The notes under the pieces are model-generated. The model saw nothing but the letters and a program-made list of their open reading frames with translations. It was not told the DNA's origin and did not search any database. Made by a program: the position numbers and the translations under genes. Shown in pieces: positions 1 to 64,000 of a DNA stretch of 64,000 nt (position 1 is its first letter; every line of letters starts with the position of its first letter). The stretch lies in the NCBI RefSeq assembly GCF_022419185.1, contig NZ_JAJOZK010000008.1, forward strand, positions 1-64,000, given 5' to 3'. The DNA is from Thermomonas flagellata. GTDB lineage: Bacteria; Pseudomonadota; Gammaproteobacteria; Xanthomonadales; Xanthomonadaceae.

Positions 1-311
1 TGCGTCCCGCCCGCGCGCCGCGGCGGGAGGCGGCCATCGCGGCCGCCGCCGGCGCCGCCCCCCGCCGCGAACGCCCGGCGGCGCCCGCGGATGCGGCCGT
101 GGCCGTTGCTTCGCCCGAATCGGTGCTGGTCGCACGGCCGTGGCCGCGCAGCGTGCTGCCGGCGCCGCCGTCGGCCTTCAACGTCGGCTTCGGGCTGCCG
201 ATGGCGCCTGCCGCCGCGCCGTTCGATGCGTCCGCCAGCGCGCTGCAGGCGCTGCCGCCGCCGCGGCTGCTGCCGGCGGCGGACGCGCCGGATTCGCCGT
301 CCGCGCGCTGA
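1..311 (+). CDS. rseA: C-terminal part of an RseA-like anti-sigma-E factor (5' end outside window)
   Basis: The frame is open from the window edge to a TGA at 309-311. It encodes an Ala/Pro/Arg-rich tail containing RPWPRSVLP and FNVGFG. In Xanthomonas the order rpoE-rseA-mucD is conserved, and mucD follows here after 92 bp. A periplasmic tail of the anti-sigma-E factor is therefore the best reading. Only about 100 residues are present, with no membrane segment or recognisable domain among them, so the identification rests mainly on context. The alternative is an unrelated low-complexity protein. Confidence 0.5.
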   Translation, partial: RPARAPRREAAIAAAAGAAPRRERPAAPADAAVAVASPESVLVARPWPRSVLPAPPSAFNVGFGLPMAPAAAPFDASASALQALPPPRLLPAADAPDSPSAR

Positions 312-403
312 ATGCGGCGCCCGCCGCCGGCTGGCGCCCCTACGGCGCATCCCCATCTTGCGCCTCACCTGATCCTGTTCCGCTTCTTCGCTAGGAGTCG
401 CCG

Positions 404-1942
404 ATGACTGCACCCTCCCGTCCCGCCCTGCTGCGCCCCGTGCTGCTGTCCGCCGCCCTTGCCGCCGCCCTCGGCGGGGCCGCCGGCTGGTATTCCTCGT
501 CCGCGCGTGCGCAGGCCCAGGCGCCCGCCGCGCCGCTGCCCGAGGTGGTGGTCGCGCTGCCGGACTTCACCCGCCTGGTCGAGCAGGTCGGCCCGGCGGT
601 GGTGAGCGTGGAGGCCGAGATCGGCGGCAAGCCCGCCGCCGGGCGCCAGCGCCCGCAGCAGGCGCCGGACGATGACGAGCAGATCCCGGAGTTCTTCCGC
701 CGCTTCTTCGGCCCCGGCATGCCGATGCCGGGGATGCCGGGCATGCCCGAGGGCGGGCGCCCGCGCGGGGTCTCGCAGGGCACCGGCTTCATCATCTCCG
801 CCGACGGCTACGTGCTGACCAACCACCACGTGGTGGACGGCGCCGACAGCGTGCGCGTGCGCCTGGCCGACCGCCGCGAGTTCACCGCCAAGGTGGTCGG
901 CAGCGACGAGCAGTCCGACGTGGCGCTGCTCAAGATCGACGCCAAGAACCTGCCGGTGGTGCGGATCGGCGACTCGCGCACGCTCAAGCCGGGGCAGTGG
1001 GTGGTGGCGATCGGCTCGCCGTTCGGGCTCGACCATTCGGTGACCGCGGGCATCGTCAGCGCGGTCGGCCGCGCCAACCCGTACGCCAACCAGCGCTACG
1101 TGCCCTTCATCCAGACCGACGTGGCGATCAACCGCGGCAATTCCGGCGGGCCGCTGATCGACACCCGCGGCCAGGTGGTCGGCATCAACTCGCAGATCTT
1201 CAGCAATTCCGGCGGCTACATGGGGGTGAGCTTCGCCATCCCGATCGACGTGGCGATGAACGCGGTCAAGCAGCTCAAGGCCACCGGCAAGGTCGAGCGC
1301 GGCCAGCTCGGGGTGCAGGTGCAGGCGGTCAACCGCGACAACGCCAAGGCGCTCGGCCTGCCCGACACCCGCGGCGCACTGGTCGGCGAGGTGCTGCCGG
1401 GCAGCCCCGCGCAGCGCGCCGGGATCGAGCGGCTGGACGTGATCCGCAGCGTCAACGGCCAGCCGATCGTGGATTCCTCCGACCTGCCGCCGATCATTGG
1501 CGGGATGGCCCCGGGCAGCCGGGTCACCCTCGAGATCCTGCGCGACGGCAAGCCGCGCAGCGTCACCGCGACCCTGGATGCGCTCACCGCCGACGCCGGC
1601 ACGCCCGGCGGCGAGGCGCGCACGCCGGGCAGCGGCCCCGGCGCGCCGGCGCAGGCCGCGCCGCTCGGGATCGTGGCCCAGGAGCTGGACGCCGCCCAGC
1701 GCCAGCGGCTCGGGCTGCGCCCGGGCGAGGGCGTGCTGGTGGCCCGGGTGCAGGGCGAGGCCGCGCGCGATGCCGGCCTGCGCGCGGGCGACGTGATCCT
1801 CGCGGTCGGCCGCCAGGACGTCGGCAGCGTCGCCGCGTTCGAGGCCCGGCTGCGCGAGGCCCGCGCCGGCGGCAAGCCGGTGATGCTGTTGGTGCGGCGC
1901 GGCAGCGCGACCTCGTACCTCACGGTCGGCGGCGGCGACTGA
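404..1942 (+). CDS. mucD: Periplasmic HtrA/DegP-family serine protease (Do family)
   Basis: This is a periplasmic quality-control protease of the HtrA family (512 aa). An N-terminal hydrophobic segment (about residues 9-28) ending near SARAQA is the export signal. The trypsin-like triad is His142 in LTNHHVV, Asp172 in SDVALL and Ser247 in GNSGGP. Two PDZ domains follow, at roughly 300-390 and 415-505. A Met/Pro/Gly-rich loop (about 103-120) lies in the LA-loop region. AGGAG stands 8 nt before the ATG. The gene sits behind the rseA-like gene, as in the sigma-E operon of Xanthomonas, so sigma-E control is likely but no such promoter is visible. Confidence 0.95.
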
Positions 1943-2048
1943 CGGCCGCGCGCCGGCGGGGCGGCGGCGGGCCTGTGCGATAATCCCACGTTCACGTGCC
2001 GGCCGCGCAGCAGCGCGGCCGGCTCCCCCGCCCGTCCCGCCCGCGCCC

Positions 2049-3857
<1,809 letters not shown>

Positions 3858-3945
3858 CGGCGCCTGGCCGGCGCGGCTGCGTCCCGGCGTTGCTTGCCGG
3901 GGACGGGCGTGTGCGGCCGGACCGTCCGCACAGGGAGATCGCGGG

Positions 3946-4752
3946 ATGATGGTGTGGTTCGAGACGATCCTGGTGGCGCTCACCGCCTTCACCGGCCTGG
4001 TCTGGCTGCTGGACCGGCTGGTGCTGGCCAAGCGCCGGGCCGCTGCGGCGGGACCGCAGGGGCCGGCCAAGGAGCCGCTGCTGGTCGATTATTCCAAGGC
4101 GTTCTTCCCGATCCTGGTGCTGGTGCTGGGGCTGCGCAGCTTCGTGGCCGAGCCGTTCCGGATCCCGTCCAGTTCGATGATGCCGACCCTGCTGATCGGC
4201 GACTTCATCCTGGTCAACAAGTTCGCCTACGGCCTGCGCTGGCCGATCACCAACAAGAAGTTCCTCGCCATCGGCGAGCCGCAGCGCGGCGACGTGGTGG
4301 TGTTCCGCCCGCCGATGCGCCCGCGCGAGGACTGGATCAAGCGCATCATCGGCCTGCCCGGCGACCGCATCGGCTACCACGACAACCGGGTGTGGCTGAA
4401 CGGCAAGCCGCTGCCGTACGTGGTGGACGGCATCTACACCGGGGTCGGCCAGGGCGCCGATGCCAGCGGCGCCACCGAGTTGACCGAGGAACTGCCCGGC
4501 CGCCCGCATCGGGTGCTGGAGCACCCGGACCTGCCGTTCCTGCCCCAGGGGCAGGGGGAAGGTGACTGGGTGGTGCCGCCCGGGCATTATTTCGTCATGG
4601 GCGACAACCGCGACAACAGCGAGGACAGCCGGTTCTGGGGGTTCCTGCCGGAGGCCAACCTGCGCGGCAAGGCGTTCATGGTGTGGATGAACTTCGACCG
4701 CAGCGCGGATCCGTGGATCGACACCTCGCGGATCGGCATGCGCATTCCGTGA
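3946..4752 (+). CDS. lepB: Signal peptidase I
   Basis: This inner-membrane protease removes signal peptides from Sec and Tat substrates. The 268-aa protein has an N-terminal transmembrane segment (about 4-22) and a second one (about 52-66) before the catalytic domain. The Ser/Lys dyad is Ser77 in PSSSMMPTL and Lys132 in DWIKRIIGLPGD. The conserved box MGDNRDNSEDSR is also present. The 88-bp gap after lepA holds small GC-rich hairpins without a T-run, so co-transcription with lepA is plausible. Confidence 0.96.
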   Translation: MMVWFETILVALTAFTGLVWLLDRLVLAKRRAAAAGPQGPAKEPLLVDYSKAFFPILVLVLGLRSFVAEPFRIPSSSMMPTLLIGDFILVNKFAYGLRWPITNKKFLAIGEPQRGDVVVFRPPMRPREDWIKRIIGLPGDRIGYHDNRVWLNGKPLPYVVDGIYTGVGQGADASGATELTEELPGRPHRVLEHPDLPFLPQGQGEGDWVVPPGHYFVMGDNRDNSEDSRFWGFLPEANLRGKAFMVWMNFDRSADPWIDTSRIGMRIP

Positions 4753-4780
4753 CCGGCGACTGGAGTTGGGGAGAGCTCAG

Positions 4781-5161
4781 ATGAAGCGTATGCAGCGCGG
4801 CATGACGATGATCGGCTTTCTGATCACGCTGGCGGTGGTGATCTTCTTCGTCTACTGCGGCATGAAGATCGTGCCGATGTACCTGGAGTTCTATTCGGTC
4901 AAGAAGGGGCTGTCCACGATTGCGGCGGAGCCGGACATTGCCAACGCCTCCAAGGAAAAGATCCATACGATGTTCCTGCGCCGGATGGAGATGAGCTATG
5001 CGCTGGACGTCAAGAAGCTCGACCCGCTGCGGATCGAGAGTACCGGCGACGGCTACAACCTGGTGGTGGACTACGAGCAGCGGGTGCCGCTGATCGCCAA
5101 CCTCGACGTGGTCGGCAAGTTCCATGCGGAGCAGGCGATCGGGCGTGGCGGCGGGCAGTGA
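4781..5161 (+). CDS. DUF4845 small inner-membrane protein
   Basis: This 126-aa protein belongs to the DUF4845 family, which regularly sits between lepB and rnc in gammaproteobacteria. Its function is not established. A single N-terminal membrane segment follows the start [10 protein letters not shown]; the sequence [19 protein letters not shown] looks like a short pilin-like anchor, with a soluble domain of about 90 residues after it. ATG 4781 is chosen because GGGAGAG lies about 9 nt upstream. The end overlaps the start of rnc, suggesting translational coupling. Confidence 0.85.
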
Positions 5162-5825
5162 GCCACGCCTGCGGCCGGGGGCGGAGCACGCGTTCCGCGA
5201 CCCGGCCCTGCGCGCGCAGGCGCTCACCCACCGCAGTGCCGGCGGCGCCCACAACGAGCGGCTGGAATTCCTCGGCGACGCGCTGGTGAACCTGATCGTG
5301 GCCGAGGCCCTGTACCAGGCCTGGCCGCGCGCCGACGAGGGCGTGCTCACCCGCGCCCGCGCCGAGCTGGTGCGCGAATCCGCGCTGGCCGGCATTGCGC
5401 GCGGGCTGGACCTCGGTCCCCAACTGGCGCTCGGGCCGGGCGAGCTCAAGAGCGGCGGCCGCCGCCGCGATTCCATCCTCGCCGACGCGCTGGAGGCGCT
5501 GGTGGCCGCGATCTACTTGGATGCCGGCTTCGAGGCCTGCCGCGCGGCGGTGCTGCCGTGGTTCGCGCCGCTGATCGCGGCGCTGCCGCCGCCGGAGCGG
5601 ATCGGCAAGGACGCCAAGACCCGCCTGCAGGAATGGCTGCAGGCGCGCGGCAAGCCGCTGCCGTGCTACCTGCTGCTGGAGACCGCCGGCAGCGAGCACG
5701 CCCCGCGCTTCCGCGCCCGCTGCACACTGGCCGATCCGCCGCTGGCCGCGGACGGCGAGGGCGGCTCGCGGCGCGCCGCCGAGCAGCAGGCCGCCGAGGC
5801 GGTGCTGGCGGAACTGGGTGCATGA
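5145..5825 (+). CDS. rnc: Ribonuclease III
   Basis: RNase III cuts double-stranded RNA during rRNA maturation and mRNA turnover. The signature [10 protein letters not shown] is present, followed by the second acidic cluster in [15 protein letters not shown]-terminal double-stranded-RNA-binding domain begins at [15 protein letters not shown] 5145 gives 226 aa, the usual family length, and has GGAG upstream. ATG 5124 is in frame but extends further into the DUF4845 gene without a ribosome site. The stop overlaps the era start (ATGA), an rnc-era coupling common in bacteria. Confidence 0.93.
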
Positions 5826-6745
5826 GCGCGGCCGGCCTCCACAGCGGCGCGGTGGCCGTCATCGGCCGCCCCAACGTCGGCAAATCCACCCTGGTCAACG
5901 CCCTGGTCGGAGCCAAGGTCAGCATCACTTCCAACCGCCCGCAGACCACCCGCCACCGCCTGCTGGGCATCGCCACCTTCCCCGGCGGCCAGCTGCAGCT
6001 GGTGGACACCCCCGGCATCCACGGCGCCCAGGGCCGGCGGTCCGGCAAGGCGCTCAACCGCGTGCTCAACCGCGCGGCGCGCGGCGCCCTGGAGGGCGTG
6101 GACGCGGCGCTGCTGGTGATCGAGGCCGGCCGCTGGGACGCGGAGGACGAGCTGGCCTACGCCGCCCTGCGCGAAGCCGGCCTGCCGGTGGTCCTGGCGA
6201 TCAACCAGGTCGACCGGCTCAAGGACAAGGCCGCGCTGCTGCCATTCATCGCCAAGGTGACGGAAGGGCGCGACTTCGCCGCCGTACACCCGGTGTCCGC
6301 GCTCAAGCGCAGTGGGCTGGAGCCGCTGGTCGCCAGCCTGCTGGCGCTGCTGCCGGAGGCGCCGCCGGCCTATGCCGAGGACGAGATCACCGACAAGAGC
6401 CAGCGCTTCCTCGCCGGCGAACTGGTGCGCGAGCAGTTGATGCGCCAGCTCGGCGCGGAGCTGCCCTACGCCACCACCGTGGAGGTGGAGAAGTTCGCCG
6501 AGGAACCCTCGCCGCAGGCCGGGGTGATGTACCGCATCGACGCGGTGATCTGGGTCGAGCGCGAGGGCCAGAAGGCGATCGTGATCGGCAAGGGCGGCGA
6601 GCGCCTGCGCGCCATCGGCACCCGCGCGCGCGCGCAGATGGAGCGCCTGTTCGGCGCCAAGGTGTTCCTGCGCACCTGGGTGCGCGTGCGCGAGGGCTGG
6701 AGCGACGACGAGGCCGCGCTGCGCGCCCTCGGCTACCACGACTGA
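5822..6745 (+). CDS. era: GTPase Era (16S rRNA / 30S assembly)
   Basis: Era is an essential GTPase that binds the 3' end of 16S rRNA through a KH domain. The 307-aa protein has G1 GRPNVGKS at residues 15-22, G3 DTPGIH and G4 NQVD. The KH domain is marked by [13 protein letters not shown]. It begins 4 bp inside the end of rnc (ATGA overlap). The reading frame is open upstream into rnc, but the protein matches Era only from this ATG. Confidence 0.97.
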
Positions 6746-6805
6746 GTCGGCGGGCGCCGGGGACGGGTCGGCGCGGGCACGAGGCGGTGATCCACCTGCC
6801 GCTCC

Positions 6806-6811
6806 TACAAT
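6806..6811 (+). promoter_or_regulatory. -10-like TACAAT six bases before the recO start
   Basis: TACAAT is followed by exactly six bases (GCCGCC) and the recO ATG at 6818. Transcription would then start at or within a base or two of the ATG, giving a leaderless mRNA. No good -35 hexamer is visible. Confidence 0.4.
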
Positions 6812-6817
6812 GCCGCC

Positions 6818-7552
6818 ATGCGCTACGCCGCCGAGCCCGCGTTCGTCCTGCACGCCCGCCCGTGGCGCGAAACCAGCCTGCTGGTCGAGGTCCTCAGCGC
6901 CGGCCACGGGCGCCTCGGCCTGGTCGCGCGCGGGCTGCAGGGAGCCAAGCGGCAGGCGCTGCGCGCGGCGCTGCAGCCGCTGCAGGCGATCCGCTTCGAT
7001 GCTGTGCAGAAGGGGGAACTGGCGCAACTGGGGGTGGCCGAGGCGGTGGACGTGGCGCCGCGCCTGCACGGCGACGCCGCGCTGGCCGGGTTCTACGTCA
7101 ACGAGCTGTGCCTGCGCCTGGCGCCGCGGCAGGCGCCGCTGCCGGCGCTGTTCCTGGCCTATGCCCAGGTGCGCGAGCGCCTGCGCAGCGGCGAGCCGCT
7201 GGCCTGGACCTTGCGCCGGTTCGAACGCGACCTGCTGGAGGCGCTCGGGCTCGCCCCGGACTGGGGCCACGACGCGGCCGGGCAGCCGCTCGCGGCCGAC
7301 GCGCGCTACCGGCTGGATCCGCAGCACGGCTTGCTGCGCCTGCATCCCGCGCAGCCCGGCGACCGCCGCGACAGCGCGAGCGGCCGCGCCCTGCTCGCCC
7401 TCGGCGGCGACCATCCGCCGGCGGCGGCTGATCTGGCCAGCCTGCGGCTGCCGCTGCGCGCGCTCTTGCAGCATCACCTCGGCGGGCGCGGGTTGGCCGC
7501 GTGGGAGTTGCGTCCCGCGCTCGCGCGCGCACTGCGACCGCCGGGGGAGTGA
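6818..7552 (+). CDS. recO: DNA repair protein RecO
   Basis: RecO loads RecA onto SSB-coated single-stranded DNA in the RecFOR pathway. The protein has 244 aa, the usual length. The N-terminal OB-fold starts with the family pattern [20 protein letters not shown] and continues [15 protein letters not shown]. An alpha-helical RecO C domain follows, and no zinc-finger cysteines are present. It lies 72 bp after era, the classic rnc-era-recO order. A -10-like box just before the ATG suggests its own leaderless transcript. Confidence 0.93.
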
Positions 7553-7662
7553 GGACGCCCGCGCGTACGCGCGCTGACGTGCTCCATCCGCTCCGGCGCC
7601 GCGCGGCCAGTGGGCGGTAGCGGGAGGGGGCGCGGCGTTCGCGGGCCGAGAGCGGGCTGTCC

Positions 7663-8515
7663 TCAGCCCGGCAGCCCGTCGGCCAGCAGGGCTTCCACCA
7701 CCGCCTGCGGCTGGCGCATCCAGGCATAGTGGTCGGCGCGGGTGCCGAGCTGCCGGGCCGACAGCACGCCGGCATGGCACTCGGCCTGCACCAGCTTGCC
7801 GAGGAGGTAGGCGAGCGAGGACGGCGGTCCGAGCCAGTCGTCGGCCAGGACGAGTCCGCAGGCACGCCCCCGCCAGCGCGCCATCCCGGCCTCGAGGTCG
7901 GCCTCCAGGCCGGCGGCGGCGTAGCGCCCGCTCAGCCCGCTGCGCGCCCAGTCGTGGATCACGCCACGCGCTTCGTTGCCGGCAAAGCCGATCCGGCGCC
8001 CGGGCAGGTGGCCGACGCGGTCGGCCAGCCACGGCAGGAAGCGGTAGGCCAGCGGCAGCAGCCAGCGCCGCGGGCGCGGGAAGACGCGCCAGTAGGGCGC
8101 GCCGCTGGCCACCAGCCAGAGGGCCTGGGCCGCGCCCGGCTGTAGGGCGAGGTGGCAGCCGGCCAGCTGGCCGCCCAGGCTGTGGCCACCGAGCACGCGC
8201 GGTTGCGTGGCCGCGTCCGCCGGCAGCGCTGTCTCCAGCGCCGCGCGGCTGGCGGCGATGTCCGTCAGCAGTGTGCGGTAGCCCCAGTCGCAGTCGCGTC
8301 CGGCGCGCCACGTGCTGGAGCCGTGGCCGCGCCATTCATGCAGGAACACGGCGACGCCACGTGCGGCCAGGGCCTCGGCGAACGGCAGGTAGTGGCGCGC
8401 GGAGACGCCGAGGGCCGGCAGCCACAGCAGCGCCGCCCGTGGCGCCGGCGGCAAGCGCAGCAGCAGATCGGCGCGGTGGCCGTCCGCGCTGGTGACCGTC
8501 AGCAGGCCCTCGCCC

Positions 8516-8523
<8 letters not shown>
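7663..8523 (-). CDS. Alpha/beta hydrolase (COG4757-like)
   Basis: This 286-aa soluble protein has the alpha/beta-hydrolase fold. The nucleophile elbow is GGHSLGGQ, an oxyanion-side segment HEWRGHGSS precedes it, and a late RADHYAW supplies the probable catalytic His. It resembles the COG4757 predicted hydrolases, whose substrate is unknown. ATG 8523 (MAEGEGLL) overlaps the 3' end of thiD by 8 bp, so it is translated from the same operon. The longer upstream frame is thiD antiphase sequence and was not used. Confidence 0.8.
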
Positions 8524-9336
<813 letters not shown>

Positions 9337-9340
<4 letters not shown>

Positions 9341-10011
9341 TGGGGGCGACGGCGGAGGGCATAGGCATGAATGCGCAGCCACAGCGCCAGGCCCGTCGCC
9401 ATTGCCGCCGGCAACCACAGCGCAGAAGCCGCATGGGCTCGGTAAACCAGGCCAGCAACCACGCTGCCCGCGAGAAAGCCCGCGATCACCAGCGCCTGCG
9501 GCCATGGGAAAGGCTGGCATGCCTGCCGGCGGCGCAATGCGCTTCCAAGCCAGAGGCCAAGATCGGTATAGCTGCCGGTCAGATGGGTGGTGCGCAGCAG
9601 GCCGCTGCTGAGCCTGGTGCTGGTGCCATTCTGCAGGCCGCATGCGCACGAGGCGATCAGCATCCCAGTCAGCGGATGCGCGGCGAAGAGTGCGGCACCC
9701 GCCCCCAGGAGCAGGGCTTCCAGGGTGAGCATGGCGGCCTGTGCCTCCCCCTGCGGCGTGGGCTCCGCCAGCAGCACTCCGGCAAGCAGAGCGCCCAGCA
9801 GGAACGCGGCGGCCACGGCCAGCAGCAGCCGGGCCAACGCCCAGTCCGCATGCCCGATGGCCATGCCCAGCAGCACAGTGGTACCGGTGAGGTGGCTGAC
9901 GGCCTCGCGTGCCAGCGCCAGCACACCGATCACGTTCACCATGCCGGCCAGCGATGCCAGCCCGGCAGCGGTTGCATAGGCTGTGGCGGGGAGGTCGGCG
10001 GAGCGTGGCAA
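9337..10011 (-). CDS. DUF1275 (YoaK-like) membrane protein
   Basis: This 224-aa integral membrane protein has about six hydrophobic segments and belongs to the DUF1275/YoaK family, whose transported molecule is unknown. Family hallmarks are [11 protein letters not shown] near the start, [11 protein letters not shown], and the pair [14 protein letters not shown] and [15 protein letters not shown]. It is the first gene of a three-gene operon with thiD and the hydrolase (4-bp ATGA overlap with thiD). Confidence 0.88.
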
Positions 10012-10090
10012 GGTTGGCGGTGGGCAGTGGGGGAGGCATGGCCCGGTCGCGACCGGACCGGTGCATTGTGCCTGTCCGCCGCCGGCTGCG

Positions 10091-11815
10091 TCAGGCCGCT
10101 GGCGCCGCTGGTGTGATCAGGCGTGCTGCCAGTGCCAACGCATGGTCGAAGTTGTCGGCGTAATGGATGCCCGTGGCATGCTCGCCCAAGCCCATGCGCG
10201 CAATCACCTGCTTGGGTTGGGCCTGCAGGCCGGAAATCACCAGCGTGATGCGTCGTCGATGGCAGCGCTCGGCCAGGGCCTGCAGGGCGTGCACGCCGCT
10301 GGCGTCAATCAGAGGCACCAGCCGCATGCGCAGGATCAGCACCCGCGGGGCTACCACGAAGGTATCCAGCAGGCTGTCGATCCGGCTGCTGGCGCCGAAG
10401 AAGAGTGGGCCGGTGATCTGATAGGCCTCGACGCCCTGCGGAAGGCGCGTACGCTGGTCGAGTTCCTCCGGTGGCGCGGCCATCACCGGGCGCAGGTCGT
10501 CGTCGGTGGCGCGGATCCCCGCATCCACGGTCACGCTCTCGGACATGCGGTACATGAAGAGCAGCGAGGCCAGCACCACCCCCGTCTCGATCGCGACCGT
10601 GAGGTCCACCAGCACAGTCAGGCTGAAAGTGGCCAGCAGCACCAGGCGATCGCCGTACGGCGCCGACAGGGTGGCACGAATGGCATCGATCTCGCTCATG
10701 TTCCAGGCCACCATCAGTAACACCGCGGCCAGCGCGGCCAGCGGGATGGCACCCAGCAGCGGTGCCAGCAGCAGCATGAACGCGAGCAGGAAAAGCGCAT
10801 GCAGCATGCCGGCGAACGGAGTGCGTCCACCGGAACGGATATTGGTGGCGGTGCGTGCGATCGCGCCCGTCGCTGGCAGGCCGCCGAACAGCGCGGATCC
10901 GACGTTGGCCACGCCCTGCGCCACCAATTCGGCATTGGAGCGGTGGCGACCACCGGTCATGCCGTCCGCCACTACGGCCGATAGCAGGGATTCGACGCCG
11001 GCCAGGAACGCGATCGTGAAGGCGCTGGGAAGCAGTTCTAAGGTGCGTTCGAACGGGATGTGCGGAATCGTGAAGGTCGGCAACCCAGCGGACACCGGCC
11101 CGAAGCGGGTGCCAATGGTCTCGACCGGCAGCCCGAGGAGCGACGTGGCGACGGTGCAGGCCAGCAGCGCCAGCAGGAAACCCGGCCAGCGCGGCCGCCA
11201 GTGGCGCAGCGCCACGATGACCGTCAGGCCGGCCGCGGTCAGCGCTAGCGTCGGCCACTGCGTTTGCCCCAAGTGCGCCAGATAGGCCTGCCAGCGCGGC
11301 AGAAATTCGCCGGGCAGGTGGGCGATGTGCAGGCCGAGCGCGTCCGGGATCTGGCTGGAGACGATGCTGACCGCGATGCCCGCGGTGAACCCGGTCACTA
11401 CTGGCTGCGGGATGTAGCGCATCAGCATGCCCAGCCGCAGCAGGCCGGCGGCGATCAGCATCAGCCCGGCCAGCAGGGTACACAGGATCAGGCCGCCGTA
11501 ACCGTGGGTTTGGATGATCCCGAAGACGACCGGGATGAAGGCGGCGGTGGGGCCCCCGATCTGCACCCGCGATCCGCTCAACAGCGAGATCAGGAAGCCG
11601 GCCACGACGGCGGTTTGCAGGCCTTTTTCCGGCGTCGTGCCGGAGGCGATGGCCAGCGCCATCGCGAGCGGCAGGGCCACGATCGCCACCGTCAGTCCAG
11701 CGATGGCATCGGCGCGCAGCTGCGCCAGGCTGTAGCCCTCGCGCAACACGGTCAGCAGCTTCGGTTCGTACAGTTGGCGCCAGGACCGGAGGGAGGGCGA
11801 GGGCGGGACGCTCAT
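10091..11815 (-). CDS. SulP (SLC26) family anion transporter with STAS domain
   Basis: This 574-aa inner-membrane protein has the SLC26/SulP fold. The N-terminal block DAIAGLTVAIVALPLAMALA, about 10-12 membrane spans (residues 30-430) and a cytoplasmic STAS domain (about 440-555, with VLILRMRLVPLIDASGVHAL) are all visible. Family substrates include sulfate, bicarbonate and dicarboxylates, and the sequence does not decide between them. Its ATG overlaps the end of the XRE gene by 4 bp, so both are on one transcript. A 14-bp GC palindrome at 10043-10056 lies just past the stop. Confidence 0.93.
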   Translation of the reverse strand: MSVPPSPSLRSWRQLYEPKLLTVLREGYSLAQLRADAIAGLTVAIVALPLAMALAIASGTTPEKGLQTAVVAGFLISLLSGSRVQIGGPTAAFIPVVFGIIQTHGYGGLILCTLLAGLMLIAAGLLRLGMLMRYIPQPVVTGFTAGIAVSIVSSQIPDALGLHIAHLPGEFLPRWQAYLAHLGQTQWPTLALTAAGLTVIVALRHWRPRWPGFLLALLACTVATSLLGLPVETIGTRFGPVSAGLPTFTIPHIPFERTLELLPSAFTIAFLAGVESLLSAVVADGMTGGRHRSNAELVAQGVANVGSALFGGLPATGAIARTATNIRSGGRTPFAGMLHALFLLAFMLLLAPLLGAIPLAALAAVLLMVAWNMSEIDAIRATLSAPYGDRLVLLATFSLTVLVDLTVAIETGVVLASLLFMYRMSESVTVDAGIRATDDDLRPVMAAPPEELDQRTRLPQGVEAYQITGPLFFGASSRIDSLLDTFVVAPRVLILRMRLVPLIDASGVHALQALAERCHRRRITLVISGLQAQPKQVIARMGLGEHATGIHYADNFDHALALAARLITPAAPAA

Positions 11816-12063
11816 GCCGGCTCCTTCAGCCGCACCCCGCGGCCACGGCCTTGACTCGGCTGGTCATTGCCGATCAGTTCCACGCCCGCGGCCGCCAAGG
11901 CGTCCACGATTCGGGTCAGGGTCGAGACGGCCCCGCGCACGGTGCCGGGACTGGCTTCCATGCGCTGGATGGTCGGCAGGGAGACCCCGGCCCAGGCGGC
12001 CAGGGTGCGCTGGTCGATGCCGAGCAGGGCCCGGGCAGCACGCAATTGGGCGGCGGAAATCAT
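11812..12063 (-). CDS. Small XRE-type helix-turn-helix regulator
   Basis: This 83-aa protein is essentially one HTH_3 domain. LRAARALLGIDQRTLAAWAG and VSLPTIQRME form the recognition region, followed by a helix VSTLTRIVDALAAAGVELIG and a short basic tail. It is the first gene of a two-gene unit with the SulP transporter (ATGA overlap). A leaderless-type promoter and a perfect 17-bp palindrome lie directly upstream, which fits autoregulation of the transporter operon. The ligand, if any, is unknown. Confidence 0.85.
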   Translation of the reverse strand: MISAAQLRAARALLGIDQRTLAAWAGVSLPTIQRMEASPGTVRGAVSTLTRIVDALAAAGVELIGNDQPSQGRGRGVRLKEPA

Positions 12064-12069
12064 TCGCCG

Positions 12070-12098
12070 ATATTAGTTTCCGTGCGCCAGTATTTCAA
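12070..12098 (-). promoter_or_regulatory. Promoter of the XRE-SulP operon (leaderless type)
   Basis: Read on the minus strand, TTGAAA (12093-12098), a 17-nt spacer and TAATAT (12070-12075) form a good sigma-70 promoter. Only six bases separate the -10 from the XRE ATG (12063), so the transcript should begin at the start codon. The region is AT-rich compared with its surroundings. Confidence 0.6.
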
Positions 12099-12114
12099 CT
12101 TTATATTTCGATAG

Positions 12115-12131
12115 TGATGTTTGAAACATCA
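12115..12131 (-). promoter_or_regulatory. 17-bp palindrome, probable operator of the XRE regulator
   Basis: TGATGTTT-G-AAACATCA is a perfect inverted repeat with 8-bp arms and a one-base centre. It lies 16 bp upstream of the -35 hexamer of the XRE-SulP promoter. Size, symmetry and position fit a dimeric XRE operator, though binding is inferred. Confidence 0.5.
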
Positions 12132-12173
12132 TTCCTGCCGCCTCCTCCGCCCATGCGCATCGCCGCGATGGCG

Positions 12174-13571
12174 TCACAGCGCCTCCGAGGCGAAGTCCGC
12201 CAGCCGCGAGCGCTCGCCGCGGCGCAGGGTGACGTGCGCGCTGTGCGCCCAGGCCTTGAAGCGGTCGACCGCGTAGGTCAGGCCAGAGGTGGTCTCGGTG
12301 AGGTAGGGGGTGTCGATCTGCTCGACGTTGCCGAGGCAGACGATCTTGGTGCCGGGGCCGGCACGGGTGATCAGGGTCTTCATCTGCTTGGGCGTGAGGT
12401 TCTGCGCCTCGTCCAGGATCAGCCAGCGGTTGAGGAAGGTGCGCCCGCGCATGAAGTTGAGCGAGCGGATCTTGATCCGGCTGGCGAGCAGGTCGTTGGT
12501 CGCCGCGCGGCCCCAGGCGCCGCCGTCCTGGTTGTGGGTCAGCACCTCGAGGTTGTCAGTGAGCGCGCCCATCCACGGCGTCATCTTCTCCTCCTCGGTG
12601 CCGGGCAGGAAGCCGATGTCCTCGCCCACGCTCACGGTGGCGCGGGTCATGATGATCTCGCGGTAGCGCTGCGCGTCCATGGTCTGCGCCAGGCCCGCGG
12701 CCAGCGCCAGCAGGGTCTTGCCGGTGCCGGCGGTGCCGAGCAGGGTGACGAAGTCGATCTCCGGGTCCATCAGCGCGTTGAGCGCGAAGTTCTGCTCGCG
12801 GTTGCGCGCGGTGATGCCCCACACCGCGTGCTGGGCATGGCGGAAGTCGTCCACGATCTGCAGCACCACTCGCCCGTCGAGCAGGCGCGCGACCTTCATT
12901 TCCGACTGCTCGTCGCCGGGCAGGAACACGTACTGGTTCGGGTACCAGTCCTCGCCCTCGCCGGCGGCGATCTCGTAGTAGGTGCGACCCTTGTCGGTCC
13001 ACGACCTCAGGTCCTTGCCGTGGCGCTGCCAGAAATCCTCCGGCAGCGCGGTGGCGCCGGTGTAGAGCAGGCTGAAGTCGTCCAGCGCGCGGTCGTTCTC
13101 GTAGTCCTCGCTGGCGATCCCGGCGATCGAGGCCTTGATCCGCAGGTTGATGTCCTTGGACACGAACACCACCGGGGTGTCCGGCTCGGCCTGCTTGAGC
13201 GCCAGGATCGCGCCGAGGATGTGGTTGTCCGGGATCACCGTGCCGAAGCGCTTGCCGGCGTCGAAGTCGCCGGTCTGGAAGCGCAGCAGGCCGGCGCTGT
13301 CGGCGCCGCGCAGTTGCAGGCCCTGCGGGCGCACCAGCGGGATCCCGGCGCCGACGTCGGCGCTGCCGTGCGCCTCGATCAGCTCGTTGAGGAAGCGGCT
13401 GACCTGGCGCGCGTTGCGGCTGGCCTCGGAGGTGCCCTTCTTGCCGTTGTCCAGCTCCTCCATCACCTGCATCGGCAGGTAGACGTCGTGCTCCTCGAAC
13501 TTGAACAGCGCGGTCGGGTCGTGCATCAGCACGTTGGTGTCGAGCACGTAGATGCGCTTGCTGCGGGTCAT
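12174..13571 (-). CDS. PhoH-family ATPase with N-terminal PIN domain (PhoH2/YlaK type)
   Basis: This 465-aa protein combines an N-terminal PIN nuclease domain (about 5-150; YVLDTNVLMHDP and later acidic residues) with a PhoH ATPase domain (about 250-460). Walker A is GTAGTGKTLLALAAG, and Walker B is LILDEAQNLTPKQMK. PIN-PhoH proteins are reported as RNA helicase/RNases in other bacteria. Start ATG 13571 (MTRSKRIYV) matches the PIN N-terminus; the frame is open further upstream but overlaps the bcp region. Confidence 0.92.
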   Translation of the reverse strand: MTRSKRIYVLDTNVLMHDPTALFKFEEHDVYLPMQVMEELDNGKKGTSEASRNARQVSRFLNELIEAHGSADVGAGIPLVRPQGLQLRGADSAGLLRFQTGDFDAGKRFGTVIPDNHILGAILALKQAEPDTPVVFVSKDINLRIKASIAGIASEDYENDRALDDFSLLYTGATALPEDFWQRHGKDLRSWTDKGRTYYEIAAGEGEDWYPNQYVFLPGDEQSEMKVARLLDGRVVLQIVDDFRHAQHAVWGITARNREQNFALNALMDPEIDFVTLLGTAGTGKTLLALAAGLAQTMDAQRYREIIMTRATVSVGEDIGFLPGTEEEKMTPWMGALTDNLEVLTHNQDGGAWGRAATNDLLASRIKIRSLNFMRGRTFLNRWLILDEAQNLTPKQMKTLITRAGPGTKIVCLGNVEQIDTPYLTETTSGLTYAVDRFKAWAHSAHVTLRRGERSRLADFASEAL

Positions 13572-13656
13572 GCGGGCGGGTTCCCGTGGCGTGGACGGCA
13601 GGATGCCGGCGCGCCCCGCGGGGCGGGGCACGCGCGGCGGGAGCGAGTGGGCGCGG

Positions 13657-14127
13657 TCACCGGGCGCGTTCTTCCCGGAGGGCCGCGAGCACCGCCTGGG
13701 CATGGCCGGGCACCTTCACCGGCTGCCACTTGCGGCGCACCACCCCGGACGGATCGACCAGGAAGGTGCTGCGCACGATGCCCAGGTACTCGCGTCCGTA
13801 CAGCTTCTTCGGTTGCACCACGCCGAACGCCTCGCAAATGGCGCCATCGGCGTCGCTGGCGAGGTCGAAGCGAAAGCCCTGCTTGGCGCGGAAGTTCTGG
13901 TGCGATTTGAGCGAGTCGCGGGACACCCCGAGCACCACCGCCCCGGCGCGCTCGAACTCCGGCAGCAGGGCGTCGAAGTCGCGGCCCTCGGTGGTGCAGC
14001 CGGGGGTGGAATCTTTGGGGTAGAAGTATAGCACCAGCCAGCGGCCGGCGTAGCCGCCGAGGTGGCCGGCGGCGCCGCTGGCCAGCTGCAGCGGCAGGTC
14101 GGGGATGCGGTCGCCGACGTCCAGCAT
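13657..14127 (-). CDS. bcp: Thioredoxin-dependent peroxiredoxin (BCP/PrxQ)
   Basis: This 156-aa peroxiredoxin reduces H2O2 and organic hydroperoxides. The peroxidatic cysteine is Cys44 in [12 protein letters not shown]. The position five residues later, a resolving Cys in E. coli BCP, is not Cys here. The only other cysteine is Cys98 (GAICEAF), which aligns with E. coli Cys99. It may therefore work as a 1-Cys enzyme or use a distant resolving Cys. It lies 6 bp after gcvR on the same strand, so the two are probably one transcript. Confidence 0.93.
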
Positions 14128-14133
14128 GGCGCG

Positions 14134-14694
14134 TCAGTACTTCATCGGATCCATGATGGCATCCAGGTTGAGGTGGTCGCAGAACTCCAGGAAGTCGTCG
14201 CGCAGGGCGGCGATGTGCATGTCCGCGGGCACCCCGATGGTCAGCTGCGCGGAGAACATGTCGGCGCCGGTCTGCATCGCGCGGTAGCGCGTGCAGTGCA
14301 GGCTCTCGATGGTGATGCCCTGGCGGTCGAAGAAGTCCGCGAGCTGGTACAGGATGCCGGGCTTGTCGGAGGCGATCACCTCGACCACGTAAGGCAGCAG
14401 GTTGGACTGCACCGGCTTGGGGCCGGTGCGGTACCACACCAGCTTGATGCCCTCCTCGCGCTCGAGGCGGGTGAGCATGGTCTCCAGCTTGGCCACCGCG
14501 TCCCACGAGCCGGTCGCCAGCGCAGTCACCGAGACATCGCGCCCGACCGTGGCCAGGCGGGTGTCGACCAGGTTGCAGCCGGCATCGGCGATGCGGCGGG
14601 TGACGGCGAGCAGGGGCGACTGCGGATGCGTGGTGTACGCGTTGATCAGCAGGTGGTTTTCGTTCGGCGCGGGCCGGGAGGGGGTGTCGGTCAA
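14134..14694 (-). CDS. gcvR: Glycine cleavage system transcriptional repressor (two ACT domains)
   Basis: GcvR-type proteins sense glycine and act with GcvA on the glycine cleavage operon. The 186-aa protein has two ACT domains: the first around [20 protein letters not shown], the second around [23 protein letters not shown] 14694 ([16 protein letters not shown]) is chosen because it matches the family's N-terminus; ATG 14823 would add 43 Arg/Pro-rich residues that look like promoter DNA. It is divergent from dapA, with a 156-bp gap holding both promoters. Confidence 0.8.
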
Positions 14695-14850
14695 GGCAGG
14701 GGTCCGCACGGTTCGGGAGGGCGCGGCAGCAACGGGCGCGCCGGGCCCGGGCAGGATACTTGTCGCCGGTTCGCGCCCGCAAGTAACATCCCGGCACGTC
14801 CCGCGCGGCCGCGGCCCGCGCATCTCCCCCTATCGGCGAGCCGATCCCCC

Positions 14851-15756
14851 GTGCAGCTATCCGGCAGCATCACCGCGCTGGCGACGCCCTTCACGCCCGA
14901 CGGCGCGCTCGACCGGCCCGCCTGGCAACGGCTGCTGGACCTCCAGCTCGAGGCCGGCAGCGCGGGCGTGGTGGTCGCCGGCTCCACCGGCGAGGCGCCG
15001 GCGCTGACCGAGGCCGAATACGACACCCTGCTGGCGCACGCGGTCGAACGGGTGGCCGGACGCATGCCGGTGCTGGCCGGTACCGGGCAGTCCAACACCG
15101 CCAAGACGGTGCAGGCGACCCGCCGCGCGGCGCAGCTCGGCGCCGACGGCGCGCTGGTGGTGACCCCGCCGTACGTGCGCCCGACCCAGGCCGGCCTGCT
15201 CGCGCACTACCGCGCAGTCGCCGACGAAGGCGGGTTGCCGGTGGTGCTCTACAACGTGCCCACCCGCACCGGCTGCGACCTGCTGCCGGAGACGGTCGGG
15301 GTGCTGTCCCTGCATCCGCAGATCGTCGGCATCAAGGAGGCGCGGCCGGAGGCCGAGCGCATGGACGCCTTGCTGGCGTTCCGCCGCGACGGCTTCGCGG
15401 TGCTCAGCGGCGACGACCCGACCGCGCTGCGCTCGCTGCTGGCCGGGGCCGACGGGGTGATCTCGGTCGCCAGCAACGTGGCGCCGCGCGCGTTCGCCCG
15501 GCTGTGCGCGCTGGCCGCCGCCGGGGCGGCCGAGGACGCGGCCGAATTCGACCAGCGCCTGCACGCGCTGTACCGGTTCCTCGGAGTCGAGCCGAACCCG
15601 ATCCCGGTCAAGGCCCTGCTGGCGCTGAACGGCATCGGCCACGGCGGGCTGCGGCTGCCGCTGCAGCCGCTATCATCCGCGCACGCCGCCGAGGCCGAGC
15701 GCCTGCACGCGGACCTGCGCCAACTGGAAGAACGCTGCCGCGTCCCCGCGGCCTGA
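14851..15756 (+). CDS. dapA: 4-Hydroxy-tetrahydrodipicolinate synthase
   Basis: DapA condenses pyruvate with aspartate semialdehyde in lysine and diaminopimelate synthesis. The 301-aa TIM barrel shows [14 protein letters not shown], the catalytic Tyr in [13 protein letters not shown] and the Schiff-base Lys in [11 protein letters not shown] 14851 ([14 protein letters not shown]) is the conserved N-terminus; the frame is open further upstream over gcvR. The BamC-like gene follows 12 bp later, matching the dapA-nlpB(bamC) pairing of E. coli. Confidence 0.95.
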
Positions 15757-15768
15757 CTGGAGAACCCG

Positions 15769-16281
15769 ATGCCCCGTCCCGCGACCGTGCGCCCGCTCGC
15801 CCTCGTCCTCGCCCTGCTGGCGGTGTCCGCCGCCAGCGGCTGCCACTGGTTCGGCAAGAAGAACGAGCTGTACACCCAGAGCAGCGAGAGCCGGCCGCTG
15901 GAAGTGCCGCCGGACCTGGACCGTCCCTCCGCCGAGCGCGCGATGGCGCTGCCGCCGGCCGGCGGCAGCGTGAGCGCGTCCAGCCTGTCCGCCGCGCCGG
16001 CGAGCGTGGCGCCGCTCGGGTTCGCCGCCAAGGGCGAGCGCGACGCGGTGTTCGCCCGCGTCGGCGAGGCGCTGGCCGCCACCCCTGGCGTCAACATCGC
16101 CAGCCGCGCCGCCATCCTCGGCACCTACGACGTCGATTACATGGGCGCCAAGTTCCTGGTGCGGGTGACCAAGGCCGGCGACGGCAGCTATGTCTCCGCG
16201 GTGGATGCGCGCGGGCTGCCGCCCAGCGGCGAGGCCCCGGCCAAGCTGATCGCCGCGCTCAAGGCCGCGATCGCGCCGTGA
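15769..16281 (+). CDS. bamC: BamC/NlpB-like outer-membrane lipoprotein (short form)
   Basis: This 170-aa lipoprotein has a signal peptide with lipobox SAASGC, giving the lipidated Cys25. The segment SRPLEVPPDLDRP is the unstructured BamC N-terminus that contacts BamD. A single BamC-like fold follows (about 80-170). E. coli BamC has about 344 aa and two such domains, so this is a short version lacking one. The position right after dapA supports the call. It should act in outer-membrane protein assembly. Confidence 0.78.
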   Translation: MPRPATVRPLALVLALLAVSAASGCHWFGKKNELYTQSSESRPLEVPPDLDRPSAERAMALPPAGGSVSASSLSAAPASVAPLGFAAKGERDAVFARVGEALAATPGVNIASRAAILGTYDVDYMGAKFLVRVTKAGDGSYVSAVDARGLPPSGEAPAKLIAALKAAIAP

Positions 16282-16325
16282 GCCGGCCCCGGTGCGCGCG
16301 GCGCGCCGCCGAAGGCCTTTCTCGT

Positions 16326-16349
16326 GCAGGGCGCCCGCGGGCGCCCTGC
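16326..16349. terminator. GC hairpin between convergent bamC and fdxA
   Basis: A perfect 24-bp palindrome (arm GCAGGGCGCCCG) lies between two converging genes. It lacks a real T-run (GTCGTTCC follows on the plus strand), so it is a terminator-like hairpin rather than a strong intrinsic terminator. Confidence 0.45.
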
Positions 16350-16404
16350 GTCGTTCCGGGGCGACCTGCGCGGGCGCCGTGAGGCGTGCGCGCGGAGCGG
16401 CGCG

Positions 16405-16728
16405 TCAGCGCTCCAGCAGCGGCAGCTTGCCCGGCTTGCCGTCCCACTCGGCGGCCTCCGGCAGCGGCTCCTTGCGGGTGTTGATCACCGGCCAGGCCTT
16501 GGCGAGCTCGGCGTTGAGCGCGACGAAGCCTTCCTGCCCGGCCGGCACGTCCTCCTCCGGGTAGATCGCCTTGGCCGGGCACTCCGGTTCGCACAGGGTG
16601 CAGTCGATGCACTCGTCCGGGTCGATCACTAGGAAGTTCGGCCCCTCGTGGAAGCAGTCGACCGGGCAGACCTCCACGCAGTCGGTGTACTTGCACTTGA
16701 TGCAGTTCTCGGTGACGACGAAGGGCAT
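16405..16728 (-). CDS. fdxA: 7Fe-8S ferredoxin FdxA
   Basis: This 107-aa low-potential electron carrier has the Azotobacter FdI-type pattern. [17 protein letters not shown] supplies ligands to the 3Fe-4S and 4Fe-4S clusters, and [16 protein letters not shown] supplies the rest. The C-terminal tail of about 45 residues is typical of FdxA. A TACACT hexamer on the minus strand (16758-16763) is a possible -10, giving a leader of about 23 nt; no clear -35 is seen. Confidence 0.95.
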
Positions 16729-16811
16729 GACGGCAGGGTCCGGATTGCGATCGCGCTAGTGTAGCGCCGGCGCGCGGTCCGGCTGGCGCGGCAGGGCGGG
16801 GGGCAGGAACG

Positions 16812-16840
16812 AAAAGACCCCCGTGCGCGGCACGGGGGTC
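16812..16840 (-). terminator. Intrinsic terminator of tRNA-Glu
   Basis: On the minus strand, an 11-bp perfect stem (GACCCCCGTGC / GCACGGGGGTC) with a 3-nt loop is followed by TTTT. It begins 6 bp after the tRNA CCA end. Confidence 0.85.
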
Positions 16841-16845
16841 CGGAT

Positions 16846-16921
16846 TGGCGCTCCCTACGGGATTCGAACCCGTGTTTTAGCCTTGAGAGGGCCACGTCCT
16901 AGGCCTCTAGACGAAGGGAGC
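16846..16921 (-). tRNA. tRNA-Glu (anticodon CTC)
   Basis: The 76-nt cloverleaf reads on the minus strand. The acceptor stem is GCTCCCT/AGGGAGC with encoded CCA. The D-arm is GTCTAGAGGCCTAGGAC, and the T-arm is CGGG-TTCGAAT-CCCG. The anticodon stem TGGCC/GGCTA (one G-T pair) closes the loop CTCTCAA, so the anticodon is CTC, reading GAG. The sequence closely follows E. coli tRNA-Glu except for the anticodon arm. Confidence 0.97.
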
Positions 16922-16983
16922 AGTGACGCTGCGCGGGGTGGACATCCCCGCCGGCTGCGGACGGGCCGCCAGCCGAGCTTGCT

Positions 16984-17013
16984 AGTATAGGGGGCTTCCG
17001 GCGTCGCCGGCAA
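16984..17013 (-). promoter_or_regulatory. Possible promoter of tRNA-Glu
   Basis: Minus-strand TTGCCG (17008-17013), an 18-nt spacer and TATACT (16984-16989) lie about 60 nt before the tRNA 5' end. The -10 is good (5/6), the -35 moderate (4/6). Confidence 0.4.
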
Positions 17014-17055
17014 CGTTTGCTTCCGCCTTCCCGACAGGATGTCCGATCCCCGCGC

Positions 17056-18450
17056 ATGAGCAGTGAGTCCGTCCCCCCGCCGGCGGCGTCCGGCCCGCAG
17101 TTGCAGGTGATCCCGCGCGAGGTGCACGGGCTGTCGCGCCGGCAGATGAGCCAGAACGCACTGCGCGTGATGTACCGCCTGCGCGAGGGCGGGTTCGGGG
17201 CGTACCTGGTCGGCGGCGCGGTGCGCGACCTCTTGATCGGCGGGCATCCGAAGGACTTCGACGTGGCCACCGACGCCACCCCCGAGCAGGTCAAGGCGCT
17301 GTTCCGCAATTGCCGCCTGATCGGCCGCCGCTTCCGCCTGGCGCACGTGGTGTTCGGGCGCGAGATCATCGAGGTGGCGACCTTCCGCGCCAATGGCGGC
17401 GACGACGACGGCGACCGCCAGACCGACGACGGCGGGCGCCTGCTGCGCGACAACGTGTACGGCAGCATCGAGGAGGACGCGGTGCGCCGCGACTTCACCG
17501 CCAATGCGCTGTACTACGCGATCGAGGATTTTTCGGTGCGCGACTACGTGGGCGGCTACGCCGACGTGCAGGCGCGCGTGCTGCGCCTGATCGGCGAGCC
17601 GGAGGCGCGCTACCGCGAGGATCCGGTGCGCATGCTGCGCGCGGCAAGGCTGGCGGCCAAGCTCGGGTTCACGATCGACCCGGCGACCGCGGCGCCGATC
17701 CCGCGGCTGGCGCCGCTGCTGGCGGAGGCGGCGCCGGCGCGGCTGTTCGAGGAGACCCTCAAGCTGTTCCTGGCCGGGCACGCAGTGGCCAGCTTCGAGT
17801 GGCTGGAACGGCTCGGCCTGCTGCCGGCGCTGCTGCCCGAAACCGCGCAGGCGCTGGCGGCCAACACCTCCGGCGCGCTGCGGCGGATGCTGCTGCAGGG
17901 GCTGCGCGACACCGACGCGCGGGTGGCGCGCGAGGAGCCGGTATCGCCCGCGTTCCTGTACGCGCTGCTGCTGTGGCCGGCGTACTGCCGCAGCCTGGCG
18001 CAGCTGCAGGCGCAGGGCATGCACGCGGCCGAGGCGCAGCGGCGCGCGGCCGACCGGGTTACTCTGCACCAGCTGGAGCGCACCGCGCTGCCGCGGCGGT
18101 TCTCGCTGCCGATGCAGGAGATCTGGCTGCTACAGACCCGCTTCGCGCAGCGCCAGCGCAAGCGCGTGTTCCGCCTGCTGGCGCATCCGCGCTTCCGCGC
18201 CGCCTTCGATTTCCTGACCCTGCGCCAGGCCGCGTCCGACAGCCATGCCGCGGACGTGGCGTTCTGGCGCGAGGCGCAGTTGCATCCGGCGGAGGCGGTG
18301 GCCGCGGCCGGCGGGGTCGCGACCGCGGCACCGCTCGAGCAGCCGGAACCGGAGCCGGAGCCGGGCGAGGCCGAGGGCGCCGGCCCACGCAAGCGCCGCC
18401 GGCGCCGACGGCGGCCGGGCGCGGCGGACGCCGGCCCGGCGCCGGCATGA
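17056..18450 (+). CDS. pcnB: Poly(A) polymerase I
   Basis: PcnB adds poly(A) tails to RNA 3' ends and so promotes decay. The 464-aa protein has the class II nucleotidyltransferase core AYLVGGAVRDLLIG followed by KDFDVATDATPEQVK with the metal-binding Asp pair. RRDFTANALYY and the tRNA-nucleotidyltransferase-like neck follow. The C-terminus ends in an Arg-rich run (KRRRRRRRRPG), probably for RNA binding. ATG 17056 (MSSESVPPP) is preferred over an upstream TTG. The stop overlaps folK (ATGA). Confidence 0.94.
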   Translation: MSSESVPPPAASGPQLQVIPREVHGLSRRQMSQNALRVMYRLREGGFGAYLVGGAVRDLLIGGHPKDFDVATDATPEQVKALFRNCRLIGRRFRLAHVVFGREIIEVATFRANGGDDDGDRQTDDGGRLLRDNVYGSIEEDAVRRDFTANALYYAIEDFSVRDYVGGYADVQARVLRLIGEPEARYREDPVRMLRAARLAAKLGFTIDPATAAPIPRLAPLLAEAAPARLFEETLKLFLAGHAVASFEWLERLGLLPALLPETAQALAANTSGALRRMLLQGLRDTDARVAREEPVSPAFLYALLLWPAYCRSLAQLQAQGMHAAEAQRRAADRVTLHQLERTALPRRFSLPMQEIWLLQTRFAQRQRKRVFRLLAHPRFRAAFDFLTLRQAASDSHAADVAFWREAQLHPAEAVAAAGGVATAAPLEQPEPEPEPGEAEGAGPRKRRRRRRRPGAADAGPAPA

Positions 18451-18932
18451 TCCGCGCCGCGGTCGGCCTCGGCGCCAACCTCGGCGATGCCGCCGCCAGC
18501 GTGCGCGCCGCGCTGGACGCGCTGGAGGCGCTGCCGCAGACCCGGGGGCTCGCGCGTTCGCGGCTGTACCGCACCCCGGCCTGGGGCGTGACTGCGCAGC
18601 CGGATTTCGTCAACGCGGTGGCGGTGCTGGAGACGGGACTGTCCGCCCACGCGCTGCTGGATGCGCTGCTCGCGATCGAACGCCGCGCCGGGCGCGTGCG
18701 CCGCGCGGGCGAACGCTGGGGGCCGCGCGTGCTCGACCTCGACCTGCTGCTGTACGGCGAGGCGGTGATCGACACGCCCGGGCTGCGGGTGCCGCACCCG
18801 CACCTGCACGCCCGCGCGTTCGCGCTGTTGCCGCTGGCCGAGGCGTGGCCGCAGGCGCGCATCCCCGGCCACGGCGCGGTCGCCGCGCTCGCCGCCGGCA
18901 TGGCGGATGCGGGCATCGAGGCGTTACCTTAG
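18447..18932 (+). CDS. folK: HPPK (2-amino-4-hydroxy-6-hydroxymethyldihydropteridine diphosphokinase)
   Basis: FolK transfers pyrophosphate from ATP to 6-hydroxymethyldihydropterin in folate synthesis. The 161-aa protein has VGLGANLGD at the start and the signature RWGPRVLDLDLLLYG, which carries the metal-binding Asp pair. HPHLHARAFALLPLAE follows. It overlaps pcnB by 4 bp and precedes panB by 24 bp, the usual pcnB-folK-panB order. Confidence 0.95.
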   Translation: MIRAAVGLGANLGDAAASVRAALDALEALPQTRGLARSRLYRTPAWGVTAQPDFVNAVAVLETGLSAHALLDALLAIERRAGRVRRAGERWGPRVLDLDLLLYGEAVIDTPGLRVPHPHLHARAFALLPLAEAWPQARIPGHGAVAALAAGMADAGIEALP

Positions 18933-18956
18933 CCGCCCCCGCGCGAGGAGCCCGCC

Positions 18957-19766
18957 ATGTCCGCCGACCGCCGACCCTGGACCGTGCCGATGCTGGCGCA
19001 GGCGCGCGCCGAAGGGCGCAAGCTGGTGATGCTGACCTGCTACGACGCCAGCTTCGCGCGCGTGCTGGATGCCAACGGGGTGGACCTGATCCTGGTCGGG
19101 GACTCGCTGGGCATGGTAGTGCAGGGGCATGCCTCCACCCTGCCGGTGCGGCTGGACGACATCGCCTACCACGTCGCCGCGGTCGCGCGCGGGGTGCGCC
19201 AGGCGCTGGTGGTGGCCGACCTGCCGTTCGGCTGCGACGCCGACCCGGTGCAGGCGCATGCCGCGGCGGTGCGCTGCATCCAGGCCGGCGCGGCGATGGT
19301 CAAGCTGGAGGGCGCCGGCCACAAGCTGGATGTCATCCGCTACCTGGTCGAGCGCGAGATCCCGGTGTGCGCGCACCTCGGCCTGACTCCGCAGTCGGTG
19401 CTGCGCCTGGGCGGGTTCAAGGTGCAGGGGCGCGGCGACGCCGCCGCGATCCGGCTGTGCAAGGACGCGCAGGCGGTGGCCGAGGCCGGCGCCGCGCTGC
19501 TGGTGCTGGAGGGCGTGCCGGCGGCGCTGGCGGCGCAGGTCACCGCCAACGTGCCGATCCCGACCATCGGCATCGGCGCCGGGCCCGGCTGCGACGGCCA
19601 GGTGCTGGTGCTGCACGACCTGCTCGGGGTCGACACCGGCCATCGCAAGCCGCGCTTCGTCAAGGACTTCCTGGCCGAGGCCGGCAGCATCGCCGGCGCG
19701 GTGCGCGCCTATGCCGAGGCCGTGCGCAGCGGGGCGTTCCCGGGTGCCGAGCACAGTTACGCATGA
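18957..19766 (+). CDS. panB: 3-Methyl-2-oxobutanoate hydroxymethyltransferase
   Basis: PanB transfers a hydroxymethyl group from methylene-tetrahydrofolate to ketoisovalerate, the first step of pantothenate synthesis. The 269-aa TIM barrel includes [42 protein letters not shown] and [22 protein letters not shown] lies 8 nt before the ATG. It overlaps panC by 4 bp (ATGA), so PanB and PanC are translationally coupled. Confidence 0.97.
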
Positions 19767-20611
19767 TCCGGGTGCTGCGCGAACTGCCGGCGCTGCGCGC
19801 GCAGGTGCGCGCCTGGCATGCGGCCGGCGAGCGGGTCGCGCTGGTGCCGACCATGGGCAACCTGCACGCCGGCCACCACGCGCTGGTGGCATTGGCGCGC
19901 ACCCACGCGCCGCGGGTGGTGGCGAGCATCTTCGTCAACCCGACCCAGTTCGGCCCGCACGAGGACTACGCGCGCTACCCGCGCACGCCCGAGCAGGACA
20001 TCGCCGGGCTGGAGGCGATCGGCTGCGACGCGGTCTGGCTGCCGACGGTGGAGACGATGTACCCCGACGGCCCGGCGCAGTGCGTGCGCATGCACGTGCC
20101 GGGGATCAGCGACGTGCTCGAGGGCGCGCACCGCCCCGGCCACTTCGACGGGGTGGCGACCGTGGTCGCGCGCCTGTTCCTGCAGGTGCAGCCGGACCTG
20201 GCGGTGTTCGGGCGCAAGGACTACCAGCAGCTGGCGGTGATCCGGCGGCTGGTGCGCGACCTCGCGTTCCCGCTGGAAGTGGTGGACGCGCCGATCGTGC
20301 GCGAGCCGGACGGGCTGGCCATGAGCTCGCGCAACCAGTACCTGTCGCCGGCGGAGCGCGCGCTGGCGCCGGCGATCCACCGCACCCTGCAGGCGATGCG
20401 CGCGGCCGCGCAGGCCGGGCAGGCGCCGGCGCAGGTCGAAGCGCAGGCGCGCGCCGCGCTGGAGGCGGCCGGCCTGGCGCCCGACTACGCGGTGCTGCGC
20501 CGGCCGGACCTCAGCGAACCTGCGCCCGGCGAGCGCGGGCCGCAGGTCGCGCTGATCGCCGCGCGGCTGGGGCGCACCCGCCTGATCGACAACCTCGAAT
20601 TCGAGGCCTGA
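19763..20611 (+). CDS. panC: Pantothenate synthetase
   Basis: PanC joins pantoate and beta-alanine using ATP. The 282-aa protein has [15 protein letters not shown] (HIGH-like ATP site), [25 protein letters not shown] and [11 protein letters not shown] (KMSKS-like). It is coupled to panB. panD, which makes the beta-alanine, follows 93 bp later with its own likely promoter. Confidence 0.97.
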
Positions 20612-20633
20612 TCCGCCCGCCAGCGCGCGGATG

Positions 20634-20661
20634 TTGCGGTGCGCCATCGGCTGCCTATACT
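20634..20661 (+). promoter_or_regulatory. Promoter of panD-pgi
   Basis: TTGCGG (20634-20639), a 16-nt spacer and TATACT (20656-20661) lie 43 nt before the panD ATG, in the 93-bp gap after panC. The -10 matches 5 of 6 consensus bases. Confidence 0.5.
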
Positions 20662-20704
20662 GCGCCGGTCGCGGCCGCGGCCGCCCCGAACGCCGGTTCC
20701 CCGC

Positions 20705-21085
20705 ATGCACCTGACCCTGCTCAAGGCCAAGATCCACCGCGCCAGCGTGACCCATGCCGAGCTGCACTACGAGGGCTCGTGCGCGATCGACGGCCACCTG
20801 CTGGATGCCGCCGGCATCCGCGAGTACGAGCGCATCGAGATCTACAACATCGCCAACGGCGAGCGCTTCGCCACCTATGCCATCCGCGGCGAAGAGGGCA
20901 GCGGGGTGATCTCGGTCAACGGCGCCGCCGCGCACAAGGCGAACGTGGGCGACCTGATCATCATCTGCGCCTACGGCCAATGCGACGAGGCCGAGGCCGC
21001 CGCGTTCCGTCCGCGGCTGGTGTACGTGGACGCCGGCAACCGCATCACCCATACCCAGCACTCGCTGCCGCGGCAGGCGGCCTGA
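20705..21085 (+). CDS. panD: Aspartate 1-decarboxylase (pyruvoyl enzyme)
   Basis: PanD decarboxylates aspartate to beta-alanine for pantothenate. The 126-aa proenzyme self-cleaves between Gly24 and Ser25 ([10 protein letters not shown]) to create the pyruvoyl group. [15 protein letters not shown] and the C-terminal HTQHSL follow the family. ATG 20705 is chosen because it places the cleavage site at the canonical residue; the longer frame adds unrelated Arg/Pro residues. pgi begins 1 bp after its stop. Confidence 0.97.
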
Positions 21086-21086
21086 G

Positions 21087-22601
21087 ATGGCGCGCGAGGC
21101 GGCCCTGGCCGCGCTGCGCGCCGAGGCCGCGCGGCTGGCCCCGGTCCATCTGCGCACCCTGATCGCGCAGGATCCGGCGCGCGCGGACGACTTCGCCCTG
21201 CAGGTCGGCCCGCTCTACGCCAGCTTCGCCCGCCAGCACTACGACCGCCGTGCGCTGGAAGCGCTGTTCGCGTTCGCGCAGGCGTGCGACCTTGCCGGTG
21301 CGGTGCGCCGCCAGCAGGACGGCGAGATCGTCAATCCCAGCGAGGGCCGTGCCGCCCTGCACACCGCCCTGCGCGGGGACGTGTCGCCGGCGCCGGTGGC
21401 GCGCGCCGCGCATGCGCAGGCCCTCGCCGCGCAGGCGCGGATGGCGGCGCTGGTCGAGCAGGTCCAGGCCAGCGGCGTGACCGACGTGGTCAGCATCGGC
21501 ATCGGTGGGTCCGACCTCGGGCCGCGGCTGGCGGTGGACGCGCTGGCGCCGCGCGCGCCGCGCCTGCGCCTGCATTTTTTGTCGAACGTGGACGCCCACG
21601 CCGCCGAGCGCGTGCTGGCCGGGCTGGACCCGGCGCGCACGGCGGCGGTGGTGATCTCCAAGACTTTCACCACCCAGGAAACCCTGCTCAACGGCCGCCT
21701 GGTGCGCGCCTGGCTTGGCGATGACGCGCGCCTGTATGCGGTCAGCGCCAGCCCCGGGCGGGTCGCCGCCTTCGGCATCCCGCCGGAGCGCAGCCTGCCG
21801 ATGTGGGACTGGGTCGGCGGGCGCTATTCGCTGTGGTCGGCGGTGGGCCTGCCGATCGCGCTGGCGCTGGGGATGGAGGGCTTTCGCGCGCTGCTGGCCG
21901 GCGCCGCGGCGATCGACCGCCACGTCCGCGAGGCGCCGTTGCGCCAGAACCTGCCGGCATGGCTGGCGCTGACCGCATTCTGGAACCGCAACCTGCTCGG
22001 CCGTGCGACCCAAGCGGTGCTGCCCTACGACGAGCGCCTGCGCCTGCTGCCGGCCTACCTGCAGCAGCTGGTGATGGAGAGCCTCGGTAAGTCGGTGCGA
22101 CTGGATGGCACCCCGGTCGCGCTGGACACGGTGCGGGTGTGGTGGGGCGGCGTCGGCACCGACGTGCAGCACAGCTTCTTCCAGGCCCTGCACCAGGGCA
22201 CCCAGGTGGTGCCGGCCGACTTCATCGGCGTGCGCCAGGCGGCGCATGCGCATGCCGGCCACCACCGCGCGCTGCTGGCCAATCTGCTGGCGCAAGGCGA
22301 AGCGCTGGCGAACGGCCAGCCCAGCGACGACCCGCACCGCGCCTATCCGGGCGGGCGGCCGAGCAGCCTGTTGCTGCTGGACCGGCTCGATCCGGGCGCG
22401 CTCGGCGCCCTGCTGGCCTTGTACGAGCACGCCACCTACCTGCTGTCGGTGCTGTGGCAGGTCAATGCGTTCGACCAGTTCGGGGTGGAGCTGGGCAAGC
22501 AACTGGCGCAGCGGCTGCTGCCCGCGTTGCAGGGGCAGGACGCCGGCATGCCCGACGACCCGGTGACCCGCGCCCTGCTGGCGCGCCTGCGCGGGGACTG
22601 A
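21087..22601 (+). CDS. pgi: Glucose-6-phosphate isomerase
   Basis: Pgi interconverts glucose-6-P and fructose-6-P. The 504-aa protein has [50 protein letters not shown] (phosphosugar isomerase signature) and a C-terminal [14 protein letters not shown] with the catalytic Lys. It is one base from panD and so shares its transcript. It is shorter than E. coli Pgi (549 aa), as is common in this lineage. Confidence 0.96.
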
Positions 22602-22692
22602 ACCGCGCCGCGCCGGCGCGCGCGGATGGCGAAAGTTTCATCCTCGGCCAAGCCGGCTTTAACACGCGCTGCCGATACTCGCGCACGACTCG

Positions 22693-24450
22693 ATGACGGC
22701 CGCACGGCCGGGGATGGCGCCGTTGGAACACCCGACCCAGCAGGACATCGCGCCGGCCGCGCTCGCGGTCGAGGCCGCGCCGCTGCCGCTCGAGGCCGCG
22801 CCGGCGCGGCCGTGGGCGCGCGTGCAGGCCTGGGATGCGCGCTGGCCGCTGCTGCTGCCGCTGCTCGGCTACCTCGGCCTGCGCCTGTGGCTCTTGGCCG
22901 GGACCAAGCTCAATTCCGACGAGCCGCAGCACCTGCACGTGGTGTGGGCATGGACGCAGCAGGCGCTGGTGCCCTACCGCGACGTGTTCGACAACCACGT
23001 GCCGCTGTTCCACATCCTGCTGGCGCCGTGGCTGCGCGCGCTCGGCGAGCGCGCCGACGTGCTGCTGTGGGCGCGCGCGCTGATGCTGCCGCTGGCGCTG
23101 GCGAGCGTCGCCCTGACCGCCTGGGTCGGGCTGCGCCTGTGGGGGCGGCAGGTGGCGCGCGGCGCCGTACTGGTGCTGATGGCGGTCTCCGCCTACAGCC
23201 TGGTCGCGGCCGAGTTCCGCGCGGATGCGCTGTGGGGGCTGGCCTGGATCGCGGGGCTGGCCGCGCTGCTGCTGGGGCGCTGGCGGCCGTGGCGGGCCGG
23301 CCTGGCCGGGCTGTGCATGGGCATCGCCCTGATGACCTCGCTCAAGACCGTGCCGCTGCTGCTGGCGCTGGGCGCGGCCGCGGCTTGGACCTGGTGGCAG
23401 TGGCCGGCGCAGGACCGCCCGCCGGCGGCGGTATGGCGGCAGGCGGCGAGGTGGTGGCTGGCCGGGCTGCTGCTGCCGGTCGCGGTGGTGCTGGGCATCG
23501 TGTACCAGCGCGGCGCGCTCGGCGCGATGGTCGAGGACGCGCTGCTGTTCAACCTCGGCGCGCACGTACACGAGCAGGGCACTTGGCTGCGGCTGGCGCT
23601 GCTGCCGCTGCTGCTGGCCGCGACCTTCTGGCCCTTGCGCGGCGCGCTGGCGCGCGTGCCCGTGCAGGCGCGCGCCCGGCAGGCGCGGCGCGTGCTGCTG
23701 GCGGCGACCGCGGGCGTGGCCGCTACGCTCATCCTGGGCGTGTGGCCGCTGCTGACCCGCCAGGACCTGCTGCCGCTGCTGCCGCCGCTGGCGCTGCTGC
23801 TGGCGGCCTGGTGGCATGCGCATCCGCGCAGCGGGCGCCAGCGCTGGCTGCTCGGCGCGCTGATCACCACCGCCCTGGCCTGGCAGCTGCTGTTCCACCT
23901 GCCGTGGTCGGACCCGCTGCGCGGCTACCGCGACTGGCTCGGCGCGGTGCTGGCGATCACCCGGCCCGGCGAACCGGTGCTGGATGCCAAGGGCGCCGCG
24001 GTGTACCGCCCGCGTCCGTACTTCCCGGTGCTGGAGACCCTCACCCGCGCGCGGATCGCGCGCGGCGACCTGCCCGATGGGCTGGTAGCGGCGCTGCGCG
24101 AATCGCAGACCCACGTGGTCGCGCCGCACCGTTTCACCCCGGCGGCCGAGGCCTTCGTGCGCAGCCATTACCTGCCGCTGCGCCCGGATCTGTGGGTGAG
24201 CGGGCACGAGCTGGACATCGCCGACCCGGCGCAGGGGCTTGCCTTCCCGCTGGCGATCGGCGGAGGCTACCGCCTGCTGGACGCGGAGGGGCGCGAGGTG
24301 CAGGGGGCGAGGATCGACGCACAGCCAGTGACGGGCGAGGTGCTGCTGGAGCCCGGCCGGCACCGCCTGCAGGTGCCGCAGGCCGGGCGCTACTGGCTGC
24401 TGTGGGCGCCGGCGGCTGGCTGGTGGCAGGCGCAGCGGACGCAGGCATGA
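22693..24450 (+). CDS. Membrane glycosyltransferase-like protein (GT39/ArnT-like)
   Basis: This 585-aa protein has about nine or more hydrophobic helices (residues 50-410) and a soluble C-terminal region (about 420-585). LAGTKLNSDEPQHLHVV, with an acidic pair after the first helix, and YRDVFDNHVPLFHILLAP match the polyprenyl-phosphate-sugar-dependent GT-C transferases of the PMT/ArnT type. The acceptor is unknown; lipid A or another surface glycan is likely. The stop overlaps the PIG-L deacetylase start (ATGA), so the two form an operon. Confidence 0.75.
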   Translation: MTAARPGMAPLEHPTQQDIAPAALAVEAAPLPLEAAPARPWARVQAWDARWPLLLPLLGYLGLRLWLLAGTKLNSDEPQHLHVVWAWTQQALVPYRDVFDNHVPLFHILLAPWLRALGERADVLLWARALMLPLALASVALTAWVGLRLWGRQVARGAVLVLMAVSAYSLVAAEFRADALWGLAWIAGLAALLLGRWRPWRAGLAGLCMGIALMTSLKTVPLLLALGAAAAWTWWQWPAQDRPPAAVWRQAARWWLAGLLLPVAVVLGIVYQRGALGAMVEDALLFNLGAHVHEQGTWLRLALLPLLLAATFWPLRGALARVPVQARARQARRVLLAATAGVAATLILGVWPLLTRQDLLPLLPPLALLLAAWWHAHPRSGRQRWLLGALITTALAWQLLFHLPWSDPLRGYRDWLGAVLAITRPGEPVLDAKGAAVYRPRPYFPVLETLTRARIARGDLPDGLVAALRESQTHVVAPHRFTPAAEAFVRSHYLPLRPDLWVSGHELDIADPAQGLAFPLAIGGGYRLLDAEGREVQGARIDAQPVTGEVLLEPGRHRLQVPQAGRYWLLWAPAAGWWQAQRTQA

Positions 24451-25418
24451 CCGACCCGCTGGCGCTGGGCCGCGGCGAGCGCCTGCTGGTGCTGGCCCCG
24501 CATCCGGACGACGAGACCTTGGCCTGCGGCGGCCTGATCCAGCGCGTGCTGGCCGGCGGCGGCGAGGTGCGGGTCCTGTTGGCCACCGACGGCGGCAGCA
24601 ATCCCTGGCCGCAGCGGCGGGTCGAGCGGCGCTGGCGGCTGGACCCGGAGGCGCCCGCGCGCTGGGGCGCGCGCCGGCTGCAGGAAGTGCGTGCCGCGCT
24701 GGCCTGCCTAGGCGCTGCGGAGAGCACCCTGCAGCCGCTCGGCTGGACCGACCAGGGCCTGACCGCGGCGCTGCTGGCCGACGCCGGGGCGCTGCAGGCG
24801 CGGCTGCAGCGGGAGGTGGAGGCGTTCGCGCCGAGTATGGTCGCCTATCCGCATGTGCGCGATCCGCACCCGGACCATGCCGCGCTCGGGTTGCTGATGG
24901 AAGCAGCGCTGGCGGGCACCGTGGCGCCGCTGCGCGCACTCGGTTACCTGGTGCACGGCCCGCCGCCGGGCGCGGCGGCCGACGCGGCGTTGACCCTGAG
25001 CGAGGACGAATTCGCGCGCAAGCGCCGCGCGGCGTTGGCCCACTGGACCCAGACCCGCTACGGCGAGGCCTACCTGCTGCGGCTGGTGCATGCGCGCGAG
25101 GTCTTCCTCGCGGCGCGGCCGTGGCCACCGGTCGCGCAGGCCGTGCTCGCCTGGGACTGGAAGGGGCGCTGGCCGCTGGCGGCGCGCTTCACCCCGGACA
25201 TCGCCTGGCTGTGGCAGGACGCGCATGGCCGCCTGCACGGCGCGCGCCTCGACGCGGCCGCGATCGCCGCGCGCGGCGGCGGCCTGCAGCGCGGGCTGCG
25301 GCGGGTACGGCTGCAGCTGCCGGTCGATCCGGCGCGGGTGCGTGCGGCCTGGGCGCGGCCGCTGGGGCCGCACCGGCTGGTGGTCTACGACGCGTTCGGC
25401 TGGCGCGCGGCGGCCTGA
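24447..25418 (+). CDS. PIG-L family (LmbE-like) deacetylase
   Basis: This 323-aa protein has the LmbE/PIG-L fold with zinc ligands in LVLAPHPDDETLACGG (HPDD) and the later RDPHPDHAALG. Family members remove N-acetyl groups from sugars such as GlcNAc-containing glycolipids. The C-terminal 100 residues extend past the core domain. Coupling with the membrane glycosyltransferase suggests joint modification of a surface glycan. Its 3' end overlaps the end of queG on the other strand by 34 bp. Confidence 0.85.
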   Translation: MTDPLALGRGERLLVLAPHPDDETLACGGLIQRVLAGGGEVRVLLATDGGSNPWPQRRVERRWRLDPEAPARWGARRLQEVRAALACLGAAESTLQPLGWTDQGLTAALLADAGALQARLQREVEAFAPSMVAYPHVRDPHPDHAALGLLMEAALAGTVAPLRALGYLVHGPPPGAAADAALTLSEDEFARKRRAALAHWTQTRYGEAYLLRLVHAREVFLAARPWPPVAQAVLAWDWKGRWPLAARFTPDIAWLWQDAHGRLHGARLDAAAIAARGGGLQRGLRRVRLQLPVDPARVRAAWARPLGPHRLVVYDAFGWRAAA

Positions 25419-26518
25419 TCCGCGCGCGCCGCGTGCCGGGCCAGCGCCCAGGCCACGTGTTCGCGCACCAGCGGCGAAGGGTGGTCGCGGCGGCTGGCCA
25501 GCGCGGCCAGCACGGCCGGCGTGGTCGGCGCGTTGCCCAGCGCGACCGCGAGGTTGCGCAGCCAGCGCTCGTGCCCGCTGCGGCGGATCGCGCTGCCCTC
25601 GGTGCGGCGCAGGAACTCGTCCGCGTCCCAGGCGAACAGCTCCGCCAGCGTGGCCCGGTCCAGCCCGTTGCGGGCGCGGAAGTCGGGTTCGTCGGTGCGG
25701 CGCGCGAACTTGTTCCATGGGCACACCAACTGGCAGTCGTCGCAGCCGAAGATGCGGTTGCCGATCAGCGGGCGCAGGTCCTCGTCGATCGGGCCGTCGT
25801 GCTCGATGGTGAGGTAGGCGATGCAGCGGCGTGCGTCCAGCCGGTAGGGCGCGACGATGGCCCGGGTCGGGCAGATGTCGATGCAACGCGTGCAGCTGCC
25901 GCAGTGCGCGCTGGCCGGCGGGTCCACCGGCAGTGGGATGTCCACGAACAGCTCGCCGAGGAAGAACCAGCTGCCGCCGTCGCGGTCGATCAGGCAGGTG
26001 TGCTTGCCGATCCAGCCCAGCCCGGCGTTGCGCGCCAGCGCGCGTTCCAGCACCGGCGCGGAATCGGTGAAGGCGCGGTAGCCGAACGGGCCGATCTCGG
26101 CCTGCACCTGCTCCGCGAGTTTCTGCAGGCGGTTGCGCAGGAGCTTGTGGTAATCGCGGCCCAGCGCATAGCGGGCGACATAGGCGCGCTCGCCGTCGGC
26201 CAGCGCCTGCCATGCCGCGTCCGGGTCCTGGCCGTAGTCCAGCCCGACGCACACCACCCGCAGGGTACCGGGCTGTAGCGCGCGCGGATCCGCGCGCAGG
26301 TCGGCGTGGCGCGCCATCCAGTCCATCCCGCCGTGCTGGCCGCGTGCCAGCCAGTCGCGCAGGTGAGCGATGTCCTCCGCGGACAGCTGCACATCGGTGA
26401 TCCCCACCCGCTGGAAGCCGGCCGCCTGCGCCAGCGCGCGGATGCGCGCGGCGAGCGCGTGCGGATCGGGCGCTCCGGGGCCGGGCGCGTGGGGCGTGGG
26501 CGAGGGCGCGGTCGCCAT
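25385..26518 (-). CDS. queG: Epoxyqueuosine reductase
   Basis: QueG reduces epoxyqueuosine to queuosine in tRNA, using cobalamin and two 4Fe-4S clusters. The 377-aa protein has Asp152 (FTDSAPVLERALA). The cluster cysteines are at 206, 209, 212 and 216 (CGSCTRCIDIC) and at 232, 259, 262 and 266 (CDDCQLVCPWN). A C-terminal HEAT-like region follows. It is divergent from nnr, as in many gammaproteobacteria where queG (yjeS) neighbours nnr (yjeF). Confidence 0.96.
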   Translation of the reverse strand: MATAPSPTPHAPGPGAPDPHALAARIRALAQAAGFQRVGITDVQLSAEDIAHLRDWLARGQHGGMDWMARHADLRADPRALQPGTLRVVCVGLDYGQDPDAAWQALADGERAYVARYALGRDYHKLLRNRLQKLAEQVQAEIGPFGYRAFTDSAPVLERALARNAGLGWIGKHTCLIDRDGGSWFFLGELFVDIPLPVDPPASAHCGSCTRCIDICPTRAIVAPYRLDARRCIAYLTIEHDGPIDEDLRPLIGNRIFGCDDCQLVCPWNKFARRTDEPDFRARNGLDRATLAELFAWDADEFLRRTEGSAIRRSGHERWLRNLAVALGNAPTTPAVLAALASRRDHPSPLVREHVAWALARHAARADQAAARQPNAS

Positions 26519-26618
26519 CGGGCCAGTATAGGCAGCCGCGCGCTACGGCCGCTGCGTGCCCGCAGCGATGGCGAACACCGCGTGCGCCGCGCATCCGGCC
26601 GGCGGCACAGGCATTGCC

Positions 26619-26624
26619 TACAAT
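26619..26624 (+). promoter_or_regulatory. -10-like TACAAT six bases before the nnr start
   Basis: TACAAT, then GCCCGG, then the nnr ATG at 26631. The spacing equals that at recO and again predicts a leaderless transcript. No good -35 is visible. Confidence 0.4.
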
Positions 26625-26630
26625 GCCCGG

Positions 26631-28106
26631 ATGCACAGTCCCGTTCCCCTGCACGACTCGGCCGGTGTGCGTGCGCTGGAGGCGCGCGCGATCTCCGATG
26701 CCGGCGGCGATCCCGGGGTGCTGATGGAACGCGCGGGGCAGGCCGGCTGGCGCCATGTGCTGGCGCATTGGCCGCAGGCGGGGCGGATCGCGGTGGTGTG
26801 CGGCCCGGGCAACAACGGCGGCGACGGCTATGTCCTGGCGCGGCATGCGCACGTGGCCGGGCGCGTGGTGCAGGCCCTGGCCGCGGCCGAGCCGCGCAGC
26901 GCACCGGCGCGCGCCGCGCGCGAGGCCTATGCGGCGGCCGGCGGTGCGTTCGCCGAGGCCCTCGGCGAGGCCGACCTGATCGTGGATGCGCTGTTCGGGA
27001 TCGGCCTGACCCGCGCGCCGGAGCCGGCGCACGCCGCCCTGATCGCGGCCATCAATGCGCACCCGGCGCCGGTGCTGGCGCTGGACGTGCCGAGCGGGAT
27101 CGATGCCGGCCGCGGCAGCGCGCCGGGCGCGGCGGTGCGCGCGGCGCGCACCCTGCAGTTCCTCGCCCGCCACCGTGGCCTGTACACCGGCCCGGCGCTG
27201 GACCATGTCGGGCAGATCGCGCTGGACACCCTCGCGGTGCCGCCGGCCGTGCTGGAGGCCGTCCCGCCGGCGGCCCTGGGCTATGCCGCCGATGCCCTGG
27301 CCGGGTTCCTGCCGCCGCGCGCGCGCGACAGCCACAAGGGCCGCTACGGGCATGTCCTGTGCATCGGCGGCGATGCCGGCGGCGGCGGGGCGATCGCCCT
27401 GGCGGCGGAGGCGGCGCACCGGGTCGGGGCGGGGCTGGTGAGCGTCGCCACCCGCGGGCTGCACGTGCCGGGCCTGCTCGCACGGCGGCCGGAAACCATG
27501 GCGCACGCGGTGGCCGAGGTCGCCGACCTGCTGCCGGCACTGGAGCGCGCCAGCGTGCTCGCGATCGGCCCCGGTCTCGGCCAGGCCGCGTGGGGCCATG
27601 CGCTGCTGGCGGCCAGCCTCGGCCAGCCACTGCCGAAGGTGCTGGATGCCGACGCGCTCAACCTGCTGGCCGCCAATGCCTGGCCGGTGGCGCCCGGCGA
27701 TGTGCTCACTCCCCATCCGGGCGAGGCCGCGCGCCTGCTCGGCACCACTGTCGCCGAGGTCCAGCGCGACCGTTTCGCCGCCGCGGCCGCCCTGCAGGCG
27801 CGCTACGGCTGCAGCGTGGTGCTCAAGGGCGCCGGCAGCGTGGTGGTCGCCGCCGGGCAGCTGCCCGCGGTGGTCTGCGCCGGCAACCCAGGCATGGCCA
27901 GCGGCGGCATCGGCGATCTGCTGGCGGGCGCGATCGCCGGCCTGCTGGCGCAGGGGCTGGCGCCGGCGCAGGCCGCCCTGGCGGGCACCCTGCTGCATGC
28001 GGCCGCCGGCGACGCCGCGGCGGCCGAGGGCGGCCCGCGCGGGCTGCTGGCGACGGACCTGCTGCCCTGGCTGCGCCGGCTGGCCAATCCGGAGCCGCGG
28101 GCATGA
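26631..28106 (+). CDS. nnr: Bifunctional NAD(P)H-hydrate epimerase / dehydratase
   Basis: This 491-aa enzyme repairs hydrated NAD(P)H. The N-terminal YjeF epimerase domain (about 1-215) has VCGPGNNGGDGYVLARH and ALDVPSGIDA. The C-terminal ADP-dependent dehydratase domain (about 225-490) has HKGRYGHVLCIGGD, LTPHPGEAARLLG and GNPGMASGGIGDLLAG. ATG 26631 (MHSPVPL) is chosen over an upstream frame extension because a promoter-like box abuts it. It overlaps tsaE by 4 bp. Confidence 0.95.
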   Translation: MHSPVPLHDSAGVRALEARAISDAGGDPGVLMERAGQAGWRHVLAHWPQAGRIAVVCGPGNNGGDGYVLARHAHVAGRVVQALAAAEPRSAPARAAREAYAAAGGAFAEALGEADLIVDALFGIGLTRAPEPAHAALIAAINAHPAPVLALDVPSGIDAGRGSAPGAAVRAARTLQFLARHRGLYTGPALDHVGQIALDTLAVPPAVLEAVPPAALGYAADALAGFLPPRARDSHKGRYGHVLCIGGDAGGGGAIALAAEAAHRVGAGLVSVATRGLHVPGLLARRPETMAHAVAEVADLLPALERASVLAIGPGLGQAAWGHALLAASLGQPLPKVLDADALNLLAANAWPVAPGDVLTPHPGEAARLLGTTVAEVQRDRFAAAAALQARYGCSVVLKGAGSVVVAAGQLPAVVCAGNPGMASGGIGDLLAGAIAGLLAQGLAPAQAALAGTLLHAAAGDAAAAEGGPRGLLATDLLPWLRRLANPEPRA

Positions 28107-28612
28107 GCGCGCCTGCGCCTGCGGATGCCGGCGGCCGGGTGATCCTGCTGCCGGAGCCGGCCGCCACCGAGGCTCTCGGCCGCGGGCTGGCCGCCGCACT
28201 GCCGCCACAGCCGGTGGTGGTCTACCTCGAGGGAGACCTGGGGGCCGGCAAATCCACCCTGGCACGCGCGCTGCTGCGCGCGCTCGGGGTCGGCGGCACC
28301 ATCCGCAGCCCGACCTACACCCTGGTCGAGCCCTATGTCCTCGCCGATGGTGGCGAGGCGCTGCATCTGGACCTGTACCGGATCGCCGATCCCGGCGAAC
28401 TGGCCTATCTCGGCCTGGACCCCGGGGCGGCGCGGCTGTGGCTGGTGGAATGGCCTCGGCGCGGGCAGGGCCTGCTGCCGCCGGCGGACCTCGCCATCGC
28501 GTTGGAACTCGCCGGCGACGGCCGGCGCGCGCGCCTGCAGGCGCACTCCGCGGCGGGACGGGCGTGGCTGGGGGCGCTGCAGGCCGCTGGCGGGGAGGGC
28601 GCAGGGGGCTGA
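28103..28612 (+). CDS. tsaE: tRNA t6A biosynthesis ATPase TsaE
   Basis: TsaE is the ATPase that works with TsaB and TsaD to make N6-threonylcarbamoyladenosine at tRNA position 37. The 169-aa protein has Walker A GDLGAGKSTLARALLRALG, the switch-like RSPTYTLVEPY and HLDLYRIADPGELAYLGLD. It is coupled to nnr by an ATGA overlap, and amiC follows after 113 bp. Confidence 0.95.
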   Translation: MSAPAPADAGGRVILLPEPAATEALGRGLAAALPPQPVVVYLEGDLGAGKSTLARALLRALGVGGTIRSPTYTLVEPYVLADGGEALHLDLYRIADPGELAYLGLDPGAARLWLVEWPRRGQGLLPPADLAIALELAGDGRRARLQAHSAAGRAWLGALQAAGGEGAGG

Positions 28613-28690
28613 AACCGCAGCTTGCCGCGCGCTTCTCGCCACGTGGGCGAGGAATCCCCTCCAGAGCGCGGATTTGCAAGGAAAAATGGC

Positions 28691-28719
28691 TTGCAACCCG
28701 GCGCTGGCGATGGTTTACT
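28691..28719 (+). promoter_or_regulatory. Promoter of amiC (leaderless type)
   Basis: TTGCAA (28691-28696), a 17-nt spacer and TTTACT (28714-28719) precede the amiC ATG (28726) by exactly six bases. The preceding 60 bases are AT-richer than the flanking genes. Confidence 0.5.
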
Positions 28720-28725
28720 CCCGGC

Positions 28726-30186
28726 ATGCGCGCGCAGGGGACCCGCATCCACGGCCTGTTGCTGGCGGCGATGCTGCTGGCGGGGCTGCCCGCGGCGGCC
28801 GCCGAGATCCAGCAGGTGCAGGTGCAGAGCGGCCCGACCGGGACCCGCGCCGAAATCCAGCTGGATGCGCCCGGCCCGTACCGCCTGCTGCACTTGCAGG
28901 CGCCGGAGCGGCTGGCGGTCGATTTCAGCGCCAGCCGGCTGGCGCGCGGCCTGCGCCTGTCGGGCCCCGCCGGCAGCGTGCGCGGCGTGCGCAGCGGGCA
29001 GCCGCAGCCGGGCACGGTGCGGATCGTGTTCGACCTGGCCGCCAGCGCGCGGCCGCTGCCGCCGCGGCTGGAGCAGGGAACCGATGGCGCGCGGCTGGTG
29101 ATCGAATGGCCGGGCGATGGCCCGGCACCGGCCGCGGCGGAGACTGCCCCGGCGACCGCGCCTGCCGCGCCGCGCGCGCCGGATCCGATCGCGGTGTTGG
29201 CTGCCGGCCTGCCGGCTGCGTCGGCATCCGCACCCGACCCGGCGCCGCGGCCGGCGCCCGAGCGCGCCGCGGGCGAGGTCGCCGCGATCGCTGCCGGCAC
29301 GCCCGCCCCCGCGGCGGTATCCGTCCCCGCACCCGCCGCGAGCGCACGCACGGCGACGGCCGCGGAGGCGGGCGACGGCCCGTCCCCGCCGGTGCCCACG
29401 GCGCCGCTGCCGGCCGGCACCCGGCCGCTGGTGATCGCGATCGACGCCGGCCACGGCGGCCAGGATCCGGGCGCCCGCGGCCCCAACGGCACCCGCGAGA
29501 AGGACGTGACCCTCGCGATCGCGCGCGAACTGGCGCGCCAGGTCAATGCGACCCCCGGCATGCGCGCGTTCCTGACCCGCGAGGACGACTACTTCATCCC
29601 GCTTGAGCAGCGCGCGCGCAAGGCCAGCGCGCACAAGGCCGACATCTTCATCTCGATCCACGCCGACGCCGCCGAGAACCGCGGCGCGCGCGGATCCTCG
29701 GTCTACATCCTGTCCACCCGCGGCGCGTCCTCGCAGCGCGCGCGCTGGCTGGCGGACAAGGAGAACGCCGCCGACGTGATCGGCGGCGGGCGGGTGCGGG
29801 TGGCCGACAGCACCCTCACCTCGGTCCTGCTGGACCTGACCCAGAGCGGCAACATGAAGGCCTCCGAGGACGCCGCCGGGCACGTGCTCGGCGGCCTGCG
29901 TCGGGTCGGCAACGTGCACAAGCACGAGATCGAGCGCGCCAACTTCGCGGTCCTGCGCACCTCCGACAAGATGCCGGCGATGCTGGTGGAGACCGCCTTC
30001 ATCTCCAACCCGGAGGAGGAGAAGCGGCTGGCCGACCCCGCGTTCCAGCGCCTGCTCGCCGGCGCGATCCTGGACGGGGTGGACCGCTACTTCACCCGCC
30101 AGCCGCCGCCCGGCACGCTGTATGCGCTGCGCGCCCGCGCGCGCGAGCAGGGCGGCTACGCCAGCGCCGCCGGCGGCAGCCCGTAG
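28726..30186 (+). CDS. amiC: N-acetylmuramoyl-L-alanine amidase with AMIN domain
   Basis: This periplasmic amidase splits daughter-cell peptidoglycan. The 486-aa protein has a signal peptide ending near LPAAAAE and an AMIN domain (about 25-130). A Pro/Ala-rich linker (about 135-235) follows. The Amidase_3 catalytic domain (about 240-465) has zinc ligands in [12 protein letters not shown], the Glu of GTREKDV, the His of ISIHADA and the final Glu of VETAFISN. It lies in the nnr-tsaE-amiC-mutL block; E. coli carries amiB at this place. Confidence 0.93.
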
Positions 30187-30227
30187 GCACCGGTCGCGCG
30201 TACGGCTCGGCCTGCGCGGGCCGGCGC

Positions 30228-30318
30228 TACACTTGTCGCGGTGACGACCCGCGCACTGCCCACGCCGACCCCCGCCAGCATCGCGGCCGCGCCAACGCAC
30301 GCGGCGGCCGCGGCATGA
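30228..30318 (+). promoter_or_regulatory. TACACT box and 25-codon GTG leader frame before mutL
   Basis: TACACT (30228-30233) is a possible -10. Eight bases downstream, GTG 30241 opens a 25-codon Thr/Pro/Ala-rich frame that stops at TGA 30316-30318, overlapping the mutL ATG by 4 bp (ATGA). It could be a coupled leader peptide or simply an open GC-rich frame in a 5' leader. Confidence 0.3.
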
Positions 30319-32090
30319 GCATCCGCCCGCTGCCCGAGGTGCTGGTCAACCAGATCGCCGCCGGCGAAGTGGTCGAGCGTCCGGCCTCGGTGGTCAAGGA
30401 ACTGGTCGAGAACGCCCTGGACGCCGGCGCGCGCCGGATCGACATCGACCTCGAGGACGGCGGCATCCGCCTGATCCGCATCCGCGACGACGGCGGCGGG
30501 ATCGCGGCGGAGGAACTGCCGCTCGCGGTCAGCCGCCACGCCACCAGCAAGATCGCTTCGCTCGAGGATCTGGAGGCGGTGGCGACCCTCGGCTTCCGCG
30601 GCGAGGCGCTGCCCTCGATCGCGGCGGTCAGCCGGTTCCGGATCGCCTCGCGCCAGGCCGCGGCCGCGCACGGCGCCGAACTGCGGATCGACGGCGGGCG
30701 GGCGGGCGCGGTGCAGCCGCAGGCGCATCCGCCGGGGACCACGGTGGAGGTGCGCGACCTGTTCTACAACGTGCCGGCGCGGCGCAAGTTCCTGCGCGCC
30801 GAGCGCACCGAACTGATGCACATCGAGGAGTGGCTGCGCACGCTGGCGCTGGCGCGCTCGGACGTGGAGCTGCGGGTCAGCCACAACGGCAAGCCGTCGC
30901 GGCGCTGGAAGGGCGAGGGCGACCTGCTCTCGGAAGCGCGCCTGCACGAGGCGCTGGGCGCGGAGTTCGTGCGCAACGCGCTGCGCATCGAGCACGCCGG
31001 CGCCGGGCTGCGCCTGCACGGCTGGATCGCGCAGCCGGCCTACCACCGCGCCAGCGCCGACCAGCAGTACCTGTACGTCAACGGCCGCAGCGTGCGCGAC
31101 CGCAACGTCGCCCACGCGGTGCGCCAGGCCTACAGCGACGTCCTGTTCCACGGCCGCCACCCGGCCTACGTGCTGTTCCTCGAGCTCGATCCGCGCGGCG
31201 TCGACGTGAACGTGCACCCGGCCAAGCACGAGGTGCGTTTCCGCGAAGCGCGCCTGGTCCACGATTTCGTCTATCGCAGCCTGCATGCCGCGCTGGCGGA
31301 GACCCGCGCCGGCCGCGTGCCGGTGCCGGCGCTGCCCGCCGAAGCGCCGCGCGCGGCCCCGCCGCCGGCGCCGCAGCAGGGGCAGATCGGGCTGCGGGTG
31401 GCGGAAGCGCCCGCGGCCTACGCCGCCCTGTACGCACCGCGCGCAGCGGAGCCGGCGGTCTCCGCGCCGCCGGCAGCGACGCTGCCGGCCGACGCGGCGG
31501 GCGGCATGCCGCCGCTGGGCTTCGCCATCGCCCAGCTGCATGGCATCTACATCCTGGCCGAGAGCGCCGAGGGCCTGGTCGTGGTGGACATGCACGCGGC
31601 GCACGAGCGCATCGGCTATGAGCGGCTCAAGGCCGCGCACGACGGCGAGGGCCTGCGCACCCAGCCGCTGCTGGTGCCGCAGCCGGTGGCGGTGTCCGAG
31701 CGCGAAGCGGAGCTCGCCGAGCGCGAAGCCGGCACCCTGGCGCAGCTGGGGTTCGAGGTGCAGCGCAGCGGCCCGCAGTCGCTGCTGCTGCGCAGCGTGC
31801 CGGCGCTGCTGGCGGACACCGACGTCGAGGCATTGCTGCGCGACGTGCTCGCGGACCTGCGCGAGCATGGGTGCAGCGCGCGGGTCGGGGCGGAGCGCGA
31901 CACGCTGCTGGCGACCATGGCCTGCCATGCCGCGGTGCGCGCGCACCGCCGGCTCACGATCCCGGAGATGAACGCCCTGCTGCGCCAGATGGAGGCCACT
32001 GAGCGCTCCGGGCAGTGCAATCATGGGCGCCCGACCTGGGCCCGGTTCTCGCTGGCGGAGATCGACAAATGGTTCCTGCGCGGACGCTGA
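30315..32090 (+). CDS. mutL: DNA mismatch repair protein MutL
   Basis: MutL couples MutS mismatch recognition to strand incision. The 591-aa protein has the GHKL ATPase N-terminus: [33 protein letters not shown] and [17 protein letters not shown] Pro/Ala linker (about 340-400) precedes the C-terminal dimerisation domain with [10 protein letters not shown] and CNHGRPTW. It lacks a DQHA(X)2E(X)4E endonuclease motif, as in E. coli MutL. The DUF1684 gene starts 22 bp inside its 3' end. Confidence 0.96.
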
Positions 32091-33046
32091 CGCTGGTCCT
32101 GCTCGCGCTGGTGCTGCTCGCGGCCTGCCGGCGCGACGCCGGCGTGGATGCCGCGGCGGAGGCCGCGCGCGCCCGGGCGCAGGCGCAATTCGACGCCTCC
32201 GAGCAGGCCTGGCGCGCGCAGCGGCGGGCCGAACTGACCCGCCCGGACGGCTGGACCAGCCTGGTCGGCCTGCACTGGCTGGAGCCGGGCACCCACCGCG
32301 TCGGCCGCGACACCGACAACGGCATCCGCCTGCAGATGGGGCCGGCGCACCTGGGCGTGTTCACCGTGGCCAAGGGGCGGGTGAGCTTCGTCGCCGACGT
32401 GCCGGTCACCCTCGACGGCCGCCCCGCGCGCGGCGGCGTGCTGCGCAGCGATGCCTCGCCGGCCGGGCCGAGCGTGATCGGGTTCGACGACGGCCAGGGC
32501 CAGGCGCTGGTGATCGCGCGCGGTGATCGCCTCGCACTGCGGGTGCGGCATGCGCAGGCGCCGACCCGGCTGGGTTTCGCCGGGATCGCCTACTGGCCGG
32601 GCGGACCGCAGTGGCGGATCCCGGCGCGCTTCATCGCGCACGATCCGGTGCGCACACTGCCGGTGGTGGACATCACCGGCAACACCCAGCCGATCCGCAA
32701 TCCCGGCGAAGTGGAATTCCGCATCGCCGGCACCCCCTACCGCCTGCAGGCGCTGGACCAGGGCGAGGGCAGCCTGTTCCTGGTGTTCGCCGACCGCACC
32801 AGCGGCCACGGCAGCTACCCGGCCGGGCGCTTCCTGGACGCGCCGCTGCCGGATGCCAAGGGCCGCCTGGTGCTCGACTTCAACCGCGCCTACAACCCGC
32901 CGTGCGCGTTCACCCCGTTCGCGACCTGCCCGCTGCCGCCGCCGGAGAACCGGCTGGACGTGGCGATCCGCGCCGGCGAGATGGCCTACCACCCGCGTGC
33001 CGATGCCGCCACGGCCACCGCCACCGCTGGAGACGCGTCCCGATGA
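32069..33046 (+). CDS. DUF1684 lipoprotein
   Basis: This 325-aa lipoprotein has a short signal peptide with lipobox LLAAC, so Cys20 is lipidated. An FHA-like region is followed by the DUF1684 core, marked by [13 protein letters not shown] and the strongly conserved C-terminal block [20 protein letters not shown]. The family's function is unknown. It starts inside mutL (22-bp overlap) and ends in an ATGA overlap with the GumN-like gene, so it is translationally coupled at both ends. Confidence 0.88.
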
Positions 33047-34023
33047 GTCCGCTGCGCCACCTGCTGCTGGCCGCGCTGTGCGGCCTGGCCCTGCTGCTGC
33101 GCCCGCTGCCGGCCGGCGCCCAAGCCACGGCGAGTGCGCCCGCCGCGTCGGCGCCGACCGGCGCTGCCGCGGACGCGCGGCGCCCGCTGCTGTGGCAGGT
33201 CCGCCATGGCGACCAGGTGCTCTACCTGCTCGGCAGCTTCCACCTGCTCACGCCGGAGGACGCGCCGTTGCCGGCGGAGACCGAGCGCGCGTTCGCCGCG
33301 GCGCAGACCGTGGTGTTCGAGATCGCTCCGGCGGAGATGGACGCCCCGGACGCCGCCGCGCGCGCGCAGGCGTACATGGGCTACGCCGACCCCGGCCTGC
33401 ACCTGTCGGCGGTGCTGCCGGCGGCGACCCGCGAACGCCTGCAGACCCTGGTGGCGGCCAGCGGCGGCTCGCTGCAGGCGCTGGAGCCGCTGGAGCCGTG
33501 GGCGGTCAACCTCGGGCTGGTGCTCGGGGTCACCCAGCAGCTCGGCTTCCGCGCCGACCTCGGGCTGGACCGCCAGCTGATGGCGCGCGCGGCGGCGGCG
33601 GGCAAGCCGACCGCGGGGCTGGAGAGCCTGGACGCGCAGATGCAGGCGCTGGACGCCGCCCCGCTGGACGAGCAGGTGCGCGCGCTGGACGAGTTCGTGC
33701 AGGACCCGCGCAAGGCGGTGCAGCAGGTGCAGGAGCTGCACGCGTGGTGGCGCGCCGGCGACGTCGCCGCGCTGGATGCGCACATGCGCGAGGACCTGCA
33801 GCGCAAGAGCCCGCAGACCTACCGCCTGCTCGACGTGCAGCGCAACCTGGCCTGGCTGCCGCAGCTGGAGGCGCGGCTGCAGGCGCCCGGCAGCGGCACC
33901 ACCCTGGTCGTGGTCGGTGCACTGCACCTGCTCGGGCCGGACGGCCTGGTCGAATTGCTGCGCGCGAAGGGCTACGCCGTCGAGCGCGTGTGCGATGCCT
34001 GCGCCGCCCCGGGCGCGCCCTGA
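33043..34023 (+). CDS. TraB/GumN family exported protein
   Basis: This 326-aa protein has a signal peptide (cleavage near LPAGAQA) and the TraB/GumN domain. YLLGSFHLLTPED near the start and VVVGALHLLGPDGLVELLRAKGY near the end are the paired GxxH motifs of the family, which is related to haem-binding ChaN/Tiki metalloprotease-like folds. Its role is unknown; gumN was named from the Xanthomonas gum region. It is coupled to the DUF1684 gene. Confidence 0.88.
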   Translation: MSPLRHLLLAALCGLALLLRPLPAGAQATASAPAASAPTGAAADARRPLLWQVRHGDQVLYLLGSFHLLTPEDAPLPAETERAFAAAQTVVFEIAPAEMDAPDAAARAQAYMGYADPGLHLSAVLPAATRERLQTLVAASGGSLQALEPLEPWAVNLGLVLGVTQQLGFRADLGLDRQLMARAAAAGKPTAGLESLDAQMQALDAAPLDEQVRALDEFVQDPRKAVQQVQELHAWWRAGDVAALDAHMREDLQRKSPQTYRLLDVQRNLAWLPQLEARLQAPGSGTTLVVVGALHLLGPDGLVELLRAKGYAVERVCDACAAPGAP

Positions 34024-34066
34024 GCGATCGCGGAGCGATTGCTGCCAAGCGATTGCCGGCGGCAGC

Positions 34067-34498
34067 TCAGCCGCCGGCGACGGTCACGATGCAGTCCACC
34101 GGGCAGGCCGGCAGGCACAGGTCGCAGCCGGTGCACAGCGGTTCGACCACCACGTGCATCGCGCGCGGCGCGCCGATGATGGCGTCCACCGGACAGGCCT
34201 GGAGGCACTTGGTGCAGCCGATGCAGTCGGCCTCCACGATCCGCACCACGTGCGCCGGCGCCTGCGCGCCGCGCGCGCGGTCGTAGCGCACGGCGGCCAC
34301 GTCGGGCATGCCGAGCACGTGCGCCAGCGCGCGCGCGCCGGCATCGCCGCCGGGCGGGCAGCGTTCCGGTCCGGCCTCGCCGCGCGCCATCGCCTCCGCA
34401 TACGGGCGGCAGCCGGCGAAGCCGCACTGCCCGCACTGGGTCTGCGGCAGTAGGCGGTCGAGGCGCTCGATGAGGTCGGAGAGCCGGCGATCGGTCAT
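34067..34498 (-). CDS. rnfB: RnfB-like ferredoxin (soluble, stand-alone)
   Basis: This 143-aa iron-sulfur protein has the RnfB N-terminal cluster motif, Cys22, Cys25, Cys30 and Cys47 (CGQCGFAGC). Two 4Fe-4S ferredoxin repeats follow, at Cys92-102 and Cys122-132. It lacks the hydrophobic N-terminal helix that anchors RnfB in the Rnf complex, and no other rnf gene is nearby, so it is probably soluble. ATG 34498 is chosen; the upstream frame crosses the inverted-repeat region. It follows metG on the same strand, 185 bp away. Confidence 0.88.
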   Translation of the reverse strand: MTDRRLSDLIERLDRLLPQTQCGQCGFAGCRPYAEAMARGEAGPERCPPGGDAGARALAHVLGMPDVAAVRYDRARGAQAPAHVVRIVEADCIGCTKCLQACPVDAIIGAPRAMHVVVEPLCTGCDLCLPACPVDCIVTVAGG

Positions 34499-34514
34499 GG
34501 CCGGGATTCGTCGT

Positions 34515-34610
34515 CGGGGATGCCGCGTTCGCTTCCGCGAATGTCCCCCGATGCCGGCCGCTGGCCGGCATCTCCTCCTCGAGTTCGCTGCAGCGAACGC
34601 GGCATCCCCG
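34515..34610. repeat. Nested inverted repeats between metG and rnfB
   Basis: A 19-bp perfect inverted repeat (34515-34533 and 34592-34610, arm beginning CGGGGATGCCGCG) encloses 58 bp. Inside is a second hairpin, GATGCCGGCC/GGCCGGCATC (34550-34572). Two alternative small hairpins overlap the outer arms: TTCGC/GCGAA at 34528-34541, and the palindrome GTTCGCTGCAGCGAAC at 34583-34598. It could be a REP/BIME-like element or an attenuator ahead of rnfB. Confidence 0.75.
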
Positions 34611-34682
34611 TGTGGGGGGCAGGCCGTGCCCGGTACGGATGCATCGGAGGTGGCAACGTGGCCGCGGAGGGGCAGAACGGAA

Positions 34683-36740
34683 TCAGCGCACCGGCATCCC
34701 GGGCTGGGCGCCGGCATCGGCATCCAGCAGGAACAAGCCGCCGCCATCGAACCCGGCCGAGAGGATCATCCCCTCGCTCACGCCGAAGCGCATCTTGCGC
34801 GGGGCGAGGTTGGCGATGAACACCACGTGGCGGCCGACGAGCTTGTCCGGTTCGCCATAGCTGGCGCGGATGCCGGAGAAGATCTGGCGCTGGCCGAGTT
34901 CGCCGGCATCCAGCAGGAAGCGCAGCAGCTTGTCGCTGCCCTCGACGAAGCCGCATTCGAGCACCTTGCCGATGCGCAGGTCGAGCTTGGCGAAGTCGTC
35001 GATGCCGACGGTCGGCGCAGCGGCGGGTGCGGCAGCGGCGGCGGGCTTGTCCGGGGTGGGCGCAGTGGTGGCCGCGGGCGCGGCGAGGCTGTCCTTGGAG
35101 GCGGCGATCATGGCGTCGATCTGCTTGGGGTCGATGCGGGTGAACAGCGGCGCGTAGGGCTGGATGCCGCGCGCCAGCAGCGGCGCCTCGAGGTCGCTCC
35201 AGGCCAGCACCGGCGCGCCGAGGAACGCACACGCCTGGGCGCTGGTGCGCGGCAGCACCGGCGCCAGCGCGGCGGCCAGCACCCGGAACAGGTTCAGGCC
35301 CTGGGTGCAGACCGCCTGCAGCTCGGCCTCGCGCGCAGGGTCCTTGGCGAGCACCCACGGCTTGACGTCGTCGATGTACTTGTTGGCCTCGTCCGCCAGC
35401 GCCATCACCTGGCGGATCGCGCTGGCCGGGTCGTTGCGCTCGTAGGCCTCGCGCACCGGTTCCAGCGCGGCGAGGAAGCGCCCGTAGCGCTCCGGCTCCG
35501 GCAGCGCCGCGGCCAGCTGGCCGGCGAAGCGCTTGTCGATGAACCCGGCGCAGCGGCTGGCCAGGTTCACGAACTTACCGACCAGGTCGCTGTTCACCCG
35601 CGCCACGAAGTCGGCGAGGTTGAGGTCGAGGTCGTCCACCCCGCCCGCGGACTTGGCCGCGAAGTAGTAGCGCAGCGCCTCCGGATCCAGCCCGGCATCG
35701 AGGTAGGTGCGCGCCAGGATGAAGGTGCCGCGCGACTTGCTCATCTTCGCGCCGTCCACGGTCAGGTAGCCGTTGACGTGCAGGCGGGTCGGCGCCCGGT
35801 GCCCGCTGCCGTGCAGCACCGCCGGCCAGAACAGGCCGTGGAAGTTGACGATGTCCTTGCCGATGAAGTGGTGCAGCTCGGTGTCCGCCTCCGCGCCGGC
35901 GCGCACGAAGGCGTCGAAGTCGAGGCCGGCGCGCTCACACAGCGCCTGGAAGCTGGACAAATAGCCAATCGGCGCGTCCAGCCAGACGTAGAAGAACTTG
36001 CCCGGATGGCCCGGGATCTGGAAGCCGAAGTAGGGGGCGTCGCGCGAGATGTCCCAGGCGCGCAGGCCGCCTTCGGCGTCCAGCCATTCCATCAGCTTGG
36101 CCTTGACCCCGGGCACAGCGACATCGCCTGCCAGCCACTGGCGCAGGAACGCGGCGAAGTCCGCCAACTCGAAGAAGAAGTGCTCAGACTCGCGCAGCTC
36201 CGGGGTGGCGCCGGAGACCGCGGATTTCGGGTCCTTGAGGTCGGTCGGCGCGTAGGTGGCGCCGCAGACCTCGCAGTTGTCGCCGTACTGGTCCGGAGCG
36301 CCGCACTTCGGGCAGGTCCCCCTGACGTAGCGGTCGGGCAGGAACATGCCCTTGGCCGGGTCGTAGAACTGGGCGACGCTGCGCCGGCGGATGTGGCCGC
36401 CGGCCTCGAGTGCGGCGTAGATCGCCTCGGTCAGCGCGCGGTTGCCGGGCGAGTGGGTCGAATCGTAGTGGTCGAAGGCCACCCCGAACGCGGCGAAGTC
36501 GCGCTCGTGCCCGGCCTGGATCGCGGCGATGAAGGCCTCGGGCGTGGTGCCGGCCTTCTCCGCGGCCAGCATGATCGGGGTGCCGTGGGTGTCGTCGGCG
36601 CAGACGTAATGCACCGTGTCGCCGCGCATGCGCCGCGCCCGCACCCAGATGTCGGCCTGGACGTAGCCGACCAGGTGGCCCAGGTGCAGCGGGCCGTTGG
36701 CATAGGGCAGGGCGTTGGTGACGAGCGCGGGTCGGGACAT
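34683..36740 (-). CDS. metG: Methionyl-tRNA synthetase
   Basis: MetG charges tRNA-Met. The 685-aa protein has NGPLHLGHLVGY (HIGH), a CPKC...CEVC zinc knot (about residues 145-162), KMSKSRG, and an anticodon domain. A Pro/Ala linker (about 555-580) leads to the C-terminal tRNA-binding/dimerisation domain (DFAKLDLRIGKVLECGFVEG onward). The length and domain order match E. coli MetG. Confidence 0.97.
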   Translation of the reverse strand: MSRPALVTNALPYANGPLHLGHLVGYVQADIWVRARRMRGDTVHYVCADDTHGTPIMLAAEKAGTTPEAFIAAIQAGHERDFAAFGVAFDHYDSTHSPGNRALTEAIYAALEAGGHIRRRSVAQFYDPAKGMFLPDRYVRGTCPKCGAPDQYGDNCEVCGATYAPTDLKDPKSAVSGATPELRESEHFFFELADFAAFLRQWLAGDVAVPGVKAKLMEWLDAEGGLRAWDISRDAPYFGFQIPGHPGKFFYVWLDAPIGYLSSFQALCERAGLDFDAFVRAGAEADTELHHFIGKDIVNFHGLFWPAVLHGSGHRAPTRLHVNGYLTVDGAKMSKSRGTFILARTYLDAGLDPEALRYYFAAKSAGGVDDLDLNLADFVARVNSDLVGKFVNLASRCAGFIDKRFAGQLAAALPEPERYGRFLAALEPVREAYERNDPASAIRQVMALADEANKYIDDVKPWVLAKDPAREAELQAVCTQGLNLFRVLAAALAPVLPRTSAQACAFLGAPVLAWSDLEAPLLARGIQPYAPLFTRIDPKQIDAMIAASKDSLAAPAATTAPTPDKPAAAAAPAAAPTVGIDDFAKLDLRIGKVLECGFVEGSDKLLRFLLDAGELGQRQIFSGIRASYGEPDKLVGRHVVFIANLAPRKMRFGVSEGMILSAGFDGGGLFLLDADAGAQPGMPVR

Positions 36741-36800
36741 GGGCGGCAGGATCGCGGGGGCGCGCGATTATCGCACGCGCCCGCGCGCCGCCCGGAGCGG

Positions 36801-36826
36801 CGAACCCCCGGCCGGCCGGGGGTTCG
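36801..36826. terminator. 26-bp GC palindrome between DUF2147 gene and metG
   Basis: A perfect palindrome (arm CGAACCCCCGGCC) lies 30 bp past the stop of the DUF2147 gene and upstream of metG. There is no T-run, so it may be a terminator-like or mRNA-stabilising hairpin. Confidence 0.45.
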
Positions 36827-36855
36827 CGTGCGCTGCCGCGGTGGCGTCCGCGCGG

Positions 36856-37287
36856 TCAGTCCACCCGCACCCAGGTCGCGGTGCGGCAGATGAAGGCCAC
36901 GCAGCCCTTGATCTCCAGCTTCTTACCACCGTCGATCAGCTTCACCGACTTGGCGTTGAAGTGGCGGTCCTCGGACGGCTTGTAGCCGTCGCCGCTCCAG
37001 CCGCCGTCCTTGTTCGGCTTGAGGTTGGACAGGGTGACGATGCCGACGAAGGGCTTGTCCTTGTACGGGCCGCTGCATTCGCTGCAGGTCGCCGGCAGGC
37101 CGAGGTTCTCGACGATCTTGGCCGCCAGCGTGCCGTTCTTGGCGGCATAGACCTCGGTCACCGTCATCGGCTTGCCGGTCTTGTCGTCCAGCGTCCGCCA
37201 TTTGCCGATCGGCGAATTGGCATGGTCCTGCGCGCTGGCCGCGAAGGCGAGGCCGGCGAGCAGTCCGGTGAGCATCCACTTGCGCAT
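36856..37287 (-). CDS. DUF2147 exported protein
   Basis: This 143-aa protein has a clear signal peptide (MRKWMLTGLLAGLAFAASA, cut before QD) and a single DUF2147 domain beginning SPIGKWRTLDDKTGK. Four cysteines (CSEC, and two in the GCVAFICRTATW tail) could form disulfides. Family members are small secreted or periplasmic proteins of unknown function. ATG 37287 is preferred because it begins the signal peptide. A TATAAC hexamer (minus strand, 37340-37345) is a possible -10. Confidence 0.85.
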   Translation of the reverse strand: MRKWMLTGLLAGLAFAASAQDHANSPIGKWRTLDDKTGKPMTVTEVYAAKNGTLAAKIVENLGLPATCSECSGPYKDKPFVGIVTLSNLKPNKDGGWSGDGYKPSEDRHFNAKSVKLIDGGKKLEIKGCVAFICRTATWVRVD

Positions 37288-37438
37288 GTGTGTGTCCCCT
37301 CCCAGGGCGCAACCGGGTGCGACATGCACCCGCGGTGGCGTTATACCGCCATTCGCCGGCGTAGGGAACGCATGCGCGGCGATGGACGGCGTGCGTTCAC
37401 GCGCGATGGGCACCCGGCCGCGGGCTGCGCGGGCCAGG

Positions 37439-38185
37439 TCAGCGCGATGGCGGTTTGGAGGCAGGCGGATTCGGCGCGGCAGGCGCCGCGTCCGGCACCT
37501 TCTCCGCCTCGCCGACGCTGACCCGCCCCGGGCGCAGCTCGGTCCAGTACTCGTCCTGCCATTGCCGGTACTGCACGGGATCCCAGAAGCGGGTGGCGTA
37601 GAACTGGCTGCCGTCGATCGACCCGTAGCCGGGCACGACGATCTCCATCGCGCTGGTCTGCGACCCCAGCCGGCTGCCGGTCAGGCGGTTGCGCTCGCGA
37701 CGCAGCACCTGTGCCAGGCGCGGCTCGGCCGCGGCATCGCCGTATTCGGCCTGGACCGCGCGCCCGCGCGCCAGCGCCTGGCGGCGCTCGTCCTCGCTGA
37801 GCTGGCTCCAGTAGTAGTCGCGCTTTTGCGAGAAGAAGCGGTAGCCGCGCTCGGCCGCCAGATCCATCCAGATCAGGCCGAGCACGCGGTCCTGCGGCAC
37901 GCCGGTGCCGTCCCAGTACATCTCGCCGACCACCGCCTGCGACGGCTTGTCGCCATACCACGCGGCGCGGCGGAAACGCTCCAGCGCGCGCGGGTAGTCC
38001 TGTGCCTCCCAGGCCTGCAAGCCCTCGGTGCGGTAGCGCAGGTCGGGGTGGCCGTCGAGGAAGCCGGCGGCGACCAGCGCCTCCTGGCTGATCGGATCGG
38101 GCGCGGCGCGCTGCTGGGCGATGGCCGGCGGCGCCAGGGCGAGCGTCAGCGGCAGCAGCAGGAGGAGGGGGCGGGGCAGCGGCAT
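37439..38185 (-). CDS. Exported Sel1-repeat-like protein
   Basis: This 248-aa protein has a signal peptide (LLLLLPLTLALAPPAIAQQ). About two Sel1/TPR-like repeats follow: YPRALERFRRAAWYGDKPSQ and VVGEMYWDGTGVPQDRVLGL, then IWMDLAAERGYR. The rest has no recognised domain and ends in a Pro/Ala-rich tail. Sel1 repeats mediate protein contacts, so an envelope scaffold role is plausible, but no partner is evident. Confidence 0.7.
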   Translation of the reverse strand: MPLPRPLLLLLPLTLALAPPAIAQQRAAPDPISQEALVAAGFLDGHPDLRYRTEGLQAWEAQDYPRALERFRRAAWYGDKPSQAVVGEMYWDGTGVPQDRVLGLIWMDLAAERGYRFFSQKRDYYWSQLSEDERRQALARGRAVQAEYGDAAAEPRLAQVLRRERNRLTGSRLGSQTSAMEIVVPGYGSIDGSQFYATRFWDPVQYRQWQDEYWTELRPGRVSVGEAEKVPDAAPAAPNPPASKPPSR

Positions 38186-38333
38186 TGCGTGCGATCCGGA
38201 GGCATCGAAAAGTCAGCGTAGCGCGCGGCGGATGGCCGGCGGCAGCGTCGAAGGTCATGCCGCACGGCGCTTGCCCGATGCCATCTGGCGCGGACACGGT
38301 GCGCGCCCGCGGGCGGCACCCGGCCGCGGCCGC

Positions 38334-38365
38334 AAAAACGAAGGCCCGGCAGAACCGGGCCTTCG
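38334..38365 (-). terminator. Intrinsic terminator after TonB receptor 1
   Basis: On the minus strand, an 11-bp stem (CGAAGGCCCGG / CCGGGCCTTCG) with a 5-nt loop is followed by TTTTT. It lies about 25 bp past the receptor's stop. Confidence 0.88.
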
Positions 38366-38389
38366 TGGCAGCGCTTGGCGATCGCCCGC

Positions 38390-41347
38390 TTAGAACTTGA
38401 AGTCCACGCGGGTGTAGAAGGTACGGCCGAGCAGGTCGTACTGGGTCGCGAACGCCGGGATGTTGCCGTAGCGGGTGGCCACGCCGCTGGAGATCATCGG
38501 CGGATCCTTGTCCAGCACGTTCTGGATGCCGAACAGCACCGACCACTTGGGCTGGTTGTAGCGCACCGAGACGGTGTGGTACAGGCGCGCCTCGGCGACG
38601 ATGTCGCGCACTGCGTTGGTCCAGCCGAAGTAGGTGAAGTTCGGCGACAGGGTCAGCGACTGGGTCTTGCCGACGTACTGCATGAACCAGGTCCAGTTCC
38701 AGTCACCGCGCTTGAGGGTGGTGCGGAAGTCGCCGACCAGCTTCGGACGCCCGATCGCGCCGCGGCGCTCGGAGGTGGCGAAGCCGCTGGCCGAGGCGGT
38801 GCTGAACAGGCTCTCGAAGTCCTCCAGCACGTAGGTGGCGCGGCCTTCCATCTCCAGCTTGCCGAATCCGAAGTCGCCGTCGTAGCGGCCGAGGATGTCG
38901 TAGCCGCGCACCTTCTGGCGGTTGATGTTGACGTACTTCTGGTAGACCGTCTCGATCTTGTACGGCGCGGTCGGGTGGTTGCCCGGGTTGCGCACGAACA
39001 GGGTGCAGAACTGGTTCGGGTAGACCTCGGCGCCGTAGCAGCCGCCCAGGATGTTGGCGGCGGTCAGCTGGGCGATCTGGTCGCGCACGGTGTAGTCGAA
39101 GTAGTCCACCGCGATGCTGACCGGGATCGAGGCCGGGGTGAACACGATGCCCGCGGTCTTGGCGTTGGAGGTCTCCGGCTTGACCACGCCGGCGCCACCC
39201 TGGCTGATCACCGTGGCCGACGACGCGGCGCCCGCATAGGTGTCTGGGATGCCGGCTGCAGCGCAGTTGGCGCGCAGGTAGGTGTTGGTGCTCTGGCCCC
39301 AGTTGATGCAGGGATCGATCGCGGCCTGCGAAATGAAGCTGGACAGGTTGCCCAGGTACAGTTCGTACAGGCCCGGCGCGCGGTAGGAGGTGCCCTTGGT
39401 GGCGCGCAGGCGCACCGCCGGGATCACCTGCCAGCTCAGGCCGGCCTTCCAGACGTGCTCCCAGTTGCCGACCGAGGCGTAGTTGAAGGCGCGCCCGGAC
39501 ATGTTGAAGGTCAGGTCCTCGAACAGGGTCTTGCCCTTCAGGACCGGGATTTCGATCTCGCTGAAGACCTCCTTCACGTGGTCGCGGCCCTTGGTCACCA
39601 CCGCCGAGCTCTGGCCCCAGAGGTCGCCGCTGCGCTCCTGCTGGCTGGGCTGGTCGTTGATGCCGAAGTTGCGGTACTCGGCGCCGATCGCCACCCCGAC
39701 CGGGCCGGCCGGCAGGTCGAAGGCTTCGCCGGTCACGACCGCATTGGCGAGGTACTGGTCGTACACGGTATTACCCGTGTGCCAAGTGCCGACCGCGGCC
39801 ACCAACTCTGCCATCCGCGCCCCGCTCAGGAAGCCAGGGTCGAAGTAGTTCACCAGGGGCGAGCGCCCGCCGGTCCACGGGCGCAGGTTGGGATCGATGT
39901 CACCGGACTTGGACTTGAGGATGGACAGCACGCTGTAGTCGCCGTCCGAGCGGGTGTAGGACAGGTTGGTCGACCATGCCCAGGTGTCGGTGCCGCCGAT
40001 CAGGCCGTCCAGCCCGGTGCGCAGGTAGTAGTAGTTGATGCGGATCTTCTGGTCGGACGGGAACGGCATCACCGGCTGCGCAATCCCGCTCGGGACCGGG
40101 CTGGCGAAGCTGGAGCCGTCGGTATAACGGTAGGCCGACAACACCGCCGTGGTGCCGCCAGTGAGCGGGAAGAACTGACGCCAGCGGTGGGTATCGGTGC
40201 CGCGGCGGTTGTACAGGAAGTCGGTGCTCCAGTTGATCCCGCCGAAGTTGAAGTCGGCGGTGGCGAACACGCTGGCGCGCTCCTGGCGGTCGATCAGCTG
40301 CTGCTCGCCGAAGAAGTCGAAGTTCAGCACGTCCTCGAAGTAGGCCTGCCCGGTGTTGCCGGGGCCATAGTTGGCGTTGGTGCGCGGGCGGTAGCCAGGC
40401 AGCAGGCCAATGGTGTTGCCGGTCGGCGAGGGGATGTAGCGCGTGCCGGTGACTGCGTCGATGACGGTGTTCGCATACAAGTTGCCCGCACTGCAACCGC
40501 CGAGCGGGGTGCCGGCGAGGATCGAGCGGTCCTGGCGGTCGATGCGGTTGCCGCTCTGGTCCCACACGCGGTCCTGGGCGCAGCGCAGGTAATCGCGGTC
40601 GCCGAAGCGCAGCGGCTCCTGCAGGTAGTACTCCGCGGCCGCGGCGATGCTGCCGTTGCCGAAGCTCCAGCCGTTGGAGAAGGAGAAGCTGACCGTCTCG
40701 GCGCCGCCGTGCTGCGGTGCGCGCGCGGTGAAGCTGAACTCCGGCGCGCTGAAGTTCTTGCGGGTGATCAGGTTGACCACGCCGCCGAGCGCGTCCGAAC
40801 CGTAGATCGACGAGGTGCCGTCCTTCACGATCTCGACCCGCTGCAGGATCGACTGCGGGATCACGTTGAGGTCGAAGGCGAGCACCTGGCCGCGGGTGCC
40901 GGCGGGGCCGGGGCGCTGGCCGTTCAGCAGCACCAGCGTGCGCTGGGCACCGAGGCCGCGCAGCGAGATCGTCTGCACGCCGGTGCCGCCCTCGACCACG
41001 AAGCCGGCGAACTGGTTGCTGATCTGGGTCGAGCCGGCGGCGACGTTGGACTTCTGCAGCATCTCCGCGGTGTTGATCTGGCCGGCATCGACGCTGACGT
41101 CGGCGGTGATCACCTGTACCGGGGCGGCGGTGTCGTACTCCAGGCGCTTGAGCAGCGAGCCGGTGACGACGATCTTGTCCAGTTCCTTCGGTTCGGCCTT
41201 CTTCTTGGCCTCTTCCTGCTGCTTGGCCTGGTCCGGGTTGGCCTGCGCGGCCTCCTCGGCCAGCACCGGGGCCCCGTACAGGCAGCCGATCATGGCGACG
41301 AACAACGGCAGCTTGCGGAGCTGCGCCCGCTGGGTGGTCTTCTTCAT
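38390..41347 (-). CDS. TonB-dependent outer-membrane receptor 1
   Basis: This 985-aa receptor has a signal peptide (PLFVAMIGCLYGAPVLAEE) and a Lys/Glu/Gln-rich linker. A probable TonB box ELDKIVVTGS is followed by a plug domain (about 55-185; QTISLRGLGAQRTLVLLNGQR, DGTSSIYGSDALGGVVNLIT). The large beta-barrel ends with LGRTFYTRVDFKF, which has a terminal Phe. It belongs to the large Xanthomonadaceae receptor families whose ligands are usually unknown. SD GAGGGGA precedes ATG 41347. A 9-bp hairpin lies in the leader. The neighbouring exported S9 peptidase suggests a peptide-related substrate. Confidence 0.93.
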   Translation of the reverse strand: MKKTTQRAQLRKLPLFVAMIGCLYGAPVLAEEAAQANPDQAKQQEEAKKKAEPKELDKIVVTGSLLKRLEYDTAAPVQVITADVSVDAGQINTAEMLQKSNVAAGSTQISNQFAGFVVEGGTGVQTISLRGLGAQRTLVLLNGQRPGPAGTRGQVLAFDLNVIPQSILQRVEIVKDGTSSIYGSDALGGVVNLITRKNFSAPEFSFTARAPQHGGAETVSFSFSNGWSFGNGSIAAAAEYYLQEPLRFGDRDYLRCAQDRVWDQSGNRIDRQDRSILAGTPLGGCSAGNLYANTVIDAVTGTRYIPSPTGNTIGLLPGYRPRTNANYGPGNTGQAYFEDVLNFDFFGEQQLIDRQERASVFATADFNFGGINWSTDFLYNRRGTDTHRWRQFFPLTGGTTAVLSAYRYTDGSSFASPVPSGIAQPVMPFPSDQKIRINYYYLRTGLDGLIGGTDTWAWSTNLSYTRSDGDYSVLSILKSKSGDIDPNLRPWTGGRSPLVNYFDPGFLSGARMAELVAAVGTWHTGNTVYDQYLANAVVTGEAFDLPAGPVGVAIGAEYRNFGINDQPSQQERSGDLWGQSSAVVTKGRDHVKEVFSEIEIPVLKGKTLFEDLTFNMSGRAFNYASVGNWEHVWKAGLSWQVIPAVRLRATKGTSYRAPGLYELYLGNLSSFISQAAIDPCINWGQSTNTYLRANCAAAGIPDTYAGAASSATVISQGGAGVVKPETSNAKTAGIVFTPASIPVSIAVDYFDYTVRDQIAQLTAANILGGCYGAEVYPNQFCTLFVRNPGNHPTAPYKIETVYQKYVNINRQKVRGYDILGRYDGDFGFGKLEMEGRATYVLEDFESLFSTASASGFATSERRGAIGRPKLVGDFRTTLKRGDWNWTWFMQYVGKTQSLTLSPNFTYFGWTNAVRDIVAEARLYHTVSVRYNQPKWSVLFGIQNVLDKDPPMISSGVATRYGNIPAFATQYDLLGRTFYTRVDFKF

Positions 41348-41362
41348 GGTTCCCCTCGTGGA

Positions 41363-41384
41363 GTGCCGGGACCCCTCCCGGCAC
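41363..41384 (-). promoter_or_regulatory. 5'-leader hairpin of TonB receptor 1
   Basis: A perfect 9-bp stem (GTGCCGGGA / TCCCGGCAC on the mRNA) with a GGGG loop ends about 10 nt before the Shine-Dalgarno sequence. Upstream, TACACT (41405-41410) with TTGCAT 18 nt further up is a weak promoter candidate. The stem could affect translation or mRNA stability. Confidence 0.4.
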
Positions 41385-41476
41385 GGTTGGTAAAACGTTA
41401 ACTGAGTGTAAAGGCGGATGTCATGCGGATGCAACTATCCCCCAGGCTGTGGGTGCCGGCCGCCCCCCGGCGCGGC

Positions 41477-43516
41477 TCACAGCCCGCCGGAACCGCAGTC
41501 CCGGCGCAGGAACGCGTCGATCAACTCGAGGGTCTGCACCCGGTGGCGCGGGTACCAGGGCATGCTGTGCGGCATGTCCGGGATCAGCATGAACTTGGCC
41601 GGTACCTTGTCCTTGACTGCCTTGTAGAAATCCTCGGCGTGGAAGGACGGCGTGCGCACGTCGCGGTCGCCGACGAACAGCAGCACCGGGATGCTGGCCT
41701 TGGCGGTGTTCTGCATCGGATCCATGCCCTTCACCGTGCGTCCCTGCAGGATGCGCTGCAGGCGGTTTTCGCTCCACGACCAGCCCAGCTTGGCCAGATC
41801 GGTCACCGGCGCGCCGGCGATCGCGCACTTGAACGGCCCGCCGGGGCGGACCACCGCCGCAGCGGCGGCGAAGCCGCCGTAGGAATAGCCGAAGATCGCC
41901 TCGCGCTTGGGGTCGGCGATGCCCTCGCGCACCAGCCAGGCGGCGCCGTCGTCGAGGTCGTCCTGCATCTTCTGGCCCCATTCGGCGTCGCCGGCCAGCC
42001 ACAGCTTGCGCCCGAGGTTGGTGGAGCCGCGGTACTGCGGGCGCAGCACGGCGTAGCCGCGCGAGGTCAGGAACGGCACCCAGCCGGTGGCGTCCCAGCC
42101 CATGTAGTCGCGCGCCCACGGCCCGCCGTGCGGCAGCACGATCGCCGGCAGGCGGCCCTGCGCCGGGGTCCAGCCGGCCGGCAGGTCGAGGATCGCAGGG
42201 ATGGTCAGGCCGTCGCGCGCCGGATACTCCACCCAGCGCTGCTCGCCCACCCACTCCGGCTTGAAGTCCGGGTTGGCGCTGCCCAGGGTGACGATCCGCT
42301 TGCGGTCGAGCAGCAGGTGCCAGGCCGGCGGGTCGCGGTGGCTGGAGGTGGCAAACAGCACCTTGCCGAGGCCCTCGTCGTAGCCGAGCAGGGACACCCG
42401 CTGCCCGGGGAAGTTCTTCTCCAGCAGGGCCTGCACCGCCTTCAGCGACGGATCGACATAGGTGACCTCGACCTGCGGCCCGTCCACGGCGAAGCCGAGC
42501 ACGCGGCCGAAGTTGCCCTTGTTGCGCCCGAAGATCAGGCTGGCGATCGAGTACTGCGGATGCGCCAGCAGGGGCTCGTCGTCGAACTTGCGGGTCGCCG
42601 GGTCGTACATCCACGCCTGCACCTTGTCGGAGAACAGGTCGGTGAGCACGTAGAACTTGCCGCTGGCCTCGTCGCGGCCGACGATGTCGACGGTGTAGCG
42701 CTCGCTGAGGCGGCGGGTGAGGTTCGGATGGACCACGAACTGCCCGCTCTGCGGGTCGCGGATCAGCACCTGCTGCTCGTAGTCGCCGCCGCCGATCGGT
42801 TCCAGCTGGGTACGGGTCAGCAGCTCGCCGGTGCGCGGGTCGAACAGCCCCGGCTCGCTGCGGCCGCCGCCCTTGAACAGCAGCTTGCTCTGTCCGGTGC
42901 GCAGGTTGTACAGCAGGTAGTTGCTGGCCATCGAGCCGGTGTCGAGCTGGCGGATGATGACGTTGTCGGGATCCAGCGGCAGCGTGCTCACCAGCGAGGC
43001 GGTGCCAACGAGTTCGAGGCAGCGGCGCAGCTGCTCGTCCATGTCGAGCTTGCTGGTCTTGGCCGCGAACGCCTCGTAGAACTTCTTGTGCTCGGCGTCG
43101 GTGATGTAGGTCTTGGTGACGAAGGTCTTGGTCGCGCCGGTCTGCTTGCCTTCGCCGCAGCCGCCGAGCTGGCCGGTCCACTCCTGGCGGGCCACCGCGA
43201 GGATGCGCCCGGCCTTGAGCGCACTGGCGGCGATGAACTTCATGCGGTCGGCCGAGGGTGTGATGCGCGAGCCGGCGTCGAGGTGGTCGAGATCCCAGCT
43301 GGCCAGCGCGGTGTCGCCGTCCTTGCTGCCGGGCGCGACCACCAGGGCGACCAGGGTCTTGCCGTCGCTGCTCATCGACACCGACTGCATGGCCGGGGTC
43401 TTGGCCACGACCGCGGCCGGGATGGGCTCGACGGCATGGGCCGGACGGCCGGTGAAGGCCAGGCCCAGGCATAGGACGGAAACGGCCAGCCGGCGGCCGT
43501 GGGTGGACAAAGGCAT
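41477..43516 (-). CDS. Exported S9-family peptidase (prolyl-oligopeptidase fold)
   Basis: This 679-aa protein has a signal peptide (LAVSVLCLGLAFTGRPAHA), an N-terminal beta-propeller-like region (about 30-430) and a C-terminal alpha/beta-hydrolase domain (about 435-675). The triad is Ser545 in GYSYGGF, Asp619 in GDRDVRTP and His650 in MPHSMP; LPHGGPWARD forms the oxyanion side. Such enzymes cleave short peptides in the periplasm. ATG 43516 has GAGGGGA upstream and begins the signal peptide. It lies between a TonB receptor and a divergent sulfotransferase. Confidence 0.92.
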   Translation of the reverse strand: MPLSTHGRRLAVSVLCLGLAFTGRPAHAVEPIPAAVVAKTPAMQSVSMSSDGKTLVALVVAPGSKDGDTALASWDLDHLDAGSRITPSADRMKFIAASALKAGRILAVARQEWTGQLGGCGEGKQTGATKTFVTKTYITDAEHKKFYEAFAAKTSKLDMDEQLRRCLELVGTASLVSTLPLDPDNVIIRQLDTGSMASNYLLYNLRTGQSKLLFKGGGRSEPGLFDPRTGELLTRTQLEPIGGGDYEQQVLIRDPQSGQFVVHPNLTRRLSERYTVDIVGRDEASGKFYVLTDLFSDKVQAWMYDPATRKFDDEPLLAHPQYSIASLIFGRNKGNFGRVLGFAVDGPQVEVTYVDPSLKAVQALLEKNFPGQRVSLLGYDEGLGKVLFATSSHRDPPAWHLLLDRKRIVTLGSANPDFKPEWVGEQRWVEYPARDGLTIPAILDLPAGWTPAQGRLPAIVLPHGGPWARDYMGWDATGWVPFLTSRGYAVLRPQYRGSTNLGRKLWLAGDAEWGQKMQDDLDDGAAWLVREGIADPKREAIFGYSYGGFAAAAAVVRPGGPFKCAIAGAPVTDLAKLGWSWSENRLQRILQGRTVKGMDPMQNTAKASIPVLLFVGDRDVRTPSFHAEDFYKAVKDKVPAKFMLIPDMPHSMPWYPRHRVQTLELIDAFLRRDCGSGGL

Positions 43517-43572
43517 CTTGGGTCCCCTCGTGAACGTGCAATTCCCCGACACAAGCGTAGCAGGCGGCGCGC

Positions 43573-43578
43573 TAGCAT
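43573..43578 (+). promoter_or_regulatory. -10-like TAGCAT six bases before the TPR-sulfotransferase
   Basis: TAGCAT, six bases (GCACGG), then ATG 43585. This matches the leaderless spacing seen at recO, nnr and amiC. It lies in the 68-bp divergent gap with the S9 peptidase. Confidence 0.35.
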
Positions 43579-43584
43579 GCACGG

Positions 43585-45156
43585 ATGCAGACGCCCCCGG
43601 AAATCTACGCGCGCGCGGTGGACGCGCTCAACCGCGGCCAGTGGGCGCAGGCCCATGCCCTCGCCAGCGGCCTGGTGGCCCGGGTCCCCGGCCATGGCGG
43701 GGTGCACTTCGTGGCCGGAGTGGCAGCCCTGCAGTTGGAGCGCGTCCCGGAGGGGCTGCGCCACCTGCAGCTGGCGGTCCACCACAGCCCGGGGCGGCCG
43801 GACTATGCCGCGCAGTTCGCGCGGGCACTGGCGATGGCGCGCCTGACCAGGGAGTCGCTGGTCGCGGCGGATGCCGCGCTGGCGATGGGCCCGCAGGACC
43901 CGACCACGCTGGACACCCTCGGCGTGGTGTACAGCCAGGCGAACGCACACGCGCGCGCGGTCGGGCTGTTCGAGCGGGTGGCCGCGCACTGGCCGCGGCA
44001 CGCGCCGGCACGCTTCAACTTCGCCACCTCGCTGACCTTCAGCGGCGCGCTGGATCGCGCCGAGCAGGAATACGAGGCCTGCATCGCCGCCGACCCCACG
44101 TTCTGGAAGGCGCACCTGGCGCTGGCCCAGCTGCGCAAGGCGACCCCGGAGCACCACCATCTCGCGCGCCTGCGCGCGCTGCTGCGGCAGGCAGCGAGTG
44201 CGGAGGCGCGGCTGTACCTCAACTTGGCGCTGGCCAAGGAGTTGGAGGACCTGGGCGAGTATGCACAGGCCTTCCGGCACCTGGTCGCGGGCAAGGCGGC
44301 GGGAGGCGAGGGACGCCGCTACACCAGCGACCGCGATGCCGCGCTGTTCCAGACCCTGCGCGCGCTGTTCCCCGATCCGGTCGATGCCACGGCCGGGGAT
44401 CCCGATCCGGCGCCGATCTTCGTGGTCGGCATGCCGCGCAGCGGCACCACGCTGGTCGACCGCATCCTGTCCTGCCATCCGCAGGTGCATTCGGCCGGGG
44501 AACTGCAGAACTTTGGGGTGGTGCTCAAGCGGCTGTCGGGCAGTGCCACCCCGGAGCTTCTGGATCAGGACACCCTGCGCCGTGGCGCGGCGGTCGATCC
44601 GCGTGCGCTCGGGGAGGCCTACGTCGCCAGCACCCGGCCGGGCACCGCGGTGCGGCCGCGGTTCGTGGACAAGCTGCCGCACAACTTCCTCTACCTCGGC
44701 CACATCGCGCGCGCGCTGCCGAACGCGCGCATCGTCTGCCTGCGGCGCAACCCGATGGACACCTGCCTCGGCAACTTCCGCCAGCTGTTCGCGCAGACCA
44801 GCCCGTACTACGACTACTCGTTCGACCTGCTCGACACCGGGCGCTACTACCTGCAATTCGATGCGCTGATGCGGCACTGGCAGCGGGTGCTGCCCGGGCG
44901 CGTACTGGAGCTGCACTACGAGGCGCTGGTGGACGACCAGGAGGGCCAGACCCGGCGCCTGCTGGCGCACTGCGGACTGGAGTGGGATCCGGCCTGCCTG
45001 CGCTTCACCGACAACGCAGCGCCGGTCGCCACCGCCAGTGCGGTGCAGGTGCGCGAGCCGCTGCATCGGCGGGCGCTGGCGCGTTGGAAGCGCTACGGCC
45101 CGGCGCTGGATGGCCTGCGTGCCCTGCTGGAGGCGGCAGGCGTGCAGGTGGAGTGA
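43585..45156 (+). CDS. TPR-repeat protein with C-terminal sulfotransferase domain
   Basis: This 523-aa cytosolic protein has TPR-like helical repeats in about residues 5-240 (for example DPTTLDTLGVVYSQANAHAR). A PAPS-dependent sulfotransferase domain occupies 277-520. The 5'-phosphosulfate loop is PRSGTTL at 284-290. RFVDKLPHNFLYLG and CLRRNPMDTCLGNFRQLF hold the probable 3'-phosphate site. This architecture resembles tyrosylprotein sulfotransferases and is common beside TonB receptors in Xanthomonadaceae. The acceptor is unknown. It is divergent from the S9 peptidase and convergent with receptor 2. Confidence 0.9.
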   Translation: MQTPPEIYARAVDALNRGQWAQAHALASGLVARVPGHGGVHFVAGVAALQLERVPEGLRHLQLAVHHSPGRPDYAAQFARALAMARLTRESLVAADAALAMGPQDPTTLDTLGVVYSQANAHARAVGLFERVAAHWPRHAPARFNFATSLTFSGALDRAEQEYEACIAADPTFWKAHLALAQLRKATPEHHHLARLRALLRQAASAEARLYLNLALAKELEDLGEYAQAFRHLVAGKAAGGEGRRYTSDRDAALFQTLRALFPDPVDATAGDPDPAPIFVVGMPRSGTTLVDRILSCHPQVHSAGELQNFGVVLKRLSGSATPELLDQDTLRRGAAVDPRALGEAYVASTRPGTAVRPRFVDKLPHNFLYLGHIARALPNARIVCLRRNPMDTCLGNFRQLFAQTSPYYDYSFDLLDTGRYYLQFDALMRHWQRVLPGRVLELHYEALVDDQEGQTRRLLAHCGLEWDPACLRFTDNAAPVATASAVQVREPLHRRALARWKRYGPALDGLRALLEAAGVQVE

Positions 45157-45298
45157 GCCTGCGCGCGGCCGCCCCTGCAGCCGGACCGCGGCCTGGGGCT
45201 GCGGGAGGGCGGAGGGTTGCGCGTGCAGGCTTCGTCCGCCGCTGGTCGGCGTGGCGCCGACCAGGGTCGCCTTGGGGACTGGCACCGCTGTGCCGCGC

Positions 45299-45329
45299 AA
45301 AAAGAAACCCCGCCATGCGGCGGGGTTTC
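45299..45329 (-). terminator. Intrinsic terminator after TonB receptor 2
   Basis: On the minus strand, an 11-bp stem (GAAACCCCGCC / GGCGGGGTTTC) with a 4-nt loop is followed by TTTTTGCGC. It lies 20 bp past the stop and between converging genes. Confidence 0.9.
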
Positions 45330-45349
45330 GAAGGACGGGCAATGGATGC

Positions 45350-48211
45350 TTACTTGGCCCGGCCGAAGTTCCACTTCGCTTCCAGGTAGTAGGCGCGGCC
45401 CAGCACGTCGAAGTTGCTGCTGTTGTAAGGCGCCCCGCTGGTGCCCGGATACGAGCGCACGTCCATGTTCGGCATCCGGTTGCTGAGGTTGGTCACCATC
45501 AGCGACAGCTTCAGGTCCTCGGTGACGTCGAAGTTGAGGCTGCCGTTGTAGGTGGTGTACGAGCCGATCTTGCCCGCCCCGGCATAGGCATAGCCGGCCG
45601 GAGTGAGGGTGGCGCGGTAGTTCGGGGTCGGACCGATGTAGTTGGCGTACAGCGTGGTGGTCCAGCGCCCGATGTTCCAGCCCACGGCCGCGTTGGCCTT
45701 GTACTTCGGGTCCGTGCTCCAGTACGGGTCGTTCAGCAGATCCACCACCGGGTCGGTCGGGTACTGCTGGAAGTCGTGCTTGAGGTTGCGCGTCCAGTTG
45801 CCGGACAGGTTCAGCTCGCCCCACGCGCCCAGGCCCTGGCGGTAGTTCAGCCCGAGCGACACCGCGTTCAGCGTCTCGCTGGCGATGTTGACCTTCTTCA
45901 CGTCGATCGACTGCACGTTCCCGCTCGGCCCGCGGTGGATCTGGCTCAGCGCGGCCTGGCAGGTGCCGGAGTTGATGTCCAGCGCGCCCAGGCGGCAGTT
46001 GGCCTCGTCCCGCATCAGCTGGTCGACGTTCTGCAGCGCCACCTCGTCCTTGATGTTCCAGTGGTAGTAGTCGGCGCTGACCGAGAACTTGGCGGTCGGC
46101 GCCCACACCATGCCGTAGCTCCACACCGTGGCGTTGATCGGCTTCAGGTCCGGGTTGCCGGACTGCTGGCCGAAGTACTGCAGGCTGGAATAGCGCTGCG
46201 GGCACTGGTCCACGTTGCCGGCGTCGTAGCCGAGCAGGGCGCAGTTGTAGTAGTCGGTGGTGAAGCTATAGAAGCCGCTCACGCCCTGGAACTGGTCGGC
46301 CAGGGTCGGGGCCTTGAACGCGGTGCCGTACTTGCCGCGGAACAGCAGCGACTCGACCGGGCGGAACTCCAGGCCCAGACTGTAGGTCGGCTTGTCGATG
46401 GTGCGGCCGGCCGCGCGGTAGGCATCGTAGCGGGCGGAGGTGGTCACCGTCAGCGACTGCAGCAGCGGCAGGCGCAGCTCGCCGGTGAGCGCATAGCGCG
46501 AGCGCTGGCCGCCGCCGCTGACCGCGGTGGTGCCCCAGATCTGGCCGTTCAGCAGCAGCGGATCGGGGTCGTAGCGCCAGCCCTCGGTGCCGGCCTCGAG
46601 CGCGATCGCCGCGCCGGCGTCGCCGCCCTTGAGCGGGAACAGCGCGCTGTTGGTGAACTGCGCGCGCAGCAGGTTGTCGTAAGTGCTGCTACGCGAGACC
46701 GTGCGGCCCATGAAGCTGTAGAAGTCCGACGGCGACATCAGGGTGTAGAACGCCGCGTAGTTCGGGGTGAACACCGGGTAGGCGCCGTAGTAGGGGTCCA
46801 GCCCCAGCTGCGGGCCCAGCACCTTCTGCTGGAAGTAGTCGTTGATCGGATCGGCCAGGCGCGCCAGGCTGATCTCGTCCAGCTTGTAGTGGGTGCGGCT
46901 GACGCTGACGTCGTAGTCCCAGTTCGAGCCCTCGCTCAGGGTGCCGTTCACGCCGACCGTGATGGCGTACGAGGTGCTCTTGTTCTCCTCCATGGTGTTC
47001 TTCCAGCCGCCCATGTCCTCGGGCGTGAACGCGCGCTGCAGGTTCAGGAAGTCATCCAGGTTCGGGTCGTAGTAGTAGCCCCACTTCACGCTGGTGCCCC
47101 ACCAGGTGTAGCTGGAGCCGATGTGGTACTTCACCTTCTCGTGGTTGAGCAGCACGTCGGCATAGGCCTGGGCGAGGTCGTTCAGCTCGTACGTGGTGTG
47201 CGTATAGAGCTGGATGCCTTCCTTCTGGTTCTTCAGCGTGCGGTAGCCCGGGGTGTAGAACGAGCCGCAGTAGTGGGTGTCGCCGAAGCCCGGGCGGGTC
47301 TGCTTGGCCTCGGTGCCGCCGAAGCCGGCCTGCACGTTGGCGCAGTTGGCAGGATCCAGGAAGTTGTAGCTGGTGAACGGGCTGTACACCAGCCAGTCGC
47401 GGCTGGCGATCGGCGCTGCGCCGTTGTAGGCGTTCTGGTTGAACTGCTTGGTCAGCTCGCGCTGGTAGGCCCACACCGGATCGCTCTTTTCGGCCTGGAT
47501 GCCGACCAGGGTGTTCCAGCGGTTGTCCTTGCTGCTGAAGCTGTCGGCGTAGCTGAGGCGGCCGCTGCGGCCGCCGCCGTCGGCGTAGCCGCCCAGGCGC
47601 GCGGCGAGGACGGCACCGTCCACGTTCTTCTTGAGGATGATGTTGACCACGCCGGCGATCGCGTCGGAGCCGTACAGCGAGGACTGCCCGCCGGGCAGGA
47701 TCTCGATGCGGTCGACCAGGTCCACCGGGATGCCGCTGATGTTGTTGAACACGTCGGTGCCGTTGTACAGCGCCGGGTAGTTCGCCATCGGGCGGCCGTT
47801 GATCAGGTACTTCACGTAGCTCGGCGACAGCCCGAACAGGCTGAGGGTCTCCGCGCCCTGGGTGAACGAGGCCGAGCTCTGGTTGTTCTGCACGCCGCCG
47901 GTGGCGAACGAGCTCTTCTGGAGCACTTCGGCGACCGAATTGAAGCCGCGTGCCTGGATGTCCTCGGCGCTGATCACGGTCAGCGGGGTGGCGGTCTCGA
48001 TCTGGGTCTGCGGGATCAGCGAGCCGGTCACCACGACCTTGTCCAGGTCCTTGGGCTTGCTGTCGGCCTTGTTGGCGGCCTGATCCTTGCTGGTCTGGCC
48101 GGCCTGCGCCGCCTGATCCTGCGCCAGCGCGGCGGCCGGCAGCAGCAGCGCGGCGGCCAGCGCGAGGGTCAGCGGATTGCGGTGCAGTCGGCGGGCAATC
48201 GTGTGGGGCAT
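45350..48211 (-). CDS. TonB-dependent outer-membrane receptor 2
   Basis: This 953-aa receptor has a signal peptide (LTLALAAALLLPAAALAQD), a Gln/Ala/Lys-rich linker and a TonB box DLDKVVVTGS. The plug (about 60-180) has PLTVISAEDIQARGFNSVAE and GQSSLYGSDAIAGVVNIILK, and the beta-barrel ends in AYYLEAKWNFGRAK. Its plug resembles receptor 1 only in general family features, so they are not a recent duplication. SD AGAAGGA precedes ATG 48211; a small CTTGT/ACAAG hairpin (48229-48244) lies in the leader. The ligand is unknown. Confidence 0.93.
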   Translation of the reverse strand: MPHTIARRLHRNPLTLALAAALLLPAAALAQDQAAQAGQTSKDQAANKADSKPKDLDKVVVTGSLIPQTQIETATPLTVISAEDIQARGFNSVAEVLQKSSFATGGVQNNQSSASFTQGAETLSLFGLSPSYVKYLINGRPMANYPALYNGTDVFNNISGIPVDLVDRIEILPGGQSSLYGSDAIAGVVNIILKKNVDGAVLAARLGGYADGGGRSGRLSYADSFSSKDNRWNTLVGIQAEKSDPVWAYQRELTKQFNQNAYNGAAPIASRDWLVYSPFTSYNFLDPANCANVQAGFGGTEAKQTRPGFGDTHYCGSFYTPGYRTLKNQKEGIQLYTHTTYELNDLAQAYADVLLNHEKVKYHIGSSYTWWGTSVKWGYYYDPNLDDFLNLQRAFTPEDMGGWKNTMEENKSTSYAITVGVNGTLSEGSNWDYDVSVSRTHYKLDEISLARLADPINDYFQQKVLGPQLGLDPYYGAYPVFTPNYAAFYTLMSPSDFYSFMGRTVSRSSTYDNLLRAQFTNSALFPLKGGDAGAAIALEAGTEGWRYDPDPLLLNGQIWGTTAVSGGGQRSRYALTGELRLPLLQSLTVTTSARYDAYRAAGRTIDKPTYSLGLEFRPVESLLFRGKYGTAFKAPTLADQFQGVSGFYSFTTDYYNCALLGYDAGNVDQCPQRYSSLQYFGQQSGNPDLKPINATVWSYGMVWAPTAKFSVSADYYHWNIKDEVALQNVDQLMRDEANCRLGALDINSGTCQAALSQIHRGPSGNVQSIDVKKVNIASETLNAVSLGLNYRQGLGAWGELNLSGNWTRNLKHDFQQYPTDPVVDLLNDPYWSTDPKYKANAAVGWNIGRWTTTLYANYIGPTPNYRATLTPAGYAYAGAGKIGSYTTYNGSLNFDVTEDLKLSLMVTNLSNRMPNMDVRSYPGTSGAPYNSSNFDVLGRAYYLEAKWNFGRAK

Positions 48212-48617
48212 GGGGGAATCCTTCTGTTCTTGTGAAAAGACAAGGGCCACATGCATGGCGCCCGCGCGAAACGGACACTGCATGTAGCCCCCACGGCACC
48301 GTAACAAGAACTTAACCGTGCCGCCAACCCATGCCGTTCCACATGTCGCGTGCGATGGCGCGCAATGGCATGCGTTTCAGTGCAGGTTCACCGACGTCAA
48401 CGCGATTTTCATCGCATGCCAGCCTGACGGCGCGAGCTGGCGCGCGCCGGTTGCCGCGTCGCGATGCAAGCGCTGGTGCGGGTTGCGCGGGATTCGCGCG
48501 GACGCGTGTGCGGTTGGATGTGCTCGCAGTGCAGCGTGTGCTGTGGCGTTCTGACCGATATGCGACGCGCGGTGTCAAGTGCCGACGGTTGCCGCCGCCG
48601 CGTCGCGCTGCGGCCAT
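48212..48617. other. 406-bp intergenic region upstream of TonB receptor 2
   Basis: This gap lies between the receptor start and the end of the LysR gene, both on the minus strand. It contains the receptor leader, with its SD and a short hairpin at 48229-48244. No convincing gene was found: the open frames have mixed codon use and no domains. A TTGTTA hexamer (minus strand, 48302-48307) might be a -35, but its partner is poor. The base composition is less GC-rich than the flanks, as expected for regulatory DNA. Confidence 0.5.
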
Positions 48618-49586
48618 TCAGTCGGCGTCGTCGCGCGCATGTGCGATCGCCGGCGCGCCCAGCAGCGCCTCGTCCTGCGCGCGCAGGAACGGCTCGGCCT
48701 CGCTCAGCATGAAGTAGCGGAACGCCTCCGCCGCCGGCGAGAGCACCTTGGACAGCCGGTGTACCAGGTTCCAGGTGCGCACCACCGGGGTGCCCTCGAC
48801 GTCGAGGATCCGCAGCAGGCCGGTGCGCAGCTCCAGCCCGAGGGTATGCAGCGAGAGGAAGCTGATGCCCATGCCGGCGATCACCGCCTGCTTGATGATC
48901 TCGTTGCTGGGCATCTCCATCGCCAGGTGCGGCTCGATCCGGCGCGCCTCGAAGTAGTCCTCCATCACCTTGCGGGTACCGGAGCCCGGCTCGCGCGCCA
49001 GGCACGGCCAGTGCGCCAGCGCGCGCGGGGTGACCGGCTCGCCGCTGGTCGCCAGCGGGTGCCCGGCGCCGGCGATGAACACCAGCGGGTGCGCGGCGAA
49101 GGGCTCGGAGCGGGTGGCCAGCTCGCGCGGCGGGCGGCCCATGATCGCCAGGTCGATCTCGTTGGCAGCCAGCATCGCCACCAGCTGCTCGCGGTTGCCG
49201 CCGATGCGCATGCGCAGCTCGACGCCAGGATGCGCTTCGCGGAAGCGGGCCAGCAGTTGCGGCACGAAGTACTTGGCGGTGCCGACCAGGCCGATGCTGA
49301 GCAGGCCGCTGTCGGCGCCGCGGAAGCGTGCCATCGCATCCTCGGCGTCCTTGACCGTGGCCAGGATCCTGCGGACGTGGAAGGTGAGGTACTCGCCGGC
49401 GGTGGTCAGCGAGACCTGGCGTCCGCGCCGGACCAGCAGCTGCAGCCCGAGCAGGGTCTCCAACTCCTTGATCTGCATGGTGACCGCCGGCGGGGTCAGG
49501 TGCAGGGCCTCGGCCGCGCGCACGAAGCTGAGGTGGCGGGCGACCTCGGCGAAGGTACGCAGCTGGCGCAGGGTCAGGCCCTTCAT
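48618..49586 (-). CDS. cbbR: LysR-type regulator, CbbR-like
   Basis: This 322-aa LysR protein has an N-terminal winged HTH ([35 protein letters not shown]) and a periplasmic-binding-like effector domain (about 90-300). It resembles CbbR, which activates Calvin-cycle operons in response to metabolites such as NADPH or phosphorylated sugars. It is divergent from fbp-prk-tkt-gph-cbbY-fba, the classic cbbR position. TATGAT (49600-49605, minus strand) is a likely -10, and it lies between two LysR-type sites, which suggests autoregulation. Confidence 0.85.
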
Positions 49587-49600
49587 TCAGAAGCCCTGAA
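49586..49600. promoter_or_regulatory. LysR-type site 1 (TTCA-N7-TGAA)
   Basis: TTCAGAAGCCCTGAA is an inverted repeat with the T-N11-A core and fits the published CbbR pattern TNA-N7/8-TNA. Its first base is the first base of the cbbR ATG. Its centre (49593) would be near -65 for the predicted fbp start, the usual place of the LysR recognition site. Confidence 0.65.
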
Positions 49601-49607
49601 TCATAGG

Positions 49608-49622
49608 TTCATACGAATTGAA
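49608..49622. promoter_or_regulatory. LysR-type site 2 (TTCA-N7-TGAA)
   Basis: TTCATACGAATTGAA repeats the same 15-bp pattern. Its centre is 22 bp from that of site 1, about two helical turns, and abuts the predicted -35 of fbp. It would be the activation site. Confidence 0.65.
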
Positions 49623-49651
49623 TTTACCTTATTCGAGGCCCGCAGTAGGGT
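49623..49651 (+). promoter_or_regulatory. Predicted promoter of the cbb operon
   Basis: TTTACC (49623-49628), a 17-nt spacer and TAGGGT (49646-49651) lie directly after LysR site 2. The -10 is weak (3/6), as expected for an activator-dependent promoter. The leader to fbp would be about 120 nt. Confidence 0.4.
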
Positions 49652-49778
49652 CGGCGATAGGCCCGGCATGACGCCCCTCCCGGGGCGGCGGCCGATGCGG
49701 CAGCCGGGGCAGGGGTCATCGGGGATCGCAGGGCGCGGGCGGGCCGTGCACCGGTTCCCCATCGCAGCGAGGCCAGCC

Positions 49779-50855
49779 ATGCCGGTGTCCACCCGCCACA
49801 CCCTCACTCAATACCTGATCGACCAGCGCCGCCGTTTCCCCTCGGCCAGCGGCGATCTCAACGGGCTGATCCTGGACGTGGCGATCGCCTGCAAGACGAT
49901 CGCCCGCGAGGTCGCCTCCGGCGCGCTGGCGGAACTGCCGGCGGCCGGCGAGGTGAACGTGCAGGGCGAGGCGCAGAAGCCGCTGGACGTGGCCAGCAAC
50001 GAGGTGTTTCTGCGCCAGACCGAGTGGTCGGGGCATCTGGCGGGGATGGCGTCGGAGGAGATGGACGCGCCCTACCAGATCCCGGCCGGCTATCCGCGCG
50101 GCAAGTACCTGCTGGTGTTCGATCCGCTGGACGGGTCCTCCAACATCGATGTGAACGTCAGCGTCGGCAGCATCTTCTCGATCCTGCGCGCGCCCGACGA
50201 CGTGGTCGCCAGCGGGCGGGACGTGACCGAGGCCGATTTCCTGCAGCCCGGGCATACGCAGGTGGCGGCCGGCTATGCCATCTACGGGCCGAGCACGATG
50301 TTGGTGCTGACGGTCGGCAACGGCGTGGCCGGCTTCACCCTGGATCCGAACATCGGCGAGTTCCGGCTCACCCACCCGGACATGCGCGTCCGCCCGGATA
50401 CCCAGGAGTTCGCGATCAACAGCTCCAACAGCCGCTTCTGGGAGCCACCGGTCAAGCGCTACGTGGACGAATGCCTGGCCGGCCGCAGCGGGCCGCGCGG
50501 CAAGGACTTCAACATGCGCTGGATCGCCTCGATGGTGGCCGAAGCGCACCGCATCCTGATGCGCGGGGGGGTGTTCCTGTACCCGCGCGACAACAAGGAT
50601 CCATCCAAGCCGGGGCGCCTGCGCCTGCTCTACGAGGCCAACCCGATCGCGTTCCTGATGGAGCAGGCCGGCGGCCTGTGCAGCACCGGCCGTCAGCCGA
50701 TGCTGGGCATCCAGCCGCGGGAGCTGCACCAGCGCATCGGGGTGGTGTTCGGCTCGCGCAACGAGGTCGAGCGCATCCAGCGCTACCACACCGATCCCGC
50801 CTCGCGCGAACTGCCCGAGCCGCTGTTCGCCGAGCGCGGCCTGTTCCGCGATTGA
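49779..50855 (+). CDS. cbbF: Fructose-1,6-bisphosphatase class I (CbbF)
   Basis: This 358-aa enzyme dephosphorylates fructose-1,6-bisphosphate in gluconeogenesis and the Calvin cycle. The active-site block is DPLDGSSN at 115-122, with [18 protein letters not shown] around it, and GGVFLYPRD later. ATG 49779 ([14 protein letters not shown]) matches the family N-terminus; an earlier in-frame ATG at about 49669 would add Arg/Pro-rich residues. It is the first gene of a six-gene cbb-type operon; prk follows 24 bp later. Confidence 0.95.
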
Positions 50856-50879
50856 GCCTGCGACCGCCCGGAGCCTGAC

Positions 50880-51764
50880 ATGTCCGAACGCCATCCCATC
50901 ATCGCGATCACCGGCTCCTCCGGGGCCGGCACCACCTCGGTCACCCGTACCTTCCAGGCCATTTTCCGGCGCGAGTCGATCAAGGCGGCGATCATCGAGG
51001 GCGACAGCTTCCACCGCTACGACCGCGCCGAGATGAAGGAGAAGATGGCCGAGGCCGAACGCAACGGCAACCGCCACTTCAGCCACTTCGGGCCGGAGAA
51101 CAACCTGTTCGCGGAGCTGGAGGCGCTGTTCCGCACCTACGCGGAGACCGGGACCGGGCGCTGCCGCAAGTACCTGCACGACCACGAAGAGGCCAAGCCC
51201 TACGGCCAGCCGCCCGGCACCTTCACTCCGTGGGAGGACCTGCCGGCGGACACCGACCTGTTGTTCTACGAGGGCCTGCACGGCGCGGTGGTGACCCCGG
51301 AGGTCAACGTGGCGCGGCACGCCGACCTGCTGATCGGGGTGGTGCCGGTGATCAACCTGGAATGGATCCAGAAGCTGTGGCGCGACAAGAAGCAGCGCGG
51401 CTACAGCACCGAGGCGGTGACCGACACCATCCTGCGGCGGATGCCCGACTACGTGAACTACATCTGCCCGCAGTTCACCCAGACCCACGTCAACTTCCAG
51501 CGGGTGCCGTGCGTGGACACCAGCAACCCGTTCATCGCGCGCGACATCCCCACCGCAGACGAGAGCATCTGCGTGATCCGCTTCCGCAACCCGAAGGGCA
51601 TCGACTTCCCCTACCTGCTCAACATGATCCACGACTCGTGGATGTCGCGCGCCAACACCATCGTGGTGCCCGGCGGCAAGATGGAGCTGGCGATGCAGCT
51701 GATCTTCACCCCGTTCATCGCGCGCATGATGGAGCGCCGCCGGCGCGCGCTGGGGGCGCTGTGA
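50880..51764 (+). CDS. cbbP: Phosphoribulokinase
   Basis: PRK phosphorylates ribulose-5-phosphate to ribulose-1,5-bisphosphate, the RuBisCO substrate, and is diagnostic for the Calvin cycle. The 294-aa protein is of the proteobacterial type. The P-loop is GSSGAGTTS at 12-20. [26 protein letters not shown] and [20 protein letters not shown] match the family. GTGA overlap couples it to the transketolase. The octameric proteobacterial PRKs are usually activated by NADH rather than by thioredoxin. Confidence 0.96.
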
Positions 51765-53824
51765 GCGCGCCGGCGACGCAGGCCGCGCCCGCCGCCGCGG
51801 AGCCGGGCCCGCGCGCACTGGCCGATGCGCTGCGCATGCTGGCGGTGGACGCGGTCGAGCGCGCGCGTTCCGGGCATCCGGGCGCGCCGATGGGCATGGC
51901 CGACATCGCCTGCGTGCTGTGGCGGCAGTTCCTGCGCCACGACCCGGCCGACCCGCGCTGGCCCGACCGCGACCGCTTCGTGCTCTCCAACGGCCACGGC
52001 TCGATGCTGCTGTACGCGCTGCTGCACCTGACCGGCTACGACCTGCCGATGGCGGAGCTGCAGGCGTTCCGGCAGCTGCACAGCCGCACTCCCGGCCACC
52101 CGGAATACGGCGTCACCCCGGGGGTGGAGACCACCACCGGCCCGCTCGGGCAGGGCCTGGCGAACGCGGTCGGGATGGCGCTGGCGGAGAAGCTGCTCGC
52201 GGCCGAGTTCAACCGCGACGGCCACGCCATCGTCGACCACCACACCTATGTGTTCGCCGGCGACGGCTGCCTGATGGAGGGCATCAGCCACGAGGTGGCC
52301 TCGCTCGCCGGCACCCTGCGCCTGTCCAAGCTGGTGGTGTTCTACGACGACAACGGCATCTCGATCGACGGCCACGTCGCCGACTGGTTCGCGGACGACA
52401 CCCCGGCCCGGTTCGAAGCCCAGGGCTGGCATGTCCTGCGCGGCGTGGACGGGCACGATGCGGCCGCGGTCGAGGCCGCGCTGCGCGCGGCGCTGGCGCA
52501 GTCGCGCGCGCCGGACGGCAAGCCCAGCCTGATCTGCTGCCGCACCGTGATCGGCCAGGGCGCGCCGAACAAGGCCGGCAGCCACGACGTGCACGGCGCG
52601 CCGCTGGGCGCGCAGGAGGTCGCCGCCACGCGCGCCGCGCTCGGCTGGGACGCCCCGCCCTTCGTGGTGCCCGAGGCGATCGCGCGCGCCTGGGACGCGC
52701 GCGCGCGCGGCGCCGCGCAGTCGGCCGCGTGGCGGGCGGCATTCGCACGCTACCGCGCGGCGCATCCGGCGCTGGCCGCCGAGTTCGAGCGGCGCATGGC
52801 CGGCGACCTGCCGCCCGACTGGGCGGCGCAGGCGGAGGCGCGCATCCTGGCGATGGCGGCCGGGGCCGGTGCGGTCGCCACCCGCCGCGCCAGCCAACTC
52901 GCGCTGGACGCGCTGGCGCCGCTGCTGCCGGAGTTGTTCGGCGGCAGCGCCGACCTGACCGCCTCCAACCTGACCAACTTCAAAGGCTGCGTGAGCGCCG
53001 GACGCGACCGGCCCGGCAACCACCTGTCCTACGGCGTGCGCGAGTTCGGGATGGCGGCGATGATGAACGGCATCGCCCTGCACGGCGGCTTGCTGCCCTA
53101 CGGCGGCACCTTCCTGACCTTTTCCGACTACAGCCGCAACGCCCTGCGCATGGCCGCGCTGATGCGCCTGCGGGTGGTCCACGTGTTCACCCACGACAGC
53201 ATCGGCCTCGGCGAGGACGGCCCGACCCACCAGAGCGTGGAGCACGTGCCCAGCCTGCGCCTGATCCCGCAGTTCGACGTCTGGCGCCCGGCCGATGCGC
53301 TGGAGACCGGGGTCGCGTGGATGCACGCGATCGAACGCCGGGACGGGCCGAGCGCGCTGTGCCTGTCGCGCCAGGCCTTGCCGGCCCTGCCGGCGGACCC
53401 GGCGCGGCTGGCGGCGGCGCGCCGCGGCGGCTACGTGCTGGCGGACGCCGAGGATGCGCGCGCGGTGCTGCTGGCGACCGGCTCCGAGGTCGGGCTGGCG
53501 CTGCAGGCGCGCGACCTGCTCGCGGCCGACGGCATCCCGGTGCGGGTGGTGTCGATGCCCTCGACCAGCGTATTCGACCGCCAGGACCGCGCCTGGCGCG
53601 AGGCGGTGCTGCCGCGCCGGCTGCCGGTGGTGGCGATCGAGGCCGCGCACCCGGACCTGTGGCACAAGTACGTTGGCCGCGACGGCTGCGTAATCGGCCT
53701 CGACCGCTTCGGCGAGTCGGCGCCCGCGGCCGAGCTGTTCCGGCATTTCGGGTTCACCCCGGAGCGGGTGCGCGATGCGGTGCGCGCGCTGCTCGGGCTG
53801 GCGGAAGCGGAGGCGGAGGCATGA
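51761..53824 (+). CDS. cbbT: Transketolase
   Basis: This thiamine-diphosphate enzyme moves two-carbon units in the Calvin and pentose-phosphate pathways. The 687-aa protein has [20 protein letters not shown], the ThDP motif [18 protein letters not shown] and [15 protein letters not shown]. The pyrimidine domain has [20 protein letters not shown] and [21 protein letters not shown] 51761 overlaps the prk stop; no ATG fits better. A housekeeping tkt may exist elsewhere. Confidence 0.95.
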
Positions 53825-54522
53825 ACTGCGGCTTCGATCTCATCCTGTTCGACCTCGACGGCACCCTGGTGGACAGCGCGCCGGAGATCGCCGACGCGGT
53901 CAACGACACCCTGCAGGAGCTGGGCCTGCCGGCGCAGCCGCCGGCGCAGGTGCAGGCCTGGATCGGGCATGGCACTGGGGTGCTGCTGCTGCGCGCGCTG
54001 GCGGCCGGCTGGGGCCTGCCGCTGGAGGCGGTGCGCGCGGACCCGCGCCTGCCGGCGGTCGCGGCGCGTTTCCAGCACCACTACGCCGCCCGCTGCGGCA
54101 GCCGCAGCCGGGTCTATCCCGGCGCGCGCGAGCTGCTGCAGGCGCTGCGCGCGGACGGCGTGCGGCTGGCGGTGCTGACCAACAAGGAAGGGCGTTACAC
54201 CCATGCGCTGCTGGCCGCGCACGGGCTGCGCCCGCTGCTGGACCTGGTGGTCAGCGGCGACACCCTGCCGGTGCGCAAGCCGGACCCGGCGGTGGCGCGG
54301 CACTGCCTGGACTGGTTCAGCGTCAGCCCGTACCGCGCGCTGCTGGTCGGCGATTCGGCGATCGACGCGGCCACCGCGCGCAACGCCGGGATCGCCTGCT
54401 GGCTGCTGCCGCACGGCTACAACGGCGGGGTGCCGGTCGCGGACGCGCGGCCGGACGCGGTGGTCGCGGACTTTCCCGCACTGCAGGCGCGCCTGCTGCC
54501 GGAGGTGGCGCTGCACGCATGA
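53821..54522 (+). CDS. cbbZ: Phosphoglycolate phosphatase (CbbZ/Gph)
   Basis: This HAD phosphatase hydrolyses 2-phosphoglycolate, the product of RuBisCO oxygenation. The 233-aa protein has Asp11 and Asp13 in [16 protein letters not shown], the motif II region VLTNKEG, Lys in [11 protein letters not shown] and the motif IV Asp in [17 protein letters not shown]. It overlaps tkt by 4 bp (ATGA) and the CbbY gene by 4 bp. Its presence in this operon suggests a working RuBisCO elsewhere in the genome. Confidence 0.92.
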
Positions 54523-55325
54523 GCCGGCTGCGGGCGCTGCTGTGGGATGTCGATGGCACCCTCGCGGAGACCGAGGCGGAGGGTCACCGGGTCGCGTTCA
54601 ACGCCGCCTTCGCCGCGCATGGGCTGCCCTGGCATTGGGACGACGCGCGCTACGGCCGGCTGCTCGCGGTCACCGGCGGGCGCGAGCGCCTGCTGCACGA
54701 CATGCAGGCGCGCGCGGACGCGCCGGCCGACCCGGCGGCGCGCGCGGCGCTGGCGGCGCAGCTGCATGCGACCAAGAACCGCCTATACGCCGAGCGCGTG
54801 CGCGCGCCCGGCATCCCGCTGCGGCCCGGGGTCGCGGCGCTGATCGCCGCCGCTGCCGCGCGCGGCTGGCGCCAGGCGATCGCGACCACCACCAGCCGCG
54901 CCAATCTGGATACGCTGCTGCGCGCGCATTTCGGTGCCGACTGGGCGCGGCGCTTCGACGCAGTGGTGTGCGGCGAGGACGTGGCGCGCAAGAAGCCCGA
55001 CCCGGAGGTGTACCGGATCGCGCTGGCGCGCCTGCGGTTGCCCGCGGACGCGGCGCTGGCGATCGAGGACGCCCCGCCGGGCGTCGCCGCCGCGCGCGCG
55101 GCCGGGATCGCGGTGGTCGTCACCCGCAGCCGCTATTTCGCCGACGCGCCGGTGCCCGGTGCCTGCGCGGTCGGTCCCGGCCTGCACACCCGCGCCGGCT
55201 GGACACCGCCAGCCGCCGGCGGCCGCGAGGGCGCGGTCGACCTGGACGATCTTGCGGCCTGGCATGCCGCCGCCTCCCTTCCCGAACCTGCCACCGCCAC
55301 CCACGGAGCCCCGCCATGGCCCTGA
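54519..55325 (+). CDS. cbbY: HAD hydrolase of the CbbY family
   Basis: CbbY proteins dephosphorylate xylulose-1,5-bisphosphate, an inhibitor that RuBisCO makes by misprotonation. The 268-aa protein starts [20 protein letters not shown] (Asp10, Asp12), the CbbY signature, and carries [22 protein letters not shown] and [16 protein letters not shown]. It overlaps both neighbours: cbbZ by 4 bp and fba by 10 bp. This is more typical of cbbLS-linked operons than of sugar metabolism. Confidence 0.93.
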
Positions 55326-56356
55326 TCTCCCTGCGTCAGCTGCTGGACCACGCCGCCGAGCACGACTACGGCGTACCCGCCTTCAACATCAACAACATGG
55401 AGCAGATCCACGCGATCATGCAGGCCGCCGCCGAGGTGGACGCGCCGGTGATCCTGCAGGCCTCCGCCGGCGCCCGCAAATACGCCGGCGAGCCGTTCCT
55501 GCGGCACATGGTGCTGGCCGCGGTCGAGGCGTACCCGGACATCCCGATCGTGCTGCACCAGGACCACGGCACCTCGCCGGCGGTGTGCCAGGCCTCGATC
55601 CGTTCCGGCTTCACCAGCGTGATGATGGACGGCTCGCTGCTGGAGGACGGCAAGACCCCGTCCAGCTATGCCTACAACATCGACGTCACCCGCCGCGCGG
55701 TGGAGATGGCGCACGCGGTCGGGGTCTCGGTCGAGGGCGAACTGGGTTGCCTGGGCTCGCTCGAGACCGGCCAGGCCGGCGAGGAGGACGGCATCGGCGC
55801 GGAGGGCACGCTCAGCCACGACATGCTGCTGACCGATCCGGACGAGGCGCGCGACTTCGTCGCCCAGACCGGGGTGGACGCGCTGGCGATCGCGATCGGC
55901 ACCAGCCACGGCGCCTACAAGTTCACCCGCCAGCCGACCGGCGACATCCTCGCCATCGACCGCATCGCCGCGATCCATGCCGCGATCCCGAACACCCACC
56001 TGGTGATGCACGGCAGTTCCAGCGTGCCGCAGGAATGGCTGGCGGTGATCCGCCAGTACGGCGGCGACATCAAGGAGACCTACGGGGTGCCGGTCGAGGA
56101 GATCGTGCGCGGCATCCAGAGCGGCGTGCGCAAGGTCAACATCGACACCGACATCCGCCTGGCGATGACCGGGGCGATGCGCAAGGTGTTCGCCGAGCAG
56201 CCGTCGGAGTTCGACCCGCGCAAGGCGCTGGCGGCCGCCACCCGCGCCGCGCAGGGCATCTGCCGGGCGCGCTTCGAGGCGTTCGGCTGCGCCGGCCAGG
56301 CCAGCCGGATCAAGCCGGTGCCGCTGGAGAAGATGGCCGCCCGCTACCGCGCCTGA
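55316..56356 (+). CDS. cbbA: Fructose-bisphosphate aldolase class II (CbbA type)
   Basis: This zinc aldolase joins DHAP with glyceraldehyde-3-P (and erythrose-4-P in the Calvin cycle). The 346-aa protein has [35 protein letters not shown], the zinc-site block VLHQDHGTS (80-87), [12 protein letters not shown] and [11 protein letters not shown] with [16 protein letters not shown]. The class IIB, CbbA-like form is typical of autotrophs. It is the last gene of the cbb operon; apbC starts 110 bp later. A separate gluconeogenic aldolase could exist elsewhere. Confidence 0.95.
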
Positions 56357-56466
56357 ACCGCGCAGGCCGGGCCGGGCTTGCCGCCGGCGCGCGCCGGCGG
56401 CAGGATGCACGCCCCGCCCACCACGTCCGGGCCGCGCCTGCGCCGGCCCGCGTCCGAGAAAGCCCC

Positions 56467-57315
56467 GTGCCCCGCCTGCCAGCCCACGCCGTGCAGGGCG
56501 AGCTCAAGCCGCTCGCCAACGTCCGCAACCTGATCGCCGTCGGCTCCGGCAAGGGCGGGGTGGGCAAGTCCACCACCGCGGTCAACCTCGCGCTGGCGCT
56601 GGCCGCCGAGGGGCTGGCGGTGGGCGTGCTGGATGCCGATATCTACGGCCCCAGCGTGCCGACCATGCTCGGCCTGGCCGCGCGCCCGGAGAGCCCGGAC
56701 GGCAAGGCGATCCTGCCGCTCACCGCGCACGGGATCGAGGCGATGTCGATCGGGCTGCTGGTGGACGCCGACACCCCGACCATCTGGCGCGGGCCGATGG
56801 CGACCTCGGCCCTGACCCAGCTGCTGCACGACACCCGCTGGGGCGACCTCGACCTGCTGCTGGTGGACCTGCCGCCCGGCACCGGCGACATCCAGCTGAC
56901 CCTGGCGCAGAAGATCCCGGTCGCCGGCGCGCTGGTGGTGACCACCCCGCAGGACGTGGCCACCCTGGACGCCGGCAAGGCGCTGGCGATGTTCCAGCGC
57001 CTCGGGATCGCGGTGCTCGGCCTGGTCGAGAACATGGCGGTGCACGTTTGCAGCCGCTGCGGGCACGCCGAGCACGTGTTCGGAGAGGGCGGCGCGGCGC
57101 GCCTGGGCGAGCGCTACCAGGTGCCGGTGCTGGGCGCGCTGCCGCTGGAGCCGGCGATCCGCGTGCAGGCCGACGCCGGCACCCCGATCGTGGCCGCGCG
57201 CCCGCAGGACCCGGCGGCGCAGGCCTACCGCGCCATCGCGCGCGCCCTGCTGGAGCGGCTGGCGCAGCGGCCGAAGGTGCGCGGCGGGATCATGGCCGCG
57301 CTGCTGGGCGACTGA
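56467..57315 (+). CDS. apbC: Mrp/NBP35-type iron-sulfur carrier ATPase
   Basis: ApbC/Mrp is a P-loop ATPase that binds and delivers iron-sulfur clusters. The 282-aa protein has the deviant Walker A GKGGVGKST at 28-36, VLDADIYGPSVPTMLG, LLVDLPPGTGD and the cluster-binding pair Cys195 and Cys198 (CSRC). It lacks the N-terminal MIP18/DUF59 domain found in E. coli Mrp (about 370 aa). GTG 56467 is chosen as the first start that leads straight into the domain. dcd follows after 72 bp. Confidence 0.9.
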   Translation: MPRLPAHAVQGELKPLANVRNLIAVGSGKGGVGKSTTAVNLALALAAEGLAVGVLDADIYGPSVPTMLGLAARPESPDGKAILPLTAHGIEAMSIGLLVDADTPTIWRGPMATSALTQLLHDTRWGDLDLLLVDLPPGTGDIQLTLAQKIPVAGALVVTTPQDVATLDAGKALAMFQRLGIAVLGLVENMAVHVCSRCGHAEHVFGEGGAARLGERYQVPVLGALPLEPAIRVQADAGTPIVAARPQDPAAQAYRAIARALLERLAQRPKVRGGIMAALLGD

Positions 57316-57387
57316 GGCCGGCGCGGCGTGCGGGCGCCGGCTAGAATCGCGCCACCCGCCCGCGCGCCCTCGAGGACCCGTCTGCGC

Positions 57388-57963
57388 ATGAGCATCAAGA
57401 GCGACCGCTGGATCCGCCGCATGGCCGAGCAGCACGGCATGATCGCGCCGTTCGAACCCGGCCAGGTCAAGACCGCCGGCGACGGCCAGCGCATCGTCAG
57501 CCACGGCACCTCCAGCTACGGCTACGACGTGCGCTGCGCGCGCGAGTTCAAGGTGTTCACCAACATCAACTCGACCATCGTCGATCCCAAGCACTTCGAC
57601 CCCAAGAGCTTCGTGGACGTCGAGGACGACGTGTGCATCATCCCGCCCAACTCGTTCGCGCTGGCGCGCACGGTGGAGTACTTCCGCATCCCGCGCGACG
57701 TGCTGGTGATCTGCCTGGGCAAGAGCACCTACGCGCGCTGCGGGATCATCGTCAACGTGACCCCGCTGGAGCCGGAGTGGGAGGGCCACGTGACCCTGGA
57801 GTTCAGCAACACCACGCCGCTGCCGGCGCGCATCTACGCCAACGAGGGCGTGGCGCAGATGCTGTTCCTGCAGGCCGACCCGGACGACGTGTGCGAGACT
57901 TCCTACCGCGACCGCGGCGGCAAGTACCAGGGCCAGACCGGGGTGACCTTGCCGCGCGCGTGA
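57388..57963 (+). CDS. dcd: dCTP deaminase
   Basis: Dcd deaminates dCTP to dUTP for thymidylate synthesis. The 191-aa protein has [33 protein letters not shown], the conserved [20 protein letters not shown] with catalytic Glu and Ser/Arg, and the C-terminal [20 protein letters not shown] hexamer (57342-57347) lies 40 nt before the ATG and may be a -10. The longer upstream frame was rejected as Arg/Pro-rich leader. Confidence 0.96.
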
Positions 57964-57981
57964 GCCGCGCGGGGTGCGCGC

Positions 57982-58407
57982 TCAGGCGAGCGCGGCGCGC
58001 AGCGCGGCGACCCGCGCCACCAGTGCCTCCGGGGCATAGGGACGGGCGTGCGCGGCGCCCCACACCGGGCGCGGCCAGGCGATGTCGTCGCGGAAGCGCG
58101 CGATCACGTGCACGTGCAGCTGCGGCACCAGGTTGCCGAGCGCGGCCACGTTCAGCTTGTCCGGCGCGAACACCGCCTTGAGCGCGCGCGCGGCGCGGTC
58201 GATCTCGTCGCTGAGCGCGTGCCGCTGCGCCGGGGGAAGGTCGAGCAGTTCGACCGCGCCGGCGACTTTGGGCACCAGCACCAGCCAGGGGTGGTTGGCG
58301 TCGTCCATCAGCCGCACCTCGCACAGCGGCCAGTCGGCGACCGGCACGCTGTCCTCGGCCAGTTGCGGGTGCAGGGCGTAGGCGGTCGGGCGTTCGCGCG
58401 CGGACAT
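57982..58407 (-). CDS. HIT-domain nucleotide hydrolase/transferase
   Basis: This 141-aa HIT protein has the motif QLHVHVIARF: His98 is the nucleophile position and His100 follows. The first histidine of the triad is replaced by Gln, as in several bacterial HIT proteins. ANHPWLVLVPKV and KLNVAALGNLVPQ are also typical. Substrates may be dinucleoside polyphosphates or nucleotide amidates, but this is not settled. ATG 58407 (MSARERP) is preferred; an ATG 18 bp earlier is possible. It follows the dienelactone hydrolase gene by 14 bp on the same strand. Confidence 0.87.
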   Translation of the reverse strand: MSARERPTAYALHPQLAEDSVPVADWPLCEVRLMDDANHPWLVLVPKVAGAVELLDLPPAQRHALSDEIDRAARALKAVFAPDKLNVAALGNLVPQLHVHVIARFRDDIAWPRPVWGAAHARPYAPEALVARVAALRAALA

Positions 58408-58421
58408 GGGCGGCACCTCCC

Positions 58422-59090
58422 TCATCCGGCAGGACGCAGGACCCGGCGCAGGAAGGCCAGGCTGCGCTCGCGCGCCAGCGCCGCGCTGCCCGGCTCGAAG
58501 TCGGCGCGGCGGTCGCAGTTGAAGCCGTGCCCGGCCGGGTACACGTACAGCTCCGCCTGCGGCTGCAGGCGGCGGTGTTCGGCCACCACCTCCGGGGGGA
58601 TGCTGGCGTCGTGCTCGCCGAAGTGGAACTGCAGCGGCGCGGGCGCCGTCTCGTGCAGGAACGGCGCGGTGCGCGCGCCGTAGTAGCTGATCGCGGGCAG
58701 GCCGAGGCGGGTGTCGGCCAGGAACGCGACCGTGCCGCCCCAGCAGTAGCCGATCACCGCGACGTCGCCGGCATCCTCCAGTAGGCGGGCGGCAGCGGCC
58801 ACGTCCTCCAGCGCGCGCGGCAGGCCGAGGCGGTCGACCAGCGCGCGCCCACGGGCGATCCCGCCGGCGTCGTAGTCCAGCTCCACGCCGTGCTCGAAAT
58901 GGTCGAAGAACGCGGGCGCCAGCACCGCGTAGCCGTGCTCGGCGTAGCCGGCGCAGACCGCGCGGATGTGCGCGTTCACGCCGAAGATTTCCTGCACCAC
59001 CACCAGCCCGCCGCGCGCCGGCACGTGCGGCAGCTCCTGCCAGGCGCGGATCGGGCCGGACGGGGTGGCGAGCGGGATCCACTGGCCCAT
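58422..59090 (-). CDS. Dienelactone hydrolase family protein
   Basis: This 222-aa alpha/beta hydrolase has the DLH triad: Cys116 in GYCWGG, Asp in EHDASIP and His in AGHGFNCDRR. VVVQEIFGVNAHIRAVC is the conserved N-terminal block. Such enzymes hydrolyse dienelactones in chlorocatechol breakdown, but many have other or unknown substrates, and no aromatic catabolism genes are nearby. GGAGG lies 6 nt before the ATG. Confidence 0.9.
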   Translation of the reverse strand: MGQWIPLATPSGPIRAWQELPHVPARGGLVVVQEIFGVNAHIRAVCAGYAEHGYAVLAPAFFDHFEHGVELDYDAGGIARGRALVDRLGLPRALEDVAAAARLLEDAGDVAVIGYCWGGTVAFLADTRLGLPAISYYGARTAPFLHETAPAPLQFHFGEHDASIPPEVVAEHRRLQPQAELYVYPAGHGFNCDRRADFEPGSAALARERSLAFLRRVLRPAG

Positions 59091-59192
59091 GCTGTCCTCC
59101 GGAATGGCACGGCATGCAGGATACGCCGCCCCGCGGGCGGCGGTGCTGCCGCGCGTCCCGCGCGGCAGGCGGGGGTCCGCCCGGTGCTGCGG

Positions 59193-60560
59193 TCAGGCGC
59201 GCTCGAGGTACCAGCGCCAGTCCTGCGCGCCGACTTCGCCCTGCCACTGCGCCAGCTCGTGGCGCTTGATCGCGGCCAGGGTGCGCTGGGCCAGCTCGCC
59301 GAAGCTGGCCGCGACGTGCGCGGAGGCGGCGAAGGCGTCGATCGCGCTCGTCCAATCCGCGCGCAGTACCGGCGCCGCGGCGGCATAGCCGTTGCCGTGC
59401 ACGGCCGGCGGCGGCGCCAGGCCCGCGCGGATGCCATGGTGCATCCCGGCCAGCAGCGCCGCGGCGGCGAGGTAGGGGTTGGCGTCGGCGCCGCACAGGC
59501 GGTGCTCGAGGTGGCGGCTGGATGCCGGCCCGGCCGGCACGCGCACCGCCACGGTGCGGTTGTTCACGCCCCAGGTGAGCTTGAGCGGGGCGTAGCTCTC
59601 GGCGCGGAAGCGGCGGTAGCTGTTGGCATGCGGGCAGAACACCAGCAGGAAGTCGGCGGCGGTCGCCAGCAGCCCGGCGACGGCCTGCTGCAGCAGCGGG
59701 CTGCCATGCGGATCGTCGGCCGCGAACAGGTTGCCGCCGCCGGCGTCGGCCAGGCTGGCATGCAGGTGCAGGCCGCTACCGGCCTGCTGCGCGAACGGCT
59801 TGGCCATGAAGCAGGCGCGCAGGCCGTGGTGGCGCGCCAGGTCCTTGACCAGGCGTTTGTAGCGCACCGCCTCGTCCATCGCCTGCAGGGCGTCGGCGCG
59901 GTGCTCGAGGGTGATCTCGAACTGGCCCGGCGCGTACTCGGAGATCGCGGTGCGCGCCGGCAGGCCGTGCGCCTCGCAGGCGGCGTACAGCGAGGACAGG
60001 AATTCGCCGACGCCGGCCAGCTCGTCGAGGTCGTACACCGCCGGGGCGTCCGGGCGGCGGCCGTCGGCCAGGCGCAGCGGCTGCGGGGCACCGTCCGCGC
60101 CCGGCTGCGCGTCCAGCAGGTAGAACTCGAACTCGGCGGCCAGCACCGGCTGCAGGCCGTCCGCCTGCAACTGGCGTTGCACCCGCGCCAGCACGTTGCG
60201 CGGGTCGGCGGCGGCGGCCGGGCCGCCGCGCTCCGGGTCCAGCGCCAGTTGCAGCCAGGCGCGCGCCTCGCGCCGCCAGGGCAGGGCGTGCAGGCTGCCG
60301 GCCAGCGGGAAGGCGAGGCCGTCGGCATCGCCGACGTCCCAGACCAGGCCGGACCCGGGCACGTCCTCGCCGTGCACCGACAGGCTCATCAGCGAGGCGG
60401 GCAGCGCGCGCCCGTGGCGGCAGCAGGCCAGCACTTCCTCGCGGTGCAGCCACTTGCCGCGCGGCACGCCGTTGGGATCGACCACCCAGGCTTCGATCAG
60501 ATGCAGTTCGGGGTGCGCGGCGAGGAAGCGTTCGACCGCGGCGGCGGGATCGGCGTTCAT
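59193..60560 (-). CDS. Glutamine-synthetase-like ligase (gamma-glutamylamine synthetase, PuuA type)
   Basis: This 455-aa protein has the glutamine synthetase fold. AEFEFYLLDA and EYAPGQFEITLEHR carry metal-binding Glu residues, GLHLHASLAD is the ATP-site loop, and PAGPASSRHLEHRLCGADANP is the arginine/glutamate region. It lacks the adenylylation Tyr block of GlnA and groups with the gamma-glutamylputrescine synthetases. It probably ligates glutamate to an amine. It ends a four-gene minus-strand unit and overlaps the aminotransferase gene by 4 bp. Confidence 0.87.
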   Translation of the reverse strand: MNADPAAAVERFLAAHPELHLIEAWVVDPNGVPRGKWLHREEVLACCRHGRALPASLMSLSVHGEDVPGSGLVWDVGDADGLAFPLAGSLHALPWRREARAWLQLALDPERGGPAAAADPRNVLARVQRQLQADGLQPVLAAEFEFYLLDAQPGADGAPQPLRLADGRRPDAPAVYDLDELAGVGEFLSSLYAACEAHGLPARTAISEYAPGQFEITLEHRADALQAMDEAVRYKRLVKDLARHHGLRACFMAKPFAQQAGSGLHLHASLADAGGGNLFAADDPHGSPLLQQAVAGLLATAADFLLVFCPHANSYRRFRAESYAPLKLTWGVNNRTVAVRVPAGPASSRHLEHRLCGADANPYLAAAALLAGMHHGIRAGLAPPPAVHGNGYAAAAPVLRADWTSAIDAFAASAHVAASFGELAQRTLAAIKRHELAQWQGEVGAQDWRWYLERA

Positions 60561-61927
60561 CTGCGGACGGGCTCCAGCAGGCCGAGCACCGCGTCCAGCG
60601 CGGCGAGGAAGCGCGCGACGTCCGCCTCGCCGGTGGCCGGGCTGGCCAGTAGCATGTGGTGGAACGGGGTGACCACCACCCCGCGGTTGACTAGCGCCAG
60701 GTGGATGCAGGCCTGCAGGGCATCGTCGAAGGCCTGCTCGGCCTCGGCGCCGGTGCGCGGCGGGGTCGGACGGAACTGGATCTCCAGGCGCGCGCCGATC
60801 CGGGTCACGCACCAGGGGCGGCGGTGGCGGGCCAGCAGCGCCTCGATCCCGGCGTGCAGCGCACCGGCGGCGGCGAACATGCGCGCATAGGTCGCTTCGG
60901 TGTGCAGTTCGGCGAGCGCGGCCTCGAGGCAGGCGATCGCCACCGGGTTGCCGGACAGGGTGGTGCCCATCCCGCTGTGGCCGTGCCCGCCGGCACCGCC
61001 CGGCGGCGGCTGCCAGGCCTCGGCGCGGCGCGCCAGCGGCGCGCGCATGCCGAGCACCCCGCACGGGAAGCCGCCGGCCACCGCCTTGCCCAGGGTGAGC
61101 AAGTCCGGCTCCAGCCCCCAGGCCTGGGTCGCGCCGCCCGGCCCGCTGGAGAGCGTGTGCGTCTCGTCCAGGATCAGCAGGCTGCCGTGGCGGCGGGTCA
61201 GCGCGCGCAAGGCCTCGTGGAAGCCGGGCTGCGGCGGCACCATGCCGATGTTGGTCAGCGCAGGCTCGGTCAGCACCGCGGCCACGTCGCCGGGGGCGAG
61301 CGCGCGCTCGAGCGCGTCCACGTCGTTGAACGGCACCACCCGGGTGTGCGGCGCCGGGTGCGCGACCTGGCCGACCAGCCCGGCGCGCGGCAGGGTGCGG
61401 CCATCCGCGCCCATCCGCACCAGGGTGTCCTCCACGCTGCCGTGGTAGCAGCCGTCGAACACCAGCAGCACCGGGCGCCGGGTCAGCGCGCGCGCCCAGC
61501 GGATGGCATGCCGGTTGGCGTCGCTGGCGGTCGCGGTCAGCTGCCAGGCCTCCAGCCCGAAGCGCGCCGCCAGCGCCGCGCCGACCGCGGCCGAGCGCAT
61601 GTCCGGCAGCATCGTGGTCAGGCCATGGCCGGCCTGCGCGATCAGCGCATCGGTGATCGCCGGCGGCGAATGCCCGAACATCGCGCCGGTGTCGCCGAGG
61701 CAGAAGTCGGCCAGCTGGTGGTCGTCGGCGTCGTGCAGGGTGCAGCCCTCGGCGGCGCGGATCGCCAGCGGGAACGGCAGCGGCCAGTCGCGCATCCAGT
61801 GCATCGGCACCCCGTGCAGGAAATGCGGGGCGGCGCGTTCGGCCAGCGCGGCGGAGGCGGGATTGCTGGCGCGGTAGCGCTCGGTTTCGGCGGCGTGCAG
61901 GGCGGACAGCGGGGCGGAGGCGGCCAT
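60557..61927 (-). CDS. Class III (GSA-like) PLP aminotransferase
   Basis: This 456-aa enzyme belongs to the class III aminotransferases near glutamate-1-semialdehyde aminomutase and beta-amino-acid transaminases. FCLGDTGAMFGHSPPAI, DGCYHGSVEDTL, LLILDETHTLSSGPGG (PLP Asp254) and Lys281 in LTLGKAVAGGFPCG are visible. GTTLSGNPVAIACLEA completes the family pattern. The amino donor is not decided by sequence; beta-alanine or a related omega-amino acid fits the adjacent semialdehyde dehydrogenase. It overlaps both neighbours by a few bases. Confidence 0.87.
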   Translation of the reverse strand: MAASAPLSALHAAETERYRASNPASAALAERAAPHFLHGVPMHWMRDWPLPFPLAIRAAEGCTLHDADDHQLADFCLGDTGAMFGHSPPAITDALIAQAGHGLTTMLPDMRSAAVGAALAARFGLEAWQLTATASDANRHAIRWARALTRRPVLLVFDGCYHGSVEDTLVRMGADGRTLPRAGLVGQVAHPAPHTRVVPFNDVDALERALAPGDVAAVLTEPALTNIGMVPPQPGFHEALRALTRRHGSLLILDETHTLSSGPGGATQAWGLEPDLLTLGKAVAGGFPCGVLGMRAPLARRAEAWQPPPGGAGGHGHSGMGTTLSGNPVAIACLEAALAELHTEATYARMFAAAGALHAGIEALLARHRRPWCVTRIGARLEIQFRPTPPRTGAEAEQAFDDALQACIHLALVNRGVVVTPFHHMLLASPATGEADVARFLAALDAVLGLLEPVRR

Positions 61928-63447
61928 CAGCGCAGGGTCGGCATGCTGAACTCGGCGCGTCCTGCGCTCGGGGCGGGGCCGGCCTCCGGCCAGCGCGCGG
62001 TGAGGGTCTTCATCCGGGTCCAGAAGCGCACCCCGTCCGGGCCGTGCATGTGCAGCGGACCGAACAGCGAGCGCTTCCAGCCGCCGAAGCAGTGGAACGC
62101 CATCGGCACCGGGATCGGGACATTGATGCCGACCATCCCGGCCTGCACCGCGCGCGCGAACCGGCGCGCGGCGCCGCCGTCGCGGGTGAAGATCGCGGTG
62201 CCGTTGCCGTAGTCGTGCGCGGCGATCAGGGCCAGCGCGGCGTCGAGGTCGGGCACGCGCACGATCCCCAGCACCGGGCCGAAGATCTCCTCGCGCCAGA
62301 TCCGCATGTGCGGCTGCACGTGGTCGAACAGGCAGCCGCCGAGGAAGAAGCCGTCCGCATGCCCGGGCACCTGCACTGCGCGTCCGTCCACCCGCAGGGT
62401 CGCGCCCTCGGCCAGCCCGGCCTCGACGTAGGCCAGCACCCGCGCGCGGTGCTCGGCGGTGATCAACGGTCCCATCTCGGTGCCTTCGGCATCGCCGGGG
62501 CCGACCCGCAGCGCGGCCACCCGCGGCGCCAGCGCCTGCGCCAGCGCATCGGCGGTCGCCTCGCCCACGCACACCGCGATCGAAATCGCCATGCAGCGCT
62601 CGCCGGCGGAGCCGTAGCCGGCGCCGAGCAGGGCGTCCGCGGCTTGGCCGATGTCGGCGTCCGGCATCACCACCAAATGGTTCTTGGCGCCGCCGAGCGC
62701 CTGCACGCGCTTGCCGCGCGCGCTGGCCGCGGCGTACAGCTGCGCGGCCACCGGGGTGGAGCCGACGAAGCTGAGCGCCGGCACGTCCGGATGCGCGATG
62801 AGCGCCTCGACCGCGGCGCGGTCGCCGTGCACCACGTTGAACACGCCCGCGGGCAGCCCGGCCTCGGCCAGCAGCTCGGCCAGCCGCAGCGACGGCCCGG
62901 GGTCGCGCTCGGAGGGCTTGAGCACGAAGGTGTTCCCGCACGCCAGCGCGATCGGGAACATCCACAGCGGCACCATCACCGGGAAATTGAACGGGGTGAT
63001 GCCGGCGACCACGCCGAGCGGCGCCAGCTCGCTCCAGCTGTCCACCCCGCGCCCGACTTCGGTCGAATGCTCGCCCTTGAGCAGGTGCGGGATGCCGCAG
63101 GCGAACTCGACCACCTCCATGCCGCGGGTGAGCTCGCCGCGCGCATCCGCCAGGGTCTTGCCGTGCTCGCGGGTGATCGCCGCGGCCAGCGCGTCGGCGT
63201 CGCGCTCGAGCAGCGCGCGGAAGCGGAACAGCACGCGCGCGCGCTGCAGCGGCGGGGTCGCCGCCCAGCCCGGGAACGCGGCGCGCGCGGCGGCGACCGC
63301 GGCCTCCACCTGCGCCGCATCCGCCAGCGGGACCTGCGCGACCACCTGCCCGCGCGCCGGGTCGTAGACGTCGGCGCGGCGTTCGCCCGCGCGCGCCGGC
63401 TGCGCGGCGCCGGCGATCCAATGCGGGTGGTAGGCGGGCGCGGACAC
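61925..63447 (-). CDS. mmsA: CoA-acylating (methyl)malonate-semialdehyde dehydrogenase
   Basis: This 506-aa aldehyde dehydrogenase oxidises methylmalonate or malonate semialdehyde to propionyl- or acetyl-CoA. The catalytic Cys285 lies in [12 protein letters not shown], typical of the MMSDH branch, as are [38 protein letters not shown] and the C-terminal [18 protein letters not shown]. The usual catalytic Glu of other aldehyde dehydrogenases is absent here, as in the CoA-dependent subfamily. It is translationally coupled to the aminotransferase. The gene ends at the TCA (TGA) overlapping the next ATG. Confidence 0.93.
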
Positions 63448-63459
63448 GGCGGCGTCGGC

Positions 63460-64000
63460 TCAGCCCAGCGCGGTGCGCGCCGGCACGTAGGGATAGCCGA
63501 GGTCGCGCGCGACCGCCTCGTAGGTCACCTGGCCGGCATGCACGTTCAGCCCGTCCAGCAGGTGCGGGTCGTCCAGCAGGGCCTGGCGCGCGCCCTTGTT
63601 CGCCAGCTGCACCACGAACGGCAGGGTCGCGTTGGTGAGGGCGAAGGTCGAGGTGCGCGCCACCCCGCCGGGCATGTTGGCCACGCAGTAGTGGATGATG
63701 CCGTCCACCTCGTAGGTCGGGTTCTGGTGGGTGGTCGGGCGGCTGGTCTCGAAGCAGCCGCCCTGGTCGATCGCCACGTCCACCAGCACCGAGCCCGGGC
63801 GCATCAGCCCCAGCTGCGCGCGCGACACCAGCTTGGGCGCGGCCGCGCCCGGGATCAGCACCGCGCCGATCACCAGGTCGGTCTCCGGCAGGCGCTCCTC
63901 GATCGCGTCGTGGGTCGAGTAGATGGTGGTGAGCTGGTGGCCGTAGACCTCGTCGATGTACTTCAGGCGCTCGAGCGAGCGGTCGAGGAGGGTCACGTGC
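63460..64000 (-). CDS. ald: Alanine dehydrogenase, C-terminal part (5' end outside window)
   Basis: Only the last 180 or so residues are present; the gene runs off the window. [40 protein letters not shown] and [20 protein letters not shown] are characteristic of alanine dehydrogenase (NAD-binding half and catalytic Asp). It interconverts L-alanine and pyruvate plus ammonium. It precedes mmsA by 12 bp on the same strand, so it probably heads the operon and could regenerate pyruvate for the aminotransferase. Confidence 0.95.

Follow-up and report, generated by a model that had tools for sequence, protein, structure and literature searches.

In the betaproteobacterial red-type cbb operon, cbbR lies beside cbbL-S-X-(Y)-F-P-T-Z-A, as in loci L029 and L027 of our comparison set. 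Close relatives may differ in RuBisCO form: Nitrosospira ecotypes have form IA or form IC enzymes, in one case with a carboxysome (cso) operon (PMC9239080). For Thermomonas, a literature search of partial texts found no paper that describes a genomic locus for RuBisCO or carboxysomes. The genus has been counted among the sulfur oxidisers of a hot spring, Calvin-cycle and carboxysome genes being reported for the whole community (PMC7692377), and made up 7.8% of a pyrite-fed autotrophic enrichment (PMC8215349). We analysed a 64,000-nucleotide stretch of the Thermomonas flagellata genome, hereafter the window, that carries cbb genes. Our reading, to which we give a probability of roughly 80%, is that a red (form IC) operon was ancestral, that its cbbLSX genes were lost and that a carboxysomal RuBisCO took over, with autotrophy driven by Sox.

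The cbb operon of the window

The first-pass annotation had described a divergent cbbR and a one-strand operon cbbF-P-T-Z-Y-A, a layout that stands at the following coordinates.

45350..48211, minus strand: TonB-dependent receptor, left flank; adjoins mrp in three cbb-less relatives
48618..49586, minus strand: cbbR, LysR-type regulator (HTH_1 and LysR_substrate), divergent from cbbF-P-T-Z-Y-A
49585..49633, plus strand: putative CbbR operator/promoter, ATTCAG-N5-CTGAAT then TTCATACGAATTGAATTTACCTTATT
49634..49778, plus strand: leader, site of cbbL-S-X in the relative G014 (from the alignment with G014)
49779..50855, plus strand: cbbF, class 1 fructose-1,6-bisphosphatase (NF006779, 517 bits, cut-off 349)
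50880..51764, plus strand: cbbP, phosphoribulokinase (NF011997, 524 bits, cut-off 362)
51761..53824, plus strand: cbbT, transketolase (TIGR00232, 907 bits, cut-off 682)
53821..54522, plus strand: cbbZ, phosphoglycolate phosphatase (TIGR01449, 182.7 bits, barely over the cut-off of 180)
54519..55325, plus strand: cbbY-like HAD hydrolase (PF00702/PF13419; no NCBIfam equivalog over cut-off)
55316..56356, plus strand: cbbA, class II fructose-bisphosphate aldolase (TIGR01521, FruBisAldo_II_B, 619 bits, cut-off 496)
56491..57315, plus strand: mrp/apbC-like P-loop ATPase (named by eye), right flank; adjoins cbbA in G014 and the TonB receptor in three cbb-less relatives

Recomputed junctions agreed with the four overlaps of 4-10 bp and the single 24-bp gap given earlier: the gap separates cbbF from cbbP, the P/T, T/Z and Z/Y overlaps measure 4 bp each and the Y/A overlap 10 bp. 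The position of cbbY after cbbZ had been thought unusual; cbbZ is directly followed by cbbY also in L029, L036, L044, L064 and L070, and F-P-T-Z-Y-A occurs in exactly that order in L036 and L070. The best PDB match of CbbP was the phosphoribulokinase (PRK) 1a7j, and its P-loop reads GSSGAGTTS. In PRKs of another family an in-frame TAA had been flagged; in the one copy examined it was a normal gene end. A PADLOC scan of two neighbours found nothing. The operon is a genuine one for carbon fixation. Together with its own CbbR, the window encodes the regeneration half of the Calvin cycle: FBPase, PRK, transketolase, aldolase and phosphoglycolate clean-up. The cbbR-cbbF gap is 192 bp long and holds no cbbL-S-X; a tblastn search of 49587-49778 for remnants of these genes gave none that was convincing (short matches only, best E 0.027).

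RuBisCO, carboxysome and sulfur oxidation genes in the genome

The genome (2.52 Mb, 99.86% complete) yielded a single RuBisCO match, located outside the window at 26337-27758 of contig C8; the first-pass annotation had predicted RuBisCO elsewhere, and this copy lies in an alpha-carboxysome operon. The match covers the full profile length and carries the motif GLDFTKDDE, and its best PDB match is 1svd, which we take to be the form IA RuBisCO of Halothiobacillus. The C8 cbbL is 92-94% identical to cbbLs inside cso operons and, on these matches, is form IA-like; among 369 genomes sampled from the class, the closest cbbL was 94% identical. The operon, whose closest known counterpart is the alpha-carboxysome (cso) operon of sulfur oxidisers (Halothiobacillus type), contains RuBisCO, CsoS2, carbonic anhydrase, shell proteins and CbbQ/O; carboxysome and cbbQ/O genes were among those that the earlier annotation had proposed to look for. 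CsoSCA, CsoS4A, CsoS4B, DabA, CsoS2_M and CbbQ_C scored over their cut-offs, as did one of the three CsoS1 proteins scanned. CsoS2 was over the Pfam but below the NCBIfam cut-off, ParA was just below (177.9 vs 180), and cbbS, matched by no NCBIfam model, was named by position and kinship. Upstream of the operon lie genes for another CbbR and for an inorganic-carbon pump of the DAB type. The carboxylation half of the cycle is encoded separately, on another contig and with this second CbbR. No ATTCAG-N5-CTGAAT site within 2 mismatches was found before the carboxysome operon (stretch L018, which holds its cbbR-cbbL gap), no tRNA genes surround the island in stretches L018 and L019, and no gene to its right is syntenic in the fetched relatives. 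The genome lacks a close CbbX, the best match being 31% identical over part of its length.

Sulfur oxidation genes, also proposed for a search, were found as a sox cluster in which SoxB, A, Z, Y and C exceeded NCBIfam cut-offs; SoxX was named by position alone and SoxD by position, without an NCBIfam match. SoxB was found in 1 of the 25 genomes of the genus searched, that of the window. The search for hydrogen oxidation genes came out differently: NiFe hydrogenase (PF00374) was found in 0/25 genomes, which ruled out hydrogen as electron donor. The energy source is most likely thiosulfate oxidation through the Sox system. Because the genome holds both a carboxysome RuBisCO and thiosulfate-oxidation genes, CO2 and sulfur compounds probably support the growth of this bacterium, most of whose relatives are not autotrophic; that its enzymes are active and that it grows autotrophically is what we infer from these genes.

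The absence of RuBisCO beside the operon had led the first-pass annotation to consider that the operon has been reused without RuBisCO, PRK serving a heterotrophic role. It had named a genome without RuBisCO and a uridine kinase-like PRK as the pattern speaking against autotrophy. What we found is that the genome does hold a complete RuBisCO together with a carboxysome operon, and that the PRK of the window scores 524 bits as phosphoribulokinase versus 28 for the best uridine kinase model; reuse is thus countered, and we regard it as ruled out for all practical purposes. Assembly contamination as the source of the carboxysome or sox contigs would fit the finding that no such RuBisCO and no SoxB turned up among the remaining 24 genomes searched in the genus. 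We nevertheless hold it to be highly improbable: the contamination estimate is 0.02, the island comes after rpsF-dnaB-alr-OmpA-like genes (identified by eye) whose synteny is conserved in relatives, the sox cluster sits on a contig of 465 kb that also carries, as judged by eye, atp- and glm-like genes, and G+C is 72.6% in the island, 72.7% in the window and 68.9% in sox.

Insertion site, putative operator and proposed history of the operon

A PRK match was absent from 23 of the 25 searched genomes of the genus (20/25 at least 90% complete) and present in the window genome and in G014, an assembly about 80% complete in 300 contigs. In G014 the orthologous operon occupies the same site, but there red-type cbbL-S-X separate cbbR from cbbF. 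Its cbbR-red L-S-X-F-P-T-Z adjoins the same TonB/TPR genes as in the window, and its cbbA, 91% identical to that of the window, adjoins mrp on another contig. The TonB receptor adjoins mrp in 3 of the 7 cbb-less relatives with upstream sequence.

The best NCBIfam model of the window regulator was CbbR, at 288.8 bits (cut-off 450); because this is below the cut-off, the name rests on the tree and the setting. In the CbbR tree it was sister to the CbbR of G014/L026 (SH-aLRT 99), within a clade of 19 rows (support 95) in which red cbbL is also present at 17 of the 18 other loci. Alignment revealed an operator block conserved between the cbbR-cbbF gap of the window and the cbbR-cbbL gap of G014; the block faces cbbF in the former and cbbL in the latter. 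ATTCAG-N5-CTGAAT occurs once in the window against 0.00 expected from shuffles (up to 2 mismatches). The core GAATTTAC[CT]T was found in 34/56 cbbR gaps (0.02 expected), including 25 of the 37 between cbbR and red cbbL, and is absent from L036. Because it is also present in 8 gaps preceding cbbY or another RuBisCO-like match, the core marks the CbbR clade of the window, not red RuBisCO as such. The putative operator would place the window operon under CbbR control.

The F+P and F+P+T trees had 27 rows, the five outer rows being hand-chosen and all with red cbbL; outer-clade loci without it (Tepidimonas, Limnohabitans and others) were left out. The window and G014 were sisters in both (100/94 and 100/100, respectively), and a clade of window and L036 was rejected (p-AU 4.5e-5 for F+P, 7.7e-7 for F+P+T). 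On these trees two changes of RuBisCO-neighbour state are needed, in the window and in L036; in the other 24 scored rows cbbF is preceded by red cbbL or cbbX, with about 5 kb between in L051. L070, with an epimerase-like frame (named by eye) instead of cbbX before cbbF, was left out of this count; it is a possible close row at 86/90 with cbbT and is unresolved without it. The operons are mosaics, the tree changing when cbbT is added. The tree neighbours of the G014 cbbX are largely those of the G014 F+P (88/92). When cbbL, cbbS and cbbX of G014 are concatenated, they group with Variovorax soli (100/99), which is not close to G014 in the F+P tree.

In our reading, a red cbbR-cbbLSX-cbbFPTZYA operon was acquired before the window species and G014 split. 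With cbbLSX then lost in the window lineage, the operator that formerly faced cbbL would now drive cbbF directly, and the carboxysomal form IA RuBisCO elsewhere would replace the lost red enzyme. The opposite direction would have a common ancestor of both Thermomonas lineages carry cbbR-cbbF without RuBisCO, G014 gaining red cbbLSX between operator and cbbF. The Variovorax soli grouping, at odds with F+P, speaks for such a gain, and because of it LS may reflect a later exchange or insertion in G014. However, the cbbX neighbours are much as for F+P, red cbbL or cbbX precedes cbbF in those 24 scored rows (L070 unscored), and the insertion would have to fall exactly between operator block and cbbF. 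Gain is in our view doubtful but a serious competitor, and loss in the window lineage is the favoured direction; it stays unproven because the history of cbbL-S-X in G014 partly differs from that of its cbbF/P. Joint arrival of the cbb and carboxysome operons from an L036-like donor (divergent cso and cbbR-cbbFPTZYA), with later separation, would account for the identical gene set and order in L036, where cso adjoins. This seems very unlikely, given that a grouping of window and L036 is rejected (p-AU 4.5e-5), that insertion site and CbbR kinship are common to the window and G014, and that the C8 cbbL is 86% identical to that of L036 and up to 94% to others.

More broadly, we lean towards seeing here a snapshot of modular RuBisCO exchange, in which cbbLSX were deleted while CbbR and operator were kept, driving cbbF, and a distant form IA enzyme with its own CbbR and CbbQ/O took over. 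One cycle would then have two CbbRs, and such an exchange would have occurred independently at least 2 times (window, L036).

Comparison with known systems

The betaproteobacterial red-type operon resembles that of the window in its divergent cbbR, the kinds of downstream genes and the operator core; the window differs in lacking cbbL, cbbS and cbbX and in having the operator block face cbbF. L036, on a Burkholderiales contig, has a window-like layout that appears to have arisen independently, with cso adjoining its cbb operon. Tepidimonas-type cbbR-cbbY-cbbF loci (L075, L086, L087, L089) are like the window in a CbbR of the larger red-linked clade, the operator core and the lack of cbbL between cbbR and cbbF, but in them cbbY precedes cbbF and the lineage is another; cbbL was not found within the fetched stretches.

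The cso genes on C8 are ordered as in L193: cbbL-S-csoS2-csoSCA-csoS4A-4B-csoS1x3-acRAF-parA-cbbQ-cbbO-csoS1D-trypsin-like. The order in L183 and L182 is nearly the same (one csoS1 match in L183, no csoS1D match in L182). Unlike the cso operons of sulfur oxidisers, this one is in Thermomonas and on another contig than the remaining cbb genes.

With 23/25 searched genomes having no PRK match, the genus gains a likely thiosulfate-driven, carboxysome-bearing autotroph. The window genome and G014 also form a close pair, with red RuBisCO in one and putatively green RuBisCO in the other behind the same downstream genes, and the rewiring of cycle regulation upon RuBisCO exchange therefore becomes testable. 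The Thermomonas pair shares the difference in RuBisCO form with Nitrosospira, for which in-place loss under a kept operator is not described in the accessible part of the source (PMC9239080). The component parts are of known kinds; what is new is their combination in Thermomonas and the syntenic snapshot of RuBisCO exchange.

The cbb operon and its site in the genus

The first-pass annotation had described seven genes, cbbR, cbbF, cbbP, cbbT, cbbZ, cbbY and cbbA, and all were found with clear family assignments apart from two: the window CbbR scores below the NCBIfam CbbR cut-off, and CbbY is assignable only as a HAD hydrolase. The genome (2.52 Mb, 15 contigs), in which the window corresponds to C4:1-64000, is 99.86% complete, with contamination of 0.02. 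Among 41 genomes searched, 25 of them of the genus, the closest PRK, at 92% identity, belongs to a same-genus relative, G014, whose cbb genes are identical by tblastn to those of JAFLEC010000036.1, from MAG UWPOB_THERMO1, given as g__Thermomonas in PMC8103865; the window genome accordingly belongs to Thermomonas as GTDB defines it. Of the 25 genus genomes, the window genome and G014 alone had a PRK match, and they alone had a whole-profile RuBisCO match. Weaker RuBisCO-family matches were seen in 5/24 genus relatives (G001, G011, G012, G014 on contig C283, and G022), and two of these frames, L011 and L008 (G001, G011), resemble by eye RuBisCO-like proteins of form IV type.

The G014 locus runs TPR, TonB, cbbR, red-type (form IC) cbbL-S-X, then cbbF-P-T-Z to the contig end; cbbA adjoins mrp on another contig, and the two contigs are presumably linked. 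Seven relatives lacking the operon were fetched with upstream sequence; a further locus, L120, starts near mrp. The TonB receptor adjoins mrp in three of the seven (L116, L117, L118), just a 31% TonB match lies beside mrp in L112, and different genes precede mrp in L113, L114 and L115. The TPR/TonB and mrp flanks in G014 and these relatives thus place the operon at one shared site in the window genome and G014. Identities between the two (cbbF 86%, cbbP 92%, cbbT 85%, cbbZ 80%, cbbR 77%, cbbA 91%) are similar to those of mrp (81-82%) and alr (82%), as would be expected of inheritance from a common ancestor. The TPR protein at 43585-45156, which adjoins the TonB receptor, carries a sulfotransferase domain (PF13469) and is common to G014 and one operon-less relative, L116.

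A carboxysomal RuBisCO elsewhere in the genome

Either a RuBisCO outside the window or reuse of the operon had been predicted, and the single PF00016 match was a cbbL (putatively form IA) on contig C8 of the same genome, followed by cbbS, cbbQ/O and carboxysome genes:

Upstream of cbbL: dabA and an NADH-dehydrogenase-L-like partner; a P-II-like gene; a second LysR/CbbR facing cbbL
C8:26337-27758: cbbL
After cbbL: cbbS (by position), csoS2, csoSCA, csoS4A, csoS4B, three csoS1
Following csoS1: a pterin dehydratase-like gene, parA, cbbQ, VWA-domain cbbO
Following cbbO: a BMC-domain protein (csoS1D-like), a trypsin-like gene

This carboxysome gene order is matched in L193 and nearly in L182 and L183, loci from genomes of the class. 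Among 397 sampled genomes of the order, PRK was above cut-off in 37 and CsoS2 was rare (2/397); the second CsoS2 genome (G245:C76, locus L111) is of another family and 75% complete. The block before the island, which runs from rpsF through alr to a gene resembling OmpA (identified by eye), is kept in fetched relatives. The gene C8:41299, about 1.7 kb right of the island, was found in 10/25 genomes, and is separated from alr by about 185-280 kb in G022, G001 and G009 and by more in G002, which places the island at a rearrangement point. The G+C content of the island (72.6%) is close to that of the window (72.7%).

A search for sulfur oxidation, also proposed earlier, returned SoxB in 1/25 genus genomes, namely this one. 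Its neighbours were taken to be soxX, A, Z, Y, D and C; SoxB, A, Z, Y and C were above NCBIfam cut-offs, SoxX was read from its setting only, and SoxD had no NCBIfam match. Because Sox genes are present and NiFe hydrogenase was found in 0/25 genus genomes, our best guess from gene content is thiosulfate-driven autotrophy. A SulP-family permease with a STAS domain (10091-11815) is also encoded in this genome with sox and Calvin-cycle genes; sulfate or bicarbonate are possible substrates.

Probable exchange of RuBisCO at the cbb locus

The cbbR-cbbF gap retains a sequence block found directed at cbbL in the G014 locus, ATTCAG-N5-CTGAAT followed by GAATTGAATTTACCTTATT (49585-49633). Its core, GAATTTAC[CT]T, occurred in 25/37 cbbR-red cbbL gaps, 6/15 cbbR-cbbY gaps, 2/2 gaps preceding another RuBisCO-like match and 1/2 cbbR-cbbF gaps, the one without it being that of L036, a Burkholderiales contig; mononucleotide shuffles gave 0.02 expected over all 56 gaps. 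The core also precedes cbbY and other RuBisCO-like genes, which makes the block a candidate operator for this clade of CbbRs and not just for red RuBisCO. A search of the window's cbbR-cbbF gap gave no remnant of cbbL, cbbS or cbbX (best E 0.027).

Trees of F+P and F+P+T were built from 27 of 78 rows, chosen by hand (a 23-row clade minus one duplicate, plus five outer rows, every one with red cbbL), and grouped the window with G014 (100/94 and 100/100). The state scored, by hand and in 26 rows, was the presence of red L or X ahead of cbbF, with L070 omitted; L028, L033, L037 and L057 were scored by cbbX, and L051 was counted despite about 5 kb intervening. Two state changes, in the window and L036, were needed, a count that is directionless, and a joint clade of the two was rejected (p-AU 4.5e-5 on F+P, 7.7e-7 on F+P+T). 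L036 (239-15700) is an independent instance lacking red cbbLSX; its carboxysome operon and cbbR-cbbFPTZYA are arranged divergently.

As the remaining 24 scored rows share the red state, our reading is that red cbbLSX was probably lost in the window lineage. Less probably, G014 may instead have gained cbbLSX later: its LSX concatenate has Variovorax soli as its sister (100/99), against a simple story, whereas its cbbX alone groups with largely the rows that lie near its F+P (88/92). We read this conflict between the LSX and cbbX placements as an exchange of cbbLS within an otherwise shared operon.

Among the best 80 of at least 581 confirmed loci, 39 had red cbbL ahead of cbbF within the stretch that the script covered; 19 had cbbR without red cbbL there, some with a different RuBisCO-like gene close by; 20 had neither in reach, many contigs ending too early and L051 having red cbbL further up; and two were missing a full-length cbbF. 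Given those 19, operons in which cbbR does not lead into red cbbL are not rare. The parts are ordinary and well supported, the host is unexpected, and the trace of RuBisCO exchange at the locus is clear; what we infer is autotrophic growth, the regulation and which way the change went.
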